Source: an uncultured Sunxiuqinia sp.
Lineage (GTDB): Bacteria > Bacteroidota > Bacteroidia > Bacteroidales > Prolixibacteraceae
Length of the DNA stretch: 64,000 nucleotides
Direction: 5' to 3'
NCBI RefSeq assembly: GCF_963678245.1
Contig: NZ_OY782767.1
Coordinates: 62,001-126,000 of the forward strand
The position numbers and the translations under genes are program-made. The first letter of the stretch is position 1. The number at the start of each line of letters is the position of its first letter. The notes beneath the pieces were generated by a model, which worked only from the letters and a program-made list of their open reading frames with translations, was not told the DNA's origin and searched no databases. Positions 1 through 64,000 of this stretch are shown here, piece after piece.

Positions 1-152
1 TTTACCCAGCCATAAGCTTTAACCAATTCCGGGTTGACAGGGCGCTGAGCCAGCTGAAAATTCTCCAATGCCCGTGTGGTATGGATGCCATAAAGCTTAT
101 CGACAGGGATTTCCTTTGAACCTAAAAAATCAGTTTCAGTGCGTGTCGTCAT
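1..152 (-). CDS. aspA: Aspartate ammonia-lyase, N-terminal fragment
   Basis: This is the first 50 codons of a gene that runs off the left edge. The start ATG is at 150-152 on the minus strand. The translation has the family's opening, with EIPVDKLYGIHTTRALENF near residues 14-32, which matches the N-terminus of aspartase/fumarase-superfamily enzymes that convert aspartate to fumarate and ammonia. It follows hydG by 32 bases on the same strand. aspA is a known neighbour of [FeFe]-hydrogenase maturation genes in anaerobes, and hydF would be a reasonable gene to find just outside the window. No active-site motif is inside the visible part, so the call rests on the N-terminal match and context. 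Confidence 0.85.
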   Translation of the reverse strand, partial: MTTRTETDFLGSKEIPVDKLYGIHTTRALENFQLAQRPVNPELVKAYGWV

Positions 153-184
153 GGTTTAAGTTTGTGATTTCAAGTTTCGGTTCA

Positions 185-1576
185 TTAACAAAACACATCG
201 GACTGCCCTCGGTTGACCCGGTCGACCAATTTCCTGGCTCTTTCTGCTGGTAGTCCTTCCATATCGGCAATGGTGCTTTCTATCAATTGAATGCCTGTTT
301 TTTTTGTTTCGGGCGACGCATAATTGTTGACGTACTCCATAAAACTCGACAAAGCGTTTGGACCGCAGTGTGCTTTTATTGTTCCGGGTTTAGCGATATC
401 CATGAAATCTTGTCCTGTCCGGCCTAACCGATAACACCCTGTGCAAAACGAGGGGACATAGCCCATTTGTGCTACATCGCGGATAACTTCATCCAACGAG
501 CGGTGATCACCCAGGCTAAATTGTCCGGAAATCTCATCGTCGTGTTCGTATCCTCCTGGGTTGGTTCGGCTGCCGGCAGATATTTGCGACACACCCAGTG
601 AGAATGTCTCCGTTCGTGTTTTTGCATTTTCCCGTGTCGACATGATGATACCGGTGTAGGGAACAGCCAAACGGAGAATAGCTACTATTTTTCGAAATTC
701 GAAGTCGCTAACAACATAGGGTGGATTTGAGGCCATGTCGGAACCGGTTGCCGGTTCTATACGCGGAACACTTATCGTATGTGGCCCAACTCCAAAGACC
801 CTTTCCAACTCGCCGATGTGTTGCATCATTGCCAACAAGTCGAAGCGGTAATCATATAGTCCTAACAGAACGCCAATACCTAAATCATCGATACCTGCTT
901 CCATCGCACGATGCAAGGCCGTTACACGCCAAGCGTAATTCATTTTAAGTCCACCGGTATGCACTTTTTTATAGGTTGGCTGGTGGTAGGTTTCCTGAAA
1001 AATTTGGTAAGTTCCTATCTTTTCGTTTTTAAGCAATTTGAACTCCTCGACAGTGAGCGGAGCGACATTCACATTCACCCGTCTGATTTCGGCATTGTTG
1101 TGCTTGGCTTCATAAACAGAACGAACAGAATCCAGTACATATTGAAAATCGTGGTTTGGATAGGATTCACCCGCTACCAGCAGCACTCGTTTGTGTCCCT
1201 GCTTGATCAGCATTTCTGTTTCTTTAACGATCTCCGGCTGAGTTAATGAGCGTCGAACAATTGCTTTATTTTTAGCCCTAAATGCACAGTAGGTGCATTC
1301 GTTAGCACATAGGTTCGAAATATAAAGAGGTGCAAAAATAACTAAGCGCTTTCCGTAAATAGTATCTTTAATATGATTTGCCGTTTGGAAAAGTTTTTCC
1401 AACTGCACCGGATCGGTCACACTGGTTAAGATGGCCACATCCTGTAAGTTTAAGCCTTTCATTTCTCTGGCTTTTACCAATACTTCGTTTACCTCTTCGG
1501 CAGAAGGGGTGCTGTGTTTATCAAGAGTTTTACTTATTTCTTGTTCGTTGATAAACGATTGTTTTGCTGTATGCAT
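185..1576 (-). CDS. hydG: [FeFe]-hydrogenase maturase HydG (radical SAM tyrosine lyase)
   Basis: HydG cleaves tyrosine with S-adenosylmethionine to make the CO and CN ligands of the H-cluster 2Fe subcluster. The 463-residue product has the radical SAM motif CANECTYC (Cys90, Cys94, Cys97), the family block VPRIEPATGSD, and the C-terminal auxiliary-cluster motif CTGC at 378-381 followed after 22 residues by Cys404. All key cysteines are present and there is no frame break. It lies 6 bases after the TM1266-type regulator gene and is followed by aspA, so the three look like one operon. It appears fully intact, in contrast to the hydrogenase structural genes 4-7 kb away. Confidence 0.97.
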   Translation of the reverse strand: MHTAKQSFINEQEISKTLDKHSTPSAEEVNEVLVKAREMKGLNLQDVAILTSVTDPVQLEKLFQTANHIKDTIYGKRLVIFAPLYISNLCANECTYCAFRAKNKAIVRRSLTQPEIVKETEMLIKQGHKRVLLVAGESYPNHDFQYVLDSVRSVYEAKHNNAEIRRVNVNVAPLTVEEFKLLKNEKIGTYQIFQETYHQPTYKKVHTGGLKMNYAWRVTALHRAMEAGIDDLGIGVLLGLYDYRFDLLAMMQHIGELERVFGVGPHTISVPRIEPATGSDMASNPPYVVSDFEFRKIVAILRLAVPYTGIIMSTRENAKTRTETFSLGVSQISAGSRTNPGGYEHDDEISGQFSLGDHRSLDEVIRDVAQMGYVPSFCTGCYRLGRTGQDFMDIAKPGTIKAHCGPNALSSFMEYVNNYASPETKKTGIQLIESTIADMEGLPAERARKLVDRVNRGQSDVFC

Positions 1577-1582
1577 GGTCTG

Positions 1583-1837
1583 TTATTTTTTTGCTAGTCC
1601 TGATTTTACTTTAACGCCATTGATGGCTCCAAGGCGACCGGTAAGTTTTCCTATTTCGTCGGTGTTGCTGTTTACAACTAATGTGATAACTGATGTATTG
1701 CCTTTTATTTTGGGAATGCCAGTTCTGGCAAGAATTAAGTCGGCATGCTCGCTAAGTATTTCGTTTACAACACCTGCTGACTGTTCACGATCTTCAATAA
1801 TTATTCCGACAAAACCTAGACGATTCTGTATATTCAT
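1583..1837 (-). CDS. TM1266-type iron-only hydrogenase system regulator (ACT-like)
   Basis: The protein has 84 residues and opens RLGFVGIIIEDREQSAGVVN, with GIPKIKGNTSVITLVV in the middle. This is the pattern of the small ACT/NikR-C-like family named after Thermotoga TM1266, found beside hydE/hydG and annotated as a putative iron-only hydrogenase system regulator. It has no DNA-binding domain that I can see, so a ligand-sensing or protein-binding role is as likely as direct transcription control. It is the first gene of the TM1266-hydG-aspA operon. The start codon is preceded by an A-rich stretch rather than a Shine-Dalgarno sequence, and by a long leader with strong pairing potential. Confidence 0.85.
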   Translation of the reverse strand: MNIQNRLGFVGIIIEDREQSAGVVNEILSEHADLILARTGIPKIKGNTSVITLVVNSNTDEIGKLTGRLGAINGVKVKSGLAKK

Positions 1838-1970
1838 GATCTTTTTTTTGTGCGGGAATAGGGGAGTAGCAATACAAAATACTGCTCATGAAAAAGAACA
1901 GTAGTTGTAACTGATGGATATTTCGTACTTTCCCCCTTGAAGTCAGTCCGTTGACCTTCCCGCAGGTTTG
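1838..1970 (-). promoter_or_regulatory. Structured 5' leader of the TM1266-hydG-aspA operon (riboswitch candidate)
   Basis: The roughly 130-base leader can fold into a closed multibranch structure. On the minus strand an 8-base-pair stem pairs UGCGGGAA (1964-1957) with UUCCCGCA (1858-1851). Just inside it are a hairpin with arms GUCA and UGAC (1955-1941), a second long-range helix AGGGG/CCCCU (around 1937 and 1864-1860), and a hairpin GCAGUA/UAUUGC (1885-1869). The outer stem closes 13 bases before the start codon, where it could control ribosome access. I do not recognise a TPP, cobalamin, SAM, FMN or Moco consensus. Pairing was worked out by eye. Confidence 0.5.
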
Positions 1971-1974
1971 GCCG

Positions 1975-2008
1975 CAAAACTACAATAGTTTGGTCATATT
2001 GTATCAAA
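1975..2008 (-). promoter_or_regulatory. Bacteroidota-type promoter of the TM1266-hydG-aspA operon
   Basis: On the minus strand TTTG (2008-2005) and TAGTTTTG (1982-1975) match the -33 TTTG and -7 TAnnTTTG elements of the Bacteroidota housekeeping sigma factor. Their starts are 26 bases apart, as the -33/-7 numbering predicts. Transcription would begin near 1970, at the 5' foot of the structured leader. Confidence 0.65.
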
Positions 2009-2163
2009 CAACAAACCTATTTAAATTGAATATGAATAAAAACTTTCGATTTTTCATGAAGAGCATTTAAATAGAAATGCGACAAGTTTCATATCAGTAT
2101 AGCTTGGGAAAAGAATATGTCAATTCTGCACGTTGAGATTTTTGAAAAGTTTATATTCGCAGT

Positions 2164-3252
2164 GTGAAAAATGTACAGGAAATCGTTGGTCAGAAATCTT
2201 TTTCGAAAGCTGATTTATCAACTCTGTTGGAAGCAGAAGGGCAGGATCTGCAATTGCTTTTTGAGGCTGCGCAGGCTCAAAAACTCGAAGTTGTTGGGAA
2301 AAAAGTATTCTTTCGTGGTTTAGTAGAGTTCTCTAATATTTGCTCCAAAGACTGCCTTTATTGTGGAATCAGGAAGAGTAACGAAAAGGTTGTTCGTTAC
2401 GAAGCGACCGATGATGAAATTCTGGCTGCCTGCCGTTTTGCGTGGGAGAACCGGTTTGGCTCAGTCGTTCTGCAATCGGGTGAGTTGTCGTCACCTGTGT
2501 TTGTCAATCGGGTTGATCGGTTGGTGAAATCCATCAAAAAGCTGTCAAATGACGAACTCGGAATTACGCTTTCATGCGGAGAACAGAATCCGGAAACTTA
2601 TCAACGTTGGTTTAATAGTGGAGCTCATCGGTATTTGTTGCGTATTGAAAGTTCAAATGCAGAGTTGTATCAAAAAATTCATCCTAATAATTCGTTGCAC
2701 TCCTTTGAAAAGCGACTTGATTGTCTCAATTCGTTAAAAGAGTGTGGATACCAGGTCGGAACCGGAGTGATGATCGGCTTACCTTTTCAGGAAATTGGGC
2801 ACTTGGCAGAAGACTTGCTTTTTCTGAAAAAACTGGATGTCGACATGGTTGGCATGGGGCCCTATATTGAGCATGAAGACACACCACTTTATCAATTTCG
2901 TCAGCAATTGGCAACTAAGCAGGAACGCTTTGATTTAGCTTTGAAAATGATTGCTGTTTTGCGATTGCTCATGCCAGATATTAATATTGCTGCTGCTACA
3001 GCATTGCAGGCGATTGATCCGGTGGGAAGAGAAAAAGCCCTGAAAATTGGAGCGAATGTGATTATGCCAAATCTAACTCCTTGCGATTTCCGGAAGGAAT
3101 ATCAGTTATATGAAGATAAACCTTGTCTGGACGAAGATGCAGAACTTTGCCGCAATTGCCTGGAGGCTCGAATTGAAATGGCCGGCAGCGAAATTGGCTA
3201 TGGAGAGTGGGGCGATTCAAAACATTTTAAAGGGCGAACTGCTAAAGATTAA
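2164..3252 (+). CDS. hydE: [FeFe]-hydrogenase maturase HydE (radical SAM)
   Basis: HydE is the radical SAM maturase that acts with HydG and HydF in building the H-cluster. The 362-residue product carries CSKDCLYC (Cys60, Cys64, Cys67) for the SAM-binding 4Fe-4S cluster, followed by YCGIRKSN, and has the usual family length. The reading frame starts with GTG; no upstream ATG lies in frame, and GTG KNVQEI fits the family N-terminus. It is divergent from the TM1266-hydG-aspA operon, with 326 bases between them. No frame break is seen. Confidence 0.93.
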   Translation: MKNVQEIVGQKSFSKADLSTLLEAEGQDLQLLFEAAQAQKLEVVGKKVFFRGLVEFSNICSKDCLYCGIRKSNEKVVRYEATDDEILAACRFAWENRFGSVVLQSGELSSPVFVNRVDRLVKSIKKLSNDELGITLSCGEQNPETYQRWFNSGAHRYLLRIESSNAELYQKIHPNNSLHSFEKRLDCLNSLKECGYQVGTGVMIGLPFQEIGHLAEDLLFLKKLDVDMVGMGPYIEHEDTPLYQFRQQLATKQERFDLALKMIAVLRLLMPDINIAAATALQAIDPVGREKALKIGANVIMPNLTPCDFRKEYQLYEDKPCLDEDAELCRNCLEARIEMAGSEIGYGEWGDSKHFKGRTAKD

Positions 3253-3267
3253 AACACTTCCCATTGA

Positions 3268-3747
3268 TTAGAACAAGGTCTCTTTATAATTGGCATTCTC
3301 CATTTCGTGACGCAGCAACCACTTTTTTCGCCAAATTCCCCCGGCATAACCCACAAGTTTGTTATTGCGGCCAATTACCCGATGGCAAGGAACAACGATT
3401 GAAAGCGGATTTTTGGCATTTGCTCCTCCTACGGCTCGCACCAGATTTTTATCGCAAAGTAAGTCAGCCAACTCGCCATAGGTAATTTGTCTTCCGTACT
3501 CAATTGCTTCCAATTGTTTCCAAACTCTTCGTTGAAATTCAGTTCCCGATGGTTGAATTGGTAAATCGAATTGAAATAAACGACCTGCAAAATACTCGTC
3601 AAATTGCTCAGTGATTAGCTTTTTTAGTTTGGGACAGAAATCGGTTGTATTGACTTCGTGTTCCGTAAAATGAATTCGAGAGATAGCGTTTTCTGATGAA
3701 TTAATCTGCAGCAATCCAATTGGAGATATGTATGTAATAGATGGCAT
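3268..3747 (-). CDS. ogt: Methylated-DNA-[protein]-cysteine S-methyltransferase
   Basis: A suicide repair protein that moves the alkyl group from O6-alkylguanine to its own cysteine. The acceptor site VVPCHRVIG places the active cysteine at residue 121, and the family's helix region RRVWKQLEAIEYGRQITYGE precedes it. The start ATG at 3745-3747 gives MPSITYISPIG, the normal N-terminus, and is preceded by AAAGGTC. An in-frame ATG ten codons earlier is less likely. The gene converges on hydE with 15 bases between stops and has no evident link to hydrogenase maturation. Confidence 0.93.
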   Translation of the reverse strand: MPSITYISPIGLLQINSSENAISRIHFTEHEVNTTDFCPKLKKLITEQFDEYFAGRLFQFDLPIQPSGTEFQRRVWKQLEAIEYGRQITYGELADLLCDKNLVRAVGGANAKNPLSIVVPCHRVIGRNNKLVGYAGGIWRKKWLLRHEMENANYKETLF

Positions 3748-3998
3748 TGACCTTTTTGTCTTTATTCTAGTTAACATTTAGGTAACGTAGAATTAACAAA
3801 AAGGTTTGAATAAAACTGAGTTTTAAAAGAAGAACATTTTTGCGGTTCTTTTTTTATTGGTCGATTGGTACTATCGGTTACAGTTGTTTGCCGATTGCAA
3901 ACATCCACTTGGAATGCATTCGTTTTTCAGCTAAATTTCGATTAATGATCGGCTTTTGTCAAACGGTTCGACGAAAAAACAGGTAAGATTAATTAAAA

Positions 3999-4034
3999 GA
4001 GTCAGCCTTTCTGCAAAAAGGAGAAGGCTGACTC
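3999..4034 (-). terminator. Terminator of the hydCBA operon
   Basis: A perfect 11-base-pair inverted repeat, GAGTCAGCCTT/AAGGCTGACTC, lies 14 bases after the hydA stop. On the minus strand it is followed by TTTTAATTAATC, and the plus side also has a short T run, so it could work in both directions. Confidence 0.85.
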
Positions 4035-4047
4035 GAAAGATTTTTAG

Positions 4048-5837
4048 TTAAAAGCGATCTCTTGGAGTATACTTCGAGTGTAATAAAAGATGAGATTTTG
4101 CTCCCAGTGGTTCGCCCAGATAGTCTTGATAAATTTTAAGTACTTCAGGATTTTCGTGAGACTTTCGCAGGGGCATATTTTTATCTTCGGCATAAATTGC
4201 TTCGGTCCTTTTTTGCCTGATCTCGGGGCTTGTAGGAATCGGCTGTCCTCCGCCTCCCAGGCATGCTCCCGGGCAAGCCATAATTTCAATAAAATGATAG
4301 TCGCTGGTTCCTTTTTTACGGCGTCCATTACTTTTTTAGCATTCACCAATCCGTGCCCTATCGCGCATTTCAGTTCAATGCCATCCTGAAAGATCCAATC
4401 TTTTTGTGGATGATCAATTTTAATACTTGCTTCTTTTTCGCCCTTCATACCTCGCACAGGAATAATATCGAGGTTTTTAAACGGAACTTCGCGGCCGGTA
4501 ACTAATTCGTAGGCAGTTCGGAGTGCGGCTTCCATTACTCTGCCGGTAGCTCCCAAAATAGCACCGGCTCTTGTCGATTCTCCCATAAGACGGTCGTATT
4601 TGGCATCTGGAAGTTTGGCGAAATTGATACCGGCTTGCTTGATCATAATGGCCAACTCACGGGTGGTCAGCACATAGTCAATATCTCGAAAACCACTGTC
4701 ATGCATTTCGGGGCGGTTGGCTTCAAACTTTTTGGCTGTGCAAGGCATGATTGAGACTGAAACAATTTTATCAGGTTCTATTTTATTGGCTTTTGCATAG
4801 TATGTTTTTACTAACACTCCGAACATTTGCTGAGGCGACATACACGTTGAAAGGTTCTCCAAAAACTCGGGGTACATGTGCTCAATGTACTTAATCCATC
4901 CTGGAGAACAAGACGTTGCCAGCGGAAGCTTCACTTGCTCGTCTTTCTCGGCAACCATTTTTTTGAGCCTGTTTAAGAGCTATGTTCCTTCTTCAATAGT
5001 CGTGAGGTCGGCTGTAAAATCGGCATCCAAAACCGAGTTAAAGCCCAGATGTTTGAGTGCTGATACCATTTTGCCTGTCACCCGTTCGCCAACTTCCAGT
5101 CCGAGTTCTTCGCCAAGCCCAACGCGTATGGCCGGAGCTGTTTGAACAACCACATGCTTTTGTGGATCAGAAATGGCATCCCAAACTTCTTCAATATAGT
5201 TGTGTTCAACCAAGGCACCGGTAGGGCAATGATTAACACACTGTCCGCAATTGGTGCACACCACATCATTCATCGCTTTTTCAAAAAAGGTAGCAATTTT
5301 CATTTCATCGCCTTTATAGGCAACCGTGAGCTCATTTACCCCTTGCATTTCAGCACAGGTGCGAACACAACGCTGACAGCGAATACATTTGCTATCGTCT
5401 TTTATGATTGAAGGTGAAAACTGGTCGATGGTATAATTTTTCAGGAGAGCTAGTCGCAAAAAGTCCTGCGTCATTATTTTATATTCCGAAGCTAGTGTCT
5501 GTAGCTCGCAATTTCCGTTTTTGTAGCACTTGGTGCAATCAGCATTGTGTTCAGAAAGTAATAATTCGATGATGTGTGTACGCGAGTTTCTTACTTTCAA
5601 ACTATTGGTGTGAATTTCCATTTCTTCCTCACAAGGAGTCGCGTATGCCGCAGCCAGTCGTTTTTGTCCGGCGACTTCAACCACGCACACCCGGCAATTT
5701 CCAGCAATGCAAAGGTCTTTATGGTAGCAGAGTGTTGGAATAATTATTCCGGCTTTGTTTGCAGCATCCAGTATTGTTTTTCCTTTTTCAATTTCAAGCT
5801 GAAAACCGTTAATCGTGACATTTATTTGATTACTCAT
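4048..5837 (-). pseudogene. hydA: [FeFe]-hydrogenase catalytic subunit HydA, broken by one stop and one frameshift
   Basis: Restored, this would be a 596-residue hydrogenase of HydABC/HndD type. In order it has an N-terminal 2Fe-2S domain (CYHKDLCIAGNCRVC), an HxxxC cluster (HNADCTKCYKNGNC), two 4Fe-4S motifs (CIRCQRC, CTNCGQC), then H-cluster loops TSCSPGW, MPCTAKKFE and EIMACPGACLGGGGQP. Codon 286 is TAG (4980-4982) in the middle of EEGT-stop-LLNRLKK, where relatives have Glu. Near the third loop an A run (4312-4317) is one base short, so the frame slips just before MACPG. Two normally invariant glycines also read Arg. Translation as written would give a 285-residue iron-sulfur fragment without an H-cluster. 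Sequencing error remains possible. Confidence 0.85.
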
Positions 5838-5854
5838 TGCTTTTCCTTTTGGTA

Positions 5855-7042
5855 TTAGTAAATCATTTCTTCCCTGAAATTTTCGACAATGGAACTGAAC
5901 GAATTAGCAACTGATTGCCCCAGTCCGCACTTGGCCGTCAGTTGCATGGTTTCGGTAAGTTTAAGTAGTTTGTTGAGATAGTGAGCCGGCTTTTTACCTC
6001 TTTTTACCGCTCTTATTCCACTGTGAAGTTGTTGGCAACCCACGCGGCAAGGGGTGCATTGTCCGCAGCTTTACTCGCGAAAAAAATCCAAGTAATTGCC
6101 CAGTACATTGTACGTCGAACGAGAGCTGTTAAACAGAATCATGGAGCCTCCGGTGGGTAATGAAATACCAGTGAGTTTTCCCCGGTAACCAATTGTTGTT
6201 TTTTCGAAGCGTTTGTGGGGGACCAAAAAACCGGAAGCTCCGCGAACCTGAACGGCCTTGGTGTTGCCATCGCCAAATTCAGCAACAAAATCCTGTAAGC
6301 TCATTCCCAATTCCAGCTCGTAAATATCAGGCTTTGGTGTATCTCCCGAAACGGAAAATAGCTTTGAGCCTCGAGAATACTGCACACCCAGATCGTAGAA
6401 TTTTTTTGCTCCGTACTTGAAAATGGTAAAAGCGTGTGCTAGCGTTTCTACATTATTCACAACAGTGGCTTTTTCCAGATATCCGAACGAGGTTGGGTAG
6501 GGTGGTTTGTTTCGAGGTTCGCCCCGCTTGCCTTCCATCGACTCAAAAAGTGCTGTTTCCTCGCCGCAAATGTAGTCACCGCTGCCAAGGAATATTTTTA
6601 CCTTAAAATTGAGACCTGCTTCTTTGCAGCAGTGTTCAAATTCGTCAATTACTTTTGTTAGTTCGGGAACCAGAAATTTATATTCGCCCCGCAGATAAAT
6701 AAAACCTTTTTGCGAACCAATAACATGGGCGCAAACTGCCATCGCTGTTAGCACCTTATAGGGAACTTCCGAAAGAATTTCGCGGTCTTTAAATGTTCCC
6801 GGTTCTCCTTCGTCGGCATTGCATATAACGTATTTTTTATCTGATTGGTCTTCGGCTGTTAATTTCCAATTTAAGCCGGTTGGAAATCCTGATCCTCCGC
6901 GCCCTTTAAGTTCCGAACTCATCAATTCGTTGATCAGTTCCTGAGGTGATCTCTTTAAGGTTTTGTCGAGAATTTTTTTCCAGTCGTTGTCATTTTAAAA
7001 AATGAAATTGGCTCTTTTTAATTGATATGTCGCTGCAACCAT
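5855..7042 (-). pseudogene. hydB: NADH-binding NuoF-like hydrogenase subunit HydB, broken by two in-frame stops
   Basis: Restored, this would be a 395-residue NuoF/51-kDa-type subunit that passes electrons between NADH, FMN and iron-sulfur clusters. The FMN/NADH motifs GRGGSGFPTG and NADEGEPGTFKDRE are present, then an SLBB region, then the cluster motif SCGQCTPCRVGC. The frame begins at ATG 7042, overlapping hydC. Codon 16 is TAA (6995-6997), inside an otherwise continuous leader ANFIF-stop-NDNDWKK. Codon 324 is TAA (6071-6073), directly before SCGQCTPC, in FFRE-stop-SCGQC, where relatives have Glu. Both are one G-to-T change away from GAA. Restart at the internal ATG 6925 could rescue the first stop but not the second. 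Confidence 0.85.
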
Positions 7043-7508
7043 AATGTTGTGTTTGTTTTTTAAGATAACGGGTTAAAATATCTCTGACTGAATCAGGAGT
7101 AAGTTCCGTATACACTTCTTTATTGATCAGCATTGCCGGAGCCTTGTGGCACCAGCCCAGACAGTTGGTTTTTAGTAGCGAAAATTTACCGTCTGACGTT
7201 GTCTCTGCCACGCCAATTTTCAACATGTTTTCAATGGTTAGTAAAATTTGGTTTTTGCCTTTCATCGAACAAGTGATTGTTTTGCACACCCGAATAATAT
7301 AAGTACCCATTTTCTGATATTCCAGAAACGAATAGAATGTTGCAGTGTCATAAACGTCAGCTACAGGCATGTCCAGTTCACGGGCAATTTCAATCATCGA
7401 ATGCTCCGATAGGTATTTTTCCTGTTCGACAACGCCTTGTAAAATATTGGTACGATTTCTTCCGTGTTGGCTTGCCAGGTTTTTAATCAGATCTTGTACT
7501 GGATCCAT
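6990..7508 (-). CDS. hydC: NuoE-like 2Fe-2S hydrogenase subunit HydC
   Basis: A thioredoxin-like 2Fe-2S subunit of the NuoE/24-kDa family. The four ligands are in place: CKTITC (Cys75, Cys80) and CLGWC (Cys116, Cys120). The start chosen is ATG 7508 (MDPVQDLIKNLA), because the 19 extra residues upstream do not look like the family. The reading frame extends about 23 residues past the usual NuoE end and overlaps hydB by 53 bases. If position 6997 were G, hydC would stop two codons earlier at TGA. It is the first gene of hydC-hydB-hydA and is the only one of the three without a visible lesion. Confidence 0.85.
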   Translation of the reverse strand: MDPVQDLIKNLASQHGRNRTNILQGVVEQEKYLSEHSMIEIARELDMPVADVYDTATFYSFLEYQKMGTYIIRVCKTITCSMKGKNQILLTIENMLKIGVAETTSDGKFSLLKTNCLGWCHKAPAMLINKEVYTELTPDSVRDILTRYLKKQTQHYGCSDISIKKSQFHFLK

Positions 7509-7565
7509 GTAGATTGAGTTATTGGTTTTTTTAGCGATGATAATAGTAGTTGTTTGAAAAAACAC

Positions 7566-7821
7566 CTAATAAAAGGCTGGGTCGGGTCCGTTGATGACTT
7601 TGCTTTTTTCAGAGTGCAAATAAAGATCATTTGTGCACTTTAGTTGTAAGGTTAAGGAAGGTGAATCGATTTATATAGAGACATTTGTCAGAATATTGAA
7701 ATAGTAATCTGTTTTGCAGCATAGTTTAGTTATTTACCCCATCGTTGAAGTTATTTGTCGGATCATCTTGCTTATTAAGAATTATTTGATCTTTTAATTC
7801 TTATAATGCCAAGCTGAAGTG
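7566..7821 (+). other. Intergenic region between hydCBA and the CYTH gene
   Basis: This AT-rich divergent spacer should hold the hydCBA promoter. I could not find a clean TAnnTTTG on the minus strand; the nearest is TTTATTTG at 7624-7617. No open frame or hairpin of note was seen. Confidence 0.4.
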
Positions 7822-7829
7822 TATTTTTG
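7822..7829 (+). promoter_or_regulatory. -7 promoter element of the CYTH gene
   Basis: TATTTTTG matches the Bacteroidota TAnnTTTG element and lies 21 bases before the ATG at 7851. No good TTTG is seen at -33, so the call is tentative. Confidence 0.4.
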
Positions 7830-7850
7830 CGGGGAAGAATCAACAAAATT

Positions 7851-8315
7851 ATGGCGATAGAAATAGAAAGGAAGTTCCTGATTAATGAGAAGCTACTTCA
7901 AAAGCCCGTGAAAAAGATAAGTATGGTGCAAGCTTACTTGCAAACAGATCCGGATCGAACAATTCGGGTTCGTATTACCCATGAAGCGGCTTACCTCACC
8001 ATAAAGGGACGAGGAAACGGAATTTCGAGACCGGAGTTTGAATATGAAATTCCGGTTGATGATGCCGAAGAGCTATTAAAGTTAGCTGTGTATCCACCAG
8101 TTGAAAAGGATCGTTTCCATATTGTCGTAAATAATCGCACTTGGGAAGTTGATTTTTTTAAGGGAGCCAACAAAGGACTGTTTTTGGCAGAATTAGAGCT
8201 TGATGCTGAAGATGAGTCTTTTGAAATGCCAATCTGGATTACAAAGGAAGTAACCGGTCAGGAGAAATATCATAATTCGTACCTGGCAAAACATCCATTT
8301 TCTACCTGGAAATAG
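7851..8315 (+). CDS. CYTH domain protein (triphosphate tunnel enzyme family)
   Basis: This 154-residue protein opens MAIEIERKFLI, the ExExK signature of CYTH proteins, which bind inorganic or organic triphosphates in an eight-stranded tunnel. Further charged strands follow (RTIRVRI, AYLTIKGRG, WEVDFFKG, LFLAELEL), as in the short bacterial branch. Members hydrolyse tripolyphosphate or similar compounds; the exact substrate cannot be read here. ATG 7851 is chosen over a TTG eight codons upstream because the family begins directly at the ExExK strand. It is a single gene with its own terminator. Confidence 0.9.
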   Translation: MAIEIERKFLINEKLLQKPVKKISMVQAYLQTDPDRTIRVRITHEAAYLTIKGRGNGISRPEFEYEIPVDDAEELLKLAVYPPVEKDRFHIVVNNRTWEVDFFKGANKGLFLAELELDAEDESFEMPIWITKEVTGQEKYHNSYLAKHPFSTWK

Positions 8316-8331
8316 TCGAATGGCTTAATTT

Positions 8332-8357
8332 TTGTGCGTTGAGCACAAGATTTTTTT
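8332..8357 (+). terminator. Terminator after the CYTH gene
   Basis: The hairpin TTGTGC/GCACAA with a five-base loop is followed by GATTTTTTT. The stem is only six base pairs. Confidence 0.6.
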
Positions 8358-8402
8358 ATGTGCGTCGTTTTTAAGAGAAGCCAATATAAACCCTTTTAGT
8401 TT

Positions 8403-10379
8403 ATGAGAAGCAGATTAATACTAGCTGTTACTTTTTTCCTTGTCATTTTTTGTGTCGTTTCTAAGGCCGAAGAATCGCCTATTAGGAACCAGAATAATAC
8501 TTCAATTGATTCGGTTCAAGTCAGCGTTGACTACCTCAATCATTTTTTATATCAGAACAAAGATTGGATCCCAGTCGATAATGAGCTTGGGAAAAGCCTG
8601 AAAGGCTTGGTTCACTTTGCTGAGGATGAAGATATAGATACGATACTGTACAAGCTTGAAAAGTATCGCATGGTAGATGATCCAAGTTTTTTTTATCGAC
8701 CGGTAGATCGTGTTTCCGATTCTTTGGAAGTAGCGGGCTATGTGTCGAAAACGGAATTGGATGAGAAATTGAGTCGTAAGGAACGATCCATTCGGTCAAC
8801 AATCGTAAAAGACGAGATTGCTGTTCCCGAGGAAATTTTTGAAAAACTGGATGAGAAAGTGAATCTGCTGGCAAAGGATGAAGTTGATTTCCTGTTAAGA
8901 GATTCTCTTGTCATTTTACCCGATAGCTTAAAAGGGTTTGATGTAATTCCTGATTCAATTATAAGTAGTCCCGCAGACTTTATGCGCCTGCAAAAAATGG
9001 ATAGTCTGAAACGTATACTGCTCGAAGAAGCCCGTATTCATTACAATAATAATATGCTGAATTTTTATATAGACTCAGTCAGCGATGCTTATCGGACTCA
9101 GTATATTCAGGAATATGTCCAAAAGGAAAAAGCAGATCTGCGTGATTTAATTCGGGCTCAAAACAGGGACGTACTGAGAAAATACAATCAGGCAGTGATG
9201 AAAGCGATCAATGACTCGATCTCAAAAAAGATCGATGTGTTAACCGGTTTTGCTAAAAAAGATTCGGTAAATGTATGGGTGAAAAACAGTGAAGGAGATT
9301 CAACAAGAGTTATCCTTCGCAATAATGCTAATCGTTATACCCGAATGTTTCTAAAAAATGAGCAAAAGGATTCATTGGGTATTCGTATTCATAATAAGGG
9401 TAAAAACTCCATGCAGATTTTTATCGATGATGCGGTGACCCTTAAGCGATTTTCAACTCAACAAACGAAGGCTTTCGATTTTGATCAGTTTGAACCTGAG
9501 AGCAGTCTTCGTTCAATTGATCAACGCTATAAAGTGATAACCCCATGGAGTTTAGGGGGGGATGGGAATTTTGGTTTTTCTCAAACAGCACTGAGTAATT
9601 GGAAAAAGGGTGGGAAGAGTGCTCTTTCTACTTTGTTGGTATTAAAAGGGTTTGCAAATTATTCGTACAAAAGAGTAAAGTGGGAAAACTCGATTGAGCT
9701 TCGAAATGGCTGGATAAAACCCTCGGGAATGATCCAGAAGAATGATGATAAGTTTGAATTTATTTCGCGTTATGGATTAAGTGCATTTAAAAAATGGTAC
9801 TACAGTGCGGAGATCGATTTTCAAACACAGTTGTTTAACGGTTATAAATATCCTGATCGGGACACGAAAATTTCAGCGTTTTTGGCTCCGGCAAAAACGA
9901 TGTTTAAGTTAGGCTTAGATTATAAACCGAACAAAGACTTTTCGTTATTCCTTTCACCGTTTACATCGAAAACTGTTTATGTGAGAGATACTGCTGAGGT
10001 GGATCCAACTAAGTTTGGTATTGATAAAGGAAAGAAACGCTATTGGGTGCCGGGTTTAAATGCCGAGCTCTCGTATAAAACAGATATAACGCCTGATATT
10101 TCTTATCGGATGAAGTATAAAATGTTCATCAATTACAGCTCTCCTTTTTCAAAATTCGATGTTGACTGGGAAAATAATTTCGTAATGAAACTGAACGATT
10201 TTATCAATCTTCGGGCAATGTTGCATTTTGTATACGACGATAATGTGAAATTCAAGGTTGGAGAAAAGGCTGATGGAAGTGACATTCTGGAGCCCAGATG
10301 GCAAATCAAAGAATTTATAACCATTGGCTTTTCCTATAAACTAAATAAACGTATCTTCCGACGAGAAAAAGTAAATTAA
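8403..10379 (+). CDS. DUF3078 outer-membrane protein with a long charged N-terminal half
   Basis: The 658-residue protein has an N-terminal signal peptide (about residues 1-22). Residues 25-360 are rich in Asp, Glu, Lys and Ser and probably largely helical. The C-terminal half is a predicted beta barrel with the DUF3078 signature GGDGNFGFSQTALSNW near 388-403 and alternating aromatic strands to the end. DUF3078 proteins are Bacteroidota outer-membrane proteins of unknown function. The N-terminal half is much longer than in typical members and I recognise no domain in it. It lies four bases before an SRPBCC gene and is probably cotranscribed with it. Confidence 0.75.
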   Translation: MRSRLILAVTFFLVIFCVVSKAEESPIRNQNNTSIDSVQVSVDYLNHFLYQNKDWIPVDNELGKSLKGLVHFAEDEDIDTILYKLEKYRMVDDPSFFYRPVDRVSDSLEVAGYVSKTELDEKLSRKERSIRSTIVKDEIAVPEEIFEKLDEKVNLLAKDEVDFLLRDSLVILPDSLKGFDVIPDSIISSPADFMRLQKMDSLKRILLEEARIHYNNNMLNFYIDSVSDAYRTQYIQEYVQKEKADLRDLIRAQNRDVLRKYNQAVMKAINDSISKKIDVLTGFAKKDSVNVWVKNSEGDSTRVILRNNANRYTRMFLKNEQKDSLGIRIHNKGKNSMQIFIDDAVTLKRFSTQQTKAFDFDQFEPESSLRSIDQRYKVITPWSLGGDGNFGFSQTALSNWKKGGKSALSTLLVLKGFANYSYKRVKWENSIELRNGWIKPSGMIQKNDDKFEFISRYGLSAFKKWYYSAEIDFQTQLFNGYKYPDRDTKISAFLAPAKTMFKLGLDYKPNKDFSLFLSPFTSKTVYVRDTAEVDPTKFGIDKGKKRYWVPGLNAELSYKTDITPDISYRMKYKMFINYSSPFSKFDVDWENNFVMKLNDFINLRAMLHFVYDDNVKFKVGEKADGSDILEPRWQIKEFITIGFSYKLNKRIFRREKVN

Positions 10380-10382
10380 GTG

Positions 10383-10763
10383 ATGAAGGATTATAAAAAA
10401 TATTTTAGATTGGATGCTAGTCCGGCGGATGTGTACAATGCGTTGACTAATAAAACGATGCTTGAGATATGGACCGGTGAGACTGCCGTGATGGAGGAAA
10501 AACCGGATACTGAATTCTCGCTTTGGGAGGGAAGTATAAGTGGTAGAAATTTGGAATTTGAGAAGAACCACAAGCTTGTTCAGGAATGGTATTTTGGCGA
10601 CCAGGATGCTGCATCGATTGTGACTATTAGACTGCATAAGGATGGGGAAGGTACGAGCATGGAAGTTCGTCAAAGTAACATCCCCGATGAAGCGTATGAT
10701 AATATTGTTGAGGGCTGGGAGGAAGATTATTTTGAATCTCTAAATCAGCTGTTTGAGCAATAA
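10383..10763 (+). CDS. SRPBCC/AHSA1-like protein
   Basis: This 126-residue protein has the START/SRPBCC pattern of small AHSA1-like proteins: an N-terminal strand and helix (YFRLDASPADVYNALTNK), a WTG turn, a glycine-rich strand, KLVQEWYFGDQ and a C-terminal helix. These domains form a helix-grip fold that binds hydrophobic ligands or, in some members, Hsp90. ATG 10383 is preferred to a GTG one codon upstream. No ligand can be inferred. It ends a short operon with the DUF3078 gene. Confidence 0.8.
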   Translation: MKDYKKYFRLDASPADVYNALTNKTMLEIWTGETAVMEEKPDTEFSLWEGSISGRNLEFEKNHKLVQEWYFGDQDAASIVTIRLHKDGEGTSMEVRQSNIPDEAYDNIVEGWEEDYFESLNQLFEQ

Positions 10764-10780
10764 AACATTCAAAAATACAG

Positions 10781-10824
10781 AAGAGGGCAGGACATCTTAA
10801 ATTTGAGATATCCTGCCCTTTTTT
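10781..10824 (+). terminator. Terminator after the DUF3078-SRPBCC operon
   Basis: GGGCAGGA/TCCTGCCC (10785-10792, 10811-10818) continues inward as ATCT/AGAT past one C-A mismatch and is followed by six T. It sits between convergent genes. Confidence 0.9.
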
Positions 10825-10957
10825 CCCAAAAGACCGTCTTCTATTTTTTGCCCGAATTGCTCACAAATGCAATGTGTTTGCTATCGGGAGATCAGGAAGA
10901 TATTAAAACATGATATTTAGCGGAGAGCCAGATAAACAAAAAATGGATTGTGGATGA

Positions 10958-12292
10958 CTAAATCATCTCTCGAGCTTTTATTTCTAGATATTTATTAATC
11001 AGATTTACCGACACCCCTTCAGGCGTGGTTAATAGCGACATGATGCCGGCTTGTTTTAGCTCAAGTTCCATTAATTTTTTGTCATACAAAAATTTCCGGG
11101 CAATGGAATGAATGTACACTTCCTCTGCATTGTGTGAGCTTTTGTTGGCAAGCTTATGAATCTCTGTGTTTTCGAAAAATACAACCAGAAGTAGGTGTTG
11201 ACTGGCTACTTTTTTTAGGTAAGGCAGTTGCCGTCTCAGCGACGGAATGCCTTCGAAATTTGTATATAAGATTAAAAGCGAACGTTGCCTTATTTTACTA
11301 GCTATACTTGCATATAGTTTTTCGTATGATGATTCGCTAAAATCAGTTTGCTGGTTATATAGTACGTCCATGATGCACTGTAGGTGACCTGCTCTTCGTT
11401 CAGCTGGCACAAAAGAGTTTATCTTGTTCGAAAAGGAGATTATGCCGGCTTTGTCGTGCTTGATCATTGCCATGTTCGAAATAATCAGGCTGGAATTGAT
11501 TGCGTAGTCTAATAGCGACATTCCTTCGAAAGGCATTTCCATTGATCTACCCATATCCAATATTGAGATAACCTGTTGAGAGCGCTCGTCTTGGTACTGA
11601 TTAACCATTAGTGTATTTCTTCGAGCTGTCGCTTTCCAGTTCACGGTGCGTGAGTCGTCGCTGGGAACGTATCCACGTACCTGATCGAATTCGGAATGCT
11701 GTCCAACTTTTCGGATCCGTTTTATTCCGAATTCCTGTAATCGGTTCGAAATGCCTACCAATTCGAATTTTCGCATGCTGATGAAGGAGGGATAAACAGG
11801 AATGTTTTGAGCATTATTTGCTTTGATCCGACGGATGACAATTCCTAAAATGCTTGATAAATAGATATTTGATTGTCCGAACTTGTACTCGCCACGGGTT
11901 ACGGGTTTTAAGGTGTAGTCAAAAACCTTTTCCTCTCCGGAGTCAAGTTGTTGCGAAATACTAAAATTACGTTTCTGAAATTCAATGGGAAGCTCTTCAA
12001 CCAGTTCGATGTATATTTTAAACGGAAAATTATTTTGCACGCGAAAGGAAATCGGATTTTCGTCTCCAAGCGAAAGGCGTTCCGGTGTTTTTCGCTTAAT
12101 GCGAATACCTTGCTTATTTAGAAAAAGCCAAGTTAAATCGCTAACTGCTAAAGTAACTAAGGCGATGGCTGCTATTTGGGCTGTGAAAAATAACCATTGA
12201 AACGAATATCCTAGTGCAAACAGAAGAACGATAGCTATGATACCAATAAAAAATCGGTTTGAAAGATATATTTGGTTGAGAATTTTTAGCAT
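10958..12292 (-). CDS. DUF58 protein of the MoxR cluster
   Basis: The 444-residue protein has two N-terminal membrane segments (about 12-50), a periplasmic-like beta region, and the DUF58 core FDQVRGYVPSDDSRTVNWK near residues 203-221. A von Willebrand A-like domain follows, with ILDMGRSM resembling the DxSxS metal site but lacking its second Ser. DUF58 proteins occur with MoxR ATPases and are thought to act with them on assembly or activation of exported or membrane complexes; the substrate is unknown. It follows the MoxR gene by seven bases. Confidence 0.88.
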   Translation of the reverse strand: MLKILNQIYLSNRFFIGIIAIVLLFALGYSFQWLFFTAQIAAIALVTLAVSDLTWLFLNKQGIRIKRKTPERLSLGDENPISFRVQNNFPFKIYIELVEELPIEFQKRNFSISQQLDSGEEKVFDYTLKPVTRGEYKFGQSNIYLSSILGIVIRRIKANNAQNIPVYPSFISMRKFELVGISNRLQEFGIKRIRKVGQHSEFDQVRGYVPSDDSRTVNWKATARRNTLMVNQYQDERSQQVISILDMGRSMEMPFEGMSLLDYAINSSLIISNMAMIKHDKAGIISFSNKINSFVPAERRAGHLQCIMDVLYNQQTDFSESSYEKLYASIASKIRQRSLLILYTNFEGIPSLRRQLPYLKKVASQHLLLVVFFENTEIHKLANKSSHNAEEVYIHSIARKFLYDKKLMELELKQAGIMSLLTTPEGVSVNLINKYLEIKAREMI

Positions 12293-12299
12293 AGTTCGT

Positions 12300-13280
12300 T
12301 TAACGTGGTACTTCGATACCTTGAATAAGCATATTGATCATATCTTCAGGGCGGATGCCTTCCATTTCCTTTTCAGGTGAAAGAATGATCCGGTGACAAA
12401 GAACAGGGTTTGTGATTTCTTTGATGTCGCTTGGTGTGACAAAGTCGCGTCCGGCGATAGCGGCTACAGCTTTGGCAGCATTCATAATATGAATAGATGC
12501 TCTCGGAGATGCTCCAAGGTATATATCACGATGATTACGGGTAGTGGAAACAATATGGGCGATGTACTTTTTCAGACCGGGTTCAATGGTAATATTAACA
12601 ATTTGTTTTTGAAGAGCAAGCAGCTCGCTGGCTTGCAATACCGGTGTAACTGCGTCTGCGTGTAGTTCATTTTTACCGTTGTCATGTCTGTCGAGTATTT
12701 GTTCTTCCTCTTCAACTGACGGATAGGCGACATTTATTTTAAATAGAAATCTGTCTAGTTGTGCTTCGGGAAGTCGGTAAGTTCCTTCGTGTTCTATCGG
12801 GTTTTGAGTTGCAAATACTAAAAATGGTGGTTGTAGTTGGTAAGTTGTTCCATCAATCGATATTTGACGTTCTTCCATTACTTCGAAAAGTGCCGATTGT
12901 GTCTTTGCAGGAGCACGGTTAATCTCATCGATTAAAACAAGATTTGAAAAGATAGGCCCTTTTTTAAACTGGAATTCTTCTTTCCCCATGTTGTAAATTG
13001 ATGTTCCAATAACATCCGATGGCATGAGGTCGGGAGTGAACTGGATGCGAGAAAAATCAGCATTGATAGACTTGGCGAGCAATTTGGCTACCAGAGTTTT
13101 TGCGATGCCCGGAACACCTTCGATCAACGTGTGTCCATTGGTTAAAATAGCAATGAGTAGTAGGTCGATCATCTCTTCTTGTCCTACAATTACTTTGGCT
13201 AGTTCTGTTTTTATTCTTCGAACTGCTTGCTCTAAGTTCGATAAATCAGTTCGTGTTTCAAATAGCTGATTGTCTTCCAT
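12300..13280 (-). CDS. MoxR family AAA+ ATPase
   Basis: This 326-residue MoxR/RavA-type ATPase has a Walker A GVPGIAKT at residues 55-62, Walker B LVLIDEINRAP, the sensor 1 region ATQNPIEHEGT and an arginine-finger region PEAQLDRF. MoxR ATPases act as chaperones for maturation of protein complexes, often together with DUF58/VWA partners, as here. It sits between DUF4350 and DUF58 genes in a six-gene minus-strand operon with spacings of about ten bases or small overlaps. Confidence 0.95.
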   Translation of the reverse strand: MEDNQLFETRTDLSNLEQAVRRIKTELAKVIVGQEEMIDLLLIAILTNGHTLIEGVPGIAKTLVAKLLAKSINADFSRIQFTPDLMPSDVIGTSIYNMGKEEFQFKKGPIFSNLVLIDEINRAPAKTQSALFEVMEERQISIDGTTYQLQPPFLVFATQNPIEHEGTYRLPEAQLDRFLFKINVAYPSVEEEEQILDRHDNGKNELHADAVTPVLQASELLALQKQIVNITIEPGLKKYIAHIVSTTRNHRDIYLGASPRASIHIMNAAKAVAAIAGRDFVTPSDIKEITNPVLCHRIILSPEKEMEGIRPEDMINMLIQGIEVPR

Positions 13281-13291
13281 ATCGTTCTTGT

Positions 13292-14479
13292 TTAGATTTC
13301 TGTTTGTATAGATTTACTGCTTTGGCTGTAAAAAATTTCTACAAGCTTGTTGAATTGGATTAGTTCGCTTTCATAAACCTGTTCTTTGTCTGCGAGTATT
13401 TTATAACGCGTGAAAATACGACTGACGATTTTTTCGTTAACTCCCGATTTCAGAGCCAGCTTTTTGTAACATGTTGGCGAAAAGTCAATTCGAATAAAAT
13501 AGTTGGAATTAACATTTTCAGAAAAAGCAGCAAATATTTTTTTGACAAGATCTTTGTGATTTTTTTGATTAAAATAAAGAAGCCCAATGGTTTGTACAAA
13601 ATCCCTCGAGAGATTTGTTTTAGGAGGGAGAATTGGTATTGCCCGTTGTCGCCGTCTGATGTTGGTGAGTATGTATAAGGCCAGCCCAATGACAAATGTC
13701 CAATATGCCGCGCGAAGTGCTTTTATTGAGAGAATAATTTTTAGTGGCGACTGACTCTTTTTATGAAAGGGCTTATAATATTCATCCCATACCAGGTGTG
13801 TAATGTGTCGAGGAAGCTGCCCAAGTACTTCTTCCAGATAATGGTGATTGTTGTACAATACGTGATAATTTGTAAATACCAAAGGTTGTGTGTGAACAAA
13901 GAAAGAACCTTTGCCGTAAGGAACTTGTATGTAGTTAATATGTTCGTTACCTTTCCCTAGCGTAATTGCTTCAGAACTTTCTGGCAGCTCTATCCAGCTG
14001 GACTGGATAAGCTTGTTGAAATGATAATCTTTATTCCACTCAGTTTGGTTTCCGGTTTGAAGCACAGTAGTTGAATCAAGTACGTTTGCGTAATTTCTTT
14101 TGATTGTAATTTTTAATGAGTCTGTTAGTGCCGTAGATATACCTTCGCCAGCAATTAAAATATTTGATCCGCTTGCAGCTTTCCGAAATAGAATATCCAG
14201 ATCAAGGGAGTCAGGTTTGAAATGGTTTGTTATTATAAGTAGGTTGCATCTGTTTGTATCGTTTTTATTTTCGAAAAAGCTACTACCGGAAATTTTTATG
14301 ATTGATTTGGGAAATAAATCTTCGAGCGAATTGCGTAAAACGTACGTTCCAAAAGGTACCTTATCATTGCCCGAGTATGTCGGAATCCAGTTCGTGTTGC
14401 GGGGAGCTATTGTTTGCAAATAAATAAGTATTCCAAATAAAATGCTGGTACCGATGATGTATTTGAGTTTATTATTCAT
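13292..14479 (-). CDS. DUF4350 membrane protein
   Basis: The 395-residue protein has an N-terminal membrane segment (about 6-22), a globular extracytoplasmic region with a GATase/ThuA-like strand pattern (NLLIITNHFKPD, NILIAGEG), a second membrane segment near 263-281 and a basic C-terminal cytoplasmic tail. DUF4350 proteins are standard members of Bacteroidota MoxR/DUF58/DUF4129 clusters; no activity is known. The start overlaps the end of the DUF4129 gene by eight bases. Confidence 0.75.
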   Translation of the reverse strand: MNNKLKYIIGTSILFGILIYLQTIAPRNTNWIPTYSGNDKVPFGTYVLRNSLEDLFPKSIIKISGSSFFENKNDTNRCNLLIITNHFKPDSLDLDILFRKAASGSNILIAGEGISTALTDSLKITIKRNYANVLDSTTVLQTGNQTEWNKDYHFNKLIQSSWIELPESSEAITLGKGNEHINYIQVPYGKGSFFVHTQPLVFTNYHVLYNNHHYLEEVLGQLPRHITHLVWDEYYKPFHKKSQSPLKIILSIKALRAAYWTFVIGLALYILTNIRRRQRAIPILPPKTNLSRDFVQTIGLLYFNQKNHKDLVKKIFAAFSENVNSNYFIRIDFSPTCYKKLALKSGVNEKIVSRIFTRYKILADKEQVYESELIQFNKLVEIFYSQSSKSIQTEI

Positions 14480-15188
14480 CCATACTCCTTTTCTTTATGG
14501 ATGTAATCAGATTCTGGAATCCTTTATTTATTCGTTCATATTGCTCAGTTGTGAGTTCAAAACTTCCGTACCATACATAGTCGAAAATAACTGTTTGCAA
14601 TTTAAATTGGCTGCGAACAGAGGGAGATTCAATTTCCTTAAGATAGTCTCTGTTGGTTTTATCTTTATGCCAATGGATGAATTCGTTTTTGTTCAGCTCT
14701 TGCAAAATATGAAGATAATGATAACGTACACTTAGCCGTAAATTCCCTTCTTGCATTGCTTTGTTTGCAAGTTTTTGCAAATTTACCTGGTTTATTTCCT
14801 GATCAGGAAGAATTGTTTTGCCAATGTTGTTTTTACTGTCTTTGCCAATAAACCACTGAAATTGTCCTTCGAAAAGTTTAACAACAACGAAAAGAAGAAT
14901 TGCCAGGAGAATTAGCGACCGGATGTAAGGAGCAGCTCCTTTGTCACTGAATAACTTATTGGCTACTTGATGCAGGAAGTGTTGGATTTTATTACTAATC
15001 GTATTTTTTCGGTAGTGGTTAATGCCATAGTGAAAATTCCTGTCCTGCCGAAAATCTTCAATTTTAGTCTCTGCAAAGTGCCTTCCTGTTAATTGATTCT
15101 GCTTTGTTGGACTTGCATGTTGATTGAATGGGAGTAAACCGAAAAGCAGCAGAAAAAAATATAATATGTGCTTACGAGAATCAGGCAT
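14472..15188 (-). CDS. DUF4129 domain protein
   Basis: From ATG 15188 this gives about 238 residues with an N-terminal signal or anchor (HILYFFLLLFGLLPF), a second hydrophobic segment (SLILLAILLFVVVKLF) and a C-terminal soluble helical domain with VRYHYLHILQELNK and DYVWYGSFELTTEQY, typical of DUF4129. The domain is often linked to transglutaminase-like and MoxR systems. ATG 15188 is chosen over an upstream in-frame ATG because it gives the signal-like N-terminus and overlaps the preceding stop by eight bases. Confidence 0.75.
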   Translation of the reverse strand: MPDSRKHILYFFLLLFGLLPFNQHASPTKQNQLTGRHFAETKIEDFRQDRNFHYGINHYRKNTISNKIQHFLHQVANKLFSDKGAAPYIRSLILLAILLFVVVKLFEGQFQWFIGKDSKNNIGKTILPDQEINQVNLQKLANKAMQEGNLRLSVRYHYLHILQELNKNEFIHWHKDKTNRDYLKEIESPSVRSQFKLQTVIFDYVWYGSFELTTEQYERINKGFQNLITSIKKRSMDE

Positions 15189-16041
15189 TCTCCTCGGTAA
15201 GTTTGTCAATTTTTTCTTGTAATGTTGGACGCTCTTTTTCTTCAACTAAACTAAAATACTGAACGCTAATAAAAATGAAGGCCAGTGTAAAAGCGAGTGT
15301 TTGAATTGTTGAAATAACGGTTGACATGACTATATAGCCAGAAGAGAATAGTTGAGGCTGACTTTGTGCTTGTGCTGCATGAAACGATTTTACTGCGACT
15401 GAAGCAATTAACGGGATCGATAAAATAACACTAAATATATAAATGATGAGTCCTGCAATAATCAGAATACCAAATGTTTTCCACCAGTTGTTTTTTATGA
15501 GTTCAAAACTGCGATTTAACGCTTTGCCTAAGCTTTTATTTTCAAAAACAATGATTGGTGCTACCAAGGCAAAAACAACACCTAAATATATACCGGGGAC
15601 GATAAGCATTATGGTTGCGACGATTGTGAAAACTCCCACTACAATATTGGCGATTAAAAGTTTGCCTCCTGTTTTTAGTAGGGTTGGTTTTATTTCGCTA
15701 AGTTCAAAATCACCTTTTTTAGATATATAAAGATTGATAAATGAAAGTACTACCGTAGATAAAACCGTAAAATTTAATAGTTGCAAAGTATAACTAGAGG
15801 CCATTTGGGACCACGAGTAGTTTTGAAACATGTTAGCTCCGGGTTGAATTCCTTTTTGCATAGTGTTCATCATCGAACTTTGGATGAACACAAGTAGAAT
15901 TCCGGTTAAAATTAAAAAGGGCAAGACGTAAATTAGTAGCGCTTTTCCTAATCTTTTATATTCCGCTTTTATAAAGTCGAATGAGTGGTTCATAACTGTA
16001 CCAAAGTCTCTTGTTTGTCTAAATCGAAATACTTTGTTCAT
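15181..16041 (-). CDS. Multi-pass membrane protein of the MoxR cluster
   Basis: The 286-residue protein has about six hydrophobic segments (near 35-55, 85-105, 125-150, 150-168, 190-215 and 245-270) and a repeated amphipathic motif such as LGKALNRSFELIKNNWWK. This resembles the glycerophosphodiesterase-type membrane domain family, but no catalytic domain is present. The last codons overlap the DUF4129 start and its own start overlaps the SpoIIM stop, so it is tightly coupled to the operon. Function unknown. Confidence 0.65.
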   Translation of the reverse strand: MNKVFRFRQTRDFGTVMNHSFDFIKAEYKRLGKALLIYVLPFLILTGILLVFIQSSMMNTMQKGIQPGANMFQNYSWSQMASSYTLQLLNFTVLSTVVLSFINLYISKKGDFELSEIKPTLLKTGGKLLIANIVVGVFTIVATIMLIVPGIYLGVVFALVAPIIVFENKSLGKALNRSFELIKNNWWKTFGILIIAGLIIYIFSVILSIPLIASVAVKSFHAAQAQSQPQLFSSGYIVMSTVISTIQTLAFTLAFIFISVQYFSLVEEKERPTLQEKIDKLTEENA

Positions 16042-17000
16042 GATTTGTTAAGTTTTTTAGATAAGTATTTTGGGTATAGAAAGAAATACCAGATAATGAA
16101 TGCCAATGACAGTCCAATTATTGCCAGGCGAAAGATATTATGCAATTCTGTATGTCGGGTAACAAAGCCCTCGAAAAAGCCGGCAACAATAAACAACGGA
16201 ATGACTCCCGATACTATTTTAAGTCCAACAACAGCTCCTTTTTGGAAAGAAACAGTTCGCTTATAGGTTCCCGGAAATAGAATGCTATTTCCAATAGCCA
16301 TACCGGCAGCGCCAGCCATGATGATTGAAAATATCTCCAGCGTGCCGTGTATAAATATGGTTAGAAATGATTCTCCTAATAGTCCGTATTGGTAAAAGAA
16401 ATATTGGAAACAGCCTAGCATGATCCCATTTTTAAACAGTACGAATCCTGAACCAAAGGAAAGAAGGACACCGGCAACAAAAGCCATAAAGGCAACCCTT
16501 ATATTATTTATGGTAATTCCCAAAAACATATTCACTTCGTTGGCTTGCTTATACACCCCCATCGGATCTCCTTTTTCAATGTTTTCAAGTGTCATGTTTA
16601 CGTAATGGTCCCCCAGGATTACTCTTGGAAAATTGGAGTCGATAGAGGTGGATAAAACTCCAATAGCACTACTTATTAGAAAAATAGTTAGTGCGTACCA
16701 AAAATACTTCCTGTTGTTCCACAAAAGTAAAGGATATTCGGTCTTCCAAAATTGTTTGAAACGCTCTTTCTTTATTTTTTTATTCCGGTATATTTTCTGG
16801 TGAATCTGAATTGTAAGATTATTCAGGTAGTAAACTGTTTCACTTTGAGGATAAAAGGTATTGGCGTATGAAAAGTCATCATTTAATTCAACATACAGTT
16901 CATATAGCTCGTCTGACTGCATATTGATGTTGTTACTTAGTAAGTCTTCGACTTTTCTCCATCGATCGGAATTTCGTTTTATGAAAACGATTTCTTTCAT
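16038..17000 (-). CDS. SpoIIM-family (stage II sporulation protein M-like) membrane protein
   Basis: From ATG 17000 the product is 320 residues. Residues 1-95 are soluble and charged; the rest has five or six membrane segments with the SpoIIM-like pattern NNIRVAFMAFVAGVLLSFGSG and FIHGTLEIFSIIMAGAAG. The organism group does not sporulate; SpoIIM homologues in Bacteroidota sit beside MoxR and RDD genes and have no established role. The 38 codons upstream of ATG 17000 look non-coding, so the later start is used. It is the first gene of the operon and is divergent from the RDD gene. Confidence 0.85.
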   Translation of the reverse strand: MKEIVFIKRNSDRWRKVEDLLSNNINMQSDELYELYVELNDDFSYANTFYPQSETVYYLNNLTIQIHQKIYRNKKIKKERFKQFWKTEYPLLLWNNRKYFWYALTIFLISSAIGVLSTSIDSNFPRVILGDHYVNMTLENIEKGDPMGVYKQANEVNMFLGITINNIRVAFMAFVAGVLLSFGSGFVLFKNGIMLGCFQYFFYQYGLLGESFLTIFIHGTLEIFSIIMAGAAGMAIGNSILFPGTYKRTVSFQKGAVVGLKIVSGVIPLFIVAGFFEGFVTRHTELHNIFRLAIIGLSLAFIIWYFFLYPKYLSKKLNKS

Positions 17001-17069
17001 TTTTTTTATGGGAGCGGAACAGGGTTTGGTTTTTGTGTTTTGTTTTATTCTTATAAAAAAAGAATATGT

Positions 17070-17077
17070 TACTTTTG
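17070..17077 (+). promoter_or_regulatory. -7 promoter element of the RDD gene
   Basis: TACTTTTG matches TAnnTTTG about 50 bases before the RDD start. The expected -33 region reads TTTT rather than TTTG. Confidence 0.4.
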
Positions 17078-17127
17078 GGTTTAAAAGTAGTAAAATATTC
17101 TTTTTGAGCGACAAAAAAAGAAATCAA

Positions 17128-17850
17128 ATGTTTAATATGACAGACATTAAAATTCGTACAGCACAGAATACAATCCTTTTACAAAACAAAGCTAGCTTGG
17201 GAGAACGGATGATTGCTACTTTTATTGATCTGTTGATTATGGCGACATATGCTATTTGGGTTTCTTTCGTGATAGAGGCAATGTCGCTGGGAGGACCTTT
17301 CTGGCTTTTGTTTTTATTGCCGCTCTATTTTTATTCTTTTGTTCAGGAGTTGTTATTTCATGGACAAACGGCTGGAAAAAAAATGATGAAGTTGAAGGTC
17401 GTTCACAGTGAAGGTCGGAATGTTTCCTTTACCTCTTACTTATTACGGTGGCTGTTACGAATTGTGGATATCTGGATGCTCTTCGGAAGTATTGGCACCT
17501 TGTCAATTATTTTGAGTAAAAAGGGGCAACGGGTTGGTGATATAGCAGCAAATACGATTGTTATTTCTAATAGAAATATTTCAAAATTAAATGACTTTCG
17601 AAATCTAGGAAAAAAGGGCGAGAATGTAGCTGTCGTATATAGTCAGGCGAGCTTACTTGGTGATAGCGATGTCGAGTTAATTCGAGAGGTTTTAGCGTAT
17701 GGAAAAGAGAATGGGTACTATGGTAAGGCCGGTAAAATGGTGGCGCAGACCAGTAGTCTTATGAAGAGGAGGTTGGCTATCGAAACAGATATGAAGCCTG
17801 TTCAGTTTTTACAACAGTTGCTCGATGATTACTATGTTTTGTATCGATAG
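17128..17850 (+). CDS. RDD family membrane protein
   Basis: This 240-residue protein has the RDD pattern: ASLGERMIATFIDLLI with the Arg/Asp pair at the first membrane segment, FHGQTAGKKMMKLKV, and SKKGQRVGDIAANT before a cytoplasmic tail of about 90 residues. RDD proteins are small membrane proteins; some export compatible solutes or Na+, but most are uncharacterised. ATG 17128 is used; an ATG three codons later is also possible. The much longer open frame upstream overlaps the divergent SpoIIM gene and is not coding. Divergence from the SpoIIM-MoxR operon suggests a shared function. Confidence 0.85.
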   Translation: MFNMTDIKIRTAQNTILLQNKASLGERMIATFIDLLIMATYAIWVSFVIEAMSLGGPFWLLFLLPLYFYSFVQELLFHGQTAGKKMMKLKVVHSEGRNVSFTSYLLRWLLRIVDIWMLFGSIGTLSIILSKKGQRVGDIAANTIVISNRNISKLNDFRNLGKKGENVAVVYSQASLLGDSDVELIREVLAYGKENGYYGKAGKMVAQTSSLMKRRLAIETDMKPVQFLQQLLDDYYVLYR

Positions 17851-17860
17851 CTGTCAATGA

Positions 17861-17893
17861 ATAAAAAAACCTGTGAGCAGAAGCCCACAGGTT
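17861..17893 (-). terminator. Terminator of the membrane pyrophosphatase gene
   Basis: The inverted repeat AACCTGTG/CACAGGTT is followed on the minus strand by seven T. It lies 28 bases after the hppA stop. Confidence 0.85.
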
Positions 17894-17920
17894 ATCAGAT
17901 TATTTAACAATTTATTATTT

Positions 17921-20215
17921 TTACATTAAGCTCAATGTTACGGTCAATCCGGCCATTACAACAGAAACCATGGTCATTAGTTTAATTAAGATATTAAGTG
18001 ATGGGCCTGACGTATCTTTAAACGGATCGCCGACAGTATCGCCAACAACACCCGCCTTGTGGGCTTCGCTACCTTTTCCGCCGTAGTTGCCTTTTTCAAT
18101 ATATTTTTTTGCATTATCCCAGGCACCACCAGCGTTATTCATAAAAACAGCCAACGTAAATCCTGAAGTTAAGCCACCGGCAAGTAAGCCGATAACTCCG
18201 GCAACACCCATTGATGCTCCAACAACTACCGGAACAATGATGGCAACCAATGAAGGCAGCAGCATTTCCTTTTGGGCTCCAATGGTTGAAATTTCAACAC
18301 ATTTCGCATATTCAGGTGTCGCAGTGCCCTCTAGGATTCCCTTTATCTCGCGGAACTGACGACGCACCTCATCAACCATCGCGCCAGCGGCACGCCCAAC
18401 TGCTTTCATGGTCATCGCACTAAAAACAAATGCCATCATCGACCCGAGGAATAAACCCCCAAGGAACAAGGGGTTGAAAAGAGTGATATCGTAGGCAGCT
18501 GAAAAATCTTTTACAGAAGCCATATTGAGCTGAACGACTTTAATTCCTTCTTCAACTTTAGGCACGACATCGGTATAAAAAGCAAAATCGCCGACACGCA
18601 CAAAACCTTCTCCAGCATTAGCAATTTTGCCAAACCACAAACGAATTTCTTCCATGTAAGCTGCAATCAAAGCCATAGCAGTCAATGCTGCTGATCCAAT
18701 TGCGAAACCTTTCCCTGTCGCCGCTGTCGTATTTCCAAGCATGTCCAATGCATCTGTACGCTCACGCACTTCTTTAGGGAGCTCAGCCATCTCTGCATTT
18801 CCACCAGCATTATCAGCAATAGGACCAAAAGCGTCGGTCGCTAGCGTGATTCCAAGTGTTGAAAGCATTCCAACGGCAGCAAATCCAATTCCATAGACTC
18901 CCATCGCAAAGTGATCAAAACCTCCTGCGGACCAAAAGGACCCAATGATTCCGAGTACGATTGTTACCACCGGAATCCAGGTTGAGTACATTCCGACAGC
19001 TATACCGTCAATAATTGTTGTTGCAGGTCCCTGTTGTGCTTGGGCTGCAATTCCCTGAGTCGGCTTATATTCATCGGATGTGAAATATTCAGTTGCTTGA
19101 CCAATAATTACGCCGGCTGCTAGTCCAATAATTACAGCGCCAAAAACGCCCCAGGTAATCCATCCCATGTAAACCATCCCAATCATGGCAATCAGCACTA
19201 ATACAGAAGAACCCCCAGTTCCGAGAAGAAGCGCATTCAGTAGGTTTTTCTGTGTTGCAGATTCTTTTGTGCGAACCATGAAAATGCCAACAATAGAGAA
19301 GATAATACCAATTGCAGCTACAATCATAGGGGCAATTACGGCCATTTCGGTTGTCATTCCCGAAACTTTTAACGCAGCAACAGGCAAGGCAGCTCCTAAT
19401 GCGGCGGTTGCTAAAATAGATCCGCAATAAGATTCGTAAAGATCAGCACCCATACCGGCAACATCACCTACGTTGTCACCTACGTTATCGGCAATGGTAG
19501 CGGGGTTACGAGGATCGTCCTCTGGAATACCAGCTTCTACTTTCCCCACAAGGTCAGCACCTACATCGGCAGCTTTTGTGTAAATTCCACCTCCAACACG
19601 AGCGAAAAGTGCTTGTGTTGATGCACCCATTCCGAAGGTAAGCATGGTGGTTGTAATTTCCACTAGCTTTTGTGCTTCACTGGTTCCGGCATGTACGAAG
19701 TTCAATCCAATTAGGTGAAACCCGTTAGCCATGTGTTCGGGAGTAAAGATTACGCTGTTTAGGAACCAGTACCATAAGGCAATGTCTAACAGTCCAAATC
19801 CAACAACAATTAAGCCCATTACGGCACCACTTCTGAAAGCTACTTTCAACCCTTTGTTTAGCGATTGAGAAGCACCATGAGTTGTTCGTGCTGAGGCAAA
19901 GGTGGCCGTTTTCATTCCCAGAAAGCCACAAAGACCAGAGAAGAAACCACCAGTTAAAAAGGCAATGGGTACAAACGGATTCTGCACGCCAAGGTATGCC
20001 AAAAGCAATAAAATAAGCAAAAGAATAAGAAAAACGATGCCAACAACTTTATATTGGCGATACAAATACGCCATTGCGCCTTCGCGAACATATTGAGCAA
20101 TTTCAATCATTCGTGGTGTGCCTTCTGAATTCTTCATCATTGATTTGAAGAAAAACCAGGCAAAGACAAGAGCCAAGATCGAACATAAAGGAATTATCCA
20201 GAATATAGCATTCAT
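17921..20215 (-). CDS. hppA: Membrane-bound ion-pumping pyrophosphatase, K+-dependent type
   Basis: The 764-residue, roughly 16-segment enzyme couples hydrolysis of inorganic pyrophosphate to H+ and/or Na+ pumping. The catalytic motif [19 protein letters not shown] is intact, as are [17 protein letters not shown] and the C-terminal [15 protein letters not shown]. At the K+-dependence position it reads [10 protein letters not shown]; alanine there marks the K+-stimulated branch, whereas K+-independent enzymes have lysine. Bacteroidota members of this branch include Na+ and dual Na+/H+ pumps, so the ion cannot be fixed by eye. It is a single-gene unit with its own terminator. Confidence 0.97.
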
Positions 20216-20483
20216 AAGAAAAATTAGTTTTTTTGCAACGCTGTTGCGGTTAGAGATTTTTTTTGTTTTTACAAACAGCCCTCAAAATAGTAAATATTGA
20301 TCACTGAAAAGTACCCTATCAACTGTTATATGGCAGACTGCTTATCTGATTTTTGAAGTAAGTAAAGGTAATTAAAAATGGCTGAATTGATTCTTTTTAG
20401 CGTTCGGGAGTGTCAATTTGTAAAGATTCTAAAGTAATTTGTATTTAATTAATACTTTTAGATAAAGGTGTTCTGGAGCGATC

Positions 20484-21830
20484 TTATTTTTGTGCTGGCT
20501 TTTTAACGACCTCTTTCCCTTTCCACTTTCCTGTAAAGTAGTAAATAATAAGAATAATCGTACCGGCAAACCACCCTGTCGGTTCAGCCCACCAAATACC
20601 ATTTACTCCGATGTGGTCGGATAGGAAATAGGCCATCGGAATGCGAAAAACATACAATGCGGCAAGGGTGGTTAGCATGGGAATAAATGTGGCTCCTGCA
20701 CCACGTAGAAAGCCTGTAAATGTAAACATAACAGACAACAACAGGTAAAATGAAGAAACAATGACCAAGTACTCTTGCCCAATCGTAATTACAGCCGGAT
20801 CGGGGGTGAATAGCTTAATCAGGAATTTTCCGAATACGATAATAATGACGGATATAAAGGCTGAATAAATCAAAGAAAAAATGAGGGTGATTTTAAGGCC
20901 TTTTTTTGCTCGATCTTCGCGGAAAGCTCCTAGATTTTGTCCGGTAAAACTCGAAAGGGCTGAGGAAAAAGTTATCGCTGGCATTTTGGCAAAAGAGTCA
21001 ATTCTGATTGCGGCTGAGTAGGCCGCCACGGCATTGGTGCCAAAACCGTTAACAATAACCATAATGGCCATCATCCCGAAAGCGACAAGTGACTGTTGAA
21101 AACCGGTTGGAAGTCCGATGCGTATACAGCTTTTGAATATCTTTTTGTCGAACACGTATTTGCGGAACGACAGTTTAATAATAGCATGTTTCTTATTCAA
21201 GTACCAGGCAGCAGTAAAAAAAGCACTGGCCTGTGCTATTACTGTTGCAAATGCAGCTCCCTCAATTCCCCATTTAAAAACCAGGATGAAGAGTAAATCT
21301 AAAACAATATTACTAAAGGTTGAAAAGATCATAAAATAGAGCGGCGTTTTTGCATCTCCCAACCCTCTTAAAATAGAGGTGATTCCGGCGAATCCGAAGA
21401 AGAAAAACATACCTGTTAAGTATATCTTAATGTAACTGACAGCTTCGGGCAAAATAGCAACGGGCAGTTGCAATAACCTGAATATTTCTTCGCTGAAATA
21501 AATACCGAGTGAAGCGACCACCAGTGAAGCAGCAAGGAAAAAGATAAAAATGGTATCGATTGTTTTGGATACATTCTCCATTTGTTTCGCCCCAAAGTAC
21601 TGTGAAACAACTGTTGAGGCACCAGAGCCGACTCCAATAATCAGAGAGATGAGTGTGAAAATAATCGGAAACGATGCGCCAACAGCACCCAAAGCTTCTT
21701 TTCCCAGGTAATTTCCTACAATAATACTGTCAACAATATTGTAAAGGTTCTGAAATAAATTACCAATAACTAAAGGGACAGAAAAATTCAGAATAATTTT
21801 TGCTTCATTTCCAACCGTAAAATCTTTCAT
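20484..21830 (-). CDS. MATE family efflux transporter
   Basis: The 448-residue protein has twelve predicted membrane segments in two MatE halves. The first half opens with NFSVPLVIGNLFQNLYNIVD and GASFPIIFTLISLIIGVGSG, the typical MATE N-terminus; the second half begins near residue 235. These proteins export cationic drugs or metabolites using Na+ or H+ gradients. The substrate cannot be read from sequence. It appears to be a monocistronic gene. Confidence 0.93.
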   Translation of the reverse strand: MKDFTVGNEAKIILNFSVPLVIGNLFQNLYNIVDSIIVGNYLGKEALGAVGASFPIIFTLISLIIGVGSGASTVVSQYFGAKQMENVSKTIDTIFIFFLAASLVVASLGIYFSEEIFRLLQLPVAILPEAVSYIKIYLTGMFFFFGFAGITSILRGLGDAKTPLYFMIFSTFSNIVLDLLFILVFKWGIEGAAFATVIAQASAFFTAAWYLNKKHAIIKLSFRKYVFDKKIFKSCIRIGLPTGFQQSLVAFGMMAIMVIVNGFGTNAVAAYSAAIRIDSFAKMPAITFSSALSSFTGQNLGAFREDRAKKGLKITLIFSLIYSAFISVIIIVFGKFLIKLFTPDPAVITIGQEYLVIVSSFYLLLSVMFTFTGFLRGAGATFIPMLTTLAALYVFRIPMAYFLSDHIGVNGIWWAEPTGWFAGTIILIIYYFTGKWKGKEVVKKPAQK

Positions 21831-21988
21831 TCTCTTTTATAACAGAATGCAAAGCTGAGTATTTTATACTTCTTTTCAAAATGAAGACTACACATGCGGC
21901 ATTAGCTGATGAAATGGATTTTTTTCAACTCTTTAGAGATGATTTCTAAAATTTACTGGAATAAACTTTCATGCTCAATAGAATAATT

Positions 21989-21996
21989 TAATTTTG
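21989..21996 (+). promoter_or_regulatory. -7 promoter element upstream of the phosphatase gene
   Basis: TAATTTTG fits TAnnTTTG. It lies over 100 bases before the start codon and no clear -33 element is present. Confidence 0.3.
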
Positions 21997-22107
21997 TATT
22001 GAAAGCAACTCTCGATATGAAACGAGCACGTAAAAGCTTTTGCACACAGAAGAATAATTTTATGCGAGTTCCATATGAAGCCATAAAAAACAAACAATTA
22101 TAATCAG

Positions 22108-22578
22108 ATGAAAAAGCGGGTATTATTTGTCTGTTTAGGGAATATTTGCCGATCGCCGAGTGCCGAGGCAGTATTTAATTCAATAGTTGAAGCAAATGGA
22201 TTAGAAGATCAAATTGAGTGCGATTCGGCCGGAACAACTGGATATCATGCGGGAGAGCCTGCAGATCGAAGAATGCAGGGACATGCCATTCAACGAGGTT
22301 ATCGGTTGACATCCATCTCGCGCCCGATAAATCCAGAAAGAGATTTCAATGATTTTGATTGCATTATTGGAATGGATGACAATAATGTCTGGGATTTAAA
22401 AAAAATGACCTCGAAGCCCGAAGAGCTCATGAAAATTTATAAGATGACAGATTTTTCATCTGGCAATCAGTATAAATTAGTTCCTGATCCGTATTATGGA
22501 GGAGAAGAAGGATTCGAGTTGGTGTTAGATATTCTCGAAGATTCCTGTCGTGGACTACTTCAAAAAATGAAGGAATAA
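22108..22578 (+). CDS. Low-molecular-weight protein-tyrosine phosphatase
   Basis: The 156-residue protein has the N-terminal active site CLGNICRS (nucleophile Cys9, Arg15) and the general-acid motif DPYYGG near the C-terminus, both diagnostic of the family. In bacteria these enzymes dephosphorylate tyrosine kinases of polysaccharide export or other phosphotyrosine or arginine-phosphate proteins. There is no kinase or polysaccharide gene next to it, so the partner is unknown. Confidence 0.95.
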   Translation: MKKRVLFVCLGNICRSPSAEAVFNSIVEANGLEDQIECDSAGTTGYHAGEPADRRMQGHAIQRGYRLTSISRPINPERDFNDFDCIIGMDDNNVWDLKKMTSKPEELMKIYKMTDFSSGNQYKLVPDPYYGGEEGFELVLDILEDSCRGLLQKMKE

Positions 22579-22712
22579 TATTCAGGCTTTGTGTTGCCAG
22601 TTGTCAGGACTTTTTTCTTCTGTTGTATTTTTGTTGGCCGTTAGGCTATTTTTAAATATTTCAATAAGTTAGCTGAAAAAAGCTAGAACCATAAAGATAA
22701 AATTTTCCAACC

Positions 22713-23465
22713 ATGAAGATTGATCAGACCATTTTTTATTCATCGATTGCAATGTATTACAATCAAATATTTCCTTTAAACGAAGACCAGATTCAATTTG
22801 TGAAAACAAGCCTTGGATCGCTTGACGGCAAAAATATCCTGGATATTGGTTGTTCTACTGGCCAGTTGGCTATGAAATTAGCCTCCGTGGGAGCTCAGGT
22901 TACGGCAATCGATTTGAATGAGGAAATGATCAAATTAGCTCAAAGTGAGAATCATTTTCCTGGTTTGTCATTTCAGGTGGGCAATATGCTGGAAGTTGGA
23001 ACTTTTTCCACTGAATCGAGCATGGATGCTGTTTTATGTTTTGGAAATACGCTGGTACATTTGGATTCGATCAATGAAATTGCTCAATTTTTTAAAGCTG
23101 TTGCTAAAGCATTAAAGCCGGGAGGAAGATTTATGATTCAGATTCTGAACTACGAGTACATTCTTGATCATGAAGTGGAAGAACTCCCATTGATCGATAC
23201 TCCCAAGATAAGCTTTATCCGGAAATACGATTTGCCGACAGAAGATGAAGAAAAGGTCATTTTTAATACCGAGTTGGTGATTAAAAATAGTCGCGAATCA
23301 TTATTTCATGCTTCTCGATTACTCCCGATAAGAAAAGATGACTTAAATGCTTTGCTTAAACACTATGGCTTTGAGCGCATGGTTTATTATGCGAATTTCC
23401 AGAAGAAGCCTTACGGTGGGAATCATTTACCACTGATTGTTACTGCAGAACGATCAGCTTCTTAG
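22713..23465 (+). CDS. Class I SAM-dependent methyltransferase
   Basis: The 250-residue protein has motif I NILDIGCSTGQLA (about 46-58), the acidic end of strand 2 in VTAIDLNEEMI, and DAVLCFGNTLVHLD as motif II/post-I, followed by LKPGGRFMIQILN. This is a small-molecule type methyltransferase with a C-terminal beta insert. The substrate is not evident and the neighbours do not help. Confidence 0.88.
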   Translation: MKIDQTIFYSSIAMYYNQIFPLNEDQIQFVKTSLGSLDGKNILDIGCSTGQLAMKLASVGAQVTAIDLNEEMIKLAQSENHFPGLSFQVGNMLEVGTFSTESSMDAVLCFGNTLVHLDSINEIAQFFKAVAKALKPGGRFMIQILNYEYILDHEVEELPLIDTPKISFIRKYDLPTEDEEKVIFNTELVIKNSRESLFHASRLLPIRKDDLNALLKHYGFERMVYYANFQKKPYGGNHLPLIVTAERSAS

Positions 23466-23522
23466 TTAATTCTTTTTTTCCTATTGGGGTTTTCCACCAA
23501 GGTACAAAACCACTCAAGAGAG

Positions 23523-23560
23523 CCATAATCAGACATATGCCTGATTATGGTTGTTTGTTT
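23523..23560 (+). terminator. Terminator after the methyltransferase gene
   Basis: A perfect ten-base-pair hairpin, CCATAATCAG/CTGATTATGG, is followed by TTGTTTGTTT. Confidence 0.7.
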
Positions 23561-23899
23561 CGACGGACGTAACTTATCTTGCCCAGGCCTATATATTATC
23601 GGAGTACAAGACAACGAATATTTTCTGCTAATCATTTAGTTGTGGTCTGTTGTATTGTTTTTTTTTAGATGAAATCCAGTAGAATCAAGAATAGGATGAA
23701 TTTTTTAGACAAGATCAAATGCAGATTACCATTGAATATTTCAATCTTTGCGTATTTTACTGTCGCGAAACATTAGTAATTTGTTAAATATTGTAAGTAC
23801 GATATAAGTTATATACCGCTTTCGGTTGTTTAGTTGTCTTTATGTCAGAAGTTTTTTGAAACTTCGAAGCATGAATGATGAAATGAGAAGCTAGATCAA
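23561..23899 (+). other. Intergenic region upstream of the ECF sigma gene
   Basis: This AT-rich stretch should hold the sigma-factor promoter. The nearest -7-like element is AATCTTTG (23743-23750), with one mismatch to TAnnTTTG and no good -33. I see no open frame, repeat or clear hairpin. Confidence 0.4.
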
Positions 23900-24493
23900 A
23901 TGGATTGTAGAAATCAAGAAAATAGATTCCTAAAAGGGCTGAAAGAAAAGAATAGCCAGGTCTTTGGTGAGCTATTCTCTTGCTATCACCCCCAGCTTTT
24001 TCGGTTTGCCGAATCATATATCTATGATCCACAGACTGCTGAGGATATTATTCAGGAGGTTTTTATTAAATTATGGGAAATGCCTTATGTAAGAATCGAC
24101 CGCTCATTAAAAGCTTACCTTCTTCTAATGGTGAAAAACCGCTGTATCGATTATTTGCGATCTCTTCAGATTGAAGATAAGAATAAACAAAAGCTACTTG
24201 AAGCTCAAGCCATTTCCGATACGACTGATATTGTTCTGGATGAAAAGACTAAAGCACTGATTGAGAAGACCATTAATGAGATGCCAAAGCAGTGTAGGGA
24301 AGTTTATCAGTTGGCGGTATTTCAGAATTTAAAGTATCAGGAAATTGCGACAGAGTTAAATATATCACTTAGTGCTGTTAAAGTGCAGATGTTTAGAGCT
24401 CGTAAATATTTGAAAAATAGTCTTTCAGGTTTACGTGAGGTTCTGGCCTTGTTTACATTCTTTCAGTCTGTCAGCTGGCATAGAAAGCGATGA
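23900..24493 (+). CDS. ECF-type RNA polymerase sigma factor (SusCD-linked)
   Basis: The 197-residue sigma factor has sigma-70 region 2 (LFRFAESYIYDPQTAEDIIQ; then EVFIKLWE) and region 4 with the helix-turn-helix KYQEIATELNISLSAVKVQM. It is of the Bacteroidota ECF group that pairs with FecR-like anti-sigma factors and TonB-dependent receptors. The anti-sigma gene follows after 165 bases, then susC. It presumably directs transcription of the locus when the receptor signals. Confidence 0.93.
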   Translation: MDCRNQENRFLKGLKEKNSQVFGELFSCYHPQLFRFAESYIYDPQTAEDIIQEVFIKLWEMPYVRIDRSLKAYLLLMVKNRCIDYLRSLQIEDKNKQKLLEAQAISDTTDIVLDEKTKALIEKTINEMPKQCREVYQLAVFQNLKYQEIATELNISLSAVKVQMFRARKYLKNSLSGLREVLALFTFFQSVSWHRKR

Positions 24494-24658
24494 AAAATTG
24501 GATTAATAAAAACTACCATTTCGTTCAAAAAACACCACATTTGTAATCACAATCCTCGATATTTTGTGTTTTTTTTAGAAAAAATACACTGGTCCTGTTA
24601 ACCTTCTTGCAAAAATCACGTCTTGAAGTAAAAGTGCATCGAAAAATGATATTTTACT

Positions 24659-25858
24659 ATGACTAAACGTAAGCAATTTATCGAATGGGACATCATTAAT
24701 AAAAAACTGAAAGGGGAACTGTCGGAAACCGAAGAAGGTTTATTTAATGAATGGCTAAACACGACTTCCAAAAATAGGCGTTACTTCGAACATGCTAAAA
24801 AATATTACGAGAAGGGAATAGAAGAATTAGATATGGATCTTGTTGCTGATACGAATTTGCAGTTTATGGGCAAACTGAATTATCGTACTCGTGTGCGTCG
24901 GCTTCACAAAAACTTACAAATTGCCGCAGCAATCATTTTACCTTTGCTTTTAGTTGGAGGTATCTGGGCTACCTATAAAATATACGATTGGGAGGAAACT
25001 AATATTACCAACTTAACTCCTCCTGCTAAAATTAGCAATAAAGCACAACTTATTACAACTAGTGGCGACATTTTAGCACTTACAGAGAATGATCCAGATT
25101 TAGTAGATACTGTTGCAGGTATTCGAATTTTGAATGATATACAAAACGGGTTGAAATATCCCGAGGCACCGAAAGTGGGTGATACTAAAGAAGCTTTTAA
25201 TACGCTGATCACTCCTCTTGGTGGTGAATATAAAATAACACTCTCGGATGGTACCCGGGTGTTTTTAAACTGCGGTTCAGAATTGAAATATCCAATCGCA
25301 TTTAATGGAGAACAAAGGATAGTAACTCTAAAGGGAGAGGCTTTCTTTGATGTCGTAAAAGATTCGAAACCTTTTATTGTTGAAACTGCCGATGTTGATA
25401 TTCGTGTGTTAGGAACCCGATTTAACGTAATGGCTTATGCCGATGAACCCAACGTACAAACAACTCTTACCCGGGGACGTGTAAATGTTGAAACAGTTTT
25501 TCAGAATGGAGCTTCAAGACAACTGTTGCTGAAACCGGGCGAACAAGCCGAGTTCATTCGAGAACAGTCGACTTTTGTTCGCCAGTCAGTTGATACAACT
25601 TTGTACGTGGACTGGATTAACGGCTATTTCCGCTTTGAGAATGAACCATTTGATGATGTAATGCACCATTTAGCGCGCTGGTATAATATCGATTACCAAT
25701 ACCAGGGAGAAGTTAATACGCAAAAGATTCTTTCGGGGAAAATCAGTCGGAAGGATGATTTTGATGTGATCATGACGCTATTGTCGAGAATATCAGAAAC
25801 TGATTATACTAGAGATGGAAATCAAGTGAAAATATTGACCAGAAAACCAAAAAAATAA
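24659..25858 (+). CDS. FecR-family anti-sigma factor
   Basis: The 399-residue protein has an N-terminal cytoplasmic region (about 1-80) that would bind the sigma factor, one membrane segment (LQIAAAIILPLLLVGGIWAT, about 86-105), a periplasmic FecR domain (near 180-290, with VFLNCGSELKYP and FNGEQRIVTLKGEAFFDV) and a C-terminal DUF4974-like domain (FRFENEPFDDVMHHLARWYN). In this system the TonB-dependent receptor's STN domain touches the periplasmic FecR domain and releases the sigma factor. It lies directly upstream of a receptor that has such an STN domain. Confidence 0.93.
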   Translation: MTKRKQFIEWDIINKKLKGELSETEEGLFNEWLNTTSKNRRYFEHAKKYYEKGIEELDMDLVADTNLQFMGKLNYRTRVRRLHKNLQIAAAIILPLLLVGGIWATYKIYDWEETNITNLTPPAKISNKAQLITTSGDILALTENDPDLVDTVAGIRILNDIQNGLKYPEAPKVGDTKEAFNTLITPLGGEYKITLSDGTRVFLNCGSELKYPIAFNGEQRIVTLKGEAFFDVVKDSKPFIVETADVDIRVLGTRFNVMAYADEPNVQTTLTRGRVNVETVFQNGASRQLLLKPGEQAEFIREQSTFVRQSVDTTLYVDWINGYFRFENEPFDDVMHHLARWYNIDYQYQGEVNTQKILSGKISRKDDFDVIMTLLSRISETDYTRDGNQVKILTRKPKK

Positions 25859-25859
25859 A

Positions 25860-25919
25860 ACGGGAAATGCGCCAACATTTCCCGTCTGAATAGTTAATTG
25901 AATACACGCGAATGTATTC
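25860..25919 (+). promoter_or_regulatory. Two consecutive hairpins between fecR and susC
   Basis: The first hairpin pairs ACGGGAAATG with CATTTCCCGT (25860-25869, 25876-25885). The second pairs GAATACA with TGTATTC (25900-25906, 25913-25919). Neither has a T run on the plus side, so simple termination is unlikely; mRNA processing or stability control between the regulator and structural genes is possible. The minus side of the first hairpin does have a T-rich tail. Confidence 0.45.
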
Positions 25920-25948
25920 TACATTTTTAACCTTGTTATTACAAATGT

Positions 25949-28900
25949 ATGAAAAAAACTCTGTTAACGAGTGTTTTCGGCTTTTTTCGAAAACACAGGA
26001 AACTCTTATGGATGATGAGAAATTTATTTGTGTTTCTTTTTGTATTTAGCCTGCAAGGGCACAGCAGTATCTTCTCGCAAAGCAGAATGACTGTTGACCT
26101 ACAAAATTCCAATATGAAAGAGCTGATTCATTTTATTGAACAGGAAACTTCATTGGGCTTTTTGTATGATGAAAATTTGGAAGACGTGCCAGTCTCGATT
26201 CATGCCGAAAATGAGACGATTGAGAAAATTTTAGAGATGGCTGTTGAAAACTCAGAACTTGTTTATGAGATTGATCACAACATCATTCTAATTCGTAAAG
26301 AGGCAAGGGATGAAGAGGCACCGGATGAGTTAGAACACCTTCGTCGGCAGGTAAAAGGGAAAGTTGTCGATAAAGATGGAAATCCGATTCCCGGTGTTAA
26401 TGTTTTGCTATTGTCGCTTCGGCAAGGGGTGGCTACCGATAACATTGGAACATATAGTATCTATGTCAATAATGACAAAGCTTACGAATTAAGTTTCCGA
26501 TATATCGGTATGGAAGAACAGACCATTACTCTTAATCCTAAGGATGTGGAAGAGGAAAACCTGAAGACGATTGTTATGCAAGTTAAGCAGTCGGAGTTAA
26601 GTGAGGTTTTGGTAACAGGTATTTTCGATCGACCCAAAGAAAGTTTTACCGGTGCTGCAACCGTGGTTACAAAAGAGCAAATTAAAGTCTCGGCTAAACG
26701 GAATCTGTTGCAAACACTTGCCAATATCGATCCTTCGTTTGATGTGCAGGAACAAAACAACTTTGGCTCCGATCCGAATAATCAAAATCTTTCTATTCAA
26801 ATTAGAGGAGCTTCTTCTATTCCAGATGTAAATAATATGCAATTGGCTGTACGTAGTCAGCTAAATACTCCGCTCTTCATTCTTGATGGTTTCGAGGTGA
26901 GTTTGGAGCGTGTGTTGGATATGAACCAGAATGATGTTGAGTCGGTATCTATTTTGAAGGATGCAAGTGCAACGGCTATTTATGGTTCTCGCGGAGCCAA
27001 CGGTGTGGTGGTAATAACTTCTTCGCGCCCTCCGCTTGGAAGGTTGCGGGTTTCATATAGTGCCGGTGTGAATCTGGAGGTGCCCGACTTTTCGTCTTAC
27101 AACTTGATGAATTCGACAGAGAAATTGGCAATTGAAGAGTCGGCCGGATTGTACAGCAGCGATGATGTTAATAAACAGCTTAAATTGCTTCAACTTTATA
27201 ATACGAATAAGAAAGCTGTTACAGAAGGTGTAAGTACCGATTGGCTCGAACTTCCAACTCGAGTGGGAGTCGGTCAATACCATCGGATTGGTCTTGGTGG
27301 TGGCGACGCACAGTTCAGATACGATATGAACCTTTCGTATAATCAAATTACAGGTGCTATGAAAGGTTCAAAGCGCGACAACATAAATGCTGGAGTTACC
27401 CTTCAATATTTATTTAAGAATATCAAGTTCTCGAATATGTTGGAATTAGGGTTTAATAATGCTGAAAACAGCCCTTACGGACAATTCTCTGCTTATTACC
27501 AAATGAATCCGTATTGGCGCCCTTATAACGAAGATGGAACTCCGGTAAAAACATTCTCAAGCTTTGGAGGGCAGGTCAAATATAACCCTTTATACGATGC
27601 TTCGTTAAGCAGTTTTTCACGAAGTGACTATAGCTCTGTGCGCAACCAAACAACAATGACTGTAAATATTAGCCCTGAATTGAAATGGGACGTTGGTGTG
27701 GGAGTTACACAGCTTAAAGGAGGAACCGATTATTTCCGGTCGCCATTGGCTGCAACTTATTTTCAAACAGCAATCGACCTAATGTCGCGAGGTTCATACA
27801 CGCAGGGAACACGTAAAGAAAGTTCCTATCAGGCATCTACTACCCTGAGCTACGGAAAAACATTTGGTAAGCATATGCTATTTCTTGGAGCGAATGCCCA
27901 GCTGATGGAGTCGCATGTTGAAAATCAATCGATTTCTGTAAAAGGTTTTACCAATCAGAATTTGAACGATATTTCAAATGGAATTAGTTATTCGGGGAGT
28001 AAACCAACCTTTCTCGAAACAACCACCCGAAATATTGGAGTTACTGGGAATGTAAACTACAGCTACGATGACCGCTACTTTCTTGATTGTTCGCTACGTA
28101 TGGATGGTGCTTCGTCTTTTGGCTCGCAAAATCGTTTTGCTCCATTTTATTCGGTAGGAGCCGCATGGGATGCTTCTAAAGAATCGTTTTTTGAAGATAT
28201 TTTGCCTTTTATAGGGCAGTTTAAATTACGCTATTCGTATGGTGTAACCGGTTCGTTAAACTTTACGGCCTACCAGGCGCTTACTACATACAAGTTCAAT
28301 ACCGATAAACATTACAATGGAATTATCGGAATGAATATTATGGCTTTAGGGAACGAAGATTTAAAATGGCAAAATACATTTCAGCACAACTTTGGTGTCG
28401 ACATAAGTGCTTTTAATGGTCGTTTGGGAGTCGCGGTAAACTATTATAATAAATTTACCGACAACTTGATTGGTAAGGCTGCACTACCTTATTCAAATGG
28501 ATATACCACTTACACCGAAAACTTTGGATCGGTAAGAAATACAGGTTTAGACGGGCAGGTGAGTATTAATGCTCTTCGTATTCCTGAAGAGCAAATATCA
28601 TGGTACATCCGATTGGGAGCCTACCACAATACCAATGTTTTGGAGAAATTGTCGGAAGCAATTAGAAAGGCCAACGAAGAATATGAGCGCCAAAATTTCA
28701 GTGGCGGTACCTATTATCAATATCGTGAGGGAGAATCGCTTGATGAGTTATATGTATTAAAATCGCCCGGAGTTGACCCTCTTACTGGTGAAGTATTGTA
28801 TGAAGATCCGATTACCCACAAAGTTTCTTTAGGGGCGAATTCTGTTATTCGGAAGATTGCGGTTGGTAATGCTCAGCCTAAAGTTAATGCACGTGTTGGC

Positions 28901-29323
28901 TCGTCGTTGCGGTATAAAAAACTGCTTTTAGATTTCACCTTTAACATTCGGTATGGTGCTAAAAAGTTGAATAACTCTTTACTCTTGGTTGAAAACAGTT
29001 TTGTAGTAACAAACATGGATCGCCGGGTGCTGGGTACACGTTGGGTAAAAGAAGGTGATATTACGGCATTCAAAAGTATTGCCGCCGATTATGCTACTTA
29101 TCCTAATGACCGCTTTGTATTTACCGAGAAAACGATTTCCTTGAGTAATGTGAGTCTAAATTACCAGTTCCCTCAAAAGCTAATTAAGCCTTTAAAAATT
29201 CAGCAGATGACCTTTGGCGCATCTATTGCCGATGTTTTTTATCTGTCGAACATCAAAACCGAACGAGGGATTGATTATCCATACGCAATTCGGCCTACTT
29301 TTAATTTATCGATGACTTTTTAA
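25949..29323 (+). CDS. SusC/RagA family TonB-dependent receptor with STN domain
   Basis: The 1124-residue outer-membrane receptor has in order a signal sequence (about 20-45), an STN signalling domain (about 50-115, MTVDLQNSNMKELIHFIEQ), a carboxypeptidase-regulatory-like domain (about 130-205, VKGKVVDKDGNPIPGVNVLL), a plug with SILKDASATAIYGSRGANGV near 333-352, and a 22-strand barrel to the C-terminal Phe. SusC-type proteins import bulky ligands with the SusD lid, powered by TonB. The STN domain marks it as a transducer for the sigma/FecR pair. The ligand could be peptide rather than glycan given the protease downstream. Confidence 0.96.
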   Translation: MKKTLLTSVFGFFRKHRKLLWMMRNLFVFLFVFSLQGHSSIFSQSRMTVDLQNSNMKELIHFIEQETSLGFLYDENLEDVPVSIHAENETIEKILEMAVENSELVYEIDHNIILIRKEARDEEAPDELEHLRRQVKGKVVDKDGNPIPGVNVLLLSLRQGVATDNIGTYSIYVNNDKAYELSFRYIGMEEQTITLNPKDVEEENLKTIVMQVKQSELSEVLVTGIFDRPKESFTGAATVVTKEQIKVSAKRNLLQTLANIDPSFDVQEQNNFGSDPNNQNLSIQIRGASSIPDVNNMQLAVRSQLNTPLFILDGFEVSLERVLDMNQNDVESVSILKDASATAIYGSRGANGVVVITSSRPPLGRLRVSYSAGVNLEVPDFSSYNLMNSTEKLAIEESAGLYSSDDVNKQLKLLQLYNTNKKAVTEGVSTDWLELPTRVGVGQYHRIGLGGGDAQFRYDMNLSYNQITGAMKGSKRDNINAGVTLQYLFKNIKFSNMLELGFNNAENSPYGQFSAYYQMNPYWRPYNEDGTPVKTFSSFGGQVKYNPLYDASLSSFSRSDYSSVRNQTTMTVNISPELKWDVGVGVTQLKGGTDYFRSPLAATYFQTAIDLMSRGSYTQGTRKESSYQASTTLSYGKTFGKHMLFLGANAQLMESHVENQSISVKGFTNQNLNDISNGISYSGSKPTFLETTTRNIGVTGNVNYSYDDRYFLDCSLRMDGASSFGSQNRFAPFYSVGAAWDASKESFFEDILPFIGQFKLRYSYGVTGSLNFTAYQALTTYKFNTDKHYNGIIGMNIMALGNEDLKWQNTFQHNFGVDISAFNGRLGVAVNYYNKFTDNLIGKAALPYSNGYTTYTENFGSVRNTGLDGQVSINALRIPEEQISWYIRLGAYHNTNVLEKLSEAIRKANEEYERQNFSGGTYYQYREGESLDELYVLKSPGVDPLTGEVLYEDPITHKVSLGANSVIRKIAVGNAQPKVNARVGSSLRYKKLLLDFTFNIRYGAKKLNNSLLLVENSFVVTNMDRRVLGTRWVKEGDITAFKSIAADYATYPNDRFVFTEKTISLSNVSLNYQFPQKLIKPLKIQQMTFGASIADVFYLSNIKTERGIDYPYAIRPTFNLSMTF

Positions 29324-29334
29324 TTAACCGAAGC

Positions 29335-30777
29335 ATGAAAAAATTATCTATTATATTAATTTTTCTATCTACACTAAGCCTTTGTTCGTGTGACGATTGG
29401 CTAACTGTAGAACCTAAAGATCAGGTGACCGCAAACAAAGCCTTTAGCGACCGTTCAGGTTTTTCGGCTGCCTTCTCCGGAATTTATCAACTTATGGAAC
29501 AAGCCTATTCGCCCGGTGGTTTTATGATGGGAGGAGGGACCGATTTGTTGGCCAATGTGTACACGGCTCCTGATCGCCGTTTTTCTCCTTTTCTGTACAC
29601 TTGTACCAACCATTCGTACGACGATTCCTATTTCGACTCAGGTTCGGGAGCAGCTTTCCTCGGTCTGTATAAAATTCTAGCCAATATTAATGAATTGCTA
29701 GAGCATATTGAAACCACAGATGTGTTAAAAGCTGAAGAACAAGCTATGATGGAAGGTGAGGCAAAAGCACTTCGAGCGCTAATTCAGTTCGATTTATGGC
29801 GCATTTATGGCTCTACACCAGCGACCTCGGCTCAAGCGTCGGAACTTGTTTTGCCTTATGTCATCGAAATGAAAAAAGACCGCATGACTTACTCGAATTA
29901 TGTTGAGTATTTCGATCTGTTAACAAAGGACTTGGAAGATGCTCGTACGATGATGCATGACAACGATCCGATTGTGAAGTACAGCAATTATGAGTTGAAC
30001 GGAAACTCCGAAATTGAAGAGTACGGAACTGAATTAAATTGGTATTATCGCCAAAACCGTATGAATTATTACGCTGTTTTAGGCTTGTCGGCCAGAGTAG
30101 CGTTGTGGATGGACGATAAAGAAAATGCTTTTGCTTTTGCCGAAGAAGTGGTGACGGCGGTTAATTCCGATGGTACTCCTAAATTTACCTTGGGATCGAG
30201 CAATAATATTGCTGTTGGCGACTTTGCCTTTTTTACTGAACATTTATTTGGTGTTGCGACTCCGGATTACGACGACAAAAGTTATAATGCGTACGAAGCT
30301 CATTGTGTTAATAATGAAAATAATATGCAAGATGAAGTTTATAAAAACTATACAACCGATTTACGCTATCGATTGCTGTTTACAACCATTTCGAATAATG
30401 CCTTAACATGGGGTGCAAAAGGGAGTTTAAAATATAGCAACATGTCGGAGAACGACCCGGGACCAAAAAACATCCCAATTATTCGTCTTTCCGAAATGTA
30501 TCTGATTCTTGTAGAGACTGCCCCTGAGTTGGCAAGCGCTCAAAGCTACTACACTACTTTTACCAATAGCCGTTTCGATGGCGACTTGCAACTAACTGAA
30601 TCGAACAGGCAGGATGCTGTTCTCGACCAGTATCTACGCGAGTTTTGGGCTGAAGGACAAATCTTTTATGCTTGGAAACGTTTGAATATGCCTACCCTTC
30701 CGGTAGCAGAAACAAGCATGAATGAAGATAAATACCGAGTGAGTTTACCAACTGGAGAAACCAATATTTCAATGTAG
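29335..30777 (+). CDS. SusD/RagB family surface lipoprotein
   Basis: The 480-residue lipoprotein has a lipobox LSTLSLCSC with acylated Cys near 18, then DDWLTVEPKDQVT, the typical start of mature SusD proteins. The helical TPR-like scaffold follows (EGEAKALRALIQFDLWRIYG, then NYYAVLGLSARVALWMDDKE), and FWAEGQIFYAWKRLN is a standard C-terminal block. SusD forms the lid over the SusC barrel and captures ligand. It starts 11 bases after susC. Confidence 0.95.
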   Translation: MKKLSIILIFLSTLSLCSCDDWLTVEPKDQVTANKAFSDRSGFSAAFSGIYQLMEQAYSPGGFMMGGGTDLLANVYTAPDRRFSPFLYTCTNHSYDDSYFDSGSGAAFLGLYKILANINELLEHIETTDVLKAEEQAMMEGEAKALRALIQFDLWRIYGSTPATSAQASELVLPYVIEMKKDRMTYSNYVEYFDLLTKDLEDARTMMHDNDPIVKYSNYELNGNSEIEEYGTELNWYYRQNRMNYYAVLGLSARVALWMDDKENAFAFAEEVVTAVNSDGTPKFTLGSSNNIAVGDFAFFTEHLFGVATPDYDDKSYNAYEAHCVNNENNMQDEVYKNYTTDLRYRLLFTTISNNALTWGAKGSLKYSNMSENDPGPKNIPIIRLSEMYLILVETAPELASAQSYYTTFTNSRFDGDLQLTESNRQDAVLDQYLREFWAEGQIFYAWKRLNMPTLPVAETSMNEDKYRVSLPTGETNISM

Positions 30778-30778
30778 T

Positions 30779-31579
30779 ATGAAGAATTTAAAACAATATA
30801 TTATTGCTATTTGTGCTTGCTGTTTGGTGTTATCGGCTTGCCAAAAAGATTATCCTGCTGTTTTCGAAGGAAAACCCTATGTACGCTTTCAGTCCGATGA
30901 AAACGAGTCAAATATTTATGTGCAGCAAATTTATTCAAACTTCTTTTTTCATGACGATGAAAGTCGCACTCGCGATACCGTTTATTTGTCGCTTGCTTCG
31001 GTTGGAGCAATTCCGAATAAAGATTTAAAAATCGATTTTGAAGCATTTGATAGCGATACAATGAGCTATCCGGAGCGTATTGAGGAAAATACTCTGATGG
31101 CTGAAGCAGGGAAGCATTATGTGTCTTTCGATTCGGAAGAAATGCAAAACCTGCTGATTTTTCATGGAGACATAATGCAAGACACAGTTCCGCTAATCGT
31201 TTTACGCGATCCGTCTATGAAAAACAATACCTATCGTTTGACAATTCGTTTAGCCACTACCGAAGATGCACAGGTTGCCGACCCTATAGAAAATAGGGTA
31301 GTTATTTATATTACCGATCGTGTAAGTAAACCATCGAATTGGAGTTTGTGGGATTTTGGTGCATATGGCGACGTAAAGATGGCTTTTATGATTCGAAATT
31401 CAGACTTAAAATGGACTGAAGAAGACATCGATAAGGTGTTGGAAGATTCTTTCTTGTATTCATACTATGTCTACAAGTTTAAAGAACTGCTGAAGAAAGA
31501 GAATGAAGCACTGGGCAGCGCAGGTCCGTTGCGCGAAGCTGACGGTACAGTGGTAAGTTTCGAACGGCCGAATTATTAA
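30779..31579 (+). CDS. DUF4843 surface lipoprotein
   Basis: The 266-residue protein has a lipobox VLSACQ (Cys near 21) and the DUF4843 opening FEGKPYVRFQ, with mostly beta structure after it. DUF4843 lipoproteins follow SusCD in many Bacteroidota loci; they are probably accessory surface proteins, and no activity is known. The gene begins one base after the susD stop and is certainly cotranscribed. Confidence 0.85.
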   Translation: MKNLKQYIIAICACCLVLSACQKDYPAVFEGKPYVRFQSDENESNIYVQQIYSNFFFHDDESRTRDTVYLSLASVGAIPNKDLKIDFEAFDSDTMSYPERIEENTLMAEAGKHYVSFDSEEMQNLLIFHGDIMQDTVPLIVLRDPSMKNNTYRLTIRLATTEDAQVADPIENRVVIYITDRVSKPSNWSLWDFGAYGDVKMAFMIRNSDLKWTEEDIDKVLEDSFLYSYYVYKFKELLKKENEALGSAGPLREADGTVVSFERPNY

Positions 31580-31597
31580 TCTCAAAAATTGAATGAT

Positions 31598-33226
31598 ATG
31601 CAAACAAAATATAAATTTCCATTTGGAATCTTGTTTTACGGCTTTGTCCTCTTGCTAGCCGTTTCCTGTACTGAAGATCCGGAGTATGTTAAGCCATTGC
31701 CGGATGTCGAGATTAATCTGGGTGAAATAAAAGATCTATACTATTACAATGAAGTGCTGAGTTTAAGTCCAACGATTACTTCTGGCAACCAGTCGGAGGA
31801 AGACTTTACCTACCATTGGTCGCTAATTAATGGCGATAATAGTATCGATCTTTCTAATGAACATGACTTGTCGATCACGCTCAATACTTTAGGTGCACAT
31901 ATTTTGTATTATGAGGTAACCAACAACAAAACAAGCCTAACCAGTTATGCTACGGCAACAATTATGGTTGAGTCGGTAACTAACCAGGGGTGGTACGTAT
32001 TAAAGGAGACCCAAAATGGTAATACTGATCTGGATGGTTTTTATCCAGGCGTAGATCTTCCTGAATACAATGTGATCGAAAAATGGTTGGGGGCTCCATT
32101 GGCAGGCGAACCCAAAGGCTTGGTATTCTCGCCAAGCTATAAATGGAAACCCGATTCTGCTAGTCAATATTCTTCGACAGCATGTATTATTCCGTTCAGC
32201 GAAGACGGTGGAATGGTTTACAATGTGAATACAGCTCTTCCGTTAGCAACATTAAACGACATGTTTTTTTTACAGCCCGATCAGGCGAACCGGAAAATTA
32301 GTTCGGTAATGGGTAACAGCGATAAAATTTTGTTGTCGATGGGGCAACGTGCGTATTCAATGAATTCTGGAAATCCTGCTTTTTTCCCTGGAATTGAGGG
32401 GGATTACGAACTGAGTAAGTATTACACCGTTGGTTCTTTTGGGAATACCTTGGCTTTCGACAAAAAGAATAAAAGTTTTGTAATGTTTTCCGAAGCGGGG
32501 TACGGAACTTCCGATACCATTGGTTATTTCAAAGATGTGTATGGCGAGTTTAACAATGGGGTCGAAATTTCGGTAACCCATATGAATGGCGATGTAGTTT
32601 TTTTAGAAAATACGGTGAGTGGATCGGGTTATTCATCGGTTGTTTACGCTTATGCACTGTTTCAGGAGGAGGGTGAACAGAATGATTTGAGTTTGTTGGG
32701 ACTCGACTATGATACGTTTGTAAAAGGGCTCTATTATTACTATCCAACACCAGGAGATTGGTCCGATTATACCGTTGTAGTTGCCGGCGAATACAATCCA
32801 ATTAACTTCCAACGAAGTCTTCCGGCTTCAACTTATGGTGAGTTAACTTCAGCTCGACATTATGTAATGAACAAAACAACTCCTATTCTCTATTTCGAGA
32901 AGGACAATAAAATTGGTTTGTACAATATATCAACTGAAGCATATAATCCCTCTTTTATCACCGATATTCCGACTGGAGAGGAAGTTACTTTTATGAAATA
33001 CATAAATTGCAGCTACCTGCCAAGTGATCCCGATTTTCAAGGGTTGGTGGTTGCGACTTATCAGTCGGCAAACAATACTTACCACATTTATCGTTATAAG
33101 TTGGAAGGGTTAAGCACTGTAAGCCGCGAAGAAGTGGTGTTATCCGGAACTGGTAAAGTGAACAAGGTGATGTATGTTTCAGCATCGTCGTACGAGTGGC
33201 AAATGGATCTGTATAAGTACAATTAA
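31598..33226 (+). CDS. PKD-like family surface lipoprotein
   Basis: The 542-residue protein has a signal with lipobox LLLAVSCTED and a PKD-like beta domain (about 35-130, with TYHWSLINGDNSIDLS), followed by a beta-rich C-terminal region that might form a propeller. It matches the PKD-like family that often follows SusD-DUF4843. The likely role is ligand binding at the cell surface. ATG 31598 is used; a TTG three codons earlier is less likely. Confidence 0.8.
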   Translation: MQTKYKFPFGILFYGFVLLLAVSCTEDPEYVKPLPDVEINLGEIKDLYYYNEVLSLSPTITSGNQSEEDFTYHWSLINGDNSIDLSNEHDLSITLNTLGAHILYYEVTNNKTSLTSYATATIMVESVTNQGWYVLKETQNGNTDLDGFYPGVDLPEYNVIEKWLGAPLAGEPKGLVFSPSYKWKPDSASQYSSTACIIPFSEDGGMVYNVNTALPLATLNDMFFLQPDQANRKISSVMGNSDKILLSMGQRAYSMNSGNPAFFPGIEGDYELSKYYTVGSFGNTLAFDKKNKSFVMFSEAGYGTSDTIGYFKDVYGEFNNGVEISVTHMNGDVVFLENTVSGSGYSSVVYAYALFQEEGEQNDLSLLGLDYDTFVKGLYYYYPTPGDWSDYTVVVAGEYNPINFQRSLPASTYGELTSARHYVMNKTTPILYFEKDNKIGLYNISTEAYNPSFITDIPTGEEVTFMKYINCSYLPSDPDFQGLVVATYQSANNTYHIYRYKLEGLSTVSREEVVLSGTGKVNKVMYVSASSYEWQMDLYKYN

Positions 33227-33236
33227 TTCAATTAAA

Positions 33237-33755
33237 ATGAAAAAAGTTATTTTAACCTTAATGGTAATGTTATGCCTGTTTGTTTCTGGTGTAAATGCAC
33301 AGAACGATAGCGATTCTAAAACTCCAACGGTTTTGAAAACAGGCGATGTTTGTCCCGATTTTTCAATTGAGGATATCGAGGAGAATCCAAGAAGTTTGCG
33401 CGATTTTAAAGGGAAATATTTGTTTATCGATGTGTGGGCTAGCTGGTGTCATCCCTGTATCGACCAGCAACCATTTTTGAAAAAAATGGCTGAAGAACTG
33501 AAGAACAAGAACATTGTTTTTTTAAGCCTGTCGATTGATGATGCAAAGTGGCGATGGCAGGGTGCAGTGCAGGGCTATCATTTCGAAGGTATTCAATGGC
33601 ATGTACAAAACAAAGATTTTGAGGCTGCCTTCGGTATTGATCGCATTCCTCGATGTATTGTCCTCGACCCAGATGGTAAGGTTGTTGACCCTAGCGTCTC
33701 TCGGCCATCTGATCCAAAAACAAAAGAATTTTTACTACAGCTTAAAGGGATATAA
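33237..33755 (+). CDS. Exported thioredoxin-like (TlpA-type) protein
   Basis: From ATG 33237 the product is 172 residues with a signal peptide ending at VNAQ (about residue 22) and a TlpA/ResA-type thioredoxin fold. The redox site is WASWCHPCIDQQP, a CHPC pair. It probably acts as a disulfide reductase in the periplasm. The frame is open further upstream but overlaps the PKD gene, and the ATG chosen gives a clean signal peptide. It sits 18 bases before a second TlpA-type gene. Confidence 0.9.
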   Translation: MKKVILTLMVMLCLFVSGVNAQNDSDSKTPTVLKTGDVCPDFSIEDIEENPRSLRDFKGKYLFIDVWASWCHPCIDQQPFLKKMAEELKNKNIVFLSLSIDDAKWRWQGAVQGYHFEGIQWHVQNKDFEAAFGIDRIPRCIVLDPDGKVVDPSVSRPSDPKTKEFLLQLKGI

Positions 33756-33773
33756 AATTTAAAAAATTAGAAC

Positions 33774-34940
33774 ATGAAATTAGTAAACGTGAAAAGGAGT
33801 ATTGCTGTCGCATTACTGGCAATCGTATCGATGTCAAACATACAGTTAGCTAATGCCGACGAAGTAGGGAAATATAAAGTTCGTATTAAACTGGATAATA
33901 TCAGTAAGGAAGCGGAAGCCTATCTTGGATATAAGGATGGCGGAACAGTTAGAATGGACACGGCTCATTTGAATGTAAATAATGAGTTCGTTTTCGAAGG
34001 AGATATTCCTGCAGTTAACCGCGCATTTTTGACATTAGCTCACGAAAAAACTGATCCAACAGTTGCACCGAATCCTTCGGATGGTATTCCTGTTTATCTT
34101 GAAGAAGGAATTTTGTTGATAAGTGAAAGCGACTCATTGATTCATGCTAAAATTAGCGGAACCAAAACCAATGAGATACAAGCGAAACTTTCAGCCATTT
34201 CGGAATCATTCGAGGAACGTACAGCCGAATTGAAAGCCGCATATAATAAGGCGCTGGAAGAAAATGATCAGAAAAAAGTGGCTGACATTACAACGGATTT
34301 TGAACAACTGATGGCAGAGGTAAAAATGGCTGAACAGAAATTTGTAATGGCGCATCCTGATTCTGAAGCTAGCTTAGATTGGTTGCGCAGCAATGTTAAC
34401 GTTATCCAAGAGCGTAAACTTGCTGGCGAAATTTTCAACAACCTTTCCGATCGGGTTAAGAAAACAGCTGCCGGAGTTATCTATTCGAACATTTTAAAAC
34501 AAACAAAACCTGCCGATATTGGTTTTGAGGCTCCTGATATTGCTGCCAAACAGCCTAATGGCGAAAGCCTGAGTCTGCGCTCGTTGCGTGGGAAATATGT
34601 GTTGCTTGACTTCTGGGCTTCATGGTGCGGTCCTTGCCGTCGCGAAAATCCAAATTTGGTTCGTGCTTATAACAAATTTAAAGACAAAAAATTCACCATA
34701 CTTGGGTACTCGCTTGATGGAGGTAACAATGCATTAAAAGCTTGGGGGGATGCGATAGAAAAAGATGGTTTGGTTTGGAATCAGATTTCAGATTTGTCCG
34801 GTTGGAATAGCTTAGGAGTGCAGTTGTATGGGATTAATAGCGTTCCCTCTAATTTTTTAATTGATCCGGAAGGAAAAATTATAGCGAAAAATCTTCGCGG
34901 AGAAGAGCTCGAGGAAAAACTAAAAGAAATTTTAAACTAA
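33774..34940 (+). CDS. TlpA-family disulfide reductase with DUF4369-like N-terminal domain
   Basis: The 388-residue protein has a signal peptide (about 1-28), a beta-rich DUF4369-like domain (about 33-130), a helical linker rich in Glu and Lys (about 135-200), and a C-terminal thioredoxin domain with FWASWCGPCRRENP (CGPC, near residue 282) and NSVPSNFLIDPEGKI, which carries the cis-proline. This layout is common in Bacteroidota periplasmic reductases. A second reductase beside another thioredoxin suggests the imported ligand contains disulfides. Confidence 0.92.
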   Translation: MKLVNVKRSIAVALLAIVSMSNIQLANADEVGKYKVRIKLDNISKEAEAYLGYKDGGTVRMDTAHLNVNNEFVFEGDIPAVNRAFLTLAHEKTDPTVAPNPSDGIPVYLEEGILLISESDSLIHAKISGTKTNEIQAKLSAISESFEERTAELKAAYNKALEENDQKKVADITTDFEQLMAEVKMAEQKFVMAHPDSEASLDWLRSNVNVIQERKLAGEIFNNLSDRVKKTAAGVIYSNILKQTKPADIGFEAPDIAAKQPNGESLSLRSLRGKYVLLDFWASWCGPCRRENPNLVRAYNKFKDKKFTILGYSLDGGNNALKAWGDAIEKDGLVWNQISDLSGWNSLGVQLYGINSVPSNFLIDPEGKIIAKNLRGEELEEKLKEILN

Positions 34941-34944
34941 CGGG

Positions 34945-35829
34945 ATGAATAGAAAGATTATTTTGGCTTTTTTTGCTGCACTTATTTTTTTTGCTGCTCA
35001 AGCGCAAACCAAAGCGCGATTTGTAGAATACGCCAGTTTGCCCGAGCAAATAATGACCAGTTTGATAGAAGCGCAGGCCGAACAGCCTTACGCTTCACTC
35101 GAAAGTTTGCGTGCCATCAGTGCAAAAGCATTGGACTCGAAGAGCTTGGAGTTAAAAGATTTTGCTAAACCGGCAAAGAAAACAATGTCGGCTCCTGAAT
35201 TGGTTTCTTCAGTAAGAGAAGGTTCGTTGATGGTTTGTAAATACAAACGTGGTTTTGGTGCTTACGATGACTTTATTCTTGTTGGAGCAACAGCTGTAGC
35301 GATTAGTGATGATGGTTTGTGTGTTACCAACTATCATGTGATGCAGGCTATTGTAGACCAAGGGCAAGGAATGAACCCACAGGACAGTTTGATGTTTGTA
35401 GCTGACTTGAATGGGAAGACCTATGAGATAGAACGTGTATTAGCTTACAACCAAACTGCTGATTTAGCTGTACTTAAGGTTGATACCAATAAAAGCAAGT
35501 TAAGCGCTTTTAAACTGGGTGACGATGCGGTAGTAGGACAGCATGTAAATACTCTGACACATCCGGAAGGAATGCCTTTTTACTATTCTGAGGGAGTTGT
35601 GGCTTGCAATGCTACTTACGATGGAGATCAATGGGAAAACCGTACCGAAATTACAGCCGACTTTGGTGTTGGCTCCAGTGGTGGTCCTGTATTCGACGAT
35701 TATGGTAATTTAGTTGCTATTGTGTCATCAACGCAAGGGGTTTATGCTGAAAATCAACAGGGACGCGATCTGCAAATGGTTATCAAAATGACTATTCCGG
35801 TTAGTTCGTTGAAACGGCTACTGCAATAG
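34945..35829 (+). CDS. Exported trypsin-like serine protease
   Basis: The 294-residue protein has a signal peptide ending at AQAQ (about residue 21), a helical pro-region or linker (22-90), and a chymotrypsin-fold domain with the triad visible as His in TNYHV (near 132), Asp in TADLAVLKV (near 173) and Ser in GVGSSGGPV (near 251). No PDZ domain follows, unlike DegP/HtrA. It could process proteins outside the inner membrane for uptake by the SusCD pair, or mature the locus's own proteins. It is the last gene of the locus, five bases after the TlpA gene. Confidence 0.9.
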   Translation: MNRKIILAFFAALIFFAAQAQTKARFVEYASLPEQIMTSLIEAQAEQPYASLESLRAISAKALDSKSLELKDFAKPAKKTMSAPELVSSVREGSLMVCKYKRGFGAYDDFILVGATAVAISDDGLCVTNYHVMQAIVDQGQGMNPQDSLMFVADLNGKTYEIERVLAYNQTADLAVLKVDTNKSKLSAFKLGDDAVVGQHVNTLTHPEGMPFYYSEGVVACNATYDGDQWENRTEITADFGVGSSGGPVFDDYGNLVAIVSSTQGVYAENQQGRDLQMVIKMTIPVSSLKRLLQ

Positions 35830-35981
35830 CAATATTGATTCTTTTATGATTTTAACTCCATTGCTATAGATTATCTTGTTCTTACTGGTTAATGGACATA
35901 GCTTATCAAAGAACGCTAAAGTAGTGTGTATGTTTTAGTGGAATTCGGCTATATAGCGTAATACAAATACGACTTATATTG

Positions 35982-36017
35982 CATCCCGGCTCTTTATGTG
36001 GCTGGGATGTTTTTTTT
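35982..36017 (+). terminator. Terminator of the SusCD-protease operon
   Basis: CATCCCGGC pairs with GCTGGGATG (one G-T pair) and is followed by eight T. It lies about 150 bases after the protease stop; the stretch from 35830 to 36211 otherwise shows no gene. Confidence 0.85.
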
Positions 36018-36211
36018 ATAGTAATTTTGCTCGTAATCCTCGTTGTTTGCAGTCTTATGGTTATTGTTCTCAGGGTCTTAAGTTGATTCTTTATTGTTTC
36101 ATAAACCACTTGTAGGTGGCAATCTCATTTGAGACGATCTTGATTTCTGCGTTACAAAAATAAGCGAAATCTGATCTTAACATGTATCTAATGTTACAAA
36201 TCAACGAAATG

Positions 36212-37015
36212 TTAGTTGCTATAGGTGTGTACGCTATTTTTAGCTGTTGGCAAGTAATTCACCCCAAACCAACAAACCAGCAATAACGCAAAAGCTATCA
36301 AAAGGATCCACATAGCCTGTTCGTTTCGTTTTATGTGTTCATACCGATGATGAATGTAGATCAGGTATGCGGTCCATGTAATAAAAGCCCAGGTTTCTTT
36401 GGGATCCCAAGTCCAGTAATGTCCCCAGGCTTCCTTCGCCCAAAGTGCGCCAAAGAGCAACCCCATGGTTAAAAATAAAAAGCCCAGGTACACGAAATTA
36501 TCTGCAAGAGATGGAAGTGTTTGCCAAGTTCTATTACGATAATTTTGATAGATGGCTTTTAGAGCTACTAAGCTTGAAGCCGCCAACAAGGCATAAGCAA
36601 ACATGTAAACGATAACATGCGGAATAAACCAAACACTTTGCAGTGCCGGCATTAGGCTTTTATCGTGTGTTTCAGGGTTTAAATAGTTGATGACAAGAAA
36701 CAGCCCTCCCATGAACAGGCTGTAAGCTAACAGCCATTTATATTTCCAGCGTGCAAAACTTACCAGCCCAATTGCTGGTAATAGCAAGGAATACCATAAA
36801 CGGGTTTCTCCCAAGGTCCGCATGGGCGGACGGTCAATTTTTGTCCATAAAATAACGATGAATAATGACAGACTCAAAATTCCACCGAAAGCCAGAAGAG
36901 ACGGTAGGTATTTTTGTATTGATTTATCTGTAGACCGCAGAAATAAGCTACCGACGCTTGCCAACCAAAAGAACAAGCAGATAACAACATAAACATCAAA
37001 ATTAATCCATCCCAT
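36212..37015 (-). CDS. ccsA: System II cytochrome c biogenesis protein CcsA
   Basis: From ATG 37015 the product is 267 residues with about eight membrane segments and the tryptophan-rich haem-handling motif GHYWTWDPKETWAF near residues 199-212. CcsA with CcsB/ResB moves haem out and attaches it to apocytochromes c. The start overlaps the ccsB stop in TAATG, so translation is coupled. It is the last gene of the nrf operon, where NrfH and NrfA together need nine haems; a dedicated haem lyase for the unusual CxxCK haem site of NrfA is a known arrangement. Confidence 0.93.
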   Translation of the reverse strand: MGWINFDVYVVICLFFWLASVGSLFLRSTDKSIQKYLPSLLAFGGILSLSLFIVILWTKIDRPPMRTLGETRLWYSLLLPAIGLVSFARWKYKWLLAYSLFMGGLFLVINYLNPETHDKSLMPALQSVWFIPHVIVYMFAYALLAASSLVALKAIYQNYRNRTWQTLPSLADNFVYLGFLFLTMGLLFGALWAKEAWGHYWTWDPKETWAFITWTAYLIYIHHRYEHIKRNEQAMWILLIAFALLLVCWFGVNYLPTAKNSVHTYSN

Positions 37016-38250
37016 TACAATTGTTCCTTTCTCTTTTTTGTTCCATCCCGAAACAAGAACAGTGTTCCGGCCAACAACATGAAGATGCCTAAGTAAACTG
37101 CCGGAATCCATGGATCTCGCACCAGCTCAATCACACTTAAGGTAGACCACTTACCCATTTCGGTGTCGTAACTTAATTGATAAAGCTTCCATCCTCCCAG
37201 CTTAAATGGTTTGTTCACTTCCAATGTAGTTTCCAGTTGCTGGCCATCCTGAGTTAAAATTCGAATTGCCGACTGATACTTTTGTGGCTCAGGTGGCAGC
37301 ATCACAATGGAGTGCTCACCGCTGATTTTAAAAGCGTACGGTTGTTGCCTGAAGCTTCCTGGGCTAACCCAGCCGTTCGCTGTTTCTCCGGTTTTTGTAT
37401 GTGTAACTTTAAGTTGCGCAGCAGGCGGCGATCCGATTTCATATACTCGTTCAAATCGATTGCCAATGAGGCCAGCTTCGCCTAGCAGTTTTTCAACTTC
37501 AACATTGTAGCTTAACAACTTGAAAGGTGCTTCTACAACTGAAAAATACTGGTTCTTTTTGCCTTCTGTTACCACCTTTCCTGTTTCATTGTCAATCAAA
37601 GCTAGTTTTGGGGGATACTCGTCAATGCTGAAGTTGAGCAACTCAATCGCGATGGGGAGCTCAACCATTTGTCCGCGTTGATTGGTTGCCCGCCATTCCG
37701 GTTGGCCTTCCTGACAATTCATACTTAGACGTTGTAGGTCGCTGCTCCCCAAGGCTGATGCAGTCAGGGCAATCCACAATCCCAGATGGTTTAAAATATA
37801 ACCCGTGTTTTTTAGTTTGAAGGGAATTAAGCGTTTTAAAGTCGCCAACCCGAGGCTGGATAAGAAATATACATTCGCTAAAACAAACAGCCAGCTATTT
37901 GTTAGCTGATTTAATCCGGTCAGGTCGATGATTAAGGATGGTGACTGCTGATGTTGAGGAATAATTCCCATCAGAATAGCCAATCCACAATAAAAAGCAG
38001 CTGACGTTACCGCAGCGGGAACCGAAGATAACCATTTGTTTAATGCAGACTTTTTGTAAAAGAAATGTATCGCGAGTAGAATAGTAATAAACAGCAGTCC
38101 TAAAACCAGATTTCCAGGCCACGTAGGAATTTGTAGTTTTAGCGAAGGCAAAAATGCCTGCCAAACGATTCCCAGTATTGCCATTCCTCCTACAACAATC
38201 CAACCTTCACGATACGACCAGGGTGTTTGCCAGGTACTTTTCTTCGTCAT
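37015..38250 (-). CDS. ccsB: Cytochrome c biogenesis protein CcsB/ResB-like
   Basis: The 411-residue protein has four N-terminal membrane segments, a large periplasmic beta domain (about 165-370, with GGWKLYQLSYDTEMGKW) and a C-terminal membrane segment (YLGIFMLLAGTLFLF). This is the ResB/CcsB layout. It partners the CcsA encoded immediately downstream. The start ATG lies two bases after the porin stop. Confidence 0.9.
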   Translation of the reverse strand: MTKKSTWQTPWSYREGWIVVGGMAILGIVWQAFLPSLKLQIPTWPGNLVLGLLFITILLAIHFFYKKSALNKWLSSVPAAVTSAAFYCGLAILMGIIPQHQQSPSLIIDLTGLNQLTNSWLFVLANVYFLSSLGLATLKRLIPFKLKNTGYILNHLGLWIALTASALGSSDLQRLSMNCQEGQPEWRATNQRGQMVELPIAIELLNFSIDEYPPKLALIDNETGKVVTEGKKNQYFSVVEAPFKLLSYNVEVEKLLGEAGLIGNRFERVYEIGSPPAAQLKVTHTKTGETANGWVSPGSFRQQPYAFKISGEHSIVMLPPEPQKYQSAIRILTQDGQQLETTLEVNKPFKLGGWKLYQLSYDTEMGKWSTLSVIELVRDPWIPAVYLGIFMLLAGTLFLFRDGTKKRKEQL

Positions 38251-38252
38251 GC

Positions 38253-39470
38253 CTATTTAATAAAATTTGGGGTTACTCTTAACATCAGCCAACTCCAGTA
38301 ATTCGTGGCCGTATGATCTCCACCTTTGATTAATTCCATATTTTCGCCAGCAAACATAAACGAAAGTCCACAGCTCAATTTAGCTTCAGGACTAATTTTC
38401 CAACCCGCTCCTAAATCCAACTCAGTACCCAGATAGTTGGAGGCGTCGGCACTAATTTTTGCTGCCGTTGAAAAATAATGGATGTGAGCATTCAGGCTCC
38501 ACTGGTCTTTTGAGTAATTGTACTTTGCATAGATGTCATTCAAGCCAACATTGTTGGCATGGTTGCCCACATAGAAATAGTCCATAAAACCATTGAATTT
38601 ATGGTTGGTGCCATACAAGGGAGTGAAGGATTTGTTTTTATCATCATCGTATGCGGTTCCCGAAAGTCGCTCGTATCCCCACGTAATTCCCCTTGGACAA
38701 GTCGCTTCAAGCAATACGTTGTAAGCGTTTAACTCGCTGCCATTGCCGGTTTTTCCTGTTTGTAGATAGGCATTGGCGGCTAAATTAAATTGGCCTAATT
38801 GAAACCTTGTGTGACCACCCAGTGTCTGGCTGTAGTTTACTTCTTGTCCGTCGACTGTCAGTTGAGGAATGCCGTTGTTTAAAGCAAGCAAGCTCAAACT
38901 GGAGTTGTCCCATTTTTTATTAACCCAAACAAATTGCAAATTTTTATAGGCGTCATTTCCATCAAAAATATTATTGGTCGGATTTGTGTTTTCGTGATGA
39001 GCAATACCCAAATGCAGACTAATTTCACTTTGGTATTTCAGGATAGCCAAATCGTGCGAACGTGCCTGATGTGCCCAACCCACATTTCCAAAGATGCGGT
39101 GGTCATCATAGACTAATTCTTGTCGTCCGGCTTTGAGTGAAAATTCCGGAGTGAAAAATACTTCGACCCAAGCTTGGTGCACTGATGTGGCATAGTCTTC
39201 GTTTGCAACTAGCTGTGCCTGACTCCCCCAGGTACGAACGTCTTGCAATACCAAATAGGTAATAACTTTTTCTGATTGGTATCGGGCGTTAAGTCGCGTG
39301 CGCTGAGCAGTGAATAGTGATGCATCCTGATCGGCGGTAGCCAGGCTTTTATAGCCATGGCTCAACTCCGTGCGAGGTCGAAACTCGCCGCTCAACGAGA
39401 ACTGCGCATAGGTTTTTGATATCGTCAGCACCAGAACGACAACTAACCCAATGACTGATATTTTCTTCAT
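38253..39470 (-). CDS. Alginate-export-type outer-membrane porin in the nrf operon
   Basis: The 405-residue protein has a signal peptide ending at TYAQ and a beta barrel of the alginate_exp type (opening FSLSGEFRPRTELSHGY, then TAQRTRLNARYQSEKVITYL; further on SLKAGRQELVYDDHRIFGN). In this operon, between nrfA and ccsB, it more likely admits nitrite or another small anion than alginate. It overlaps the end of nrfA by four bases, so it is cotranscribed. Confidence 0.82.
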   Translation of the reverse strand: MKKISVIGLVVVLVLTISKTYAQFSLSGEFRPRTELSHGYKSLATADQDASLFTAQRTRLNARYQSEKVITYLVLQDVRTWGSQAQLVANEDYATSVHQAWVEVFFTPEFSLKAGRQELVYDDHRIFGNVGWAHQARSHDLAILKYQSEISLHLGIAHHENTNPTNNIFDGNDAYKNLQFVWVNKKWDNSSLSLLALNNGIPQLTVDGQEVNYSQTLGGHTRFQLGQFNLAANAYLQTGKTGNGSELNAYNVLLEATCPRGITWGYERLSGTAYDDDKNKSFTPLYGTNHKFNGFMDYFYVGNHANNVGLNDIYAKYNYSKDQWSLNAHIHYFSTAAKISADASNYLGTELDLGAGWKISPEAKLSCGLSFMFAGENMELIKGGDHTATNYWSWLMLRVTPNFIK

Positions 39471-40996
39471 CGTAATTTGGTTTCGTTTCGTTTGACATCC
39501 CAGGAGGCTTCTCTTTCCTTAGCTTGTTCCAGCCATTGAGGAACCACTGTTTCTAAAAACTCTTCCTTTTCCTGATTTAGTTTGGCCATATCCAGACCGA
39601 TGAATTCTTGCGCTTTGGCTTTGGTTGAAATATCGGGGTAAGGTAACTCTTCGTTAAAACCTTTTGAAGCCAGCAAACGCGACAGTTTAATTCTGGTTTC
39701 CTGAGCGATGGTAATTCCGGTTGAAATAATCCGGCTGGTTTCAAGTGGAGCGTGGAACGAACCACCGTGAGCTGCTGCGGCATAATCCCACCGCCATTGT
39801 GCATGACGAATTCCCATCAGGATTTCTTGCATTTCATCTTCACTAGCTTCTAAATCCCAGGCTTTTTTGGCTTCAAGGTGTGCGCGAACAATAAGCTCTT
39901 CCAGTTTGTCACGGTTTTCAATGACTTTATCCTGTCGGTCAAATACATTTTGCAACAAGGTCGCAGTTTCTTCACGGTGGCAAACCTGACAGGAATTGGC
40001 AACATTGTTCAATGGAGATTGAATGTGGTGATCGGTAAATTTCTGTCCACCCTCTGATTTGTATGGCATGTGGCAATCGGCGCACGAAACACCTCGTTCG
40101 GCATGGATTCCCTGCTTGTAAATTTCATATCCCGGGTGCTGGGCTTTCAGCATCGGAGCTTTACTAATGGCATGTGTCCAATCGCTGAAATTCATTTCGT
40201 CGTAATATTCTTCGGCGGCTTCCACTGTCATTCCTTTCTCCCATGGAAAGGTGAGGTATTGAGCACCATCAACTGTGTTTTTGTTGAAATAATATTCTAC
40301 GTGGCATTGAGCGCAAACCAAGGAGCGCATTTCCTGGTGAGTGGCTTTGTTAACATCTTTCCCCATTTTCTCAAATGCTTCGACCAATGCTGGTCGGGTT
40401 ACGCGAAGATTCATTGTTTCCGGATCATGGCAGTCAGCACAGCCAATCGGATTTACAATCTCGGAACCCAAACGAGCCCATTTCCCTTTGTAAAACTCGG
40501 CTACTCCTTCTTCCTGCATTACGCGAGGAACATCCGGGCTCTTACAAGTCCAACAAGTCGATGGCATGGGGCCTTCGTCGGGGTTATCCGGAGCACCAGT
40601 TCGCAGCGTTTTACGGATGTCCTCCACTGCATAGTAGTGGCCTCTACCTTGATTATAATCTTTGGAAAAACCATAACCGGCCCAAAGTACAACAAGCCGA
40701 GGATCAACTTCGAGCATGTCGATCATGGCATTTCCGTTGTATTTACTTTGGAATGAAGTATCCGCTGTTTGGTAATACGACTGAAATTCTCTTGGAAAGT
40801 TTTCTCCCCAGACCTCGTTGCGAGGTTCAAATTCCGACAACTTCATTTTAGGTACATTAACGAAACTGGCTTCAGCCCGGCGTTCCATGATGGAGGACGC
40901 CAATAGCCCAAGCAGAAAAACGACAAGGATGGTAGCTGCGAAAAGAAGCCATCCGATAATTGGTTTTTGTTCAATGGTAGTCTTTAGTGGTTTCAT
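39467..40996 (-). CDS. nrfA: Pentahaem cytochrome c nitrite reductase NrfA
   Basis: NrfA reduces nitrite to ammonium with six electrons in the periplasm. The 509-residue product has the active-site haem motif CWTCK, with Lys as the axial ligand, and four CxxCH sites: CADCH, CAQCH, CADCH and CQVCH. An N-terminal membrane segment (about 14-32) acts as signal or anchor. All haem sites are intact. It follows nrfH by 15 bases and precedes the porin and haem-lyase genes. Confidence 0.98.
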   Translation of the reverse strand: MKPLKTTIEQKPIIGWLLFAATILVVFLLGLLASSIMERRAEASFVNVPKMKLSEFEPRNEVWGENFPREFQSYYQTADTSFQSKYNGNAMIDMLEVDPRLVVLWAGYGFSKDYNQGRGHYYAVEDIRKTLRTGAPDNPDEGPMPSTCWTCKSPDVPRVMQEEGVAEFYKGKWARLGSEIVNPIGCADCHDPETMNLRVTRPALVEAFEKMGKDVNKATHQEMRSLVCAQCHVEYYFNKNTVDGAQYLTFPWEKGMTVEAAEEYYDEMNFSDWTHAISKAPMLKAQHPGYEIYKQGIHAERGVSCADCHMPYKSEGGQKFTDHHIQSPLNNVANSCQVCHREETATLLQNVFDRQDKVIENRDKLEELIVRAHLEAKKAWDLEASEDEMQEILMGIRHAQWRWDYAAAAHGGSFHAPLETSRIISTGITIAQETRIKLSRLLASKGFNEELPYPDISTKAKAQEFIGLDMAKLNQEKEEFLETVVPQWLEQAKEREASWDVKRNETKLR

Positions 40997-41011
40997 TGTA
41001 TTGATGATTTT

Positions 41012-41584
41012 TTAGTTATTGTCTAATTTTTTAATCCACTCAGGTACGGGGCTCTCAGGAAGGGGAACATGGGCGAAAGGTGCGCTTGATAAACTGTTGA
41101 CTCTTCCGTGAGGGACTTCCCTGTGGCACTCCCAGCACTTTCGATCGGTGCGATGCTCTTTATAATTTGAAATGCAGACTGATTGCTTGGCATCCATCAA
41201 CTGTCTTTCGTGGCAACGCACGCAATTTTGATGAACAACTTCAGCACCTTCCTCTTTGATGAAGATTACCTGAGGTTCTTTTCGAAGGGTGAAAATGGTA
41301 GCATGACGCAGCCCATCTTTTGCCTTGAAGTAATATTTATTGAACACGTTGTTGTGTGGTACGTGGCAGTCATTGCAGTTGGTCCACTCTCGGTGTGAAC
41401 TGTGATTCCAAGTTGCGTACTGAGGAGCCATGATGTGGCAATTTACGCAGGTTTTCGGATTGTCAGACAAATATGAATGGGCTTTGGATAAGTAGACGGA
41501 TAATACAAAAAGTCCGGCAAAAATCCCTAACGCAATAATAACGGGAATTCTCCAGATTTTAGGCGGATGAAATTTTTTGATCAT
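41012..41584 (-). CDS. nrfH: Tetrahaem cytochrome c quinol dehydrogenase NrfH
   Basis: NrfH takes electrons from menaquinol and passes them to NrfA. The 190-residue product has one N-terminal membrane anchor (about 10-30) and four haem sites: CVNCH, CNDCH, CVRCH and CWECH. It is the first gene of the nrfHA-porin-ccsBA operon and is preceded by a perfect CRP/FNR-type palindrome. Confidence 0.97.
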   Translation of the reverse strand: MIKKFHPPKIWRIPVIIALGIFAGLFVLSVYLSKAHSYLSDNPKTCVNCHIMAPQYATWNHSSHREWTNCNDCHVPHNNVFNKYYFKAKDGLRHATIFTLRKEPQVIFIKEEGAEVVHQNCVRCHERQLMDAKQSVCISNYKEHRTDRKCWECHREVPHGRVNSLSSAPFAHVPLPESPVPEWIKKLDNN

Positions 41585-41609
41585 GTCAGGCTTGTTTTTT
41601 TTTATTGCT

Positions 41610-41617
41610 TAAAACTA
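41610..41617 (-). promoter_or_regulatory. -7-like promoter element of the nrf operon
   Basis: TAGTTTTA on the minus strand differs from TAnnTTTG only in the last base. It predicts transcription starting near 41604, about 20 bases before the nrfH start. The normal -33 position has no TTTG, as is usual when an activator supplies contact. Confidence 0.5.
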
Positions 41618-41637
41618 CGCAAGCCAAAGGAGGAAGG

Positions 41638-41655
41638 TTGTAACCAATGTTACAA
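41638..41655 (-). promoter_or_regulatory. CRP/FNR-type operator of the nrf operon
   Basis: TTGTAAC-CAAT-GTTACAA is a perfect inverted repeat with seven-base arms and a four-base spacer, the layout bound by dimeric CRP/FNR-family regulators. Its centre is about 42 bases upstream of the predicted nrf start, the class II activator position. The regulator is not identified; the Crp-like protein encoded at 46650 is one candidate. Confidence 0.65.
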
Positions 41656-41664
41656 AACGTAACA
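41648..41664. promoter_or_regulatory. Second overlapping inverted repeat upstream of nrfH
   Basis: TGTTAC-AAAAC-GTAACA has six-base arms and a five-base spacer. It shares the GTTACAA arm with the larger palindrome, so binding to the two would be mutually exclusive. Confidence 0.35.
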
Positions 41665-41812
41665 ATTCCGGGAAATATTTGAGAGTTTAATCCTTATATA
41701 GACTCATTCAAAATTACTCCTGTTTCGTATCAATTTGTTAATATTGGCATTTACGCTTGTAAACAGGTAGTTAATGTTTGGGCTTCTTATCTTTGTATTT
41801 ATTAGTCTATAG

Positions 41813-41847
41813 TTTGAATTTCCAACAAACGTTTTCTTCTACTTTTG
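41813..41847 (+). promoter_or_regulatory. Promoter of the divergent porin gene
   Basis: TTTG (41813-41816) and TACTTTTG (41840-41847) fit the Bacteroidota -33/-7 elements with starts 27 bases apart. The untranslated leader would be about 60 bases. A further TATCTTTG at 41788-41795 has no matching -33. Confidence 0.6.
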
Positions 41848-41916
41848 CAGCTTGAATCAGAAACGATGAAACCATGTTGTTTCATCGTTTCTTGTTGAAG
41901 TAAAAACAGAACAGAC

Positions 41917-43191
41917 ATGCGTAGAAGAATTATTTTAGCAATTATCTTGCTCACTTCTTTTATAGTGGGACAGTCTCAGGAAAAGTTAAGTAAAGATTTG
42001 AATCTGGATATTTACGGGTTCGTGAGAAATGATTTGATTGTTGATACCTACAAAGGAATTGATGCAGGCTACGACTTGTTTTACTTGTTTCCTTTGTATG
42101 CCGGGCAAGATCAAGATGGTGAAGATATTAATGAATGTACTAGTGCAACGCTTTCAGCAATGTCGACCAGATTGGGTGTGAAAGTAGACGGGCCCGAGAT
42201 TTTTGGTGCAAAAACGAATGCGGTTGTTGAGTTCGACTTTCTGGGAATCACCAAGTCGGAGCCTACCTTATTTCGCATCCGCCATGCCAATGTGACGTTT
42301 AATTGGGAAAATTCAAAACTGCTGGTTGGACAAACCTGGCATCCGTTCTTCGGCGGAAGCGCTTATCCGATTGTTGCCGGGTTAAATACGGGTGCCCCAT
42401 TTCAGGCATTTAACCGTTCGCCACAAATACGCTACGATTATAATGTAGGCCAATTTCAATTATCAGGTGCTGCGGTTTATGAAAATCAATATACCTCGAA
42501 AGGATTGGAAGCCGGTGGTTTTGTTACCGGTAATCAAGCTCAGCGAAATGCGGTAATGCCAGAACTTGTTTTAACAGTAGAATATGATCATGCAGGTGTG
42601 AAAATTGGAGTAGGAGCTGAGGTGAAGCGCATTAAACCTTGTATGACTACTGTGGGAACTGAAGGCTCCTTTAAGCTGGACGAAACTCTGACTAGCGCAG
42701 GTTTTATGACCTACATTCAATATAAAAAGGAAAAGTTTTCCTTTTTGGCCAAAGGTTTTTACGGACAAAATATGACTCACCTGACACAGGTCGGGGGATA
42801 TGGAATTACGTCAGTTGATGAAGCAACCGGAGCCATGACATATACGAACTATACCAATTACACGAGCTTGTTGAATGTCGTTTATGGTAAAAAATGGCAA
42901 GTGGGTGTGTTTTTGGGTTATGGCGCCAACCTGGGAACTGGCGAGGCATTGTATGAATATCCAACGACAGGAAGTGCGCTCACTAAAGGTGTTTTGCCCA
43001 ATGTTCAGGACTTGGCCCGGATTGCACCGCACGTTTCACTTAACCTGTCTAAAATTCGATTGTCTGCTGAATATGAAATGACTACAGCGAATTATGGCAT
43101 CGGTAGTTTTCAGTTCGACGATGGTTTATACGCTGACACCCATCGCACGACGAATAACCGCATTATCGCCGTTATGACATACTTCTTTTAA
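41917..43191 (+). CDS. Outer-membrane porin, DcaP-like
   Basis: The 424-residue protein has a signal peptide ending near GQSQ and a beta barrel that opens LNLDIYGFVRNDLIVDTY, contains VEFDFLG and LVGQTWHPFF, and ends MTYFF with a terminal Phe, as barrel proteins do. The pattern is that of DcaP-like trimeric porins, which pass small organic acids. It is divergent from the nrf operon by 332 bases and has its own promoter; the substrate is unknown. Confidence 0.75.
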   Translation: MRRRIILAIILLTSFIVGQSQEKLSKDLNLDIYGFVRNDLIVDTYKGIDAGYDLFYLFPLYAGQDQDGEDINECTSATLSAMSTRLGVKVDGPEIFGAKTNAVVEFDFLGITKSEPTLFRIRHANVTFNWENSKLLVGQTWHPFFGGSAYPIVAGLNTGAPFQAFNRSPQIRYDYNVGQFQLSGAAVYENQYTSKGLEAGGFVTGNQAQRNAVMPELVLTVEYDHAGVKIGVGAEVKRIKPCMTTVGTEGSFKLDETLTSAGFMTYIQYKKEKFSFLAKGFYGQNMTHLTQVGGYGITSVDEATGAMTYTNYTNYTSLLNVVYGKKWQVGVFLGYGANLGTGEALYEYPTTGSALTKGVLPNVQDLARIAPHVSLNLSKIRLSAEYEMTTANYGIGSFQFDDGLYADTHRTTNNRIIAVMTYFF

Positions 43192-43410
43192 TTCAGCCTG
43201 AGTTTATAGCCTCACAAAAAGCAAATTTCATTTTATTCACTTTGCTCTAAACTCTTGTAGCAAGAAACTTTTAAAGGTTTTTTGTCTATAAAAAATCAAT
43301 ATTAAGTATCTTTATGCCCTTTCTGATGGATTTGACGTTTTAATTGGTTTTTTCTTTATAAATACGGTGAGGTAATCAGAAGACTCTTTAACTTTTTTAT
43401 AAAATTGAAA

Positions 43411-43563
43411 ATGATAAAGCGAAAGTTAAGTAGCAACGAAAAGTTTCTAATTAGTTTTATTATTGTTTTGATTGTTGCCATTGCTTTTAATTGGGACGAA
43501 TTTTCGAAACAGATAAAAGAGGTTTTTGACCAGTCGACCCCAACAGAGCAAACTGTTGAATAA
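43411..43563 (+). CDS. Small single-pass membrane protein, 50 residues
   Basis: ATG 43411 opens a frame to TAA 43563. The product begins MIKRKLSSNEKF, then has one hydrophobic segment (LISFIIVLIVAIAF, about 13-26) and an acidic amphipathic tail (WDEFSKQIKEVFDQ). Basic residues before the segment predict an inside N-terminus. The A-rich stretch before the ATG is typical of Bacteroidota starts. I do not recognise a family; it lies between a porin and pheA on the same strand. Confidence 0.5.
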   Translation: MIKRKLSSNEKFLISFIIVLIVAIAFNWDEFSKQIKEVFDQSTPTEQTVE

Positions 43564-43649
43564 GCAAACCATTGGAAGTCGATTTGACGTTGAAGGATAA
43601 AATGAAGCTTAAATGATCTCACATTGTTGAGGTATTATATAAAATAAGT

Positions 43650-44489
43650 ATGAAGAAAATAGCAATTCAAGGTATTGCTGGTTCATTTCACGAAGATGCA
43701 GCGCGGAATTATTTTGGTGAGGAAGAGATTGAAGTTCATGAGTGCAGATCGTTTCAGAGTGTGTGTGAACTGATTGATACCGATCAGGTTGATATTGCCG
43801 TCATGGCTATTGAAAACTCTATTGCAGGAAGCATCATTCAAAATTACTCGTTGATTCGCGACTATCATTTGCGAATTATTGGTGAAATATATCTGCACAT
43901 TCAAATGAATCTGATGATGTTGCCGGGTGCAAAACCGGAAGACATTCAAACAATTTATTCGCACCCAATTGCAATCAGACAGTGTGCTGAATACATTGAA
44001 AAATATTACCCAAATGCGAAGATTCGTGAGAATCAGGATACAGCTGCTTCAGGAAAGCTGCTGGTCGAAGAAAAATTGACTGATGCAGCTGCAATTGGTA
44101 ATTTACGCACCGCAGAACTCTATGGGTTGAATGTTGTCGATCGTGGTATTGAGTCAAATAAAAAGAATTACACCCGATTTTGGATTTTATCGAAACGGGC
44201 CAATCATACCGTCGAAAACAATAAAGCTTCTATTTGCTTTGAGGTTGGACATTATTATGGTGCATTGGCTTCGGTGCTTAATATATTTGCAGAAAACAAA
44301 ATCAATCTAAATAAAATTCAGTCGATTCCTATCGTGGGGAAGCCCAATGAATATACCATTCATGTAGATGTTGAGTGGGGCACTGTTGAGAATTATGAAC
44401 ATGCGATTCATTTAATTTTGAAAAATGTCTCCAGTTTGTCTATTTTAGGGGAATATGTTCGGGGCGAACTTGAAATACAAAATCAGTAA
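43650..44489 (+). CDS. pheA: Prephenate dehydratase
   Basis: This 279-residue enzyme converts prephenate to phenylpyruvate in phenylalanine synthesis. It opens IAIQGIAGSFHEDAARNYF, has the catalytic TRFW motif in NYTRFWILSK near residue 173, and carries a C-terminal ACT domain (about 190-275; GALASVLNIFAENKINLNKI and the regulatory ESRP-equivalent region IQSIP). It is monofunctional, with no chorismate mutase domain. It is followed after 13 bases by a flavodoxin gene. Confidence 0.93.
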   Translation: MKKIAIQGIAGSFHEDAARNYFGEEEIEVHECRSFQSVCELIDTDQVDIAVMAIENSIAGSIIQNYSLIRDYHLRIIGEIYLHIQMNLMMLPGAKPEDIQTIYSHPIAIRQCAEYIEKYYPNAKIRENQDTAASGKLLVEEKLTDAAAIGNLRTAELYGLNVVDRGIESNKKNYTRFWILSKRANHTVENNKASICFEVGHYYGALASVLNIFAENKINLNKIQSIPIVGKPNEYTIHVDVEWGTVENYEHAIHLILKNVSSLSILGEYVRGELEIQNQ

Positions 44490-44502
44490 AAAACTAAGAG
44501 AT

Positions 44503-45027
44503 ATGAGTAAAATAGGATTGTTCTTTGGACCAGAAAAAGGATCAGTAAATCGCGTTGCCGAAAAACTTGCAGCCGCTATTGGCGAGGATAAAGTTGAAAT
44601 GGTTTCTGTAAATGAGGCATCGTACAGTGATATTGACAAATTCGATAAAATTATCTTTGGTATTTCTACCGTTGGTAAAGAAACCTGGGATTCGGAGTAT
44701 TCAAATACCGATTGGAGTAAGTTTTTCCCTGAAGTGAGCAAGGCCGATTACGACGGAAAAGTGGTTGCACTTTTTGGATTGGGAGACCATGTCACTTATC
44801 CGGATCACTTTGTAAATGCTATGGGTCGTTTAGCGAAAGAGCTTGCGAAAAAAGATGCAAAAATTGTCGGTTCAGTTGATCCTGATGACTATGAATTTGA
44901 AGAGTCGGAAGCTTTAATTGATGGTAAATTTGTTGGTCTGCCACTTGATGAGGATTTTGATCCGGAACTTACAGATGAACGAATTTCTAATTGGTTAAAA
45001 TCAATTCAAGCTGAATTTGGTTTTTAA
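44503..45027 (+). CDS. fldA: Flavodoxin
   Basis: From ATG 44503 the product is 174 residues, the size of long-chain flavodoxins. It opens SKIGLFFGPEKGSVNRVAEK; the phosphate loop normally TGNTE/T reads GPEKGSV, which still follows strand 1. The FMN-shielding strands FGISTVGKETWDSEYSNTDW and ALFGLGDHVTYPDHF are typical. Flavodoxin can replace ferredoxin as electron carrier, for example for the ferredoxin-linked 2-oxoacid oxidoreductase 2.9 kb downstream. The in-frame ATG 16 codons earlier overlaps pheA and is not used. Confidence 0.92.
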   Translation: MSKIGLFFGPEKGSVNRVAEKLAAAIGEDKVEMVSVNEASYSDIDKFDKIIFGISTVGKETWDSEYSNTDWSKFFPEVSKADYDGKVVALFGLGDHVTYPDHFVNAMGRLAKELAKKDAKIVGSVDPDDYEFEESEALIDGKFVGLPLDEDFDPELTDERISNWLKSIQAEFGF

Positions 45028-45043
45028 CTGAAAAACATGATAT

Positions 45044-45075
45044 AATTCAGGTCATCCAAAAGGTCTGAATTTCTT
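45044..45075 (+). terminator. Possible terminator after the flavodoxin gene
   Basis: AATTCAG/CTGAATT pairs over seven bases with a 14-base loop and is followed by TCTTTTG. The stem is weak. Confidence 0.4.
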
Positions 45076-45315
45076 TTGATTTCTATTGTTTATCTTCGAA
45101 ATTATTTCGATTTCATTCTTTAATTCAGCAAGTTCTGTCGATTTTTAAAACCTGTTGAGAAATACAATTTTAAGGCTTGGCAAATCGGAGATTCTTTGCT
45201 TCTTTTATTTATTATTTCTGGCTATTTAGTTGAAATTCATCAGTTACAATCTTTTTTTTAGCTATTTATTAGCAGGGAAATTAAATAACTAAGGCCGGGA
45301 TGGAGAACTTAAATC

Positions 45316-46632
45316 ATGAAAAAGACACCCATTGATCAACATCTCGTAGACCAAAATATTGCTAAACTAAGAATTGACAATGTTGGTCAGGCTTCCATTA
45401 GAGAGGTTGTGGCACTCGTTAATTTAATCGAAGAATCTGGTAGCGAACGTTTTATTCGCATGGAGATGGGAGTTCCGGGTTTACCTCCTGCCGAAGTGGG
45501 AACTCAGGCTGAAATTGAAGCACTTAAAAATGGAGTAGCTTCTAAATATCCAATGATGGATGGGATAAAGCCACTCAAGGAGGAAGCCTCTCGTTTCATT
45601 AAATTATTTATGAATGTCGATGTTAGCCCGGCGGGTTGCATTCCCACAGTTGGATCCATGCAGGGAACCTACTCCGCACTGCTTGTGGCCAGCAATGTAG
45701 ACCCCAAAAAAGATACAGCACTTTTTATTGATCCGGGATTTCCCGTTCAAAAGCAGCAAATGCTGGTTATGGGTCACAAATACGAAACCTTTGATGTTTT
45801 TAACTATCGCGGCGAAAAACTTCGCGAAAAACTGGAACAGTTTTTATCCAAAGGAAATATAAATTCCATTATTTATTCAAACCCCAATAATCCCAGCTGG
45901 ATTTGTTTTACGGAGGACGAATTGCAAATTATTGGCGAATTATCTCAGAAATATGATGTCATCATCATGGAAGATCTGGCCTATTTTGCCATGGATTTCC
46001 GCAAAGATTTATTTACTCCAGGGAAGCCACCTTATCAACCAACGGTTGCTCAATACACCGACAATTATATTCTGTTTGTTTCAAGCTCAAAAATATTCTC
46101 TTATGCCGGACAACGTTGCGGTGTGATGATCATCTCGGATGCACTATTTAACCGCGATTACGATAATTTGAAAGTGCGCTTTCAAAGCAACACATTTGGG
46201 AATACCATTACCCTTAGAGTGCTCTATGCGATGTCATCAGGTACGGCGCACTCAGCACAATATGCATTGGCAGCTATGTTTAAAGCTGCTTCTGATGGGC
46301 AGTTTAATTTCGTAGATGAAGTTTCTGAATACGGAGGAAAAGCCAAAATAATGAAGCAATTATTTTTGAAGCATGGCTTCTATATTGTTTACGAAAAAGA
46401 TGGGGAGGAATTGGTTGGAGACGGTTTTTATTTTACCGTTGGTTACCCCGATATGTCAGGAGAAAAACTACTGGCTAATCTTTTATATTACGGTGTTAGT
46501 GCTATTACCTTAAAAAATACAGGGAGTGAAAAGGAAGGACTCAGAGCCTGTGTTTCTCATGTTCATCATGATCAATTTGATGACTTGGACAAACGATTAG
46601 AACGATTTGCTATAGATTTTCCTGTTAATTAA
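45316..46632 (+). CDS. Class I/II pyridoxal-phosphate aminotransferase
   Basis: The 438-residue protein has the fold-type I pattern: YSNPNNPSWICF, IIMEDLAYFAMDF with the Asp that binds the pyridine nitrogen, and the cofactor lysine in VSSSKIFSYAGQRCGVM. It is somewhat longer than usual and begins HLVDQNIAKLRIDNVGQASI, a motif seen in a Bacteroidota branch of aspartate/aromatic-type enzymes. The substrate is not certain; its position near pheA suggests an aromatic amino acid, but that is inference. A Crp-like gene follows after 17 bases. Confidence 0.88.
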   Translation: MKKTPIDQHLVDQNIAKLRIDNVGQASIREVVALVNLIEESGSERFIRMEMGVPGLPPAEVGTQAEIEALKNGVASKYPMMDGIKPLKEEASRFIKLFMNVDVSPAGCIPTVGSMQGTYSALLVASNVDPKKDTALFIDPGFPVQKQQMLVMGHKYETFDVFNYRGEKLREKLEQFLSKGNINSIIYSNPNNPSWICFTEDELQIIGELSQKYDVIIMEDLAYFAMDFRKDLFTPGKPPYQPTVAQYTDNYILFVSSSKIFSYAGQRCGVMIISDALFNRDYDNLKVRFQSNTFGNTITLRVLYAMSSGTAHSAQYALAAMFKAASDGQFNFVDEVSEYGGKAKIMKQLFLKHGFYIVYEKDGEELVGDGFYFTVGYPDMSGEKLLANLLYYGVSAITLKNTGSEKEGLRACVSHVHHDQFDDLDKRLERFAIDFPVN

Positions 46633-46649
46633 CTGGTAGAAATTGTGAA

Positions 46650-47216
46650 ATGAGTGCATATTCAATAAAATCGTCAGATAATATGACCTTAACTCAGTTG
46701 AAGTCATATTTCTCTGAACAGGTGCCGGTTTTATTGAAAAAGGGAGAAACTTTTCTGGCTTATGATGAGCCCAACCAAAAGCTTGGCATATTACTTAACG
46801 GCCTGATGTATGCAACTTATGTGGCCGAGAATGGCCAGGAATGGATTAGTCGTTTCTTTTATGCGCCTGACAACGCTATTGTAAGTAGCCACGATTCTTT
46901 TTTGTCGGGTGAGAACTCTAGCGAAGCGATCCGTGCGTATGAAGATTCGGAAATCATCTATATAACGAAAAACGAATTTGAAGAGATGCTTGAAAGTAAT
47001 AATGATTTGCAAGCATTAGTTTTAAGAATGGCTGAAGAAAGTTATATTAATGCCTTGAAGCGGGTGCACATGCTCCAGTCCCTGACTGCATCGCAGCGAG
47101 TGAAAAGATTTGTGAAAGAACATGGCGATTTGGTATCGCGGGTACAACGTCAACATATTGCATCTTATCTCGGAATTCATCGAAATATATTTACTCGAAT
47201 ATTGAACAAGATTTGA
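46650..47216 (+). CDS. Crp/Fnr-family transcriptional regulator without cysteines
   Basis: The 188-residue protein has a cyclic-nucleotide-binding-like beta roll (about 20-110, LLKKGETFLAYDEPN, KLGILLNGLMYATYV), a dimer helix, and a short C-terminal helix-turn-helix VQRQHIASYLGIHRNIFTRI. There is no cysteine in the whole protein, so it cannot carry an FNR-type iron-sulfur cluster, and the cAMP-binding signature RxSE is absent. It may sense another ligand or haem/NO. It follows the aminotransferase gene by 17 bases and precedes the 2-oxoacid oxidoreductase operon. Confidence 0.88.
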   Translation: MSAYSIKSSDNMTLTQLKSYFSEQVPVLLKKGETFLAYDEPNQKLGILLNGLMYATYVAENGQEWISRFFYAPDNAIVSSHDSFLSGENSSEAIRAYEDSEIIYITKNEFEEMLESNNDLQALVLRMAEESYINALKRVHMLQSLTASQRVKRFVKEHGDLVSRVQRQHIASYLGIHRNIFTRILNKI

Positions 47217-47267
47217 GCGATATTGCGGCTATCTGAAAAACATATAATGATCTCTGAATATGCAACT

Positions 47268-47305
47268 TTTGTTGCGGATTGAAATGTACTGATGTTTTAG
47301 ATTTG
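47268..47305 (+). promoter_or_regulatory. Promoter of the 2-oxoacid:ferredoxin oxidoreductase operon
   Basis: TAGATTTG (47298-47305) matches TAnnTTTG. GTTG (47271-47274), 27 bases before it, is the likeliest -33 element; TTTG at 47268 is 30 bases before. The leader would be about 70 bases. Confidence 0.5.
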
Positions 47306-47382
47306 TACGTCCAGCTGTAGTTTATGTGTACCTTAAAGTTGGATTGTTTTATACGAAGAAATTATATTAAAAGAATAGAACC

Positions 47383-47607
47383 ATGGCAAAAGTAGTAGGT
47401 GCAGTTGTTGTTGACACGGAGGAATGTAAAGGATGTGGACTTTGCGTTGTTGCTTGTCCTCAGCAGGTTTTAGGTCAAAATAAGCAAGTAAATAGCCGGG
47501 GCTACCATTTTTCCTTTATGGAAAATCCCGAAGCATGCATTGGATGTTCCAACTGTGCAATAGTTTGCCCGGATACCTGTATTACCGTTTACCGGGTTAG
47601 AGTTTAA
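47383..47607 (+). CDS. 2x[4Fe-4S] ferredoxin subunit of 2-oxoacid oxidoreductase
   Basis: The 74-residue ferredoxin has two cluster motifs, [12 protein letters not shown] and [12 protein letters not shown]. It is the delta-type subunit of four-subunit 2-oxoacid:ferredoxin oxidoreductases and passes electrons from the catalytic subunits to soluble ferredoxin or flavodoxin. It is the first gene of a four-gene operon in the order delta, alpha, beta, gamma. Confidence 0.93.
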
Positions 47608-47637
47608 TTTAAGTAAATGTCAAAAAAGATTTAATAG

Positions 47638-48732
47638 ATGGGAGAATTAAGATTAATGAAAGGGAACGAAGTAATCGCCGAAGCTGCCATTCGTTGCGGT
47701 TGCGATGGTTATTTTGGATACCCGATCACCCCACAATCTGAGGTGATGGAAACTTTAATGGCTCGTGAGCCTTGGGACGAAACCGGCATGGTTGTTCTGC
47801 AGGCTGAAAGTGAAGTTGCTTCAATAAATATGGTCTATGGCGCTGCAGGTACCGGTAAAAAGGTGATGACTTCTTCGTCGAGCCCTGGTATAAGCTTGAT
47901 GGCCGAAGGTATTTCATATATTGCGGGTGCCGAACTTCCTTGTTTGATTGTGAATGTGCAGCGCGGAGGACCAGGATTGGGAACAATACAACCATCTCAG
48001 GCCGACTATTTTCAATCAACAAAAGGTGGAGGTCATGGCGACTATAGGCTTATTGTTTTGGCTCCTGCATCGGTACAGGAAATGAATGATTTTGTCGACC
48101 TAGGATTTGAGTTAGCTTTTAAGTACCGTAACCCAGCAATGATTTTGACTGATGGAGCCATTGGTCAAATGATGGAGAAGGTGGAGCTTGGGGATTATAA
48201 ACCACGTATGACCGCCAGCGAAGTGAAGTCTAAAACAGGAAGTTGGGCAACCACCGGAAAGACTTCAGATCGGGATTACAATGTAATTACTTCCTTGCAT
48301 TTGGAATCTTCTAAAATGGAAGAAAGTAATAGGCGTCTTCAGAAAAAATATATTCAGATGGAGGCCGAGGAAGTTCGTTACGAAACTTTTCAATGTGAAG
48401 ATGCTGATTATGTTCTTGTTGCTTTTGGATCTTCTGCCCGGATCTGTCAGAAATCAGTTGAGCTGGGCAGGGCGAAAGGGTTAAAAGTTGGCTTGCTTCG
48501 ACCGATCACGCTTTTCCCGTTCCCTAAAAAGCCGATCGCCGAGCTAGCTAAGAAAGTTAAAGGCTTTATGGCTGTTGAAATGAATGCTGGGCAAATGGTT
48601 GAAGATGTTCAACTAGCTGTTGGTTGTGCGAAAAGCCTGGCAACTGTGACTTATTTTGGACGGATGGGGGGAATTATTCCAACTCCGGGTGAAGTGGTGG
48701 AAGCTATCGAACAAAAACTAATAGAAGCATAA
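47638..48732 (+). CDS. vorB: 2-oxoacid:ferredoxin oxidoreductase alpha subunit (VorB/KorA type)
   Basis: The 364-residue subunit carries the pyrimidine-binding domain (YFGYPITPQSEVMETL, about 24-39) and the TSSSSPGISLMAEGISY block near 80-96. It is the form annotated VorB/KorA, in enzymes that oxidise branched-chain 2-oxoacids or 2-oxoglutarate to acyl-CoA, CO2 and reduced ferredoxin. The substrate cannot be decided from sequence by eye. All four subunits are present and intact. Confidence 0.92.
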   Translation: MGELRLMKGNEVIAEAAIRCGCDGYFGYPITPQSEVMETLMAREPWDETGMVVLQAESEVASINMVYGAAGTGKKVMTSSSSPGISLMAEGISYIAGAELPCLIVNVQRGGPGLGTIQPSQADYFQSTKGGGHGDYRLIVLAPASVQEMNDFVDLGFELAFKYRNPAMILTDGAIGQMMEKVELGDYKPRMTASEVKSKTGSWATTGKTSDRDYNVITSLHLESSKMEESNRRLQKKYIQMEAEEVRYETFQCEDADYVLVAFGSSARICQKSVELGRAKGLKVGLLRPITLFPFPKKPIAELAKKVKGFMAVEMNAGQMVEDVQLAVGCAKSLATVTYFGRMGGIIPTPGEVVEAIEQKLIEA

Positions 48733-48734
48733 CG

Positions 48735-49532
48735 ATGGAAGTAAAAGATATTATTAAGCCGGAAAATCTGGTTTACGAAAAGCCAAAATTGCTGACCGAG
48801 AATACAATGCATTATTGTCCGGGCTGTACGCACGGAGTAGTTCATCGGATCGTGGCTGAAGTCATAGAAGATCTAAATATTCAGGAAAGAACAATTGGTG
48901 TTTCACCCGTTGGTTGTTCCGTTTTTGCCTATAATTATATCGATATCGACTGGCAGGAAGCTGCGCATGGTCGCGCACCTGCGGTGGCCACCGGAATTTC
49001 ACGCGTGAACCCCGATAAAGTTGTTTTTACTTATCAAGGAGATGGCGACTTAGCTTCAATTGGGGCAGCTGAAATTATGCATGCCTGCAATCGTGGGGAA
49101 GATATTGTTGTTATTTTTATTAATAACGCCATTTATGGAATGACGGGGGGGCAAATGGCTCCGACAACTTTGCTTGGACAGGTGACGGCGACCACACCAT
49201 GTGGGCGCGATGCCGAGCGTAATGGTTATCCATTGAAGATTACAGAGCTAATTGCACAATTACCAGGAACTTCTTACGTCACTCGCCAGTCAGCTCATAC
49301 GCCTGCTTCGGTTCGCAAGTGCAAAAAGTCAATTAAAAAGGCTTTCCAAAATGCGCTGGATAAGAAAGGTACTTCGTTTGTGGAAGTTGTTGCGACTTGT
49401 AATTCCGGTTGGCGCATAAATCCGGTTGATGCAAATGTTTGGATGGAAGATAATATGTTTCCATATTATCCGGTGGGTGACATGAAAGATGCTGAACGCG
49501 ATTCGAAGGAAGCTCATCTGAAAAAGAATTAA
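48735..49532 (+). CDS. 2-oxoacid:ferredoxin oxidoreductase beta subunit (thiamine diphosphate-binding)
   Basis: The 265-residue subunit has HYCPGCTHGVVHRI with cluster-type cysteines near the N-terminus, VSPVGCSVFAYNY, and the thiamine diphosphate/Mg2+ motif GDGDLASIGAAEIMHA ending at INNAIYGMTGGQMAPTT. This is the KorB/VorA family. It starts two bases after the alpha gene. Confidence 0.94.
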   Translation: MEVKDIIKPENLVYEKPKLLTENTMHYCPGCTHGVVHRIVAEVIEDLNIQERTIGVSPVGCSVFAYNYIDIDWQEAAHGRAPAVATGISRVNPDKVVFTYQGDGDLASIGAAEIMHACNRGEDIVVIFINNAIYGMTGGQMAPTTLLGQVTATTPCGRDAERNGYPLKITELIAQLPGTSYVTRQSAHTPASVRKCKKSIKKAFQNALDKKGTSFVEVVATCNSGWRINPVDANVWMEDNMFPYYPVGDMKDAERDSKEAHLKKN

Positions 49533-49546
49533 AAAAAACTGAAATC

Positions 49547-50101
49547 ATGACTGAAGAAATTATAATTGCCGGTTTTGGTGGACAAGGAGTCTTGTCAATG
49601 GGGAAAATTCTCGCCTATTCGGGAGTAATGCAGGATCAGGAAGTAACTTGGTTTCCGTCATACGGACCGGAGATGCGCGGTGGAACAGCCAACGTGACTG
49701 TTATTATGAGCGACAACAGAATCAGTTCTCCAATTCTGCATGAGTTTGATACAGCCATTATCCTAAATCAGCAATCCATGGATAAGTTTGAAAAAACGGT
49801 AAAACCAGGCGGCGTGTTACTTTACGATCCGAATGGTATTGTGCACCCTCCAACACGCACAGATATTAATGTGTACAAGATTGAAGGTACCAAGATCGCT
49901 GCTGATCTGGGAAATGTTAAAACATTCAATATGGTCGTTCTGGGCGCTTATCTAAAAGCGAAGCCAGTTGTAAAAATGGAAAGTATCAGAAAAGGATTGG
50001 AAAAGTCGTTACCTGAACGTCATCATAAATTGATTCCTCTAAATCTTCAAGCAATTGATGTCGGACAAGAGAAGCTGGAAGCTGTCAATATACTCAGTTA
50101 G
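49547..50101 (+). CDS. 2-oxoacid:ferredoxin oxidoreductase gamma subunit
   Basis: The 184-residue subunit opens IIIAGFGGQGVLSMGKILAY and has WFPSYGPEMRGGTANVTV, both hallmarks of the gamma domain that completes the CoA-binding site. It is the last gene of the operon, followed directly by a perfect terminator. Confidence 0.94.
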   Translation: MTEEIIIAGFGGQGVLSMGKILAYSGVMQDQEVTWFPSYGPEMRGGTANVTVIMSDNRISSPILHEFDTAIILNQQSMDKFEKTVKPGGVLLYDPNGIVHPPTRTDINVYKIEGTKIAADLGNVKTFNMVVLGAYLKAKPVVKMESIRKGLEKSLPERHHKLIPLNLQAIDVGQEKLEAVNILS

Positions 50102-50121
50102 ATCGTGGTGAAATTGTCAAT

Positions 50122-50161
50122 AAAAAAGCCTTTGCTGAAATAATTTCAGCAAAGGCTTTTT
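50122..50161. terminator. Bidirectional terminator between convergent operons
   Basis: A perfect 19-base inverted repeat with core GCCTTTGCTGAAA/TTTCAGCAAAGGC is flanked by A and T runs on both sides, so it can end both the oxidoreductase operon and the transferase gene on the minus strand. Confidence 0.95.
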
Positions 50162-50182
50162 TTATGTGTTTCGGTAATCGTT

Positions 50183-51340
50183 CTATATGCGTTTTTTACG
50201 TCCATTAACCAAGCTGTTGATTGGCTTCTCATTAGAAGGAAATAAATTGATGATCTTTATTTGGTTGGAATCTATTTCTCCTTTTTCAAATGCTCGAATT
50301 TTTTTCATCTTCAGGTGCATTAATCCAACTGCAGCATAGCTGGCTGTAATTACCAGAATAAAACTGACTGTAATGTTAAAGTATAGGCTTAATGTTGATG
50401 CAAGCATGATAAAAAATACGGTGTAAGCAACAAGAAAACTACTTGCTTGAATATGAGTCAATCTTGATTTTATTAACAAGTGATGTAGGTGATTCATGTC
50501 AGGCGAGAAAGGCGACTTTTTATTGTAAATCCTAATTGTGAAAACCCTTAGTGTGTCAGTGATTGGAATAATGAGTAATGACAATGCTAGTAAGGGGGCT
50601 TGCTCAATACGAAATTCGGAGGTTGATATCGAATTTAGATGAATAAATTTAATGATCATAGCCGATACGACAACTCCCAGAATGAGTGAACCCGTATCAC
50701 CCATGAAAATTTTGTTCTTCCCTCCCCAAAGGTTGAAGCGAAGAAAGGCTAAAAGACTTCCTGCAAGTGCAGTAGATATTACTCCATATGCAATATTTCC
50801 ATTCATATAAAACCAAACTCCTAGACAAGAACTTATCAGTAGTGTTATTCCCGATGCTAAACCATCAATTCCATCAATTAGGTTAATGGCATTGATTAGA
50901 AATAAGAAAATAAGGATTGAAAGCGGAATGCTTATCGCAGGAATAAGATGGTGAATGCCAAATAATCCATAGAGTTCTGTAATTTGATATTTACCCAGTA
51001 TAACCAAAATGGCTGCTGCTATAATTTGAACCGCAAATTTTTTCTTGGCCGAAATAATTAAAATATCATCCTTCAAGCCAATAAAAAACATCAATACAAT
51101 TGCTGCGAATAAGAAACGTAGCTCAACCGCAGTTTCGGTAGGCATAAACAGCAGGGAACTGAGGTTTAAACCTATGAAAATTGCGATTCCGCCTAATGTT
51201 GGAACAACTGCCTTGTTTAACTTTCGGTGGTCGGGCACATCCATTAAGTTTTTTACGTTTGAAACCTTTACGATTGGAGGAATCACAACATAGGTTAATA
51301 TAAAACTCGTAATAATATTAAAAAAAAGAGATATGGTCAC
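50183..51340 (-). CDS. WecA/MraY-type undecaprenyl-phosphate sugar-1-phosphate transferase
   Basis: The 385-residue protein has about eleven membrane segments, the family motif DVPDHRKLNKAVVPTLGG near 40-57, GLKDD for the Mg2+ site near 89, NLIDGIDGLASG near 155, and GDTGSL near 216. It transfers a sugar-1-phosphate, usually GlcNAc-1-phosphate, to undecaprenyl phosphate to start O-antigen or teichoic-acid-like polymers. No other polysaccharide gene is adjacent. The upstream 473 bases are without a gene. Confidence 0.92.
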   Translation of the reverse strand: MTISLFFNIITSFILTYVVIPPIVKVSNVKNLMDVPDHRKLNKAVVPTLGGIAIFIGLNLSSLLFMPTETAVELRFLFAAIVLMFFIGLKDDILIISAKKKFAVQIIAAAILVILGKYQITELYGLFGIHHLIPAISIPLSILIFLFLINAINLIDGIDGLASGITLLISSCLGVWFYMNGNIAYGVISTALAGSLLAFLRFNLWGGKNKIFMGDTGSLILGVVVSAMIIKFIHLNSISTSEFRIEQAPLLALSLLIIPITDTLRVFTIRIYNKKSPFSPDMNHLHHLLIKSRLTHIQASSFLVAYTVFFIMLASTLSLYFNITVSFILVITASYAAVGLMHLKMKKIRAFEKGEIDSNQIKIINLFPSNEKPINSLVNGRKKRI

Positions 51341-51813
51341 GTTATTTCGTTTTGTAATTCGCCGTAAAAGTAGACATTCCTATTTACTTTAATTTTAAAT
51401 GAATATTTTATTTCATGAACGGTGCATTTTGCTGTGTGAACCCCCCTTTTTCTCACACGAACGCCACATTTTACAATTAAGAAGATGTTTTTTTGTTTGC
51501 AATTAGATGCTCTACTATCGATTAATTTCAGTTTTATTTATAATAAAATGATTAAAAATAAGAAGTTGAGTGTCTAGTTGTTGTTTAAGTGTTTTGAAAT
51601 AGTTCAAAAAGATAGAAAGCTGAATAGATATGCCGGATTTGACTAAGGAGCGGTTTTGTTTAAAATAATATTTCTAGCTATGCTTTAGCTGCTGTCAGTT
51701 GGCGTGTTATTTTATCGTGAAATTTGTTTGAGTATAGGATGTCATTAGTCATCGAGTTATAAGTTATGCTTATTTATTATGAGTAGCTGACGGGATCGAT
51801 GAGAGGGAAATTG
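51341..51813. other. AT-rich intergenic region without a recognised gene
   Basis: This should contain the promoter of the transferase gene; TACTTTTA at 51373-51366 on the minus strand is close to TAnnTTTG. A hairpin GTGTGA/TCACAC (51434-51439, 51453-51458) encloses a C6T5 loop. I see no open frame, tRNA-like fold or repeat elsewhere in it. Confidence 0.4.
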
Positions 51814-52401
51814 CTACAAATATCGAGCTGTATTTTCTTTATAGGACGTGTAATCTTTTGGGAACGAATTTGCGAGGTATTTTTCTTCGTTTAAAATAAT
51901 GAAATGATGGGTGAGTAGGTTGAGCGCAATCAAAACAGCAATTAACAGACTTGGTATAATTAGAAAACAAGCTAGGTAATAAAAGAAAAAACTGGTATAC
52001 ATGGGATTGCGGCTTATTTTGTATACTCCCTTTGTTTGCAGGGCGTGTTCTTTTGTAGGCAGCCCCATTCGAGTGAAAATACTGAGCGAATAGTAGGCCG
52101 GAATCAATAATAAGTTTCCTGCGAAAACGAATACCAAGCCAAGTAGTCTCTGAACTTCAGGAATTTTATTTTGAATAAGCCATGGAAAGTAATGGAAAAA
52201 ATCCTCCTTTAAACTAGCCAGGAATAAACTAAGTAATAGAAATGCGATCGTAAATTTCGTAAAGTAAAAAAGCCAGGCTGTAATAGGAGGTTTGCCAATT
52301 GCTCCTTGTCCATTTCGCAACAGTTGATAACCCAACAGTGCTGTTGCTACAATTGGGAGCCCGCTAAAAACAATTAGTCCTGTCTGTAGTAAGAGTGACA
52401 T
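51814..52401 (-). CDS. Isoprenylcysteine-methyltransferase-like membrane protein
   Basis: The 195-residue protein has five predicted membrane segments and the C-terminal signature of the ICMT/phospholipid-methyltransferase family: YKISRNPMYTSFFFYYLACF and EEKYLANSFPKDYTSYKE. Such proteins methylate lipids or small molecules with SAM. It lies two bases after the metal permease gene on the same strand, so it is cotranscribed, an association also seen with metal-efflux genes. Confidence 0.82.
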   Translation of the reverse strand: MSLLLQTGLIVFSGLPIVATALLGYQLLRNGQGAIGKPPITAWLFYFTKFTIAFLLLSLFLASLKEDFFHYFPWLIQNKIPEVQRLLGLVFVFAGNLLLIPAYYSLSIFTRMGLPTKEHALQTKGVYKISRNPMYTSFFFYYLACFLIIPSLLIAVLIALNLLTHHFIILNEEKYLANSFPKDYTSYKENTARYL

Positions 52402-52403
52402 GT

Positions 52404-53774
52404 TTACACTTCACCTTTAAATTGATAGCCAATCTCATTAATCATCTTCTCGATTTCTTTGAGATTAATATTATTGCCTTTCACCTTTACAGTCGACGTG
52501 TTTTTATCGGCAAATACTTCGTCAATGCCGCTTAGTTTAGACAAGTTTTTAGTAACGCTGGCCTCACAATGAGAGCAGGTCATTCCTTCAACTTTCATGG
52601 TTTTAAAATTCATTTTGTCAGTCGTTTTCGATTTTTCAAAGCGTTCGTAAAAATAACCAAATATGAGTGAGCTTATTAGCAAGATCGAAGAGGAAATTTG
52701 AAGCCATTTGGGTAGCATTTCATGTTCTCCATCGCCATGAATGTGTACAATCTGATTCATGAAAAGATCAGTTGGCAGTAACCAATTTGTTAGCTGCCCA
52801 AATAAAATCGCTCCGCCAATGATTGTCCCCAGATATATGATTAGAGATTTCCGTCCCATCGTATTCCCAATCACAGTCATTGTGGCCACGTTAGTTGCCG
52901 GACCTGCCATCAGGAAAACTAAAGCTGCTCCCGGCGAAACGCCTTTCATCAGAAGAACGGCGGCAATGGGGATTGAACCGGTTGCGCAAATGTATATTGG
53001 AACCGATGCAGCCAGAATAATCAGTATTTCCAAAATTCCCCATCCTTGAAATGAGCTGAAGAAGTCATCAGGCAAAATCACTGAAATTAGCGCTGCTGCC
53101 AAAAATCCAATGATCAACCATTTGGCAATGTCTTGTAATAATTCGATAAAAGCGTAATGGCTTGCACGGACCACTGCACTGCCTTTGGGTTTTGGTTTGT
53201 CGTCGCATCCGCAAGAATCATCATCGCATGTTTTGGCGGATTCACTTTTCGAATTCGTTGAAGATAGAATACTTGCTTTCGGTTGACTTGTAGATGATGT
53301 ATCCATTGTGAAACCTCCGGCAAATGAGGCTTTCGGGGTCTCTTTGTGTATTGGTTTTTCTTTAACCAACCAATTCGTTAAAATTCCTCCAACTATTCCG
53401 GTAACAAAGGCAACAATTGGTCGGAGAATGGCAAACGGCCAGCCGAGCATGGAGTAGGTGGCAAAAATTGAATCGACCCCTGTTTGCGGAGTTGATATTA
53501 AAAAGGAATTCGTGGCCCCTTTTGATGCTCCATTTCTGAAAAATGAAATTCCTGTTGGAATGACTCCGCATGAGCATAATGGCATTGGAATACCTAGCAA
53601 CGAAGCGTTTAATGCTGATTTAGTTGTTGGCTTTCCCATGTATTTTTGCACTTTCTCATCGGGGAAAAAGACCTTTAACAATCCGGCAAAAACCAACCCC
53701 AGGATCAACCAAGGTGCCATTTCATTCAACAAATAAATTAATTCGGCGAAATAATTAATTAAAAATTCTTTCAT
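52404..53774 (-). CDS. SO_0444/YraQ-type metal permease fused to a C-terminal HMA domain
   Basis: The 456-residue protein has two permease halves. The first holds GIPMPLCSCGVIPTGISF, with the CSCG pair in a membrane segment; the second has GPATNVATMTVIG. Between them is a cytoplasmic linker with DDDSCGCDD, a possible metal site. A C-terminal heavy-metal-associated domain begins near residue 390 with GMTCSHCEAS (CxxC). The family is predicted to export Cu or Zn. ATG 53774 is chosen because GGAGG lies six bases upstream, a rare clear Shine-Dalgarno for this genome. Confidence 0.85.
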   Translation of the reverse strand: MKEFLINYFAELIYLLNEMAPWLILGLVFAGLLKVFFPDEKVQKYMGKPTTKSALNASLLGIPMPLCSCGVIPTGISFFRNGASKGATNSFLISTPQTGVDSIFATYSMLGWPFAILRPIVAFVTGIVGGILTNWLVKEKPIHKETPKASFAGGFTMDTSSTSQPKASILSSTNSKSESAKTCDDDSCGCDDKPKPKGSAVVRASHYAFIELLQDIAKWLIIGFLAAALISVILPDDFFSSFQGWGILEILIILAASVPIYICATGSIPIAAVLLMKGVSPGAALVFLMAGPATNVATMTVIGNTMGRKSLIIYLGTIIGGAILFGQLTNWLLPTDLFMNQIVHIHGDGEHEMLPKWLQISSSILLISSLIFGYFYERFEKSKTTDKMNFKTMKVEGMTCSHCEASVTKNLSKLSGIDEVFADKNTSTVKVKGNNINLKEIEKMINEIGYQFKGEV

Positions 53775-53949
53775 CATTTTCCTCCCTCTTTCGAAGAACA
53801 AAATTAGAATTCTTTCAGTATTAAATGAAATAACAGTATGAAAAATTTAAATATCTACATATTTGTTAATCTATACTGTTGACTCTGGGGGGGGCGTTTG
53901 CACGCTCACCTCAAGCAGGTCATTTGTAACTCGAATTGATAAGCAGTTG

Positions 53950-55362
53950 CTAGTTGTCCTCCAGCTTTTCCACATACAATTGGGCCGCTTCGTCCCGTAT
54001 AACTACGATTTTCTCTTCACGGTCAATCACCCCCTGAATGGAAACAGCATCATAAATCTTATTGTCAATTTTCACTTTTCCTGAGGGGCGAAGTACGGTA
54101 AAAGCCACACCCTCTTTGCCTGTGAGCGTTTTCTGATTGTCCACGCCCACATACCCTTCATTTTTATCCTGAATGGTATTTAGGGAGAGGTTTTTGAACG
54201 CACCAGAGTTAGCAGTGAAAATCTTTTTGCTGATAACGAGACTGAGCATGAATCCTCCAAAAAGTGCAACAATGACGGTTGTTAATGCGGTTAGTATTTT
54301 ATCAGGATGTACGGCTTCAAAATCGAAATTAATATTGTCGACTAAGCTTAAAACCAGTCCGGTAAAGCTGAGTGTGATACCGAGTAGCCCGGCCACTCCA
54401 AAGCCGGGAATCACAAAAATCTCCAGAGCGATTAAAATGAGTCCGACGATGAAAATCAAAATTTCCCAGTTGGCTGCAAGCCCTTCAAGATATAGTGGGG
54501 CAAAGTAGGCAAAAGCGGCTGCTACAGCAATTATTAGCGGGAATCCAATACCCGGAGTTTGCATTTCAAAATAAATGCCGCCTAGAATAATCATAATGAG
54601 TAGTCCGGAAACCATCGGGTTCACCAAAAAACCGATAAACTTTTCTAATGCACTTGGTTTGTATTCAATTAGTTCATATTCTGTTATTCCTATTTGTTCC
54701 AACAGTTTGGGTACGTTTTCGGCAATGCCTTCACAAAAACCGTGTTCCATTGCTTCGGAAGGGGTGAAGGTGAGTACTTTACCCGTGTCGATGATTCCGG
54801 GAATGTACACCCGTTCGTCAACCATAGCTTCGGCTATTTTAGGATCGCGAAACCAACGAAAGGTGGTGTCTTGCCCACTGAGAATGGTATCTCCGCCATG
54901 TGATTCGGCTGTTGCCCGCATGGTGGAGCGCATGTAAGATTGGTATTTGTCGGGCATTTGCTCCCCAGTTTGGTTCACCACCGTTGCAGCACCAATCGAT
55001 CCGCCGGGGCGCATATAAATGCTATCGCAGGCAATTGAAATTAAAGCGCCGGCGCTCGCTGCATTGTTGTCTATAAATACATAAACCGGAAGTCTGCTGT
55101 TCAAAATTTTTGTCCTAATCGAGTCAGCGTCCAGTACCGTTCCACCATAGGTATTCATATGAATCAGAATCAAGTCAGCTTTCAAACTATCTGCTTCTTC
55201 AAAAGCTTGTTTGGTTTGACGCCAAATGGCGGGAGCTATGTTTTCTTTGATGTTGAACTTGTAAACAAGTTTTTGGGGGCTTCCTGGTTCTGATTTCTGG
55301 GCAAAAGTTGTAAAAATGATGGCGAATAATAGGATGACAGCCAGTTTTAATCCTGATTTCAT
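53950..55362 (-). CDS. Long NfeD-family membrane serine protease
   Basis: The 470-residue protein has a signal peptide (to about 21), a ClpP/SppA-like protease domain (about 30-230) with NTYGGTVLDADSIRTKI and the nucleophile region NNAASAGALISIA, then four membrane segments (about 245-345) and a C-terminal OB-fold domain (about 395-465). Long NfeD proteins cleave hydrophobic segments of slipin/stomatin partners. The usual neighbour, a slipin gene, is not next to it here. Confidence 0.92.
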   Translation of the reverse strand: MKSGLKLAVILLFAIIFTTFAQKSEPGSPQKLVYKFNIKENIAPAIWRQTKQAFEEADSLKADLILIHMNTYGGTVLDADSIRTKILNSRLPVYVFIDNNAASAGALISIACDSIYMRPGGSIGAATVVNQTGEQMPDKYQSYMRSTMRATAESHGGDTILSGQDTTFRWFRDPKIAEAMVDERVYIPGIIDTGKVLTFTPSEAMEHGFCEGIAENVPKLLEQIGITEYELIEYKPSALEKFIGFLVNPMVSGLLIMIILGGIYFEMQTPGIGFPLIIAVAAAFAYFAPLYLEGLAANWEILIFIVGLILIALEIFVIPGFGVAGLLGITLSFTGLVLSLVDNINFDFEAVHPDKILTALTTVIVALFGGFMLSLVISKKIFTANSGAFKNLSLNTIQDKNEGYVGVDNQKTLTGKEGVAFTVLRPSGKVKIDNKIYDAVSIQGVIDREEKIVVIRDEAAQLYVEKLEDN

Positions 55363-55436
55363 TTTAATGGTTTTTGTTTTGTACTTTTCAAAGTTAAGCT
55401 TTTACTGGTTACTTCACTACCTAAATTTATAGTGCC

Positions 55437-55973
55437 TTATTCTTTTTTCTGCTTAACCTTTATTAATTCTGACGTGTCATATCCTCGGGCTTGTGCTTGT
55501 TGAACAAGCATGTCATATGTATTTTCTTCTAGTTGAGGAGTTCTACTTAATATCCATAAATACTTGGGCGTTGAACTTCCCACCAGCGCGTGCTGATAGT
55601 CGTCATCTAATTCCAAAATATTGTATTCAGAATAGAAGAAGAGAAAGAAACTAACCTTTAGCTTGCCGGGCTCTTCCGGATTCGGAATTTTAGCCTTCCC
55701 AGTTGCTTCTTTGAACTTGCCGTCAAACGTATTTTTATATCCTGCATTAATAACTTTTAGTTTACCATCATCCCGAAGTTTATAGGTTGCCGTTACGCCG
55801 ATTAAATCTTTTTCAAATCGATTGGGCAGGCGTGCTATTTCATACCAAGTGCCCATATAACGTTCAATGTCGAGATGTTGTACGGTTGTTTTATCGATCA
55901 TGTTTTTAGGGGATTGACAATTTATAAATAGAAAAGCGAGGACCGTAATAAAAGGGAAGATTCGTACTGTCAT
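55437..55973 (-). CDS. blc: Bacterial lipocalin (Blc-type lipoprotein)
   Basis: From ATG 55973 the product is 178 residues with a lipobox FLFINC and the lipocalin signature IERYMGTWYEIARLPNRFE, followed by strands YQHALVGSSTPKYLWILSRTP. Blc proteins bind lysophospholipids or fatty acids at the outer membrane. The start is chosen for the lipoprotein signal; an in-frame ATG 15 codons earlier would add an atypical extension. Confidence 0.92.
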   Translation of the reverse strand: MTVRIFPFITVLAFLFINCQSPKNMIDKTTVQHLDIERYMGTWYEIARLPNRFEKDLIGVTATYKLRDDGKLKVINAGYKNTFDGKFKEATGKAKIPNPEEPGKLKVSFFLFFYSEYNILELDDDYQHALVGSSTPKYLWILSRTPQLEENTYDMLVQQAQARGYDTSELIKVKQKKE

Positions 55974-56091
55974 AATTAATTTAAAGAATGTTTTAACGAC
56001 TGATTTAAAAGTAATCAATTTTGAATCATTCTTAAAACGTTACTAAACTAAATCCATCGGTTTCCGAATAATTGTCAGTAAAAATATTTGC

Positions 56092-56099
56092 TACCTTTG
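56092..56099 (+). promoter_or_regulatory. -7 promoter element of purB
   Basis: TACCTTTG matches TAnnTTTG and lies 20 bases before the purB start. No convincing -33 element is seen. Confidence 0.45.
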
Positions 56100-56119
56100 T
56101 GGCTCGAAAAATTAAAATC

Positions 56120-57466
56120 ATGGAATTGAATTTATTGACTGCTATTACACCCATTGATGGTCGTTACCGATCGAAAGTTGAAAATCTTCAAAATTACTTT
56201 TCGGAGTATGCCCTGATTAAATACCGGGTATTGGTTGAGGTTGAGTATTTTATAGCCTTATGTGAGTTGCCATTGCCTCAATTGGCTGAATTTGATAAGA
56301 GCTTATTTGAAAAGCTTCGTCAGGTGGTGACTGACTTTTCAGTGGAAGATGCACAACGTGTGAAGGATATCGAAAAGGTGACCAACCATGATGTGAAGGC
56401 AGTTGAATATTTTTTGAAAGAGGAATTTGACAAATTGGGAATCGAGGATTACAAAGAGTTTATTCACTTTGGATTGACCTCGCAGGATATTAATAATACT
56501 GCTGTTCCAAAATCGATCCAAGATGCCTTGGATCAGGAATATTATCCGAGTATCAACGATTTGGTTGCTACCTTGGATGAATTGGCAGAGGCATGGAAAG
56601 ATGTTTCGATGTTGGCGAAAACACATGGGCAGCCTGCATCTCCTACAAACTTGGGGAAGGAAATTCGGGTGTTTTCCGAGCGTTTGAAAGTTCAGTTGGA
56701 GCAGTTGAAATCGATTAGCTGTGATGCTAAATTTGGTGGTGCTACCGGAAACTTTAATGCACATCATATTGCTTATCCCAAAATTAGCTGGAAAGCGTTT
56801 GGAAACCACTTTCTGAAAAATTACCTGGGACTGGAACGTGCACAGTACACGACACAAATTGCAAATTACGATAACCATGCGGCTATTTTTGATGCGTTGA
56901 AACGGATCAATACCATAATTCTCGATTTGGATCGCGATATGTGGACGTATATTTCAATGGACTATTTCAAGCAAAAAATTAAGAAAGGTGAAGTTGGTTC
57001 ATCAGCGATGCCGCATAAAGTTAATCCGATTGATTTTGAAAACTCCGAAGGGAACCTGGGAATTGCCAATGCACTGCTCGAGCATTTGTCGGTAAAATTG
57101 CCGGTTTCGCGTTTGCAGCGCGACTTAACAGACTCAACCGTTTTAAGGACAATTGGAATGCCTTTGGGGCACTCGTTAATTTCAATCAGTTCAACCATGA
57201 AAGGCTTGGGTAAATTGTTGCTGAATAAAGAGGCCATTGATGCTGATTTGGAGAAAAACTGGGCCGTGGTTGCAGAGGCAATCCAAACCATTTTACGCCG
57301 CGAAGCTTATCCGAACCCATACGAAGCATTAAGAAATTTGACCCGTACCAACAAAAAAATGAGTCAGGAAGTAATACATGAGTTTATCGACACGTTGGAG
57401 ATTAGTGATGAGTTAAAAACTCAATTGAAAACAATTACACCACATAGTTACACCGGTATTTTTTAG
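56120..57466 (+). CDS. purB: Adenylosuccinate lyase
   Basis: This 448-residue enzyme releases fumarate from SAICAR and adenylosuccinate in purine synthesis. It opens LLTAITPIDGRYRSKVENL, has HFGLTSQDINNTAVP and TLAKTHGQPASPTN-type His-containing loops (KTHGQPASPTNLGKE), and the signature SSAMPHKVNP with the catalytic serine loop. The open frame begins 16 codons earlier but ATG 56120 gives the family N-terminus. It precedes an ABC transporter gene by 32 bases. Confidence 0.96.
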   Translation: MELNLLTAITPIDGRYRSKVENLQNYFSEYALIKYRVLVEVEYFIALCELPLPQLAEFDKSLFEKLRQVVTDFSVEDAQRVKDIEKVTNHDVKAVEYFLKEEFDKLGIEDYKEFIHFGLTSQDINNTAVPKSIQDALDQEYYPSINDLVATLDELAEAWKDVSMLAKTHGQPASPTNLGKEIRVFSERLKVQLEQLKSISCDAKFGGATGNFNAHHIAYPKISWKAFGNHFLKNYLGLERAQYTTQIANYDNHAAIFDALKRINTIILDLDRDMWTYISMDYFKQKIKKGEVGSSAMPHKVNPIDFENSEGNLGIANALLEHLSVKLPVSRLQRDLTDSTVLRTIGMPLGHSLISISSTMKGLGKLLLNKEAIDADLEKNWAVVAEAIQTILRREAYPNPYEALRNLTRTNKKMSQEVIHEFIDTLEISDELKTQLKTITPHSYTGIF

Positions 57467-57498
57467 GATAGCCGGCAACCAAAAATAGTCATCAAAGT

Positions 57499-59322
57499 AT
57501 GAAAGACCTTTACGGGTTACTCAAACGGTTTATTCCTCCTTACAAAGGGAAGGTGATTCTGAATATTCTTTTTAATTTTCTTGGCGCCTTGTTCGGGGCT
57601 TTTTCCTTTGCATTGCTTATTCCTGCGCTCGGAATTCTGTTTAATACTCAGGAATTGGTGACTCAAAGGCCTGTAGTTGAGTCATTAAGCATCGAAAGGC
57701 TAACCGAGTTATTTAGTTACTTCATCAGCCAGGTTGTTATCACATCAGGTAGCGAACGTGCATTAATTTATATCGGCCTTTTTATTGTTTTAATGGTTTT
57801 TCTGAAAGTCGGATTTACTTATGCTGCCAGCTTTGTTATGGTTTATCTGCGTAACGGAGTGGTGCGCGATATTCGGGCACAGATGTATCAGAAAATCCTG
57901 GAGTTGCCATTGGGCTTCTTCTCTGACGAGCGCAAAGGAGATATCATTGCTCGGATGACCGGTGATGTGCAGGAAGTGGAGAATTCGGTGATGAATTCTC
58001 TGGAAATGCTTTTCAAAAACCCGTTTATTATTCTCATTTCTCTTTTGGCGATGATTTACATGAGTTGGTCGCTCACGCTTTTTGTGTTTGTGCTGCTGCC
58101 GATTGCCGGTTTTGTCATTGGCCGTGTTGGCAAAAGTTTGAAGAAGCGAAGCATGAGAGGGCAAGATAAAATGGGTGATATTTTATCGATCACAGAAGAG
58201 GACATCTCCGGCTTACGTGTGATCAAAGCTTTCAATGCAGAGAAGAAGGCTTACGATCGGTTCAGTCGGGAGAATGAATCCTATTTGCAGATCATGAATA
58301 AATTGATGTGGCGTAGGTTTCTGGCTCATCCGATGAGCGAACTGCTCGGAACAGTTGTTATTATTATTGTTCTGTGGTATGGAGGAGCTTTGGTGTTGAA
58401 AAATGAGAGTTCCTTGTCGGCAGAGGCATTTATTGGTTATTTGGTTTTCTTTTATAATATAATTAATCCTGCAAAGGCGTTTTCTACAGCGCTTTATAGT
58501 GTCGAAAAAGGCTTGGCATCGATGAATCGGATTGATCGGATTTTAGGTCAGGAGAATAACATCAAGGATAAGCCTGATTCGGTTGGTAAAAAGGACTTTA
58601 AAGATAAAATCGAGTTTCGTGAAGTGAGCTTCAAATACGTCAACGAGAATGTGCTGAAGCGGGTCATTCTCGGCGTTAACAAAGGGCAAACGATCGCGTT
58701 GGTTGGTCAGTCCGGATCCGGAAAAACGACCTTGGTTGATTTGTTGCCTCGTTTTTGGGATGTTTCCGAAGGAGGGATTTTCATTGATGGAACTGATATT
58801 CGTGATATCAAATTACACGATTTGCGTAACTTGATGGGGAATGTCAATCAGGAGCCCATCTTATTCAATGATTCGTTTTATAATAATATTGCTTTTGGCG
58901 TTGATCACGTCACCGAGAAGGATGTTGTTAGTGCTGCGAAAATTGCGAATGCACACGAGTTTATTTCGGCTACCGAAAATGGCTACCATACTAATATTGG
59001 TGATCGGGGGGATAAGCTGTCAGGAGGGCAGAAGCAACGGATTTCTATCGCACGGGCTATTCTTAAAAATCCACCAATTTTAATACTCGATGAGGCGACT
59101 TCTGCCTTAGATACAGAGTCGGAGAAGTTGGTACAGGAAGCTTTGGAGAACCTGATGAAAAACAGAACCTCCTTGGTAATTGCCCATCGTCTGTCAACGA
59201 TTAAAAATGCCGATGTTATTTGTGTGCTTCATAAAGGACAGATCGTTGAAAAGGGAACTCATCAGGAGTTGATTGAGTTAAAAGGCCGTTATCACAAACT
59301 GCACCAAATGCAAGTGTTCTAA
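57499..59322 (+). CDS. MsbA-type ABC exporter (fused membrane and ATPase domains)
   Basis: The 607-residue half-transporter has a six-segment membrane domain (about 15-345) and a C-terminal ATPase with Walker A GQSGSGKTT, signature LSGGQKQR, Walker B ILILDEAT and H-loop IAHRLSTI. The layout is that of MsbA-like homodimeric lipid or drug exporters. The substrate is unknown. It may be cotranscribed with purB. Confidence 0.93.
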   Translation: MKDLYGLLKRFIPPYKGKVILNILFNFLGALFGAFSFALLIPALGILFNTQELVTQRPVVESLSIERLTELFSYFISQVVITSGSERALIYIGLFIVLMVFLKVGFTYAASFVMVYLRNGVVRDIRAQMYQKILELPLGFFSDERKGDIIARMTGDVQEVENSVMNSLEMLFKNPFIILISLLAMIYMSWSLTLFVFVLLPIAGFVIGRVGKSLKKRSMRGQDKMGDILSITEEDISGLRVIKAFNAEKKAYDRFSRENESYLQIMNKLMWRRFLAHPMSELLGTVVIIIVLWYGGALVLKNESSLSAEAFIGYLVFFYNIINPAKAFSTALYSVEKGLASMNRIDRILGQENNIKDKPDSVGKKDFKDKIEFREVSFKYVNENVLKRVILGVNKGQTIALVGQSGSGKTTLVDLLPRFWDVSEGGIFIDGTDIRDIKLHDLRNLMGNVNQEPILFNDSFYNNIAFGVDHVTEKDVVSAAKIANAHEFISATENGYHTNIGDRGDKLSGGQKQRISIARAILKNPPILILDEATSALDTESEKLVQEALENLMKNRTSLVIAHRLSTIKNADVICVLHKGQIVEKGTHQELIELKGRYHKLHQMQVF

Positions 59323-59390
59323 TCTTAATAGATTTCAATTTCAACTTAAAGTTGTATCTTCAAATTCGTAAATCACTAAATCTATTATTT

Positions 59391-60218
59391 ATGAATTTGA
59401 AGTTTAGTTTCCTAGTTATTAGTTTCTTTTTTGTCATTTCCTTTAACACTGCGAGCGGACAAGAAAAAGCGTCCTATAAACTGATAGAGTCTGTTCAATA
59501 TCGGGAAGATACTGTTCTTACTGATTATATGAAAGAGCGTTGTCGCTTGGATTTATACTATCCGGACGGCAAAAGAGATTTCACAACGATTATTTGGTTT
59601 CATGGTGGAGGAATAACCGGCGGTGAAAAGTTTATTCCAGAAGAGTGGAAAAACAAGGGGCTAGCTGTTGTAGCAGTCAATTACCGTTTAAGTCCAAAAG
59701 TTAGGTGTCCGACCTATATCGAAGATGCGGCCGCTGCAGTTGCGTGGGTGTTTAGTCATATTGAAGAGTACGGAGGTTCCGTTAGTGAAATTGTGGTATC
59801 TGGTCACTCAGCAGGTGGATATTTAACCAACATGGTTGGATTGGATAAACATTACCTTGCGAAATTTGGAGTTGATGCTGACCAAATTGCAGCTTTGGTT
59901 CCTTTTAGTGGGCACACAATTACCCACTTTACCATCAGAGGAGAGCGAGGTATCTCGGGAACTCAGCCCATTGTTGATGAGTACGCACCCTTGTTTCATG
60001 TTCGAAATGATGCCCCACCGCTTTTTTTAATTACCGGTGACCGTGAGTTGGAAATGTTAGGTCGTTATGAAGAAAACGCCTACATGTATCGGATGATGAA
60101 GGTTGTTGGTCATCCAGAAACTTATTTGTACGAACTTGATGGTTTTAATCATGGAGGCATGGCAAAACCTGCGTTTGAACTTACCTTGAGTATTTTGAAT
60201 GAGTTGAATTTGGACTGA
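59391..60218 (+). CDS. Exported alpha/beta hydrolase (esterase/lipase family)
   Basis: From ATG 59391 the product is 275 residues with a signal peptide ending near ASGQ. The oxyanion motif HGGG is in IIWFHGGGITGG and the nucleophile elbow is GHSAGG, as in the carboxylesterase/BD-FAE branch. The acid is probably in LFLITGDRELE and the His in DGFNHGGM. It probably hydrolyses an ester in the periplasm or at the surface. Confidence 0.9.
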   Translation: MNLKFSFLVISFFFVISFNTASGQEKASYKLIESVQYREDTVLTDYMKERCRLDLYYPDGKRDFTTIIWFHGGGITGGEKFIPEEWKNKGLAVVAVNYRLSPKVRCPTYIEDAAAAVAWVFSHIEEYGGSVSEIVVSGHSAGGYLTNMVGLDKHYLAKFGVDADQIAALVPFSGHTITHFTIRGERGISGTQPIVDEYAPLFHVRNDAPPLFLITGDRELEMLGRYEENAYMYRMMKVVGHPETYLYELDGFNHGGMAKPAFELTLSILNELNLD

Positions 60219-60242
60219 TATTGTCTTGTTGAAGGATGGATG

Positions 60243-60275
60243 AAGCTGACATTTTTATAGATGCCAGCTTTTTTT
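60243..60275 (+). terminator. Terminator after the esterase gene
   Basis: AAGCTGACAT pairs with ATGCCAGCTT (one A-C mismatch) and is followed by five T. The rest of the spacer up to 60495 shows no gene. Confidence 0.8.
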
Positions 60276-60495
60276 GCTTTAAGATTTCTTAATAAAGGTT
60301 GTGCAATCAAGATAAATTCTAGGTTTGGGAGTTTACATTCACTACGAACTGAAAAAGAGTTGTTCTTTTAGAATGATTTGATAGGTGTGAAGGAAGTATG
60401 ATCGGCTGGCTTACTATAAAATAGTAAGCGCGTTATAATATAATAGGAGGGCTATTTATTGTGCATCGTTTAAGACATGAAAAGTCTGTAAAATT

Positions 60496-60524
60496 GAAAA
60501 GGGCCTGTCAGATGACAGGCCCTT
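60496..60524 (-). terminator. Terminator of the porin-PII-amtB operon
   Basis: AAGGGCCTGTCA/TGACAGGCCCTT is a perfect 12-base-pair stem with a two-base loop as written; on the minus strand it is followed by TTCAATTTT. It lies 34 bases after the amtB stop. Confidence 0.85.
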
Positions 60525-60558
60525 GAGAAAGCTACAGACTTAAAGGCTGAAGAAATTA

Positions 60559-61791
60559 TTAATTGTAGGCACTTTCTCCATGTTCATATACGTCAAGTCC
60601 TTCTTCTTCAATGCGTTTTGAAACACGAAGTATGTTGGCCTTTTTCAAGATTGTGAACAAGATAAATCCACATCCTGCAGACCAAACAAAGAAGGCTAAT
60701 ACTCCGATTGCTTGGATACCCAGTAGACTGGCACCATTTCCGTAGAACAATCCTTCTGAAGTAGAGAATAAACCAACAGCTAAAGTACCCAATGCTCCAC
60801 TCACTCCGTGAACAGAGATGGCACCAACAGGATCGTCAATTTTCAATACTTGGTCGAAGAATTCAACAGCAAATGGTAAAACAAATCCTGCCATAATTCC
60901 AATCAATACTGCACCCACTGGGTCAACAGCATCACAACCAGCTGTAATAGCAACTAAACCAGCTAATGCACCATTCAATGAGATTGACAGGGCAGGGCGC
61001 TTATAACGAATCCATGCTACTAGCATTGCAGTAACAGCACCGGCAGCGGCAGCTAAGTTTGTAGTCACTGCAATATGACCGATAGCTACAGCATTTTCTG
61101 TTCCGGCAGCAGCCAATTGAGATCCAGGGTTGAAACCGAACCAACCGAACCAAAGAATGAATACACCAAGTGCACCTAAAGCCAAGTTGTGTCCAGGAAT
61201 CGCTTTCGCTTTTCCGTCTTTTCCATATTTACCAATACGTGGTCCAATGATTGCAGCACCAGCTAAACCTACCCATGCACCAACTGAGTGTACAATAGAT
61301 GATCCGGCAAAGTCATGGAATCCCATTTCGCTTAACCATCCACCACCCCAAGTCCAGTGACCAGAAATTGGATATATTAATACTGTAATTACAATGCTAA
61401 AGATGAGGTATGATTTGAATTCCGTACGTTCAGCCATCGCTCCTGACACAATTGTAGCAGCAGTTGCGGCAAAAACAGTTTGGAAGAATAAGTCAGCATA
61501 ATCTGAATAATTATCACCAAAACCTTCGCTCATGAAGAACAGGTCTGGAGTTCCAATGAATCCACCTATTGAGTCTCCATACATTAAGGTAAATCCGATA
61601 ATCCAGTATAATAAAGAACCGATTGAAAAGTCCATCAAGTTTTTCATCAGGATGTTTGCCGTGTTTTTAGAGCGGGTAAAACCTGCCTCTACCATTGCAA
61701 ATCCTGGCTGCATAAACATCACCATAAAAGCGGCGATCAATAACCACATGTTATCTATGCCTATCTGTAGGCCTTGTAAAGTTTCGTCCAT
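60559..61791 (-). CDS. amtB: Ammonium transporter AmtB
   Basis: The 410-residue protein has about eleven membrane segments and Amt signatures: MFMQPGFAMVEAGFTRSKNT near the N-terminus, DFAGSSIVHSVGAWVGLAGA with the first pore histidine region, and ISVHGVSGALGTLAVGLFS with the second. It conducts ammonium/ammonia and is controlled by a PII protein, which is encoded immediately upstream on the same strand. Confidence 0.96.
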   Translation of the reverse strand: MDETLQGLQIGIDNMWLLIAAFMVMFMQPGFAMVEAGFTRSKNTANILMKNLMDFSIGSLLYWIIGFTLMYGDSIGGFIGTPDLFFMSEGFGDNYSDYADLFFQTVFAATAATIVSGAMAERTEFKSYLIFSIVITVLIYPISGHWTWGGGWLSEMGFHDFAGSSIVHSVGAWVGLAGAAIIGPRIGKYGKDGKAKAIPGHNLALGALGVFILWFGWFGFNPGSQLAAAGTENAVAIGHIAVTTNLAAAAGAVTAMLVAWIRYKRPALSISLNGALAGLVAITAGCDAVDPVGAVLIGIMAGFVLPFAVEFFDQVLKIDDPVGAISVHGVSGALGTLAVGLFSTSEGLFYGNGASLLGIQAIGVLAFFVWSAGCGFILFTILKKANILRVSKRIEEEGLDVYEHGESAYN

Positions 61792-61815
61792 GATATATCT
61801 AATTTTTTATGGTTA

Positions 61816-62172
61816 TTATTCTTCTTTTCCTTTGATGAACAATGACTCATCGCCAAACTCTCCTGTGCGTATGCGGTAAGACTCTTCGATGTTTGAAATG
61901 AATATCTTTCCGTCCCCGATTTCACCTGATCTACCGGCTTTCATGATTGCCAATACCGTCTTTTCCACATTTTTATCCCGTACAATAATTGAGAGGATTG
62001 TTCTTTCAATCGTACCCGTGTCGTAAATCACACCACGATAAGCGCGCTCTTGTCTTGTCTGCCCAACTCCCCGAACGTCCCAAAAGGAGAAGAATTCGAT
62101 ACCAGCTTCATGAAGTGCATCAGTTACTTCATCAAACTTGGTTTTTCTAATAATTGCTTCAATCTTTTTCAT
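61816..62172 (-). CDS. glnB: PII nitrogen-regulatory protein with an atypical T-loop
   Basis: The 118-residue protein has the PII fold: MKKIEAIIRKTKFDEVTDAL, the B-loop GRSGEIGDGKIFI and the C-loop RIRTGE. The T-loop is unusual. In place of GRQKG it reads GQTRQE, with one residue fewer before AYRGVIY; the tyrosine equivalent to Tyr51 is kept, but the FLPK segment that supplies Lys58 reads TIER. It lies between the porin and amtB genes and probably gates AmtB. ATP/2-oxoglutarate binding may differ from classical GlnB. Confidence 0.9.
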   Translation of the reverse strand: MKKIEAIIRKTKFDEVTDALHEAGIEFFSFWDVRGVGQTRQERAYRGVIYDTGTIERTILSIIVRDKNVEKTVLAIMKAGRSGEIGDGKIFISNIEESYRIRTGEFGDESLFIKGKEE

Positions 62173-62191
62173 CTCGTTAGAAAATTTTAAA

Positions 62192-62890
62192 TTATAATGA
62201 AAGGCCTACTGTGATGAAGAATCCTCCAGTTGAAGGGTTAAGAATAACTGATCCAGAAACCGGAAGAGAGAAACTCTCTGTTAATTTTACTTCTTTTGAA
62301 GTTCCGATACCAACATTACATACTGAGAAATCGCCATCTTTAGTATACTGGCCATCACCACCGCCTAAAAATACGTCAAACGTTGAGAATGAATAAGCAG
62401 CTTCTAAGTAGGTGTCATCAACTCCATCGCCTGTCATGTATGCAGCTGTGAATCCGAAGTCTCCTAAAGCTAATCCAAGACTAGGTTCGAAGAAGTGCAT
62501 GTCTCCATCGGTCCAATCGCCACCGAAATAATAGTCAGTAACAGTAATAGAAACTGGGCCAAAATCATAACCTGCATACAAATCCATTTCATAACCTTCT
62601 GCTGATGGAATTTCAACGTAGCTATCAGTTCCATCATTCATAATATATGCAGAACCTGAAGCACCGCCAGTCGAAACAGATCCCCATGCTCCTATTGCAA
62701 AACCGCCAGTGCTGAACTCTACATAAGGCTGAAAAGCAGGTCCGTTACCAAACTTTGCACCACGCCAAATGTAACTTGAGTAGATGTCTACTCCTGTGTC
62801 GAAAGATGAAGATGCTTCATCTTGTGCTTGTACGTTAAAAGCAAATGTACTCGCCAATACAAAAACTAAAAGTGTAAGTGTCTTTTTCAT
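62192..62890 (-). CDS. TorF-family putative porin of the ammonium operon
   Basis: The 232-residue protein has a signal peptide ending at VQAQ and a small beta barrel with FDTGVDIYSSYIWRGAKFG near the N-terminus, typical of the TorF/Gcw_chp family. It is the first gene of an operon with PII and AmtB (spacing 19 and 24 bases), a common grouping in Bacteroidota. It could let ammonium or small amines cross the outer membrane; that role is inferred from context. Confidence 0.8.
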   Translation of the reverse strand: MKKTLTLLVFVLASTFAFNVQAQDEASSSFDTGVDIYSSYIWRGAKFGNGPAFQPYVEFSTGGFAIGAWGSVSTGGASGSAYIMNDGTDSYVEIPSAEGYEMDLYAGYDFGPVSITVTDYYFGGDWTDGDMHFFEPSLGLALGDFGFTAAYMTGDGVDDTYLEAAYSFSTFDVFLGGGDGQYTKDGDFSVCNVGIGTSKEVKLTESFSLPVSGSVILNPSTGGFFITVGLSL

Positions 62891-63020
62891 GATTCTAAAA
62901 ATTAAAGGGTTTTAACTAAACTTTTTTAATAATCTTTTTTTCTTGTGTCTTGCTTTAACGTGTGATCTTTTAAAAATGCTCTTTTTTTTAATGGACCCCA
63001 TTATTTTCTTATCTCCGGTT

Positions 63021-63028
63021 CAAAAGTA
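63021..63028 (-). promoter_or_regulatory. -7 promoter element of the porin-PII-amtB operon
   Basis: On the minus strand TACTTTTG (63028-63021) matches TAnnTTTG; 26 bases upstream is TTTC, one base off the -33 consensus. The leader would be about 125 bases. I see no -24/-12 sigma-54 site. Confidence 0.5.
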
Positions 63029-63319
63029 GAGATATTTTCGATCGAGGTGTGAAAAAATCGGGGGTTTAAAATCAAATTAATGGTTAATTAACATTGAAAC
63101 CCCTGTTTTACAAGGGGGTTCGTTGTCGGGAAATGGAGTTTTTGTGGAAATATGTCAGAAATAGGAGGGGTGTTACATCAAAAAGTGCTTTTTTGAGTAA
63201 AAAGTAAGCTGTAAAACAAGAAAAATGTCAAAGTGAAAAAAAAATAACTCAAAAACAGTTAAAATGATATATTTTCGGAATAAAAGTAGAATATGGTCAA
63301 ATTATATTAAGCAAGTGTG
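63029..63319. other. AT-rich intergenic region upstream of the ammonium operon
   Basis: A hairpin-like segment with arms AAACCCC and GGGGGTT (about 63098-63122) is the only structure seen. It has no T run on either strand, so it is not an obvious terminator. No open frame was found. Confidence 0.35.
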
Positions 63320-64000
63320 CTATTTTGTTTTGACCAAGTATGTTGTTTTAAGAGAATGTTCCCTGCTTGAAGGTAAAATAAACTGGATACCCGTTCGGTA
63401 AACCCCCCGATGCTTAAATTGATAGATTGTATCAATCGTTGTATTCAGCTTTTTGATGTCGTTTAAACCTTCCCCGTAGCAAAATATCCAGGCATTTGGT
63501 TTGGTAACTGCAATTTTGAGTTCAGTAGTATCTTCTATAAGCTCTGCTCCGTCTCTTCCGTAAAAGAATAATTCGAATTGTTCGTAATCGTAATTGAATA
63601 GCTGTGCTTGTTGAGATGCTTCTTTGTTAAACTTACGGGTTGCAACAATCGATGATTGGTACTGAAAGATATAGGGGAGGATGTGGGAATTAATAAAGAA
63701 GCTAAGTAAGGTGATGATTAGCATTGATGGGGCAAAGAATCGAATAAAGCCATCTTTTTTTGTGCTATACATATAATACGTCATTGCAAGAGCAGGAATA
63801 ACAATTAGCCAGTAGCCGACTTTTGCTAATGGAAAGAGGTAAGTGATAAACAAGAATAAGCAAATCCACAGCAAGACAACTACGAATGCCTGCAAACGAA
63901 AGACAATTTTATAGATCAAGGTATTCTGATCAGATAAAAGTCGGTTGAGCCACTTTGCGAGCAATACGGTCAATAGTGGCATGACAATTAAAATATAATT
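63320..64000 (-). CDS. C-terminal part of a membrane protein, possibly an ArnT/PMT-like glycosyltransferase
   Basis: The frame is open to the right edge, so the gene is incomplete at its N-terminus. About 227 codons are visible. There are four or five hydrophobic segments in the first 120 residues (NYILIVMPLLTVLLAKWL, VVVLLWICLFLFITYLF, YWLIVIPALAMTYYMYS, MLIITLLSFFINSHILPYIF) followed by a soluble C-terminal domain of about 100 residues with YEQFELFFYGRD. This layout resembles the C-terminal half of GT-C glycosyltransferases of the ArnT/PMT type, but no catalytic motif is in view. Confidence 0.45.
   Translation of the reverse strand, partial: NYILIVMPLLTVLLAKWLNRLLSDQNTLIYKIVFRLQAFVVVLLWICLFLFITYLFPLAKVGYWLIVIPALAMTYYMYSTKKDGFIRFFAPSMLIITLLSFFINSHILPYIFQYQSSIVATRKFNKEASQQAQLFNYDYEQFELFFYGRDGAELIEDTTELKIAVTKPNAWIFCYGEGLNDIKKLNTTIDTIYQFKHRGVYRTGIQFILPSSREHSLKTTYLVKTK

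Follow-up and report, generated by a model that had tools for sequence, protein, structure and literature searches.

A disrupted operon for a predicted non-bifurcating [FeFe] hydrogenase beside open maturation genes in a Sunxiuqinia genome

Introduction

The described systems closest to the locus reported here are Hyd1ABC of Syntrophomonas wolfei and HydAB of Syntrophus aciditrophicus, which it resembles in its genes for alpha, beta and gamma subunits (PMC7311640). This source recognises non-bifurcating HydB proteins by Thr or Ser together with Lys, Ser or Ala near NADH, by Tyr near FMN and by the absence of a GGPSG motif (PMC7311640). The HydB of the present locus has the residues of this type (Thr, Lys and Tyr, no GGPSG). 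It differs from the Syntrophomonas wolfei and Syntrophus aciditrophicus enzymes in that its operon is very probably a pseudogene and its type a prediction from sequence. The other system for comparison is the ordinary bacterial pseudogene operon, with which the locus shares independent lesions, relaxed constraint, intact near orthologues and redundancy within the genome; we found no difference from it and regard the locus as a typical case. Among the matches listed in the literature search, no title dealt with hydrogenase pseudogenes in Sunxiuqinia, which, for titles alone, is weak evidence of absence.

The host genome belongs to a Sunxiuqinia species (Prolixibacteraceae) and comprises 4.87 Mb in 11 contigs, with a completeness of 97.8%. 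Its nearest relative is S. indica, with 93% identity over HydB. We analysed a stretch of 64,000 nucleotides from this genome, hereafter the window, in which an operon for an [FeFe] hydrogenase lies close to genes for hydrogenase maturation.

Results

Lesions in hydCBA

The operon hydCBA is located on the minus strand at positions 4048-7508 and is present in pieces. The gene hydC (6990..7508), delimited by its ORF, by Pfam PF01257 and by the alignment with relatives, encodes a NuoE-like protein with a thioredoxin-like [2Fe-2S] domain. The NuoF-like hydB (5855..7042), with an FMN domain and a 4Fe-4S region, contains two in-frame stops, and hydA (4048..5837), coding for the large subunit of the [FeFe] hydrogenase, has one such stop and lacks a single base. 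The stops are TAA at hydB residue 16 (6995..6997), TAA at hydB residue 324 (6071..6073) and TAG at hydA residue 286 (4980..4982). The base is missing from an A run (4312..4317), where the hydA frame shifts; aligned with five Sunxiuqinia relatives, the window shows a one-base gap at 4312. These are the four lesions listed in the initial annotation, and we found all of them in place, with the frame kept and family-typical protein on both sides of each of the three stops. The stop positions in hydB residue 324 and hydA residue 286 are identical in all aligned homologues (58 of 58 and 56 of 56, respectively); residue 16 of hydB is variable, but codes for an amino acid in 58 of 58. The ancestral codon that had been proposed for this first hydB stop finds no support in the relatives.

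Two lesions have to be added to these four, both in hydC. According to the relatives' alignment its own stop (7053-7055) has been lost, and the frame overruns to 6990 inside hydB; moreover, a 9-base in-frame deletion lies near 7446, where 57 of 58 homologues have three extra residues. A functional [FeFe] hydrogenase requires a single uninterrupted frame for the large subunit, and hydA of the window has none: its 5' half is an open frame of 285 aa. In the downstream part (4044-4958), at what we take to be the first H-cluster motif, the sequence reads TSCSPGW, as compared with TSCCPAW in the HydA of another operon on contig C6 of the same assembly.

The operon in related genomes

In the comparison with sister genomes that the initial annotation had proposed, the hydBA lesions were absent from the orthologues of all relatives compared. 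Six other Sunxiuqinia genomes all possess open hydB (397-410 aa) and open hydA (602-605 aa). Among 59 related records, many of them MAGs, 56 have hydB in a single frame, 55 hydA and 54 both genes; these counts refer to the parts of the genes present in each record. The five exceptions are accounted for by contig ends (L061, L062, L080 and L094) and by a scaffold gap (L050). The latter, a MAG, was considered as a second case of broken hydB and rejected, the interruption at about 8863 being a scaffold gap filled with N; such a gap mimics decay in automated scans.

A survey of 140 genomes of the family, with one row per genome, identified a hydA of the same type (match of at least 75% over the N-terminal half) in 111, the window genome included. 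In 105 of these 111 the open frame has at least 595 aa. The six short ones are those of the window genome (307), of G021 (350, split by a frameshift), of G071 (526) and of G064, G078 and G099, whose coordinates are consistent with contig ends. The split hydA of G021 (L031; C81, about 97150) belongs to another genus of the family, in which the gene is open in congeners such as G135 and G137; it represents either an error or an independent loss.

Relaxed constraint and its timing

Substitutions private to one genome were counted at near-invariant columns, i.e., those at which no more than one sequence deviates, with 55-58 homologues per piece of the operon; the scan covered hydCBA apart from the short first piece of hydB. 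At 566 such columns the window genome has 26 private changes, S. indica one and any other record at most 11. Two of the 26 affect the glycine-rich stretch with which the FMN domain of HydB begins, whose residues presumably have a role there. Three are found in HydC and six in the 5' half of hydA, where one is the loss of an invariant Cys at residue 65, replaced by Tyr (5643..5645, minus strand); this Cys presumably coordinates the N-terminal [2Fe-2S] cluster. The column has Cys in the aligned homologues, and a Cys also stands at the corresponding position of the HydA structures 7q4v and 8a6t. With a panel of the 14 nearest records the window genome shows 27 private changes and the long-branch MAG L043 38; the larger panel is preferable as a test, because L043 exceeds the window genome in the smaller one. 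The HydA of contig C6 has a single private change at 298 near-invariant columns (26 homologues), significantly fewer than the 26 of 566 in hydCBA (p=3e-4). For HydG there are five at 282 columns, and up to eight in other genomes.

These counts bear on the notion that some fragment of the operon is still functional, for example HydC or the N-terminal half of HydA. HydC has indeed kept its domain and the 5' half of hydA does form its 285-aa frame, but the former has suffered the deletion, the stop loss and its three private changes, and the latter lacks the invariant Cys, as one of its six. We therefore consider partial retention highly improbable.

Up to six outgroup loci served to polarise the amino-acid changes. 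In hydCBA 47 changes were assigned to the window genome and 15 to S. indica (binomial p=6e-5). Six control genes, namely hydG (part), hydE, the methyltransferase gene at 3268-3777 and the genes at 7827, 8403 and 10380, gave 31 and 24, respectively, a weak contrast with 47:15 (p=0.03); the TM1266 gene and the genes at 10958 and 12300 were dropped from the controls as they yielded no data. In the four controls other than hydG and hydE the numbers were 16 and 13 (p=0.055 for the contrast with hydCBA). The ratio of nonsynonymous to synonymous changes on the window branch was 45:43 in hydCBA; the full set of six controls gave 39:118 (p=4e-5), and the reduced set of four gave 16:43 (p=0.004). The comparison with the reduced set is the fair one, since hydG and hydE, which contribute 75 of the 118 synonymous changes in the six-control set, have an abnormal synonymous divergence (see below). 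On the S. indica branch there was no nonsynonymous excess in hydCBA (18:27, against 37:92, p=0.19, or 13:28, p=0.50). Selection on hydCBA is thus relaxed in the window lineage.

The pairwise comparison with S. indica gave a negative result when taken alone. Values of dN/dS were 0.075 for hydA, 0.100 for hydB and 0.145 for hydC, the median of 150 genes being 0.075; the corresponding ranks among these genes (0.49, 0.70 and 0.89) are not extreme. Pairwise dN/dS alone shows no decay of hydA or hydB, and the polarised and private-site tests were therefore needed. Taken together, unremarkable pairwise values and an excess on the branch (branch dN/dS of 0.12 for hydCBA versus 0.07) indicate that decay set in late, the greater part of the divergence having arisen under constraint. 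If the excess is treated as a neutral phase, and the unpolarised 144 synonymous and 18 nonsynonymous changes are split evenly, this phase amounts to 5.4% of the branch (bootstrap 95% interval 1.4-9.8%, with a fraction of 0.004 of the bootstraps at zero or less). Random changes produce 0.057 nonsense per missense change; for an excess of about 27 missense changes, about 1.5 nonsense changes would be expected, with which the three observed ones fit. The "very recent" loss put forward in the initial annotation calls for qualification: the 26 private changes represent measurable drift over about 5% of the branch.

Assembly error and recoding

Broken genes elsewhere in the assembly were assessed by setting a 300-kb stretch from S. 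indica against 360 kb of the window genome. Of 219 S. indica ORFs of at least 90 aa, 155 were matched at 70% or more, and 151 of those were covered over at least 90%. Eleven of the 151 were flagged: five near start sites, one, located outside the window, for a stop five codons before the end and five for internal breaks, the last group consisting of hydA, hydB, a MarC-family gene and lipoprotein-like genes of 97 aa and 139 aa. Within the window, hydA and hydB are the only matched S. indica genes with internal breaks, as expected from the initial annotation, which had described the other large genes as unbroken.

The MarC-family membrane protein gene (C1:56047-56747; L120 16047-16747), which lies some 5 kb ahead of the window, is broken by a frameshift; compared with S. 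indica it shows homopolymer length differences and a high dN/dS (0.227). The 139-aa lipoprotein-like gene is matched in two frames at C1:18220-18635, likely owing to a frameshift. A further remnant, outside the 151 covered genes, is the 3' part of a hydrolase-like gene (label from sequence) at C1:198584-199042, with two in-frame stops and 90% identity to S. indica, where the copy is an open frame of 262 aa. Breaks in the compared 300 kb are accordingly not unique to hydCBA; against this background of broken genes it is the number of lesions that sets the hydrogenase operon apart.

Could the stops and the shift be artefacts of sequencing or assembly, in an organism whose operon is in fact whole? 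One of the lesions is a homopolymer length change, and in view of the homopolymer differences in the MarC gene, run-length errors could exist in this assembly; the compared stretch also contains a few more broken genes. Run-length errors, however, do not typically produce three substitutions to stop, the loss of a stop or a 9-base deletion, and neither the 26 private changes at near-invariant columns nor the nonsynonymous excess resemble random errors, the C6 HydA of the same assembly having only one such change. We consider an error as the source of the lesions very unlikely. A poor assembly had been judged improbable before, on the grounds that neighbouring genes are unbroken; the judgement stands, mainly through the substitution pattern, while the argument from the neighbours is weaker, because other broken genes sit outside the window.

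By eye, the shortened A run with the next G (4311-4317, minus strand) has the form and phase of a classical -1 slippery heptamer; this form is probably an accident of the deletion. Recoding, with readthrough of the stops and -1 slippage at this site, would allow full-length proteins still to be made, and the heptamer is the feature in its favour. It would have to deal with two types of stop at three sites in addition to a stop loss, and the invariant Cys would still be gone. We reject it as extremely improbable, because at each of the three stop sites the relatives in the comparison carry a sense codon and because constraint on the operon is relaxed.

Type of the disrupted enzyme

At the diagnostic positions the HydB of the disrupted operon has Thr, Lys and Tyr, and it lacks GGPSG, in keeping with the non-bifurcating pattern as given in PMC7311640. 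The HydB of contig C6 has Ala, Met and Phe together with GGPSG, the bifurcating pattern in the same source, and is longer at both ends. The positions were matched by motif in the alignment of these two proteins, without the T. maritima sequence. By these published residues, the product of hydCBA is predicted to have been a non-bifurcating, NADH-linked [FeFe] hydrogenase. The three pieces of its HydA score 380.6, 283.0 and 103.2 bits separately against NF040763 (group A6), the cut-off of 765 being set for the whole protein; HydA of contig C6 scores 908 bits. The group A6 label does not discriminate with respect to bifurcation, because the C6 HydA of bifurcating type passes as well.

Maturation genes and remaining hydrogenases

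The maturation genes of the window are open: hydG (185..1576, minus strand; TIGR03955, 520.5 bits with a cut-off of 312.15), the gene for a TM1266-family protein (1583..1837, minus strand; over the cut-off of TIGR03959) and hydE (2164..3252, plus strand; over that of TIGR03956). The view that HydG, HydE and the TM1266 protein are complete is thereby confirmed, all three exceeding their NCBIfam cut-offs. The genome encodes one HydF, one HydG and one HydE over cut-off, with HydF elsewhere on contig C1.

Synonymous divergence from S. indica, with a median of 0.28 over 150 genes, is 2.75 for hydG and 1.18 for hydE, and 0.29 for the TM1266 gene between them. At the nucleotide level hydG has 77% identity to S. 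indica and is nearly as distant from it as from other species (70-75%). This pattern suggests patchy recombination or replacement of the maturation genes.

A search for another hydA, likewise recommended in the initial annotation, revealed three further hydrogenases, all of them open. Contig C6 harbours a HydABC operon (L136: 5319-9816) with a HydA of 583 aa, preceded upstream by kinase-like, PHP-like and sensory-like hydrogenase genes (the labels are our own). The sensory-like hydrogenase has 458 aa and matches hydrogenase models only below their cut-offs. On contig C5 a monomeric hydrogenase of 485 aa scores over the cut-off of TIGR04105. A second HydB of the disrupted type was not found when the 97.8% complete genome was searched with the disrupted HydB. 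A loss of hydrogen metabolism, as suggested earlier, finds no support, given the three open hydrogenases and the single private change in the C6 HydA at 298 columns; from these gene contents, hydrogen metabolism appears to have been retained despite the loss of the operon. HydE, HydF and HydG most likely serve the surviving hydrogenases, in line with the other alternative raised in the initial annotation.

Discussion

We regard it as very probable, from the sequence evidence, that hydCBA is a true pseudogene operon and that the maturation genes stay open for the remaining hydrogenases. The ancestral enzyme would have been a non-bifurcating NADH-linked [FeFe] hydrogenase of the kind common in the family. 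Its function was probably lost in the Sunxiuqinia lineage of the window after the split from S. indica, and hydC, hydB and hydA would then have drifted, acquiring premature stops, a frameshift, a stop loss, a small deletion and missense changes. The genes for HydE, HydF, HydG and the TM1266 protein would have remained open because H-cluster assembly still serves the HydABC of bifurcating type and the monomeric enzyme, and perhaps also the sensory-like hydrogenase. The cell would thus have lost NADH-only H2 cycling and kept H2 metabolism, the loss of the operon presumably being tolerated owing to redundancy.

The loss of hydCBA is a case of ordinary pseudogenisation and nothing new in kind. The counts of private changes at near-invariant columns may be of wider use, as an aid to separating true decay from assembly error when reads are not at hand. 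Correction of the annotation is moderately useful: the species should be listed neither as having an NADH-linked hydrogenase nor as hydrogenase-negative.

It is conceivable, though we think it rather unlikely, that the loss marks a switch in the H2 cycling of the lineage, which would have gone over from an NADH-only to a ferredoxin-coupled (bifurcating) mode. If so, the genome would represent a natural knockout, and the division of labour between the types of HydABC could be tested between sister species of Prolixibacteraceae. S. indica, with its open operon, offers a natural comparison for the contribution that a non-bifurcating hydrogenase makes beside a bifurcating one.
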